This document shows positions 1 through 22,498 of a DNA stretch of 22,498 bases, in pieces (within the stretch, counting starts at the first letter, position 1; each line of letters opens with the position of its first letter). The notes under the pieces were generated by a model. That model worked only from the letters and a program-made list of their open reading frames with translations, was not told the origin of the DNA and made no database searches. Location: the IMG/VR virus record IMGVR_UViG_3300043602_000116, positions 1 through 22,498 of that record. One strand, written 5' to 3'. A program made the position numbers and the translations under genes. The DNA comes from a virus.

Positions 1-2
1 TT

Positions 3-179
3 CTGTACTCCAGGGTGTACGGTGCGCTGCTTCGCCACTTGCTCGCTTGGTGGGGTGGAGCAGAGAATGATCCAGAGACAGGCCTACATCATCTGTACCA
101 TGCTGGGTGCTGCCTGATGTTCCTCGCACACTACGAGGAGGATCCTCTGGTATACACAGAGTGGGATGATCGTCCATGA
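3..179 (+). CDS. dATP/dGTP diphosphohydrolase N-terminal-type protein (DUF5664), 3' end only
   Basis: This is an open frame running in from the left edge and ending at TGA 177-179; 58 residues are visible. The segment RHLLAWWGGAENDPETGLHH, followed by a hydrophobic H-A-G-C-C-L-M-F-L helix and a closing DDRP, matches the helical core of the DUF5664 family. That family is also called the dATP/dGTP diphosphohydrolase N-terminal domain and is common in phages of actinobacteria. Family members are thought to hydrolyse or bind purine deoxynucleotides, as MazG-like enzymes do; the acidic residues in the DPETG segment would be part of the metal site. Its stop overlaps the ATG of the next gene (ATGA), so it heads the translationally coupled replication block. 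The 5' part lies outside the window, so full length and any extra domain are unknown. Confidence 0.75.
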   Translation: MYSRVYGALLRHLLAWWGGAENDPETGLHHLYHAGCCLMFLAHYEEDPLVYTEWDDRP

Positions 180-340
180 ATAATCCTATAGACGAGATAG
201 AGGGCATGGAGGCCATGAAGAGTATGGCCAAGATGGTGTGGACGTTTTACAGAGAACTTCTTGACCAAGGCTTCGACGCGCCAGATGCACTAAAATTGGT
301 TTTGTCGTATGTTCATGGAGTAGCAGGAGGAAGAACATGA
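176..340 (+). CDS. Small phage protein of unknown function (54 aa)
   Basis: ATG at 176 overlaps the previous stop (ATGA), and the TGA at 338-340 overlaps the next ATG in the same way. The 54-residue product starts MNNPIDEIEGMEAMKSMAK and is predicted to be mostly helical, with a W-x-F-Y-R-E-L-L segment followed by G-F-D-A-P-D-A-L-K-L-V. This pattern resembles the small helical proteins often found beside nucleotide-metabolism genes in phages, but I do not recognise a named family. Its 3' end carries the strong AGGAGG ribosome-binding site for the next gene. Existence is supported by the two exact overlaps and by continuous frame use. Function is unknown. Confidence 0.7.
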   Translation: MNNPIDEIEGMEAMKSMAKMVWTFYRELLDQGFDAPDALKLVLSYVHGVAGGRT

Positions 341-1161
341 AGGCCGCATTAATTCCCCCTATTCCTGAACTCGACATCTACGGGCGTGGCGACTTTCATC
401 TCGTGCTCACGCATCTCCTGTCAGATATTAACTACTACAAGCACTACAAGGCGCAGAGGGACAATGGCGCCTACCTCGTGCTCGACAACTCAGCGCATGA
501 GAAGGGCGAGGGCGAGGCAGCACGTGACCTCCTACGGGATGCCATGCTGCTCGACGCGCAGGAAGTCGTTGTCCCAGATGTCCTTTTCGACGCAGAGAAG
601 ACAGTCGAGCGTGCGGTGCAGACACACGAGGAGTGGTTCGAGGCAGGGAATCAGAAGATCCTTGAACTGTCACCTGCACTGATGTATGTGCCTCAAGGGC
701 AGGATGTAGACGAGTGGGAGAGTTGCCTCGCTCAGTTGATTGGCATCCACCTGCACTCGTCCAAGAGGTACTCGATCAAGCAGCAGTTCGTGATCGGCGT
801 GTCTAAGGACTACGAGATGTGGAATGGGGGATTGGTACAACTTCTTGTTGACTCTCTCCTTCCCCGTCTCGTTAATGTCAACGACAACTATGGATTCTTC
901 CCTCAAGTGCACCTACTCGGGTGGGGGCGTGACCTTTGGGCACTCAGGGACATCTCGCGCATGTGCAGGTGGGTCAGGTCCATTGATAGTGCGAAACCGT
1001 TTGTCTACGCGTACCACGAGACACGGTTGCACACAACGAAACCAGTGCCTGAGTACCCAGGGCGTCCTAACCACTACTTTTACTGCTGCCTGGATGAAAA
1101 GGCACAGGTCAAGGCAGCGCTGCACAACGTCTCTACCTTCCGGAAGTTGGCCACAGCGTGA
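337..1161 (+). CDS. tRNA-guanine transglycosylase-like (DpdA-like) protein
   Basis: This 274-residue protein starts at an ATG preceded by AGGAGG at 8-9 nt spacing. It looks like a TIM-barrel of the TGT/DpdA superfamily. Visible motifs are D-N-S-A-H-E at 50-55 (candidate catalytic Asp50), VPDVLFDAEKT at 79-89, M-Y-V-P-Q-G at 116-121, I-G-V-S-K at 153-157, V-H-L-L-G-W-G at 191-197 and a later R-S-I-D-S-A-K-P segment. Family knowledge: phage members swap guanine for 7-deazaguanine derivatives in DNA (DpdA) rather than in tRNA. The canonical TGT zinc-binding C-x-C-x2-C-x(n)-H cluster is not obvious. The gene lies between a purine-nucleotide hydrolase-type gene and the DNA polymerase, which fits a DNA-modification role, but no preQ0 synthesis gene (folE, queD, queE, queC) is in the window. 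The assignment rests on motif pattern only and substrate is unknown. Confidence 0.55.
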   Translation: MKAALIPPIPELDIYGRGDFHLVLTHLLSDINYYKHYKAQRDNGAYLVLDNSAHEKGEGEAARDLLRDAMLLDAQEVVVPDVLFDAEKTVERAVQTHEEWFEAGNQKILELSPALMYVPQGQDVDEWESCLAQLIGIHLHSSKRYSIKQQFVIGVSKDYEMWNGGLVQLLVDSLLPRLVNVNDNYGFFPQVHLLGWGRDLWALRDISRMCRWVRSIDSAKPFVYAYHETRLHTTKPVPEYPGRPNHYFYCCLDEKAQVKAALHNVSTFRKLATA

Positions 1162-3614
1162 GTACGCTCGTTGTTACAGACATGGAGATCAAGGAAGCGG
1201 GATCGCAGCACGTCCTCGCGTCACTGATGGATTACTGCCAAGAGACGTACTCCATAATGTCCGTCCTTCCGAAGATGTCTGCTGACGAGGTGAAGAAGAT
1301 AGGACCAGAGGATTGGTTGGCACAGTCAGACGCAATCCTTGACAACGCAAAGAGCAACTACGATCGCATCCTCTGCATCGGGCCTATTGCCACTGCATCA
1401 GTGATGGGAGCAGAGAAGACAGTGAAGATCACCAAGGTGCGTGGCCGCGGCATGTATACAGCGAACGGTGTTTACTGCGTACCGACCTTTTCCTTCTCCA
1501 CGATCTTCAAGGACCCAGATCTGTATCGCGATTTTGAGATTGATCTCTTGAAGTGTGTGCAGAATAAGGCGCCTCTTCCTGAGCCACGCATTGATCTGGA
1601 GATCCTGGAGACAGAAGACGAACTGTACCACCTTGATCAACTGCGTGAGGCAACTCTTGTCTCTTGCGACATTGAGACGACTGGGTTCAATCCGCAGCGC
1701 GCGAGAATGCTGAGTATCGGGTTCTGTGCTCTCTACGAGGGTGAGAACGCGGGCAAGGTGATCATCGTCCCGGAGGATCTTCTTGGTCGTCGTCGTTCTC
1801 ACGTAGCGAAGTTCCTCAAGACCTATAAGGGCACGTTCATCTTTCACAACTTCAAGTTCGACATTCAGCACATCTGGAAGAGGTACGGACAGTTCTATCC
1901 CCACCGTGTTGACGACACGATGCTCATGGGGTATGCCCATGACGAGCGCCCGTTTAACCGCTACAAGCATCTCTCTCTGAAAGACATGTCTCGGGTGTAC
2001 TTCGATGCTCCCGACTACGGATTGAACATGAAGGAGTGGCTCTCGGAGTACAGGACGGCGGGTGAATACGACAGAGGGAAACTCCTAGAGGAACTGTACG
2101 ACTACCAGGCGAAGGACTGCTACTACACTGCCGCACTGCACCCGGTCCTAGATGAGGAGATGGACGAGGAGTCGCCACGCCTCAGGAACTACCACGACAA
2201 CACGCTAATCCCTGTCTCCTTTGCTCTTGCACAGATGGAGTACACAGGCGTCCCAGTGAACGTCCCGTACCTAGAGAACATGCGCGATGAACTCTACGTG
2301 CAGTTGGAAGACGAGATGAAGGAGATCAGGAAGATTGTCTGCAAACACACGAACCACCCGAAGCAGGAGGAGTTCAATCCGAACTCCCCGAAGCAGGTTG
2401 CTGAGGTCCTCTACAACGCAGGTGATGAAGGAGGATTGGGTCTTGCGATGCCGAAAGACGCTGGGCGCTATGCATACAAGCGTGAGGCGGGGAAGGTAAC
2501 GACGAACTCAGACACACTCAAGGTGCTCGCGCGTCAGGTGAAGAAGTCGCAACCTGCTGCAGCAAAGTTGATCAACCTCATTCTCTCCTACCGCGTGAAG
2601 ACTCGCATCGCCGGAACTTACGTGGAAGGCCTACTAGAAAGGGTGGATCCTGATGGGCGGATACGGGGTGACTTTAACATCCACGGAACAGCGACAGGGA
2701 GGTTGTCCTGTAGTAACCCTAACCTGCAAAATATCCCTGACGCATCGCATGTGGGTTTCGATATCCGAAAGGCGTACATACCATCTCCTGGCTGGGTTAT
2801 GCTGGAGGCGGATTACTCTCAGCTTGAACTTCGGGTCGCGGCGCTTTACTCACAGGATCCTATCCTCCTGGATGCCTACAGAAATGGAGCAGACATCCAC
2901 CAAGAAGTAGCGTTCATGCTCTGGAACAAGCCGAAGGAGGAGATAACGAAGTACGAGAGATACCTTGCCAAGTGCATGAACTTCGGCGTGATCTACGGGC
3001 GTGGTGCACGCTCGATTGCCACAGGCCCAGAGATGGACAACCTAGTCGAGATGTCAGGCAGGTCCTGGAACGAGAAGGAGATAGATGCCTACTTCGCCAA
3101 GTTCAAAGAAGGGTACAGTTCACTTTTTGAGTGGATGGCACTTGTCAGTGATGATGGATTTTCAAAGAAGTATGTTGAAGGTCCGCTCGGTAGTCGCCGC
3201 AGATGGGGCCTTGTTAGGAAGGGCGATCAAGCAGGCATACTCAGACAAATTGCCAACACGCCCATCCAGGGGTTCGCAGCACAGATGACGAGTCGCGCTG
3301 TTGCGCTCCTCACTAAGAGGTTCAACCAGAAGAAACAGCGTGTCCTCTTCACGGTACACGACTCCATCATGTGCGAGTGTCTGGACGACCCAGACGTGAT
3401 CCGGGACACAGGGCAGATCATTCAGGACGTGATGGAAAATCACTTGCCAGAGGATGCTGTAGTATCCTTTCCAGTACTCGATCATGCGCCATTCAAACAA
3501 GGCGACCGTTTACTGTATAATCTGCCATTTGTATCGGATGTGCTTGTCGGGAAGAACTGGGGAGAATGCAAGCACTCGTGGGACGACGTGCCTGCTATTG
3601 CCGCAAATGCGTAG
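1158..3614 (+). CDS. polA: DNA polymerase I (family A) with 3'-5' exonuclease and UDG-like N-terminal region
   Basis: The 818-residue replicative polymerase has three parts. (1) Residues about 1-150 resemble a uracil-DNA-glycosylase fold (I-L-C-I-G-P at 71-76, V-P-T-F-S at 108-112, with R-G-R-G between), but the catalytic GExPG and HPS motifs are not there. (2) A DEDD proofreading exonuclease has Exo I D171/E173, Exo II H230-N-F-K-F-D235 and Exo III Y316-xxx-D320-xxx-T324. (3) The family-A polymerase domain has TGRLSCSNPNLQNIP, motif A D552-Y-S-Q-L-E-L-R, motif B K605-C-M-N-F609-G-V-I-Y-G and motif C H734-D735-S. No 5'-3' exonuclease domain is present. The residue equivalent to E. coli 762 is Phe. 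The start is GTG at 1158, overlapping the previous TGA (GTGA); ATG 1182 is an alternative with no better ribosome site. It is the last gene of the + strand block. Confidence 0.95.
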   Translation: MSTLVVTDMEIKEAGSQHVLASLMDYCQETYSIMSVLPKMSADEVKKIGPEDWLAQSDAILDNAKSNYDRILCIGPIATASVMGAEKTVKITKVRGRGMYTANGVYCVPTFSFSTIFKDPDLYRDFEIDLLKCVQNKAPLPEPRIDLEILETEDELYHLDQLREATLVSCDIETTGFNPQRARMLSIGFCALYEGENAGKVIIVPEDLLGRRRSHVAKFLKTYKGTFIFHNFKFDIQHIWKRYGQFYPHRVDDTMLMGYAHDERPFNRYKHLSLKDMSRVYFDAPDYGLNMKEWLSEYRTAGEYDRGKLLEELYDYQAKDCYYTAALHPVLDEEMDEESPRLRNYHDNTLIPVSFALAQMEYTGVPVNVPYLENMRDELYVQLEDEMKEIRKIVCKHTNHPKQEEFNPNSPKQVAEVLYNAGDEGGLGLAMPKDAGRYAYKREAGKVTTNSDTLKVLARQVKKSQPAAAKLINLILSYRVKTRIAGTYVEGLLERVDPDGRIRGDFNIHGTATGRLSCSNPNLQNIPDASHVGFDIRKAYIPSPGWVMLEADYSQLELRVAALYSQDPILLDAYRNGADIHQEVAFMLWNKPKEEITKYERYLAKCMNFGVIYGRGARSIATGPEMDNLVEMSGRSWNEKEIDAYFAKFKEGYSSLFEWMALVSDDGFSKKYVEGPLGSRRRWGLVRKGDQAGILRQIANTPIQGFAAQMTSRAVALLTKRFNQKKQRVLFTVHDSIMCECLDDPDVIRDTGQIIQDVMENHLPEDAVVSFPVLDHAPFKQGDRLLYNLPFVSDVLVGKNWGECKHSWDDVPAIAANA

Positions 3615-3638
3615 AATCGACAGCAGGTGGTCTCAGTC

Positions 3639-3709
3639 GCCTGCTAACGGGACGCATACCGTTTCCAGGACATAGTGCCTGGAACGACCTCGCATCGCCT
3701 TAGCAGGCG
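3639..3709. other. Cloverleaf-like inverted-repeat structure in the convergent spacer
   Basis: A 10-bp perfect inverted repeat (CGCCTGCTAA at 3639-3648, TTAGCAGGCG at 3700-3709) encloses two further hairpins. These are AACGG/CCGTT (3646-3650 with 3659-3663) and TCCAGG/CCTGGA (3664-3669 with 3678-3683, 8-nt loop). A weaker 3-bp stem with a 7-nt loop lies at 3685-3697. The total is 71 nt, the size of a tRNA, but the canonical T-loop GGTTCGAATCC signature and a 7-bp acceptor are lacking. It could be a non-coding RNA, a transcript 3'-end stabiliser or part of the terminator region. The structure is read by eye only. Confidence 0.45.
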
Positions 3710-3758
3710 TTACACGAGGACGAAAGGCGCTAAAGATACGGGATTCGCCTTGAAAGGT

Positions 3759-3823
3759 CGGTGGGAGTCGAGGAGGAGAGCAGAAAACCCCGACTCCCAC
3801 CGCGTTTCCTCCTGATGGAGGAA
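3759..3823. terminator. Probable two-way transcription terminator
   Basis: A 12-bp perfect stem (CGGTGGGAGTCG at 3759-3770 with CGACTCCCACCG at 3791-3802, 20-nt loop) is followed by a second small hairpin, TTCCTCC/GGAGGAA (3806-3812 with 3817-3823, 4-nt loop). It lies between the convergent 3' ends of the polymerase gene and the holin gene, where a shared terminator is expected. T-runs are short on both strands (TTT only), so it is not a textbook intrinsic terminator. Confidence 0.6.
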
Positions 3824-3835
3824 CCTGGGTGCCGA

Positions 3836-4063
3836 CTAAACCGGAGGAGTGGTTTCAGGCATTGCTGCTGACTGCGGATTACCTGCGCGGAATGCGATCA
3901 GGCACTTGACGACAGCAATGCCCCCAGCAGTCAACGCGCCGTAGAGAACATCACGCCATCCAATATCCACAACATCAGTCAGGTGGAGTAGGAGGAACGC
4001 GCCTGCCACTTCAACGAATGTCCACACAGTACGCTCTAGTAGATCGAGATACTTCCTTTTCAT
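3836..4063 (-). CDS. Holin, phage r1t type
   Basis: This 75-residue membrane protein starts M-K-R-K-Y-L-D-L-L-E-R-T-V-W-T-F. It has two hydrophobic stretches, about residues 13-30 and 39-59, separated by D-V-V-D-I-G-W-R-D, then a short polar tail ending in T-T-P-P-V. The pattern of E-R-T-x-W-T-F, then V-D-x-x-W-R/K, then a second span ending near G-N-P-x-S-A fits the r1t holin family of Gram-positive phages. Such holins open the inner membrane so the endolysin reaches peptidoglycan. The start at 4063 is set by a strong GGAAGGAGGTG Shine-Dalgarno sequence; the frame stays open upstream but without such a site. It is the last gene of the late operon, just before the shared terminator. Confidence 0.8.
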   Translation of the reverse strand: MKRKYLDLLERTVWTFVEVAGAFLLLHLTDVVDIGWRDVLYGALTAGGIAVVKCLIAFRAGNPQSAAMPETTPPV

Positions 4064-4082
4064 CTGAGCACCTCCTTCCCGT

Positions 4083-4514
4083 TTAGCCCATCGTTTCCAA
4101 TGAGAACAGCAGTCGCTCCTGACGGGGCGCGAAGGTCGAGACGATGACCTCACCGCCGACGTTGGAGTAAAGGCCCGTACCGCCGGTCACCGCCAAGCTG
4201 TAGAAGGAGCGCCTCTTGGCCAAGCCCGTTGCCATGATCTTTCCGTGCGGCAGGGAGTAGACCGCCTGGCAGTAGCTTGTCCCTGATCCCAGCGGCCCGC
4301 CCTTACCGACGAAGCGGCACTGAATGAGCGCGTTGCCTATCGGCCGCGGCGTGATGCGCGGGTTGTAGATCAGACTCACCCGTGTCTTAACACCTAGCTG
4401 CTGGATCACGTCGATCTGCTCTGCATTGACGCGCACGATGCCGGGGCCAGACAGCGAGGACGCTCCCCCGGCGCCGAGTAGAAGAAGTGTTGCGATGACG
4501 GCCACGATCTTCAT
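4083..4514 (-). CDS. Secreted allene-oxide-cyclase/dirigent-like beta-barrel protein
   Basis: The 143-residue protein has a clear signal peptide: M-K-I followed by a hydrophobic stretch to about residue 14 and a small-residue cleavage region at about 15-21; no lipobox Cys. The mature part has two cysteines (66 and 82) that could form a disulfide, a S-L-P-H-G-K-I-M-A-T-G strand pair, and LAVTGGTGLYSNVGGEV at 107-123. The T-G-G-T-G-x-Y-x-x-x-x-G-E-V core is typical of allene-oxide-cyclase-barrel-like/dirigent-like proteins, which are secreted in many actinobacteria; their enzymatic activity in bacteria is mostly unknown. Start ATG 4514 has an AGGGGG site and overlaps the previous TGA (ATGA). 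It lies between two membrane proteins and the holin, so a role at lysis or in the envelope is possible but inferred. Confidence 0.65.
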   Translation of the reverse strand: MKIVAVIATLLLLGAGGASSLSGPGIVRVNAEQIDVIQQLGVKTRVSLIYNPRITPRPIGNALIQCRFVGKGGPLGSGTSYCQAVYSLPHGKIMATGLAKRRSFYSLAVTGGTGLYSNVGGEVIVSTFAPRQERLLFSLETMG

Positions 4515-4903
4515 TGGAACCCCCTACACGCACGCTGGTCTGTGAGCTCGAAGTGCGCAGCGTCCAGCGTCGCCAGTCGCTCGCGCAGCTGTTCTCGTTG
4601 ATTCGGTCCCAACTGCGCACCCTCTGAGGCGTTCTCCAGGAACCTGCTTTCCTGGACAATGATGAGATCCATCACCGACACCGTCTCGCAGAGGTACTCG
4701 ATTGTACTGGACTGCTCCGCGGCAATCTTGCTCGTTACCCTCACCTGCGCCTCAACGTCGTTCGAGCGCACGTAGCCAGCGAAGAACACCACGCAGACCA
4801 GGATGAGAAACAGCGCCAGTGTCCAGTACCCCTGCCGCCGGAAGCCGCGAGCGATCTCAGATGAGAACTCCTCTCGCTTCTCGGTCAGTATATCGTCAGA
4901 CAC
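4511..4903 (-). CDS. Single-span membrane protein, lysis region, function unknown
   Basis: The 130-residue product (GTG start at 4903) has a charged N-terminus of about 27 residues (M-S-D-D-I-L-T-E-K-R-E-E), one membrane helix at about 28-43 (A-L-F-L-I-L-V-C-V-V-F-F-A-G) and a soluble, helical C-terminal part of about 85 residues. The C-terminal part has two cysteines (near C72 and C126). Positive residues just before the helix (R-R-Q) suggest a cytoplasmic N-terminus and an outside C-terminus. The GTG start has GAGG at 6 nt and overlaps the upstream stop by 8 nt; a longer reading from TTG 4924 would overlap by 29 nt and has no better site. Place and topology suggest a lysis accessory protein, but I recognise no family. 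Confidence 0.6.
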   Translation of the reverse strand: MSDDILTEKREEFSSEIARGFRRQGYWTLALFLILVCVVFFAGYVRSNDVEAQVRVTSKIAAEQSSTIEYLCETVSVMDLIIVQESRFLENASEGAQLGPNQREQLRERLATLDAAHFELTDQRACRGFQ

Positions 4904-5186
4904 GATCAGCCTCGAGCACCGCAATACGCTTCAGCAACATCGTGTTCTCCTCTCGTAAGTGCTTGTTGTCCTGCGCCAGTTCGTCCATGCGCCCGCGCAA
5001 CGTCTCCACTAGGTCGCGCAGGTCTTTGATCTCCTGGCGGTACTCGATCCGAAGCTTCTCTGCCTCGTCCCACAGTTGCGATGCCTCCGTTGTTTGGATG
5101 CGTCCTGACGTCTTGCGGATGGCAATCAGGTAGGCGACAGCGGGTGCTACGACTGCCGCGATCGCTGCGTATAGCCATTGGCTCAC
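4896..5186 (-). CDS. Membrane-anchored coiled-coil protein, lysis region
   Basis: The 96-residue protein (GTG start overlapping the previous TGA as GTGA) has an N-terminal membrane helix at about residues 4-23 (L-Y-A-A-I-A-A-V-V-A-P-A-V-A-Y-L) followed by a long heptad-rich helix, about 32-94. That helix contains L-R-D-L-V-E-T-L-R-G-R-M-D-E-L and E-E-N-T-M-L-L-K-R-I. The layout of one N-terminal anchor plus a coiled coil resembles inner-membrane spanins or holin-partner proteins of other phages. Identity cannot be fixed from sequence alone, and a Gram-positive host would argue against a true spanin. It sits directly after the tail-tip gene and before another single-span protein. Confidence 0.6.
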   Translation of the reverse strand: MSQWLYAAIAAVVAPAVAYLIAIRKTSGRIQTTEASQLWDEAEKLRIEYRQEIKDLRDLVETLRGRMDELAQDNKHLREENTMLLKRIAVLEADRV

Positions 5187-7183
5187 TCGATGCCGACAGA
5201 CGGCACGTTGTAGCCGTCTGATCCGGTGTCCTCCCCTGCACCCGTCGTCACTCGTACGTCCGCAGTGCCACCGCCGATGGGTACGCCGTCGATCCGGAAG
5301 TCTCGCGTCTGCGTTCCAGACCAGGTGCCGAAGACTGAGAAGTTCTGCTCCGCTCGACCAGTGAGGGTGATGTAGATGTTGAATCCTTGACCCTTGGGGT
5401 CCAGGTCAACGGACACGATGACGTAGGTGCCCACTCCCAGTTGGTTGTAGCCATCTGCTCGGACTGCTGAGATGTCGGGTGGATCTGCCGGTGGAGGTGG
5501 TGGCGGGTCATCGGGCGGGTCGGGATCGCCAGGCGGTGTTCCACCCTCGCCGTCATCGCCTGAGCCCTCGTCACCTCCAGGATCGGCAGGAGGATCGGCC
5601 TCCGGAACGTCTAGGTTCTGCACCTTCCGCTCCAGCATCTCCTGCCGCCAGCGCAACTCGTTGATGGCCTCACGCCACCGCCTCTCTGGATTCTCGTACG
5701 GCTTGCTACCTGTCTCTGTTTCGACCGAGATGGCACTCGTCCAAGAAACGCCATTTGCGTTGATGGTGAGCGACGCCTCTGTCACCCGTGCCCACTCGCT
5801 CGTCTCCAGAGCCACCACACCTTGTTCCTTGTCCCGAATGGTGAGGCGTACGAAGTCACCCACGTCGAAGTCGCGAAACAGCAGCGGAGCGTCTGGTGAG
5901 GGTGTGATCGTGTACGTCGTAGGAGGCGTGGGTCGGACGTCGGCACGAGCAAATGCCTCCAATAGTGGCACCTCACTCACTTCCGAATACGTCGTCTCAT
6001 CCTCTAGCAGACCGTACTTCGCTTGAGACTCCGCGTCCTGGAACACACCCGTAATCCGCCCACCCGCCTCACTGCTCGAACTAGAGACGTGTCGATTGTG
6101 AGGCAGCATCTCCTGCCGCTCATAGCCGGTGAGGTTGTCGAGCGTACCCGTCCCGAACTCGAACCGCACCTCCGGTCGTGTTATGCCAGCATCTGGCCAC
6201 ATCAGGTCCAGCCGACCAAACTTGTTCGGGATGCCGAACACCGGGTTCACCTTGAAGTAGAAGCCGTCGTACATCGAGCTCAGCTCCTTGAGTATCTCGT
6301 CTTCGCGCTTGCCAGGTTGGTACCGGACGGTACGACCGACCGTGGGTACAGGCGTGAAGGTCAGAGACACCGGGTTGGGCAGCGTGAACAATGGTGTGCC
6401 GTGCTCCGTTGAGGTGCCGTTGTTCGACATAAGGACCGTGCTGCCCGACGGAACATCTAGTACAGTCGTGCCTACGGGAATCCCATCCAGCGGTGCAAAG
6501 ATCGTCATCCCGTCTACAATGTCAGCGGTACCGCCTTCCACTGCAGTGAGTGTCGGTGATCCAGTCGTTACCTGGGCACCCTTGTAGATGCTCGTGTCCA
6601 CCACGTGCGACAGCGTCAGCGATGTTGGCGAGTCGATGGAGACGATCTTCGCTCCTGCTGGCACGCCAGGACCTAGGACGCTGTGACCAACACCCAAGTC
6701 AGCAGTCGTGGACAAGCCAGTAACGGAGGCGGAGCCGTCCGTGAGATTGCCGTTTCGTACAATCGGACTGCCGAGGTCGAACGCTGGAGCCATGAGGAAG
6801 GTCTCTGCAATAGCGTTCTGGACGTTCACTCGATCAATGGCGATGACCTGCGCGTCCTGATTCGTGTACGACTTGAGCACGCGGTTCCGTCTCCACGCGA
6901 ACCCAGCGAATGGGTCACGCACATTCACGACAATCTCGCTACTGGATCGAACCAGGGGTTCCCAGATCTGTCCGTGCAGTCGCAAGACGCCGTCAACGAA
7001 GACCTGTACTGCTCTCTCTGCAACGCGAAGCTGCGAAGAATACGCGTCGAACTTGTGCAGGTGGATCTCACCAGAAGAGAAGTCGCCCAAGCGATGCGTG
7101 AGGACGACCTGATTCCACTGAGACGGGAACCCCATGTTCCTACCCAGCAGGTCAGTCACGACAATCGCGCAGGGATCGGCCAT
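5183..7183 (-). CDS. Tail-tip / minor tail protein, ReqiPepy6 gp37-like
   Basis: The 666-residue protein starts at ATG 7183, which overlaps the previous stop (ATGA). The frame stays open for another 71 residues upstream, but that stretch lies inside the neighbouring gene and is arginine-rich shadow sequence. Residues about 1-140 and 255-520 fit the gp37-like tail protein of actinophages (G-D-F-S-S-G-E-I-H-L, then R-V-A-E-R-A-V-Q-V-F-V-D-G-V-L-R-L-H-G). Two related beta repeats of about 48 residues are inserted at about 145-192 and 207-253, sharing G-S-x-x-x-T, T-A-D, G-x-P-x-G and V-x-S pieces; such modules occur in tail adhesins. An acidic proline/glycine-rich linker spans about 525-570, then a beta-rich C-terminal domain to 666. 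It probably forms the tail tip and contacts the host. Confidence 0.75.
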   Translation of the reverse strand: MADPCAIVVTDLLGRNMGFPSQWNQVVLTHRLGDFSSGEIHLHKFDAYSSQLRVAERAVQVFVDGVLRLHGQIWEPLVRSSSEIVVNVRDPFAGFAWRRNRVLKSYTNQDAQVIAIDRVNVQNAIAETFLMAPAFDLGSPIVRNGNLTDGSASVTGLSTTADLGVGHSVLGPGVPAGAKIVSIDSPTSLTLSHVVDTSIYKGAQVTTGSPTLTAVEGGTADIVDGMTIFAPLDGIPVGTTVLDVPSGSTVLMSNNGTSTEHGTPLFTLPNPVSLTFTPVPTVGRTVRYQPGKREDEILKELSSMYDGFYFKVNPVFGIPNKFGRLDLMWPDAGITRPEVRFEFGTGTLDNLTGYERQEMLPHNRHVSSSSSEAGGRITGVFQDAESQAKYGLLEDETTYSEVSEVPLLEAFARADVRPTPPTTYTITPSPDAPLLFRDFDVGDFVRLTIRDKEQGVVALETSEWARVTEASLTINANGVSWTSAISVETETGSKPYENPERRWREAINELRWRQEMLERKVQNLDVPEADPPADPGGDEGSGDDGEGGTPPGDPDPPDDPPPPPPADPPDISAVRADGYNQLGVGTYVIVSVDLDPKGQGFNIYITLTGRAEQNFSVFGTWSGTQTRDFRIDGVPIGGGTADVRVTTGAGEDTGSDGYNVPSVGIE

Positions 7184-7833
7184 CAGCGGTGCCCGTAGGA
7201 GAAGGGAGCAGACGTCGAGCCGACTGCCGTACCGGTACGTGCGGTTTCGCCCGCGCCCTTGCCTGTCTCGTCCAGCACCTTCATCGTCACGGCGGCCTGG
7301 TCGAGGAACCAGACGCCGTTCGGCGACACGGCCCACCACGGCAAGCGCGAGAAGGCCAGTGCCTCTACCTGCTGATCGGTCATGGCAACAGGCCACACAC
7401 CACAGACAGCGATGTCACCGGCGAAGTGCTGGGTGCCAGCGACTTGGGCACCGATGTTCACGACCGTCATCGTAGTCGCGCTGTCGGCGATGGTAGCGGA
7501 CATGTTCTCGTGCGTCCAGGCACCCGTAGCGTACAGGTAGCGATGTGCCCTTGGCAGCACCGTTCCGGTCGCCTTCGTCACAGCGATGAACTGCCAGTCC
7601 TGTGCCGCCGTGATCGTGAGCGTCGAGTTGACGCCGCGATGCACAAGCCTGTTCGAGGTGTCGAGCGCGAGGTTCCAGCGAACAGTAGCCGTGTCCATGC
7701 CCGCAAGGATGGTCTTCGCTGCTGCGTCTCCACCAGTCTTGTCGATGATTGCCGCGTAGGTACCAAAGGCTACGTTGGTGGCACCGACGCCACAGCTGAT
7801 GAGATCGTCTATGCCGTCGAAGAGTCTCGGCAT
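7183..7833 (-). CDS. LamG/concanavalin-A-like jelly-roll virion protein
   Basis: The 216-residue protein begins M-P-R-L-F-D-G-I-D-D-L-I-S-C-G, the usual opening strand of LamG-type lectin-like domains. It closes that domain with F-A-G-D-I-A-V-C-G-V-W-P-V-A-M-T-D-Q-Q-V at about 138-157. The remaining C-terminal 50 residues (V-W-F-L-D-Q and a G-T-A-V-G-S-T segment ending F-S-Y-G-H-R) match the tail of many actinophage structural proteins of this type. LamG domains bind carbohydrates or proteins, so a receptor-recognition role in the tail tip is likely. ATG overlaps both neighbours by ATGA. It lies between the baseplate-like protein and the gp37-like tail tip. Confidence 0.75.
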   Translation of the reverse strand: MPRLFDGIDDLISCGVGATNVAFGTYAAIIDKTGGDAAAKTILAGMDTATVRWNLALDTSNRLVHRGVNSTLTITAAQDWQFIAVTKATGTVLPRAHRYLYATGAWTHENMSATIADSATTMTVVNIGAQVAGTQHFAGDIAVCGVWPVAMTDQQVEALAFSRLPWWAVSPNGVWFLDQAAVTMKVLDETGKGAGETARTGTAVGSTSAPFSYGHR

Positions 7834-8873
7834 CAGAATTCAAGGGAGACGGCGATTACTTCCGCGTCCACCGTCATCGTGTCTGCCGCGTCTGCCGAGT
7901 CTCGGTAGAGTCCGACCGTGATCAGTCCGGCCTCTCTCAACGTATCGTTGTACTGATCGCCCAGCATGGCCATCGGTGAGAGGTTCAGGCGTCGCGCCTC
8001 GACTGTGTTTACGGGAACGGTCGTTGGCAACGCATTGACGGGCGTGTGTTCGAGCGGCGTATCTGCCGGAACAGGAGACCAGTGCGTGTACGAGATCTTC
8101 GCCTGCCACTTGACGTTGCCCGTTATGGCGTTTGCCATCCACAGGATGTGCAGTCCGCCACCACCTCCGTGGTAGTCCTCCGGCATGCCGAATGTCCACC
8201 AGGCCGTCTCTAGGTTGCCACCACCGTCGAAGTCCAGCGTTAGGAAGTGCTTCTTGGGGTTAGCCTCCGTACCCTGTCTACGCGTGAGGCCGGGTGCGAG
8301 GTTGCCAGCGGAACCATCCGGCAACGTCGCTGCCCCTGGCAGCAGCAGGATTTGTCCACCGCCGAAGCCGGACACCGCCTCTCGACGCTGATCGAGGATC
8401 ACGGCGTCGGTGATGGACGTTGCGTTCTGAACAACGAGAATCACCGCCAGGAGAAGCGCAGAGTCTGGCGTCGCGGGAGCGACTGGCGAACCAGCAGGCG
8501 TACCGTGCAGAGCAACAAGATCCCACTTTCGCCCCGAGCCCGCAAAGCCCTCATCCGTTACCTGCGCGATGATGGACACGTACCTCGGATTCACGGTGTC
8601 CGGAGTGATGCCTAGGTTGACGACAGCGTCGTTGTAACAGCGGTACGTGGGCTGAAGGGCCGGACTAGTATCGCCCTTCACATAGCACGCCCCAGCGGCT
8701 ACGTCGACCGACAGGTTGGCGCCAGCGGCCCGTTGCGAGACCTTCAGGCCGTTACCCTTGGCGACGCCGAGGCCGATCACGCCTTCCTTGACGATGTCTT
8801 TGTAGGGCAGTGCCAGCTCGTCGCCCGAGTAGGTCGAGTTCACATCCATAAACAGCGGCGTTCGTGTCGTCAT
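7833..8873 (-). CDS. Baseplate / tail-fibre-like structural protein
   Basis: The 346-residue protein has an N-terminal region (about 30-170) that repeats a pattern seen in many phage baseplate proteins: a V-A-A-G-A-C-Y-V-K-G-D strand, N-P-R-Y-V-S-I-I-A-Q-V-T-D, H-G-T-P-A-G-S-P-V-A-P and a closing D-Q-R-R-E. The C-terminal part (about 200-346) is beta-rich with a glycine run (Y-H-G-G-G-G-G) and is probably a separate sandwich domain. Start ATG 8873 has AGGAGG at 5 nt; the TAG stop of the upstream Dit gene is fused to this site (TAGGAGG). It follows Dit and precedes the LamG protein, so it probably belongs to the adsorption complex. The exact role is inferred. Confidence 0.7.
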   Translation of the reverse strand: MTTRTPLFMDVNSTYSGDELALPYKDIVKEGVIGLGVAKGNGLKVSQRAAGANLSVDVAAGACYVKGDTSPALQPTYRCYNDAVVNLGITPDTVNPRYVSIIAQVTDEGFAGSGRKWDLVALHGTPAGSPVAPATPDSALLLAVILVVQNATSITDAVILDQRREAVSGFGGGQILLLPGAATLPDGSAGNLAPGLTRRQGTEANPKKHFLTLDFDGGGNLETAWWTFGMPEDYHGGGGGLHILWMANAITGNVKWQAKISYTHWSPVPADTPLEHTPVNALPTTVPVNTVEARRLNLSPMAMLGDQYNDTLREAGLITVGLYRDSADAADTMTVDAEVIAVSLEF

Positions 8874-8882
8874 CGAATCCTC

Positions 8883-9740
8883 CTAGATGCGCGCGTCGAA
8901 GAAAAGTAGAGCGTAGATAGTAGCGGCCGTTATCCCATCCCCCGAAACACGAATGGCATTCGTTCCTGGCCTCAGTTCCCACCAAGTAGAGGTACTGGCG
9001 TCGAGCAGATCCGGGCGGGGCACGCCGTTCAGCAAAACCGTCTTCTGGGCACTGTCGATATACAGCCAATCCGACGCGCCCAGATTCACCACGAAGCTCA
9101 AATACTCGCCGGACGGACTGGGCAGGGACAGGTTTTGAATAATGGGGTTGACGATTGGCCCGACCAGCGACATAAACGGCGGCGTCGGGAACGTCCCGCC
9201 GTTGACCACGTCGAGGGTACCCACGGACGCTGGCCCGGAAAAGACCAACGGGAACACGAGTGGCATTGCAACGCCACCCGGCGCTATACTCTCCAGTGGG
9301 AAGTAGGTATAGCCACGTGCCACGTTGGTATAGATCCGTGGATCTTGCGCGAACAGCGTGACAGCCCACTTAATGCTATTAATGCCGATCTCCTCATCCA
9401 ATGGCGTCGAGACCTTAGCCAGTATAAACTCATCCGCAGATCTTTCTCTCAATCGAAACTTGAGGACACTCAATCCACTTGCAGAGTGGCCCAAAGCCAG
9501 ACGACGCTTGAGATCATCGAAGGCCTCCCACACACTCTCACTTGGAGTTCCTAGTGTGACACCTGTGAGAGTAATAAGGCGCCCATTGTGAAACCGTGTG
9601 TGATCAAAAGCGCCATGGGTATTGGCTCTCTCGAATACCTCACTACGAGGAGAGGGCATTCCTAAGCCTTTAATATCTAGTAGCATTGAGTTCTCTGTTG
9701 GGCCCAGCAAGAGATCATCTATGTAGAAGGTGTCTATCAT
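8883..9740 (-). CDS. Distal tail protein (Dit-like, siphovirus tail component)
   Basis: The 285-residue protein directly follows the tape measure, as Dit genes do. The N-terminal about 140 residues show the Dit core: I-D-D-L-L-L-G, then R-x-x-x-H-G-A-F-D, a G-R-L-I-T-L-T-G-V strand, W-E-A-F-D-D-L-K-R-R-L-A-L and W-A-V-T-L-F-A-Q-D-P-R-I-Y near 125-138. The C-terminal half (about 150-285) is a beta-sandwich with W-x-E-L-R-P-G-T-N-A-I-R-V near the end. Dit forms the ring at the tail tip that carries the adhesion proteins. GC content changes sharply inside the gene near residue 135-150 (see findings). Start ATG overlaps the tape-measure stop (ATGA). Confidence 0.85.
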   Translation of the reverse strand: MIDTFYIDDLLLGPTENSMLLDIKGLGMPSPRSEVFERANTHGAFDHTRFHNGRLITLTGVTLGTPSESVWEAFDDLKRRLALGHSASGLSVLKFRLRERSADEFILAKVSTPLDEEIGINSIKWAVTLFAQDPRIYTNVARGYTYFPLESIAPGGVAMPLVFPLVFSGPASVGTLDVVNGGTFPTPPFMSLVGPIVNPIIQNLSLPSPSGEYLSFVVNLGASDWLYIDSAQKTVLLNGVPRPDLLDASTSTWWELRPGTNAIRVSGDGITAATIYALLFFDARI

Positions 9741-12700
9741 CTCAGTGACAACCTCTGAGCGACGCGGGCCGCGATCAACTCAATGTCGTGATCATCTCGC
9801 ACGTGCATGTTCTCGATGTGAATGGGAGGCGTGGGGGTGGAGGCAATCGCAGTGGAGTGAAAGTCCTGCTGTTGGTTCACGGGCATAGTACTCCCCGCTG
9901 GGATGATGCCCAAGAAGGACTGGTTGACCCGAGGCATGGCAGCGGTCATCCCCTTCGCGTAACTAGAGACAAAGTCATAGCCCGCGTCCTTCGGATCGAA
10001 CCTCGACAATGGACCTTCCTTCGTTGGCGATGACCCCTTGATCCTATCTGCAACCGCCTTGGCAATCTTATCGGCAGCCCTAATCACTGCACCAAGAGAT
10101 TCCTCTAGGCCACGGGCAAATGCGTTCCCAAGAGCAAGACCTGCTGCCCGATACGTAATCCCGTATGATCTGAGGAGGGCGATAATCTTGTTCTGGTAGA
10201 ACCTATGCCTCTCTGGATGCCTGGCTAGTTTCTGCTCAAGGTCAGCAAGCTCATCCTCAAGGTGGCGCTTCTTCAAGTTGCGCCGTGCCACCAACTGCTT
10301 TCTCTCCTCTTCTGCTGCCTTTGTCAGCGCCTGCTTCTTCTTCTCTAGCGCCTGTGCATCCTTTTCATCTTCTAGTGCCTGCCTCGCATCTGCGAGTGTC
10401 TTCCGTAGGTCAATAAGGCGCTCTCCTGACTCACGGGCTAGATCCGCTTCCTTGTCTGCCAACTCCTTCGCTGCCTCAGCACGCTTTGCTGCTGCCTCTG
10501 CGGGAGTGAGGTCACCCTTCGCTTCTTGCTGCTGAATCCTCGCCAATTCTTCTTGGTACTTCTGCTGTGCCTCTAGTTGCAGACGTGCCTGATCCGCGAG
10601 ATAGTCTCGGATCTCTTGAGTGGCCTGCTTAATGTTATCTCTTGCGTCCTGGAGACGTTTCTTCGCTGCGTCTGCTGACTCCTTAGCAAACAATGCATCC
10701 AGAAGTTTCTCTGACTTTGTTTTCATCTGCTCTGTCTGAGCATCGAACGCAGACATAATGTCACCTGAGAGGCGAGAGAACATGCTAGACATCTCTGACT
10801 GCATATCCTGGATCCTTGTACGTGCAGCCTCAAGTGTCTTGCGCAGCACCTCATCCATCTTCTCAGGCAGGTCACGAGTACCGAGGAGGAATCCAGAGAT
10901 CAAACCTCTACCCAGGTTCAAACCAGTTTCGTGTGTCTTCGTTGACTCAGAGTGAGTACCCGAGGCAAAGTTCAGAGCAGCGATTGCCGCAAGACCTGCT
11001 GCCTGTGCTGCTGCCTCAATCTCTCCAATCTTTGCCCTGATTCCAGATACAAGTCCTGCTCCAAGATTGGCACCGGTTGTCCATCCAGCGGTACTTGCTG
11101 CCTTTTGCATGGCCTTCATCTTCGTCTGCGCTGTTAGGAGCTCCTGGTAGAACTGAGGGAAGTTCTTTGTCTTTGCCTCAGCGATGATCTCCTTCTTTGT
11201 TGGCACCTTGCCCAACTTCTGAGCGAGGTCAACAGCAGTGTCTGCAAGGAATGCCAGCTTTGCCTTCGCCCTGGAAGCAGCGGGGTCTGTCTTCAGGAGT
11301 TCCGCTGATGTCTTCCTTGCACCATCCTCTACCTTCTTAATCGCTTTCGTGAACTTGTCTATAGCTTCTGACTGTTTGAAGGTGCCGTTAAGTACCTGCA
11401 GATCCTTAGAGAGGGAGAAGAGAAGGTTCTGGCCTTTGAGGAGCAGATCGTTACGCTCCTTCTGCTTCGCGTTGTGATTCGCCTCTGCTGCCGTGAGCCC
11501 ATCCTTTGCTGCCCTGACCGCGTTCAGTGCCTCTCTGTAGGTCAGGTAGGCGTCCTTATACGCATCTGTGCCTTTCTTCCCAGTTGCAATCTGTTTCTGC
11601 CACGCTGTCTCCGCCACCTTAAGAGCCATGTTCGCACGAACGAGGCCCAGTTTCGCTCCCTCAAGACCTGTCTCAGATGCCTTCAGTGCATCGAGAGACC
11701 CCTTGAGTGCATCTGCTCCTCCTGCTGCTTCTCTCAGCGCCTGCTCAAGTTGCATGGCAGCAATCTTATTCTTCAAGAAGTTCATGGTCAGAGTTCCAAC
11801 CAGGTAACCCAGAGGGATGAGAGCAAGAAAGAGAGGATTCCGCGTGATCGCCATAAACGCAGTGTTGAGAAGTGCCGTTGCTATGCGTGCAGCACCAAGC
11901 GCCTTCACAAGAGCGTAGGTACCTACAGCAGCTATTGCAATCTGCTGCCCAAACCCTGTCTTCAAAACTCCAACAAACCCTTGTATCACTGCTTTCACTC
12001 CGTTGAAGGCAACTGTAAACACAGCGATGACCTTGTTCGGATCTATATCGTTGACGAAGTTAGCAAATCCTCGCGCCGCCTTCTCAAGAGAGGGCAGCAG
12101 TGCTGTGCCGAGCTGGATTGCCAGCGTCTCGACAGCAGACCCGATTGCCTGCATAGCGCCGTTGAACCCCTTGGTGCGTGCCTCTGCCATCTTCTGCGCA
12201 GCGTTTGTGTTGGTGACCGCCTTAGCGTACTTCTCCCAGATGGGCACGCCGCCCTGCAGCAGTTTCGCCATCGCCTGGTTAGCGCGAACCCCAAAGATGG
12301 TGATCAGCGCCTGCTCACGCTGCTTGTCTGTCGCACCCTTGAACGCATCGGCAAATTGCCCGATGATGACAGGCAAAGGCCTCATCTTCCCCTGAGCATC
12401 GTAGACACTGATGCCGAGCCTGTTCATCTCTGCTGCTGCCTTCGCTGTCGGTCCTTGCAGACGGATAAGCATCGTCTTCAGCGCGGTACCTGCGTACTCA
12501 CCTGACAACCCCTTGTCGACCAGAACTGTCAGCGCTGTCGTCAGTGTCTCGATAGAGTACCCTGCACCTTGGAATTGCCCAGAGGCGTTCTGGAACCCAT
12601 AGGCAAGGTCTGTAACCTCTGCAGTTGACTTGTTAGCAGCAGCGGCAAAGAGATTCGCGACCCTCGATGAGTCCTTTGCCTCTAGGTTGAAGGCCTTGAG

Positions 12701-13147
12701 CGCTCGGGCAGTGATATTCGCTGCATCACCAAAGGAGATGTTTGCAGCAAGACCCAGCTGGAGCACGCCACGGGTTGCCTTGAGGATCTGGTTTGTGTTA
12801 AACCCTGCCTTGCCGAGTTGCACCATCGCATCCGCAGCATCTTTCGCTGACACGTTAGGCAGTTTGAAGTCGCGGCCCAGTTCGAGTGCCTTCTTGCTGA
12901 GGCTGCCCAACTGCTTGGTCGTTGCTCCAGATGTTGCCTGGACCATGTTCATTGACTGCTGGAAGTTACCCGCTGCACGTACAGCAACGAACCCCATACC
13001 AAGTACTGCAAGACCCGCACCTGCCGCTACGCGCGAGATTATTCCGCCAGAGCGGATCATGGATGCATTGGCGACTGCCATCGCCCGATAGAAACCGGAC
13101 GTGTCGGCAGTCAGCCTTGCAACCATCTGAGCGACTGTTAGTGCCAC
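9737..13147 (-). CDS. Tail tape measure protein (TP901 type)
   Basis: The 1136-residue protein sets tail length and is ejected with DNA. Residues about 1-380 fit the TP901 tape-measure core (M-V-A-R-L-T-A-D-T-S-G-F-Y-R-A-M, then F-Q-Q-S-M-N-M-V-Q-A-T-S-G and A-D-A-M-V-Q-L-G-K-A-G). Residues about 375-465 hold several hydrophobic helices, likely the membrane-inserting part. Coiled coils follow, dense at about 830-990 with K/E/Q/A heptads. The C-terminus has S-S-P-T-K-E-G-P-L-S-R-F, a usual tape-measure end motif. At about 1.5 angstrom per residue the tail would be near 170 nm (rule-of-thumb inference). Start GTG 13147 has AAGGGAGG just upstream and begins 10 nt after the chaperone frameshift product stops. 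GC is lower here than in the tail-tip genes. Confidence 0.95.
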   Translation of the reverse strand: MALTVAQMVARLTADTSGFYRAMAVANASMIRSGGIISRVAAGAGLAVLGMGFVAVRAAGNFQQSMNMVQATSGATTKQLGSLSKKALELGRDFKLPNVSAKDAADAMVQLGKAGFNTNQILKATRGVLQLGLAANISFGDAANITARALKAFNLEAKDSSRVANLFAAAANKSTAEVTDLAYGFQNASGQFQGAGYSIETLTTALTVLVDKGLSGEYAGTALKTMLIRLQGPTAKAAAEMNRLGISVYDAQGKMRPLPVIIGQFADAFKGATDKQREQALITIFGVRANQAMAKLLQGGVPIWEKYAKAVTNTNAAQKMAEARTKGFNGAMQAIGSAVETLAIQLGTALLPSLEKAARGFANFVNDIDPNKVIAVFTVAFNGVKAVIQGFVGVLKTGFGQQIAIAAVGTYALVKALGAARIATALLNTAFMAITRNPLFLALIPLGYLVGTLTMNFLKNKIAAMQLEQALREAAGGADALKGSLDALKASETGLEGAKLGLVRANMALKVAETAWQKQIATGKKGTDAYKDAYLTYREALNAVRAAKDGLTAAEANHNAKQKERNDLLLKGQNLLFSLSKDLQVLNGTFKQSEAIDKFTKAIKKVEDGARKTSAELLKTDPAASRAKAKLAFLADTAVDLAQKLGKVPTKKEIIAEAKTKNFPQFYQELLTAQTKMKAMQKAASTAGWTTGANLGAGLVSGIRAKIGEIEAAAQAAGLAAIAALNFASGTHSESTKTHETGLNLGRGLISGFLLGTRDLPEKMDEVLRKTLEAARTRIQDMQSEMSSMFSRLSGDIMSAFDAQTEQMKTKSEKLLDALFAKESADAAKKRLQDARDNIKQATQEIRDYLADQARLQLEAQQKYQEELARIQQQEAKGDLTPAEAAAKRAEAAKELADKEADLARESGERLIDLRKTLADARQALEDEKDAQALEKKKQALTKAAEEERKQLVARRNLKKRHLEDELADLEQKLARHPERHRFYQNKIIALLRSYGITYRAAGLALGNAFARGLEESLGAVIRAADKIAKAVADRIKGSSPTKEGPLSRFDPKDAGYDFVSSYAKGMTAAMPRVNQSFLGIIPAGSTMPVNQQQDFHSTAIASTPTPPIHIENMHVRDDHDIELIAARVAQRLSLR

Positions 13148-13156
13148 TACCCTCCC

Positions 13157-13734
13157 TTACCTGTTCTTCCGTCGGCGTTGCCTTGCAAGGTTTGTCTCTG
13201 CCTGCGCTTCTGCTTCAAGGCCTGCAAGGCCGATTTCAAACCAACCTACTCCTCTGTTGAGGAGCTCCCAGGGAGGGACACCAAGGTACCTGGCGACTCG
13301 GACGACTGTGTACCATTCTGGGCATCGGCCAGTGAGACCTCGGGTGCTGAGGAATCTTCCGAGGTCTCTTCGGTCAAAGGGCTAGGACGCGACTCCTCGT
13401 TTATTGTGTCCATGATCATCCCCAGGAAGGAAAGGGGCACCTTCTTGATCCCCTCTGGCGTGACAGGGAGGTTAATTGTCTCTCCTGTCGGGTTCCCTTC
13501 CTCGTCCAGAACCTCGTCTTCCAGATCCCACCAAACGAGGATCGGCTCAAGGAGAACAAGGATGACGTTAATCTCCATGTTCGTCCTGGCGAGTTCCTGC
13601 AGTTGATCAGATACCTCAAGCGTCAGTGCACCTGGGCGATAGTGAACCTCCACCTTGTCGGGAGGTTCACCATCCTCCCCAGGAATCTCGATCCAGGTCT
13701 TCTGGACCTTACCTTTGAGTGCTGACAGTTTCAT
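13157..13734 (-). CDS. Tail assembly chaperone fusion G-T, made by -1 frameshift
   Basis: The first 119-120 residues are shared with the shorter chaperone. At CCCTTTG (13375-13381) the ribosome can slip from zero-frame CCT-TTG to CCC-TTT. It then reads a 73-residue extension that starts P-F-D-R-R-D-L-G-R-F-L and contains G-R-C-P-E-W-Y-T-V-V-R-V-A, L-G-V-P-P-W-E-L-L and a basic R-Q-R-R-R-K-N-R end, stopping at TAA 13157-13159; total 192 residues. The -1 frame is closed by TAG directly before the slippery site, so the extension can only be made by slipping. The F-D-R-R-D-L and P-P-W-E-L-L pieces are typical of T-type extensions. The two forms bring tape measure and tube protein together. Feature spans both frames. 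Confidence 0.9.
13246..13734 (-). CDS. Tail assembly chaperone G (unshifted form)
   Basis: The 162-residue protein starts at ATG 13734 with AAGGAGAG upstream. It is acidic and mostly helical, with W-I-E-I-P-G-E-D-G-E-P-P near the start, Y-R-P-G-A-L-T-L-E-V-S-D at about 32-43 and an acidic, serine-rich tail (residues 121-162, S-E-D-S-S-A-P-E-V) that exists only in the zero frame. Position between the tail tube gene and the tape measure gene, plus the frameshift signal in its last quarter, identify it as the G-like chaperone. The tail after the slip site is low-complexity, as often seen where that region is chiefly kept to encode the other frame. Confidence 0.85.
   Translation of the reverse strand: MKLSALKGKVQKTWIEIPGEDGEPPDKVEVHYRPGALTLEVSDQLQELARTNMEINVILVLLEPILVWWDLEDEVLDEEGNPTGETINLPVTPEGIKKVPLSFLGMIMDTINEESRPSPLTEETSEDSSAPEVSLADAQNGTQSSESPGTLVSLPGSSSTEE
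13334..13381 (-). promoter_or_regulatory. -1 programmed frameshift signal: slippery heptamer plus stem-loop
   Basis: On the minus strand CCCTTTG (plus 13381 down to 13375) is followed by a 6-nt spacer and a perfect 10-bp stem, GAGACCTCGG with CCGAGGTCTC (plus 13359-13368 and 13334-13343, 15-nt loop). Heptamer phase fits X-XXY-YYZ exactly relative to the G frame. Confidence 0.88.
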
Positions 13735-13752
13735 GCGCTCTCCTTTTGGGTG

Positions 13753-13989
13753 CTACTCGATTACTCTGTTTCCCTCGCTGTCGTACTGGTCACCTGCGAG
13801 GGCAGATGTTTCGTCCTTCCTCTGCGACTCAAGATCGACTTCCTCAGCAGAGAGAGGTGTGTCGTCTGGAACAGGAGCGTGCTCGCCGTGGACATCTTCC
13901 TTGCCACCAGAAGGTGCCGGAGGCGGTGCCTGATCCTCTACTACCTCGACTTCGCCGTGATCCTCTATTACGTTTTCGTCGTTGCCCAT
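13753..13989 (-). CDS. Small acidic protein of unknown function
   Basis: This 78-residue protein is very rich in Asp and Glu (opening M-G-N-D-E-N-V-I-E-D-H-G-E-V-E-V-V-E-D) with a Pro-rich stretch (A-P-P-P-A-P-S-G-G) and no hydrophobic core, so it is probably disordered. Its ATG overlaps the tail tube stop by one base (TAATG), which supports real translation. It lies between tail tube and chaperone genes, where some actinophages carry short acidic proteins. It could be a chaperone accessory or a tube-associated protein; I do not recognise a family. Confidence 0.65.
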   Translation of the reverse strand: MGNDENVIEDHGEVEVVEDQAPPPAPSGGKEDVHGEHAPVPDDTPLSAEEVDLESQRKDETSALAGDQYDSEGNRVIE

Positions 13990-14975
13990 TAGAGTGCTGT
14001 CTCCTTGTTGACGAGATCAACCGTGAAGGCCTTGGTCCAGGTGGCGTCGTACACCATCTCCAAGGTCATCTCGATTGCGAACACTCCGTCCTCATCAGAG
14101 AACTCTCCGAACTCCTTGACCTTTACTGCGGCATCCCAGGTCAGGGAGTACTTCTCAGTCGCTGCACCAGCGAGCGTGGCTGACGTTCCCTTGACGCGGA
14201 GGAACTTCGTAGACCCAGCACGCAGCTGCGTGAGGAAGCCCATGCCCACTGTGTCCGCCTCGAGCATGAGCGTGATCTCTGCTGCAGGCTCGACCTCCAC
14301 GTGCGCAACAAAAGAGGTGTTGGCGGTGTTGAGGACCCAGACAGGATTGAACCTGGACCCAACGCTGATGACTGTCTCCAGGCAGCGAAGCAGTTTCGTC
14401 GTGCCCAGTGCACCCGAGGTCGAGTCAAGCCAAACGTCGATCTCGTTGGGGATGATCGGGACCTGCGGAAGTGCAGTCGGCGTAGCAGTCATCGTGATAC
14501 CGTCAGACAGGAGCTGTCCGATCATCGTGCCGCCGACAGACACCTCGTCACGGTTCATGGTGATCTCTAGGTCCGTGACCAACCCGTAGTTGAACTTGTG
14601 CGCCCTAACTGAGCCACCCTGCTCAACAGTCAGCGTCTTGACAGTGTCCTCCGTGTTGTTTGCAGGAGAGAATGTCCACTTGCGTGCTGACGTGTCAACT
14701 GTGGTTGGAGCACCAGGGGCCACGAGACAGGAGGAGAAAAGGTGCAGGAGTTCGCTGTACGAACCCACACCCTCAATCTCTGCCTCGACCCACTCCTTGC
14801 CTGGCACAAGGATCGTGGCGAACTTGGAACCCATCGGCCGGAATCGCTGCGGCTCCATCTGGACAGCAGGAGAGATTCCAATCGACTGGAGTTGCTTGTT
14901 CGCTGCTACGTTGGTCCCAGGGGTAGATTCGACTCCAATCTGTACCCCCTGAGCGATAGTTGCTCTTTCTGGCAT
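13989..14975 (-). CDS. Major tail tube protein
   Basis: The 328-residue beta-rich protein starts M-P-E-R-A-T-I-A-Q-G-V-Q-I-G-V-E-S-T-P-G-T. The Q-I-G-V-E-x-T-x-G-T opening is common in actinophage tail tube proteins. It is followed by P-x-G-x-K-F-A-T and long alternating strands through residues 60-320. It lies between tail terminator and the tail chaperones, the standard position. The start has AGGAGG 5 nt upstream; the TAG of the terminator gene is fused to this site. The protein is longer than a minimal tube protein, so it may carry an extra surface domain, perhaps around residues 160-290 (inference). Confidence 0.85.
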   Translation of the reverse strand: MPERATIAQGVQIGVESTPGTNVAANKQLQSIGISPAVQMEPQRFRPMGSKFATILVPGKEWVEAEIEGVGSYSELLHLFSSCLVAPGAPTTVDTSARKWTFSPANNTEDTVKTLTVEQGGSVRAHKFNYGLVTDLEITMNRDEVSVGGTMIGQLLSDGITMTATPTALPQVPIIPNEIDVWLDSTSGALGTTKLLRCLETVISVGSRFNPVWVLNTANTSFVAHVEVEPAAEITLMLEADTVGMGFLTQLRAGSTKFLRVKGTSATLAGAATEKYSLTWDAAVKVKEFGEFSDEDGVFAIEMTLEMVYDATWTKAFTVDLVNKETAL

Positions 14976-14984
14976 TATGTCCTC

Positions 14985-15431
14985 CTAGACGCCCTGACAA
15001 ATGGTACGGTACAGACCACCAGCGTGTCGATACTGCACCCCGGAATCAAGCACTTCCAACAAGGTGAACGGTTCTACACGGATGCACTTGAGGACCTGCA
15101 CGCTTGCTGTTGAACCTGACTTCCCGTGCAGTGCACCATCTAGATCCGTAGCAGGTTGAACCAATCCTGCTACACCCAGTCCTTCTCTCACGACCACGAT
15201 CAACCAGTCGATTGTAGTCATGATCCTCGATGCTGGCGTGCCTAACCCCCTCTGGTCACTCCGTGCCTGCACGTGAAACCTAACGGCAGGCAACACCTTG
15301 CTAGCAGGGATCGAGCCGAAGTACGCCTCTAGGGTTGTGTCTGTCTCGATCCTAGAGACGATCCACTCAGCAACAGACAGTTCTTCGTTACCCGCCAAAA
15401 CTTGCGAACAGGCCTTTGCCAACGGAGGCAA
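14985..15431 (-). CDS. Tail terminator (tail completion) protein
   Basis: The product has 148 residues if it begins at TTG 15431, or 137 residues from TTG 15398; neither start is strong. The first has AGGAGG about 12 nt upstream. The second has only AAAGG but sits right at the upstream stop. Core features are W-I-V-S-R-I, a Y-F-G-S-I-P segment, V-L-P-A-V-R-F-H-V, a W-L-I-V-V-V-R-E strand and a closing G-G-L-Y-R-T-I-C. The pattern and position (after HK97 gp10-like, before tail tube) fit tail terminators, which cap the tube and join it to the head. It has low similarity to any one family, so the call is mostly by position. Confidence 0.65.
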   Translation of the reverse strand: MPPLAKACSQVLAGNEELSVAEWIVSRIETDTTLEAYFGSIPASKVLPAVRFHVQARSDQRGLGTPASRIMTTIDWLIVVVREGLGVAGLVQPATDLDGALHGKSGSTASVQVLKCIRVEPFTLLEVLDSGVQYRHAGGLYRTICQGV

Positions 15432-15738
15432 AGAACGCTGCTTCCTCCTCTCTCACTGCCGGAGTCAGAAACGGTTGTGCGTCCATCTTGTACGTGCCAT
15501 ACTCCACATACGCAGCGTAGGGAGCACTCACACGTACCTCTGCTTCTTTTCCAGCGATGTTAGACACGGCTTCGATCGAGTTGCGCAGTGCACCCGTATC
15601 GACTGGAGCGTAGTTGCGTGCTTTCTGCGCAATCCGATCTGCACTCGCCTTCACTGCTGCGCGTGACTCAGATTCCACAAACGCTATCAGCGCCGGGATG
15701 GCGTTGTAGACAACGACGATGTTAAATCCACGTGCCAT
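15388..15738 (-). CDS. HK97 gp10-like neck/tail-component protein
   Basis: The 116-residue protein has the family signature: a long helix (A-V-K-A-S-A-D-R-I-A-Q-K-A-R), A-P-V-D-T-G-A-L-R-N-S-I at about 44-55, A-P-Y-A-A-Y-V-E-Y-G-T at about 72-82 and M-x-A-Q-P-F-L-T-P-A-V at about 85-95. Members act at the head-tail interface or in tail completion. ATG overlaps the preceding TGA by one base (TGATG). Gene order connector, stopper, gp10-like, terminator, tube is standard, except that a lysin gene is inserted just upstream. Confidence 0.88.
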   Translation of the reverse strand: MARGFNIVVVYNAIPALIAFVESESRAAVKASADRIAQKARNYAPVDTGALRNSIEAVSNIAGKEAEVRVSAPYAAYVEYGTYKMDAQPFLTPAVREEEAAFFASVGKGLFASFGG

Positions 15739-16541
15739 CAGTTCAGTGGGGGCCTGACTATCTTCCTGAGGTCGGAGCGATAGTGGATGTTGGTTGGCAT
15801 TGGACCTGCCTCCTGCCCATGGGAAGAGAAGACAGCGGTAGTGGGTCCACCAGCCCTGCGGCAGATGGTCACGTGACCCGAGTAGTGAGCAAGGTCACCC
15901 ACCTTGTAGATACCCGACAACACGGAGGGGTGATCATCCTCGTAGTAATCTGTGTTGCCATAACCCGTCCATCCTTGCTTTGACGGATCAGGTACCACCA
16001 ATCCACTCTTCGCCATCGCCCAGTGGTACGCCTGGATGACGTACCCAGAGCAGTCACTCCACACGTACCCTGCCTTTGGGTCCACGGTCACGTCAACAGG
16101 ACGTGCCTGGCGATAGTGCCAGTTGTCTTCGTTCGCCTCTGCAGCGAGACAGAACTCCACGATGGCATGGCGGAAGTCCTCCTCGTCTGGTACGTGATCA
16201 GCCACCCACTCGTCACGGATCAGTTTCTGTGCGAACTTGTCGAGAGCGTACTCTCCAGCATGAGGTGCACCTGCAGGTACTTTCACTGACCTCAGCGTCT
16301 TCCATGCTTGCTGCCCGTAGACACCATCAGCAGGCATGTACTTGCTCAACTGCCACTTCCTGAATGCACGATCCAGTTCTCCACCCGCGGGCCAGAAGTT
16401 CGTGAAGTTGTCTTTCCACACCATGAATCCGAGACGTGACATTGCTCTTTTCAGCGCTTCCACAGTTGGTCCCCTGTTTGGGAACTCAGTAGCAGAGGAA
16501 GCGTAAGGTCCCGTGTACGGAACTTGCACTTGGGTAAGCAT
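15738..16541 (-). CDS. Endolysin-like hydrolase: peptidoglycan-binding domain plus NlpC/P60-CHAP-type peptidase
   Basis: The 267-residue protein has two parts. Residues about 22-90 form a PG-binding-1 type helical domain (R-G-P-T-V-E-A-L-K-R-A-M, then F-R-K-W-Q-L, A-D-G-V-Y-G-Q-Q-A-W). Residues about 140-265 look like a cysteine peptidase: D-C164-S-G-Y carries the nucleophile, G-H223-V-T-I-C carries the histidine, and S-H-G-Q-E-A-G-P at about 240-247 is a downstream motif known from actinophage lysins. No signal peptide is visible, so it would need the holin or be packed in the virion. It overlaps both neighbours (TGATG twice), so it is a true member of the connector operon, not a loose insertion. 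It could act as the endolysin or as a virion-associated lysin used at entry. Confidence 0.8.
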   Translation of the reverse strand: MLTQVQVPYTGPYASSATEFPNRGPTVEALKRAMSRLGFMVWKDNFTNFWPAGGELDRAFRKWQLSKYMPADGVYGQQAWKTLRSVKVPAGAPHAGEYALDKFAQKLIRDEWVADHVPDEEDFRHAIVEFCLAAEANEDNWHYRQARPVDVTVDPKAGYVWSDCSGYVIQAYHWAMAKSGLVVPDPSKQGWTGYGNTDYYEDDHPSVLSGIYKVGDLAHYSGHVTICRRAGGPTTAVFSSHGQEAGPMPTNIHYRSDLRKIVRPPLN

Positions 16542-16924
16542 CAGCGCTCTCCTAGAGTACTTGCTGCCACCATGAGTTCGATGTCCAGTGACTCAGGCGC
16601 CAGCACTGCCTGCACTCTCAGTTCCAGCGACCCCTGCGACGTGAGTATAAGGAAGTCGCCGAGTTTCACGTCCTGCTCAGCAGGCAGGTAGATGATAAAA
16701 AGGTGTTCCTCTGCAAGATTCGCGAGGAACGGTGTCAACTGCTCTCTTCCTGGGGACGACTCCACAAAGCACTTCACCCCTGTAGCGATCATTGTCTCAG
16801 CGGTTTCATCCTCCCCACCGAACGCGTCTTCTGCGACAGTGCGGCGGATGATGGTACAACTGTCCTCATACCAGGTCTGAACCTCCGTTCGGAGGCTGAG
16901 CATTTCCTGCTCAGTAACCGGCAT
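16541..16924 (-). CDS. Head-tail stopper / head closure protein
   Basis: The 127-residue beta-rich protein has W-Y-E-D-S-C-T-I-I-R-R near residue 18, a D-A-F-G-G-E-D-E-T segment, and Y-L-P-A-E-Q-D-V-K-L-G-D-F-L-I-L at about 79-94. The C-x-I-x-R start and P-x-x-x-D-V-x-x-G-D pattern fit SPP1 gp16-type stopper proteins, which close the portal channel. ATG 16924 has AGGTG 7 nt upstream and overlaps the connector gene by 14 nt. Position after the connector supports the call. Confidence 0.7.
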   Translation of the reverse strand: MPVTEQEMLSLRTEVQTWYEDSCTIIRRTVAEDAFGGEDETAETMIATGVKCFVESSPGREQLTPFLANLAEEHLFIIYLPAEQDVKLGDFLILTSQGSLELRVQAVLAPESLDIELMVAASTLGER

Positions 16925-17294
16925 TGGATGGCACCTGCGCTAGAGACAACGACCGATCAGGCGCTAGACGCAGTGAAGAGAGCGTAGAACGCCCCAGGTA
17001 CTTCTTGTGTAACTCCATGCAGTGTGCGTAGAACTGGTGACGCGACAACATCTTGCCTCCAGTCATGAACAGGTACCTGTCGGCAAGACGCCCTGCCTTG
17101 ATCAACCACGCCTGAGCAACAGCATAGTTCCAGTCGTACGTGCCCTCCCAGGCAGCATCGCCTGGTTGAACACCGTACTGGTCGACCCGCTTGGACATAG
17201 CGATGATCACCTCTATGTCAGCGGGGTTCAGGACAGGTTCAGAATCGGACGCACCGAAAATCTGAATCCTGCCCTGAACCTCTGCCTCAGTCAT
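16911..17294 (-). CDS. Head-tail connector / adaptor-like protein
   Basis: The 127-residue protein is mainly helical in its middle (Y-D-W-N-Y-A-V-A-Q-A-W-L-I-K-A-G-R-L-A-D-R at about 54-74), followed by a Y-L-F-M-T-G-G-K-M-L-S-R-H-Q-F-Y-A-H segment. Such small helical proteins follow the capsid genes and attach to the portal. Identity rests on position and on the helical W-x-x-A-x-A-W-L pattern; no catalytic motif is seen. ATG overlaps the previous stop by one base (TAATG) and GAGGG lies 6 nt upstream. Confidence 0.6.
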   Translation of the reverse strand: MTEAEVQGRIQIFGASDSEPVLNPADIEVIIAMSKRVDQYGVQPGDAAWEGTYDWNYAVAQAWLIKAGRLADRYLFMTGGKMLSRHQFYAHCMELHKKYLGRSTLSSLRLAPDRSLSLAQVPSNAGY

Positions 17295-17584
17295 TAGAGA
17301 CCCTCTACCGCCGCAATGAGGTCCTCTTTGTTGCCGAACTCCTCAGGATCGAGGCCCTTCGACTGAGCATACGCATCCCACTCCTCACGTGATGCTGAGT
17401 GAGGTGGAGCGTCGTCTGCGTCGTCTCCGTCTTCTCCACTGTCACCAGCAACAGCATCACCGGTGCCAGGTACCTCATCGGACGCCGGAACGTCATCAGC
17501 CATGATGACGCCTGCCTCCTCGATCTCGTCCGCCCTCTCCTGTGCTGCCTTGAGAGTCGGATCGTCTCCTTCGTATTTTCCCAT
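17294..17584 (-). CDS. Acidic protein with C-terminal SAP/HeH-like motif
   Basis: The 96-residue protein has a helical start (D-P-T-L-K-A-A-Q-E-R-A-D-E-I-E-E-A), an Asp/Gly-rich disordered middle (about 30-60) and a compact end (R-E-E-W-D-A-Y-A-Q-S-K-G-L-D-P-E-E-F, then K-E-D-L-I-A-A-V). That end looks like a helix-extended-loop-helix or SAP-like fold, often found in short neck-region proteins of actinophages. Such motifs can bind nucleic acid. Start ATG 17584 has GAAAGGA 6 nt upstream. Function is unknown. Confidence 0.65.
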   Translation of the reverse strand: MGKYEGDDPTLKAAQERADEIEEAGVIMADDVPASDEVPGTGDAVAGDSGEDGDDADDAPPHSASREEWDAYAQSKGLDPEEFGNKEDLIAAVEGL

Positions 17585-17595
17585 CCTCTGTCCTT

Positions 17596-17772
17596 TCAGT
17601 CCTGCCCCTTGATGTATCCAGTACGTGTCAGGGGTGCCCAGTTCCTCTTTGTCTGCTTTGCAGGTCCTGGGTCGGGTTTCAACTTACCCTGCAGAGAGCG
17701 GATAAACCCTTCACGCTGTTTCTCTTGCGCCATGTGCTCAACCGCTTTCTGCTCGTCTTGCGTCAGCGCCAT
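17596..17772 (-). CDS. Small basic protein of unknown function (58 aa)
   Basis: The ATG at 17772 overlaps the TAA of the upstream gene by one base (TAATG) and the frame runs to TGA 17598-17596. The product begins M-A-L-T-Q-D-E-Q-K-A-V-E-H-M-A-Q-E-K-Q-R and ends T-R-T-G-Y-I-K-G-Q-D; it has a helical first half and a Lys/Arg/Pro-rich second half (K-P-D-P-G-P-A-K-Q-T-K-R). It exactly fills the space between two other genes, which supports it being real. No family recognised; it may be a structural accessory of the head. Confidence 0.6.
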   Translation of the reverse strand: MALTQDEQKAVEHMAQEKQREGFIRSLQGKLKPDPGPAKQTKRNWAPLTRTGYIKGQD

Positions 17773-18170
17773 TACAACCTGGAGATCTCGATGATGACTT
17801 CTCCACCGGAATGTGCTGTACCCGTCGAAGCATGTGTCTCAACGACGGCGAGAATGTCACCCTCGGCAACATTCACAGCAGCACCCCCAGCAAGAGTGAA
17901 CAGTGTCTCGTCAAAGGCAACCAGGTTGACCGCGGTGATCAGATCCAAAGTCCCGACCACCACAGCGCCTGCACCTGCCTGTCCTTTGTTGATGAGCTGA
18001 AACGTCCTCTTGGTTGCAGTGGCACCAGTGACTGCCGCTTCGGCGATCAGTGCGCACTTGGTCACTGTCCCGTCGAACGGCGAACGGGCGATGATCTGGT
18101 CAGAGTCGACTGCTGCCGTCTGCCCAGGGATCCACCCAGTCAACTTGGATACTAGTGGTGCCTTTGCCAC
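17772..18170 (-). CDS. Putative capsid-associated beta-rich protein
   Basis: The 132-residue protein (GTG start, AGGAGG 4 nt upstream) is rich in Ala, Gly, Val and Thr with alternating strands, e.g. G-T-L-D-L-I-T-A-V-N-L-V-A-F and G-D-I-L-A-V-V-E-T-H near the end, closing G-G-E-V-I-I-E-I-S-R-L. It may be a decoration or minor head protein, judged by composition and by place two genes after the capsid protein. No named family recognised. A strong UUCG hairpin separates it from the preceding gene. Confidence 0.5.
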   Translation of the reverse strand: MAKAPLVSKLTGWIPGQTAAVDSDQIIARSPFDGTVTKCALIAEAAVTGATATKRTFQLINKGQAGAGAVVVGTLDLITAVNLVAFDETLFTLAGGAAVNVAEGDILAVVETHASTGTAHSGGEVIIEISRL

Positions 18171-18185
18171 TCTTCCTCCTTTGTC

Positions 18186-18222
18186 AGGTGATTAGGGGCA
18201 CCCGAAGATGCCCCCGTCACCT
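18186..18222 (-). promoter_or_regulatory. Stable UUCG-tetraloop hairpin after the capsid genes
   Basis: On the minus strand an 8-bp stem GGGGCATC/GGTGCCCC (one G-T pair) closes a c(TTCG)g loop and is extended outward by AGGTGA/TCACCT past a small internal loop. It begins at the stop codon of the upstream gene. No T-run follows, so it could be an attenuator, RNA-processing or mRNA-stability element rather than a full terminator. Confidence 0.6.
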
Positions 18223-18451
18223 ACTGCAGGTGCTGTAGCTTCTCAAGCAGGAAGGCAGCCTCTGTACGAGCACTGAGGCTCGACTGAGCAGACGCTGACA
18301 CGAGAGCGCACTTCGCAGCGAGAAACTGCTCGCACTCTGTAGTCGTGTCGTCCAGAGACAACTGCGTCACTGTACGCGCCTTCGCCACCTTCGCGTTGAC
18401 TGTCACGTCGGCCGTAGTTGGATTGGCGACCAGGATGTTTACAGCAGCCAT
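18221..18451 (-). CDS. Small protein directly after the major capsid gene, unknown
   Basis: The 76-residue protein starts at ATG 18451 with GGGGAGG about 8 nt upstream. It has a beta-like first part (A-A-V-N-I-L-V-A-N-P-T-T-A-D-V-T-V-N-A) and a helical Ala/Ser-rich C-terminal part (F-L-A-A-K-C-A-L-V-S-A-S-A-Q, then A-A-F-L-L-E-K-L-Q). Its place behind the capsid gene and ahead of a hairpin suggests a minor head protein made at high level, but no family is recognised. Confidence 0.55.
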   Translation of the reverse strand: MAAVNILVANPTTADVTVNAKVAKARTVTQLSLDDTTTECEQFLAAKCALVSASAQSSLSARTEAAFLLEKLQHLQ

Positions 18452-18466
18452 CTAATCCACCTCCCC

Positions 18467-19408
18467 TTACGGCGCCTTGAGCACGGCAAACGGGTAGCGC
18501 GAAGCGTCCGTCTGCTGCTCGTAGTTGATTGGGTTGGGAACCTGCCACGCGTACCTCGCCACAACTCGCAGGGCAACCATGTCCTGCTGCGGGAGGTTGT
18601 AGATGATATCTCCAACGTCGTTCTGGATCACTGCCTGGTCAAGGACCTTGTACGTCATGTCTCGACGCACGGCAAGGATCCCCTGGGAGAAGTCACCTGC
18701 GAACAGTTCTGCCGAACCTGAACCAGTGGGCCACATCCCCGGCATGACGTACTGCACGGGCTCGCCCCAGATCGTGTTCGGGATCTGGGAAAGGTCCATG
18801 AGCAACTGCCCGGTTGTGTCCCTGGCACCACGGAGACGCGTCTTGTACGTCGTGCGCGTGACGAATCCATCTACTGCGAACCCGTCAGCCTCAACCAGAC
18901 CCATGACCTGGTTGATATCCTCTGCGATACCACCTGCTGCTGCAGCGTTTGTTCCGCGGTTGTACGTATTGCCCGCTGATGTTGCTGACGTAACAACCTC
19001 CACCGGCCAAGATGATGGCTTGTTCGTGCCGAAGAAGATCGCTGCGTCAAGCGTACGAGCAATTGCTTCCTCCAGAAGCGGACGAATCTCTCCCCACAGG
19101 TCGTATGCTACGTCGTCCAACACCGCTTCCGGAATCGGCACGATAGCAGCAATCTCCTCAGCGAAGAGGAACTTGTTCGCCCACGCTGCTTCTGTCGTCT
19201 GCTTGAGACCCGTGTCCCCGTTAACGAAGTACGCAGTAGGGAGTGCCGCAAGAACCGGCATCCGGTACTGGTTGGAGGACATGGTTACACGGCGGAACAG
19301 AGAAAGCGCTGCTGACTCTGTGCTCACGTTCTTGATGATCTCGTCGGTTACATCCTCAGGGATGAGACCTACGGCATCAGAACGAGAGATCACATTAGTA
19401 TACGCCAT
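18467..19408 (-). CDS. Major capsid protein, HK97 fold
   Basis: The 313-residue protein shows HK97-type capsid features: a short N-arm (S-R-S-D-A-V-G-L-I-P-E-D-V), S-A-A-L-S-L-F-R-R-V at about 32-41, R-M-P-V-L-A-A-L-P at about 49-57, the spine-helix region F-A-E-E-I-A-A-I-V-P-I-P-E-A-V-L-D-D at about 82-99 and I-x-P-x-x-E-E-A-I-A-R-T-L-D-A-A. A late Q-D-M-V-A-L-R-V-V-A-R-Y-A-W sits near 280. The length is about that of mature subunits. No N-terminal delta domain is fused; a separate scaffold gene precedes it. The start has AGGAG, and the TAG of the scaffold gene is fused to it (TAGGAG). Confidence 0.9.
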   Translation of the reverse strand: MAYTNVISRSDAVGLIPEDVTDEIIKNVSTESAALSLFRRVTMSSNQYRMPVLAALPTAYFVNGDTGLKQTTEAAWANKFLFAEEIAAIVPIPEAVLDDVAYDLWGEIRPLLEEAIARTLDAAIFFGTNKPSSWPVEVVTSATSAGNTYNRGTNAAAAGGIAEDINQVMGLVEADGFAVDGFVTRTTYKTRLRGARDTTGQLLMDLSQIPNTIWGEPVQYVMPGMWPTGSGSAELFAGDFSQGILAVRRDMTYKVLDQAVIQNDVGDIIYNLPQQDMVALRVVARYAWQVPNPINYEQQTDASRYPFAVLKAP

Positions 19409-19417
19409 CTCGTTCTC

Positions 19418-19999
19418 CTATCGACCCGACGCTGACCTCAGCATCGAGTTCATGTCTGCTGACTCCTGCTGCCCACCTGAGCGGCCTGCGCCACCATCTG
19501 CTCCAGAAGAGGTGCCAAGAAGATATGGTTTCTCCTTGACCAGAGTTTGCATCGCTGCTTTCACCTGCTCCTCGTCATCCGGGTCCTCGATAGATGACCA
19601 GTCGAGCAAGCGAGCAGCATCTGCGTGAGCCTCACGGACAACTCCGACTTCTGCTGCGACGAGTCGAGCGTGCAACTCCCTGTTTCGCTCCTCCGCCTTG
19701 TCTGCACGGTCCTCTGCTGCCTTTGCTTTGTCACGTGCATTCTCGAACTCCGTCTTCTGGTTGGCCTCGAACCCCGCAACCTTAGCCTGCTCTTCACGCA
19801 GTTGCTTGCGGAACTTCGCTGCCTCAGCATTTGCTCTTGCAAGTTCGCTCCTAGGTACAGTTTCGTCAGTACTCTCACTTGCCTGCCCACCTGGGGCCTC
19901 CGTCTGCTCACCTGGAGCACCTTCGGTTGAACCCCCGTCTTCTCCTGAGCCACCACCTGGGCTTGTCTCAGGATCGTTTAGGATCCACCAATCATGCAT
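19418..19999 (-). CDS. Capsid scaffolding protein
   Basis: The 193-residue protein has an acidic Gly/Ser/Pro-rich N-terminus, a long charged coiled coil at about 50-115 (R-A-N-A-E-A-A-K-F-R-K-Q-L-R-E-E-Q-A-K) and a Gly/Gln/Ser-rich end with M-N-S-M-L-R-S-A-S-G-R. Helical, charged and placed immediately before the capsid gene, it fits phage scaffold proteins that assemble the procapsid and then leave. Start ATG 19999 has AGGAGAG at 5-6 nt. No protease motif is seen in it. Confidence 0.85.
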   Translation of the reverse strand: MHDWWILNDPETSPGGGSGEDGGSTEGAPGEQTEAPGGQASESTDETVPRSELARANAEAAKFRKQLREEQAKVAGFEANQKTEFENARDKAKAAEDRADKAEERNRELHARLVAAEVGVVREAHADAARLLDWSSIEDPDDEEQVKAAMQTLVKEKPYLLGTSSGADGGAGRSGGQQESADMNSMLRSASGR

Positions 20000-20022
20000 T
20001 TAACTCTCCTTTGTGAGACATT

Positions 20023-20055
20023 AGCAGAGTAGGCGTCGCCTTACCCTGCTGTCAA
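20023..20055 (-). promoter_or_regulatory. Hairpin with TTGACA upstream of the scaffold gene
   Basis: A 9-bp stem (AGCAGAGTA 20023-20031 with TACCCTGCT 20042-20050, one G-T pair on the minus strand) is topped by 3 bp, GGC/GCC, with one bulged base and a 3-nt loop. On the minus strand TTGACA (20055-20050) overlaps the upstream stop and could be a -35 box, with a poor TACTCT at 18-nt spacing. It lies in the 52-nt gap before scaffold; whether it acts as promoter, attenuator or processing site is open. Confidence 0.4.
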
Positions 20056-20423
20056 CTTGTTGCCTCTGTTATCTGCCCTGAAAGCATCAGTAGACCTCGT
20101 GCCACGGTCCGCACGCTCGCGTCAGATGCTGCCTTGAACTGAACGTCATAGAGCAACGATTTATCTGCAAGGTTTTCCGTGTCCGCTGGAAGCAACGTGA
20201 CCCTCACCTTGCCCAAAGGCGCATCTGTTACAACGATGCCCACTAGCACTCCGACGTTCAGGCCCTTCTTGATCACTGCGTCAGTGTCGTCGTCTGCTCT
20301 CCTCCTTTTGGCGTAGAACCAAACCTTGTCTGTGCTCGGGGACGCGATTGCCACATCCAGGTCCACATCAAAGAAGTTCGTGTCCCCGCGTTCACACTCC
20401 AGGTTCGTGATCCCTATTGTCAT
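20052..20423 (-). CDS. Ig-like beta-sandwich structural protein
   Basis: The 123-residue protein begins M-T-I-G-I-T-N-L-E-C-E-R-G-D-T-N-F-F-D-V-D-L. It has K-V-W-F-Y-A-K-R-R-R-A at about 33-43, D-A-V-I-K-K-G near 48-54, L-P-A-D-T-E-N-L at about 78-85 and ends G-L-L-M-L-S-G-Q-I-T-E-A-T-S. The rhythm of strand, R-G-D-T, and a late P-A-D-T-x-x-L strand resembles the small sandwich domains in phage upper-baseplate and fibre proteins. Start ATG 20423 overlaps the preceding stop region by 4 nt. It forms a cassette with the two upstream genes. Confidence 0.6.
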   Translation of the reverse strand: MTIGITNLECERGDTNFFDVDLDVAIASPSTDKVWFYAKRRRADDDTDAVIKKGLNVGVLVGIVVTDAPLGKVRVTLLPADTENLADKSLLYDVQFKAASDASVRTVARGLLMLSGQITEATS

Positions 20424-21715
20424 AGGCGCTCCACCTCTCCTTCTACCTCTGCTCTCACGATCACATTCTGCGAATTGACCTTCGCTGCTGATGCCTTGTT
20501 CTTGTTCGCCACAATCACAGCACCTGCCGCGTTCCTAGATACTGCTGCTCCAGCGGCGCTCCTGACAATCGTAGCAGTGGGCGGCACGAACCCGACGATG
20601 AAGATAGTACCTGTGTCTGTGAGCACTATGGTGTCTGCCACTGTTGCTAGGGCAGAGACAAGAGCGTTGTCTGCAATAGCCACCGTGTCGCTGACATAGA
20701 TGGTGATGGCTGTGACCGCTGCTGTGTCAGCAAGGACGATTGAGTCGCCTTGTGCGTGCAAGGCAACGAGGGCCCCTACCTCCACCAGGCCCAGGACGTC
20801 GGAACCCGTTAGAATCGCACTCAAGGCGGCAGTTTCAGCCAACGTGAGGGGTTCTGAGGCAGAAACCGCGGCAACAAGGGATCCTACGTCGCTCAACGCG
20901 AGTGCATCAGTGTCGCTCTTCGTGACGGTGCCTGCAGAGGCAGACCCGTTGTCTGCGAGGACGAACGCGTCCGTGCTCGACAGCAACGCAACGAGTGCTC
21001 CTATATCTGTCAGCGCAAGAGGATCTGAACCTGCGAGTGCAGCGACTAGTGCGCCTGCATCAGCCAGCGCAACACTATCTGTCTGACTGATCGCGGCCCT
21101 GAGGACTCCAGTGTCTGTAAGTGCGAAGGTTTCGCTCCCGAGCAGGAGCGCAGTAAGAGTACCCGTGTCCGTGAGTGCAAGATTCTCTGCGCCTGGCAAC
21201 AGTGCAGCAAGCGCTCCCGCATCAGACAGCGCGAGTGCATCTGTGTCTGCCTTTGACAGGCTGACCGCACCCGTATCTGTCAGGGCAAGGGAATCCGTGC
21301 CTGCTAGGTTCAGCGCCCCTGCATCCGTCAACGTCACGCTGTCAGAGTTCGCAACAAGTACTACGAGAGCACCCGTGTCTGTCAGCGCAATATTATCTGT
21401 GCCTGGGAGTGCTGCTGCCAGTGCCCCTGTGTCAGTCAGAGCGACACTGTCTGTGTTCGCGACCAATGCTGCTAGCGAACCATTATCTGTTAGGCCAACG
21501 CTATCCGTATTCGCGACTACCGCTACCAATGCGCCCGTGTCAGTAAGGACAACACTGTCTGTCGCTGGAATCGCAGCAACCAACGCCCCTATATCTGTAA
21601 GTGCTAGAGAGTCAGTATCTGCCTTGTCTACAGCCCCTGAGTCGAGAGACGACACATAACGGCGCTGGCGCACCGGGCGCGTAGGGCGGTACGGCGGGCG
21701 GTAGACGTAACTCAC
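20420..21715 (-). CDS. Long repeat protein with 19 tandem 18-residue units, probable virion appendage
   Basis: The 431-residue protein (GTG start, GAGG 7 nt upstream) has a basic, Tyr/Pro/Arg-rich N-terminus (Y-R-P-P-Y-R-P-T-R-P-V-R-Q-R-R-Y), then 19 repeats at about residues 34-374 with consensus T-D-S-V-A-L-T-D-T-G-A-L-V-A-L-V-A-x. A C-terminal part follows (I-V-R-S-A-A-G-A-A-V-S-R-N-A-A-G-A-V). Nearly all units are exactly 18 residues, which suits a regular beta-solenoid coil. Units differ from each other, so they are old or diversified. Composition and length suggest a fibrous or surface virion protein. Location before the scaffold gene could point to a head-attached fibre, but this is inference. 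Confidence 0.75.
   Translation of the reverse strand: MSYVYRPPYRPTRPVRQRRYVSSLDSGAVDKADTDSLALTDIGALVAAIPATDSVVLTDTGALVAVVANTDSVGLTDNGSLAALVANTDSVALTDTGALAAALPGTDNIALTDTGALVVLVANSDSVTLTDAGALNLAGTDSLALTDTGAVSLSKADTDALALSDAGALAALLPGAENLALTDTGTLTALLLGSETFALTDTGVLRAAISQTDSVALADAGALVAALAGSDPLALTDIGALVALLSSTDAFVLADNGSASAGTVTKSDTDALALSDVGSLVAAVSASEPLTLAETAALSAILTGSDVLGLVEVGALVALHAQGDSIVLADTAAVTAITIYVSDTVAIADNALVSALATVADTIVLTDTGTIFIVGFVPPTATIVRSAAGAAVSRNAAGAVIVANKNKASAAKVNSQNVIVRAEVEGEVERL
20594..21616 (-). repeat. Protein-level tandem repeat array, 19 units of about 54 bp
   Basis: Inside the long repeat protein, 54-bp units recur with T-D-S-V-A-L-T-D-T-G-A-L as the common core. DNA copies are diverged (different codons for the same residues), unit 6 is shorter (16 residues) and units 13 and 17 are longer. 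It is coding sequence, not CRISPR. Confidence 0.9.
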
Positions 21716-21716
21716 G

Positions 21717-22454
21717 TCAGATCCTCTGGATCATGCGCCGACGTGGAGTGCGGCGCTCGAACAGCGAGGGGGGAGGAGAAGCCGAGGCGGCCGCTGCAGC
21801 GGGATGAATGCCGATGATGAAAGCCGTTCCTCCAATGGCTGCGGCGGCGTGGGTGAATGCAGCGGCATCGTAAGAAATCGTTGTTAGCTGCCTGGACCCA
21901 CCTGCGATGCGACAGTTAGTCGATACTGCCCCACCCGTACCAGAGTCTGCATTGACGACGTTTATATGCGTGCCGTGGGTGAACGTCTGCGTCTCCCCAT
22001 CTAGACCGGCCAGCGCGAGGAATAGATAGTCCTTCGCACCCCCAGTCGGAGAGATGGATGGAGGATTGGCCGCATTAGCAGCAGTTGTAAAGATGCCGTC
22101 AGAAATAGGTAGGTGAATCTCAGGTACTTGTATTGCCGGATCTGCCGCACCTGTGATCACCCAGCCGATAGCCGCGCCCTTGGCTGTTCCTGTGAGATCC
22201 ACAGTGATGGCTGCGGCTTCGACCCCGTAGTGGTAGAAAATGCTCGTGACGTCATCCGTGGCATCAGAGGCATCGTTCGCTAGTAAAGCCGTCCACCCAG
22301 ACGGTGTGTTGAACGCAGACCCACCCCCCGTCCTGCAATACACAAACGCCAGATCAGTAGCCCCCGGAGCAGCGCCCACGGCCACATTGGCCCATGGGTC
22401 TACCGCAGTCGTGAACGTGCTGGTCTGACGAGCGAAGTCAACCGGAGAGGCCAC
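21717..22454 (-). CDS. Beta-sandwich virion protein with basic C-terminus
   Basis: The 245-residue protein (GTG start) is Ala/Gly/Thr-rich with strands such as D-L-A-F-V-Y-C-R-T-G-G-G, T-P-S-G-W-T-A-L-L-A-N at about 50-60, G-W-V-I-T-G-A-A-D-P-A-I-Q at about 97-109 and Y-L-F-L-A-L-A-G-L-D-G-E-T. P-S-G-W-T followed later by an I-x-G-x-x-x-P strand and L-x-L-A-x-A/G is a pattern often found in phage fibre-like proteins of environmental phages. The last 14 residues are basic (F-E-R-R-T-P-R-R-R-M-I-Q-R-I), as is the N-terminus of the following repeat protein. It starts 5 nt after the stop of the upstream gene; its ribosome site is weak. Confidence 0.65.
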   Translation of the reverse strand: MASPVDFARQTSTFTTAVDPWANVAVGAAPGATDLAFVYCRTGGGSAFNTPSGWTALLANDASDATDDVTSIFYHYGVEAAAITVDLTGTAKGAAIGWVITGAADPAIQVPEIHLPISDGIFTTAANAANPPSISPTGGAKDYLFLALAGLDGETQTFTHGTHINVVNADSGTGGAVSTNCRIAGGSRQLTTISYDAAAFTHAAAAIGGTAFIIGIHPAAAAASASPPPSLFERRTPRRRMIQRI

Positions 22455-22459
22455 TCGTC

Positions 22460-22498
22460 TTAGCCGAGCTCACGGATCTTGATCGCCGCGTTCATGGT
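22460..22498 (-). CDS. 3' end of an upstream late gene (partial)
   Basis: An open frame enters from the right edge and stops at TAA (22462-22460), with only 12 codons visible (T-M-N-A-A-I-K-I-R-E-L-G). The next gene starts 5 nt later, the usual spacing in this operon. Too short to name; portal, protease or another head gene is expected by order, but the sequence does not show it. Confidence 0.35.
   Translation of the reverse strand, partial: TMNAAIKIRELG

What the first reader, a model, noticed from the sequence alone, without database searches (positions are those of the whole stretch)
20420..21715. Virion-type protein with 19 near-exact 18-residue repeats and basic N-terminus
The T-D-S-V-A-L-T-D-T-G-A-L-V-A-x-V-A-x unit is very regular in length but diverged in DNA, consistent with a selected beta-solenoid or fibre. 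I do not recognise the family. Its place upstream of the scaffold is unusual for fibres, which are mostly at the tail end.
Basis: seen in the sequence. Interest (0 to 1): 0.65.

Follow-up and report, generated by a model that had tools for sequence, protein, structure and literature searches.

The report
Phage appendage shaft with 18-residue repeats
A soil-type phage carries, beside its capsid genes, a protein made of 19 copies of an 18-residue beta-strand unit, most likely the shaft of a host-binding fibre; close relatives keep the gene position but swap in unrelated repeats.

Summary
The minus-strand ORF 20420-21715 (431 aa) has 19 units of 18 residues, and 15 of 18 spacings are exactly 18. 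Length is near-exact but sequence is not: units average 46% amino-acid identity. Synonymous positions are saturated, so the protein pattern was selected. AlphaFold2 gives two beta-strands per unit (pLDDT about 75-83 over the first units), not disorder. No Pfam, NCBIfam or PDB family fits.
Relatives place it. In phages with 66-78% identical capsid protein, the order is portal, variable lectin/hydrolase-like genes, repeat protein, small Ig-like gene, scaffold, capsid. All seven relatives with the Ig gene and enough upstream DNA have a repeat protein there, but the repeats differ (18, 19, 20 or 22 residues). In many more distant relatives portal abuts scaffold directly. Related 18-residue repeats form the stalk of mycobacteriophage "minor tail proteins" ending in a glycine-rich domain. 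In one syntenic relative a domain related to the window's upstream gene is fused to such repeats.
Best reading: a shaft or spacer of a host-binding virion appendage in an exchangeable cassette inserted between portal and scaffold. Whether it sits on capsid, neck or tail is unresolved. New variant of a known kind.

The parts
20420..21715 (-). Repeat (shaft) protein gene, 431 aa, GTG start
21617..21715 (-). Basic, Pro/Arg/Tyr-rich N-terminal leader, residues 1-33 (mostly pLDDT < 50)
20585..21616 (-). 19 units of about 18 aa (residues 34-377), consensus TDSVALTDTGALVALVAG; two beta strands per unit
20423..20584 (-). C-terminal tail (residues 378-431) with short [AT][TS][IV]x[RK] strand motifs shared, loosely, with syntenic proteins that have unrelated repeats
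   Evidence: motif chosen after inspection
20052..20423 (-). 123-aa Ig-like partner (phrog_1084, E=1.9e-10); ATGA overlap with the repeat gene; syntenic in 10 relatives
21717..22454 (-). 245-aa protein; a related domain is fused to the N-terminus of the repeat protein of L127 (E=1.9e-4)
19418..19999 (-). Scaffold protein (PF06810, phrog_2303)
18467..19408 (-). Major capsid protein, HK97 type (PF05065 E=1.6e-29)

Best explanation
The gene encodes the elongated beta-repeat shaft (spacer) of a host-binding virion appendage. The 18-residue unit folds as two short strands around an Asp-bounded turn. Stacking about 19 units gives a stiff rod that holds a binding head, probably the 245-aa protein encoded just upstream, away from the particle. 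The C-terminal tail and the small Ig-like protein encoded next are the parts that stay constant when shafts are swapped, so they probably anchor or assemble it. The cassette (binding domains, shaft, Ig protein) is inserted between portal and scaffold and is exchanged among related phages. Shown: the repeat, selection on it, the synteny, the swap of repeat types, repeat homology to annotated minor tail proteins. Inferred: virion presence, rod shape, the division into head, shaft and anchor. Unresolved: attachment to capsid, neck or tail (tail or neck slightly favoured).
For: Synonymous saturation with conserved protein pattern. AlphaFold2: regular strand pairs, pLDDT about 75-83 over residues 41-130. 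Foldseek: no significant PDB match, but the marginal hits are largely beta-solenoids; the best viral hits are mostly uncharacterised phage proteins (E 9.7e-4 and 1.7e-3, probability 1.00). A three-unit profile of the window finds L128 (29.9 bits, best of 20 shuffles 7.2), L125 (26.5 vs 7.8), L127 (16.5 vs 5.9), L080 (23.5 vs 3.0), and prophi91-4 gp73, a minor tail protein (14.6 vs 4.3). L128 repeats hit 38 Mycobacterium phage records; all those listed are annotated minor tail protein, and gp73 ends in a Gly_rich_2 domain. Synteny: portal, lectin/GH16/other genes, repeat protein, Ig, scaffold, capsid. A domain related to the 245-aa protein is fused to repeats in L127.
Against: No proteomics or structure of this phage. 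'Minor tail protein' in the hits is an annotation, not a tested function. The position beside the scaffold would also suit a capsid protein. Overall model confidence is moderate (mean pLDDT 65, pTM 0.52) and it is a monomer model. The window ends 44 bases past the 245-aa gene, so portal and any further binding genes are inferred from relatives.
Confidence: 0.66

Rival explanations
1. It is specifically a capsid-attached head fibre or decoration, made together with scaffold and capsid and anchored on the shell through the Ig-like protein.
For: Cassette lies between portal and scaffold in relatives and is immediately followed by scaffold and capsid. The partner has an Ig fold; Ig-like domains on phage heads are common (own knowledge). 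Capsid fibres that contact the host exist, e.g. in phage 7-7-1 (PMC12796354).
Against: Annotated relatives of the repeat are minor tail proteins beside tail and lysis genes. The Ig protein's second-best profile is an L-shaped tail fibre assembly family (weak, E=0.0012).
Confidence: 0.3
2. It is a trimeric interwoven fibre (triple-beta-spiral type) rather than a monomeric solenoid.
For: Two strands with a Gly-containing turn per about 18 residues, and hydrophobic residues on both faces of the second strand (positions 12-16), which suggests subunit contacts. Viral triple beta-spirals need about 17 residues per 15 A step (PMC7565637).
Confidence: 0.3
3. It is not a virion protein but a low-complexity or secreted product whose repeats arose by recent DNA slippage.
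For: Some relatives carry neighbouring proteins with signal-peptide-like N-termini (L126 1097-2095, L131 3115-3870).
Against: Synonymous sites saturated, no DNA repeat; tight coupling with late structural genes; repeat proteins kept in position across relatives.
Confidence: 0.06

Closest known systems
Mycobacteriophage minor tail proteins with 18-residue repeats and Gly-rich C-terminal region (prophi91-4 gp73, Taquito gp27, MichelleMyBell gp22, IdentityCrisis gp21)
   Same: Similar repeat length and phase; profile match above shuffles for prophi91-4 gp73 and prophiT36-2b gp41, weak or none for the other three; Pro/Arg-rich leader directly before the repeats.
   Different: Window protein has 19 rather than about 7-8 units, LxL rather than mostly GxG cores, no Gly-rich head, and lies upstream of the scaffold rather than after the tail genes.
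Rhodococcus phage Madraxi gp8
   Same: N-terminal non-repeat domains, 18-residue repeats and a basic C-terminal tail in one chain; lies between minor tail genes and terminase.
   Different: Single polypeptide; next gene is not Ig-like; the window profile matches it only weakly (2.4 bits).
Unnamed [AS]D[ST][IVL][TS]L[ST]D 18-residue repeat proteins of uncultured phages (e.g. L018, L080, L098)
   Same: Same unit phase and Asp positions; L080 23.5 bits vs 3.0 in shuffles.
   Different: Second half of the unit differs; flanking genes are diverse (tape measure, tail fibre, terminase).
Phage head fibres and decorations beside capsid genes (SPP1 gp12, phi29 gp8.5; own knowledge)
   Same: Gene beside scaffold/capsid; elongated repeat protein.
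   Different: Those are collagen-like or helical; here the repeats are beta.

Membership tests
RTX / HemolysinCabind beta-roll | GGxGxDxUx nonapeptides (PF00353) | tested here: not met
   No Pfam hit at E<=1; no GGxGxD in the sequence. Asp pairs recur, and RTX proteins appear among insignificant Foldseek hits.
Left-handed beta-helix (hexapeptide) | [LIV]-[GAED]-x2-[STAV]-x three times per 18 residues | tested here: not met
   Lag 6 and 12 autocorrelation is raised (0.209, 0.19), but only two of three hexads carry the aliphatic residue (position 18 is G/N/A) and the next residue is mostly Thr or Val.
Triple beta-spiral viral shaft | Homotrimer of two-strand repeats with Gly/Pro turn | tested here: inconclusive
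   Two strands and a Gly turn per unit; trimer not testable; no solved homologue.
Mycobacteriophage Gly-rich minor tail protein | Repeat stalk related in sequence | tested here: met
   14.6 bits vs 4.3 best shuffle for prophi91-4 gp73; 9.6 vs 2.1 for prophiT36-2b gp41.
Mycobacteriophage Gly-rich minor tail protein | C-terminal Gly_rich_2 domain (PF21722) | tested here: not met
   Present in gp73, absent from the window protein.
Head fibre / decoration | Located on the capsid of the virion | not testable with these tools
   Only gene position tested.
phrog_1084 (partner gene 20052..20423) | Profile match over most of the length | tested here: met
   E=1.9e-10, residues 1-122.

The most novel reading that the evidence does not exclude
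An unrecognised class of phage appendage: a cassette between portal and scaffold whose shaft is replaced wholesale by unrelated beta-repeats (18, 19, 20, 22 residues) while the C-terminal anchor motif and Ig-like partner stay. The 18-residue Asp-bounded unit would be a widespread, unnamed beta-solenoid of tailed phages, perhaps metal-stabilised, here used as a capsid or neck fibre.
Probability: 0.3. Interest if true: 0.6.

Novelty: new variant of a known kind. Interest (0 to 1): 0.42.

Why it matters
The 18-residue unit recurs in dozens of uncultured phage contigs and in cultured mycobacteriophages, yet neither Pfam nor NCBIfam has a model that fits it. The syntenic set gives a natural experiment: phages with closely related capsid proteins keep the Ig partner but exchange the shaft. 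That makes it possible to test what anchors a fibre and what its shaft must do, and whether phages with this gene order carry fibres on the head or neck.

Tried and rejected
Whole-protein seed search of viral contigs and tblastn against INPHARED with the window protein: nothing, probably because the seeds are too specific and low-complexity filtering is on. Stricter GAL-type DNA patterns: none in viral contigs; one genome match (L124) lies in a helicase-like gene with acidic repeats and is chance. The loose pattern returned many low-complexity frames, discarded by stricter criteria. L080 against INPHARED gave only two weak Staphylococcus phage matches. Conserved basic N-terminus as an anchor: rejected, not conserved. 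phrog_644-like gene of L126/L131 as homologue of the small gene after the mycobacteriophage repeat gene: no match. Madraxi gp9 and IdentityCrisis gp22 as Ig homologues: no. An alignment search for more Ig loci could not run for lack of a conserved stretch. Orsay virus beta-bracelet: strands of five residues plus three-residue loops in a pentamer (PMC7565637), does not fit 18 residues. Long plus-strand ORFs 20700..21086 and 21111..21659 lie antisense to the repeats and were taken as by-products of the repeat codons (not tested further).

Full report
The ORF is as described: 20420-21715 on the minus strand, 431 codons, GTG start with AGAGGA upstream, one base after the stop of the 245-aa gene and overlapping the next gene by ATGA. 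It contains 19 units; 15 of 18 spacings are exactly 18, and lag-18 identity is 0.336 against at most 0.171 in 1000 shuffles. The unit consensus is T-D-S-[VL]-A-L-T-D-T-G-A-L-V-A-L-[VL]-A-G. Asp/Glu at 2 and 8, Leu at 6 and 12, Gly at 10 and Ala at 14 are nearly fixed. Amino-acid identity between units averages 46%. Codon identity at matched residues (28%) is no higher than the codon-usage expectation (30%), so the units are old and held by selection on protein.

The window is a 22.5-kb IMG/VR record of a siphophage: scaffold, HK97-type capsid, head-tail genes, tape measure and Dit lie on the same strand downstream of the repeat gene. Its capsid protein is 49% identical to that of Arthrobacter phages. 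No Pfam, NCBIfam or PDB family covers the repeat protein; one PHROG of unknown function gives a weak hit (E=1.8e-4).

Capsid relatives from viral contigs place the gene. Where the Ig gene is present and upstream DNA is long enough (L125, L126, L127, L128, L131, L146, L147), the gene directly before it always encodes a strongly periodic protein. The main period is 18 (L127, L128), 18-19 (L125), 19 (L147), 20 (L146) or 22 (L126, L131). A profile of three window units recognises the repeats of L125, L127 and L128 well above composition-matched shuffles, L135 and L147 only marginally, and L126, L131 and L146 not at all. L125 and L126 have capsid proteins 84% identical to each other and 78% to the window, yet their repeats are unrelated. 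L135, with 18-residue repeats upstream of its scaffold, has no detectable Ig gene. In L126, L131, L146 and L147 the portal lies 3.9-5.5 kb upstream of the scaffold, with the cassette between. In many relatives without the Ig gene the portal abuts the scaffold (gap under 100 bases, e.g. L133, L136, L145, L161, L204), although others have other genes in the gap. The cassette therefore looks like a lineage-specific insertion. Its other genes include Laminin_G_3 and GH16 proteins, DUF1996, and a near-threshold right-handed beta-helix match, which fit surface binding or glycan processing.

The Ig partner folds confidently (pLDDT 89) as an Ig-like sandwich. It is 33-49% identical to the window's copy across the syntenic set, although the repeat proteins beside it can be unrelated. 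The C-terminal tails of the repeat proteins share short [AT][TS][IV]x[RK] strands: 15 seen against about 2 expected in shuffles over nine proteins, summed. The motif was chosen after inspection and some of the proteins are related, so this is suggestive only. Together they are the best candidates for the anchor.

The 245-aa protein just upstream has a relative, L205 (40% identity), and a weaker one fused to the N-terminus of the L127 repeat protein (E=1.9e-4). Madraxi gp8 has a similar layout of N-terminal domains, repeats and basic tail, but phmmer found no significant similarity between it and the window's 245-aa protein. The fusion in L127 suggests that the 245-aa protein and the repeat protein work in one appendage.

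Beyond the synteny group, a degenerate DNA search for three units spaced 18 residues apart brought in about 45 loci with [AS]D[ST][IVL][TS]L[ST]D-type repeat proteins. They have many different N-terminal domains and neighbours that include tape measure, tail fibre and terminase genes. Among cultured phages, L128-type repeats hit 38 Mycobacterium phage records; every one of those listed is annotated as minor tail protein. prophi91-4 gp73 matches 471 actinophage records, some of them only over the Gly-rich domain.

Structure: the AlphaFold2 model of the window protein, from a 20-row alignment, shows two strands per unit with pLDDT about 75-83 over residues 41-130 and declining later. Foldseek finds nothing significant in the PDB; the marginal hits are largely beta-solenoids (RTX S-layer, calcium antifreeze protein, curli, LpxA). 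The best viral hits are mostly uncharacterised phage proteins. Positions 12-16 are hydrophobic on both faces, which argues for subunit contacts. Solenoid versus interwoven trimer is open.

Verdict: a beta-repeat shaft of a host-binding appendage, in an exchangeable cassette between portal and scaffold. 'Near-exact' holds for length only, and the basic N-terminus is not a family feature.

Noticed in passing
window 7183-7833 (-): Laminin_G_3-like (concanavalin) protein just after the tail-tip genes (E=1.8e-5, slightly below the curated cut-off), so the phage probably also has a lectin-like protein at the distal tail.
   Followed up: partly
L126 1097-2095; L131 3115-3870: Relatives carry a GH16 glycoside hydrolase and a DUF1996 protein, both with signal-peptide-like N-termini, between portal and scaffold.
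   Followed up: partly
L126 3714-4931, L131 4804-5973: 22-residue repeats (NAQPGSYAVTGVAATLARGLFI type); a Manatee Spring podovirus-like genome (MW202742) carries a similar gene just upstream of a gene annotated as major capsid protein.
   Followed up: partly
L146 2636-6052: 1138-aa protein with 20-residue repeats (NTVTSGSLVSGVEAKVLNRA) in the same syntenic position.
   Followed up: no
L128 from 4725; L126 from 3714: Leaders with repeated GWFD motifs in place of the basic leader of the window protein.
   Followed up: no
phrog_5417 genes next to broad-family repeat genes (e.g. L002 4204-4725, L004 4106-4531, L031 5913-6341): A family of unknown function that recurs beside 18-residue repeat genes (14 of 97 neighbours scanned).
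   Followed up: no
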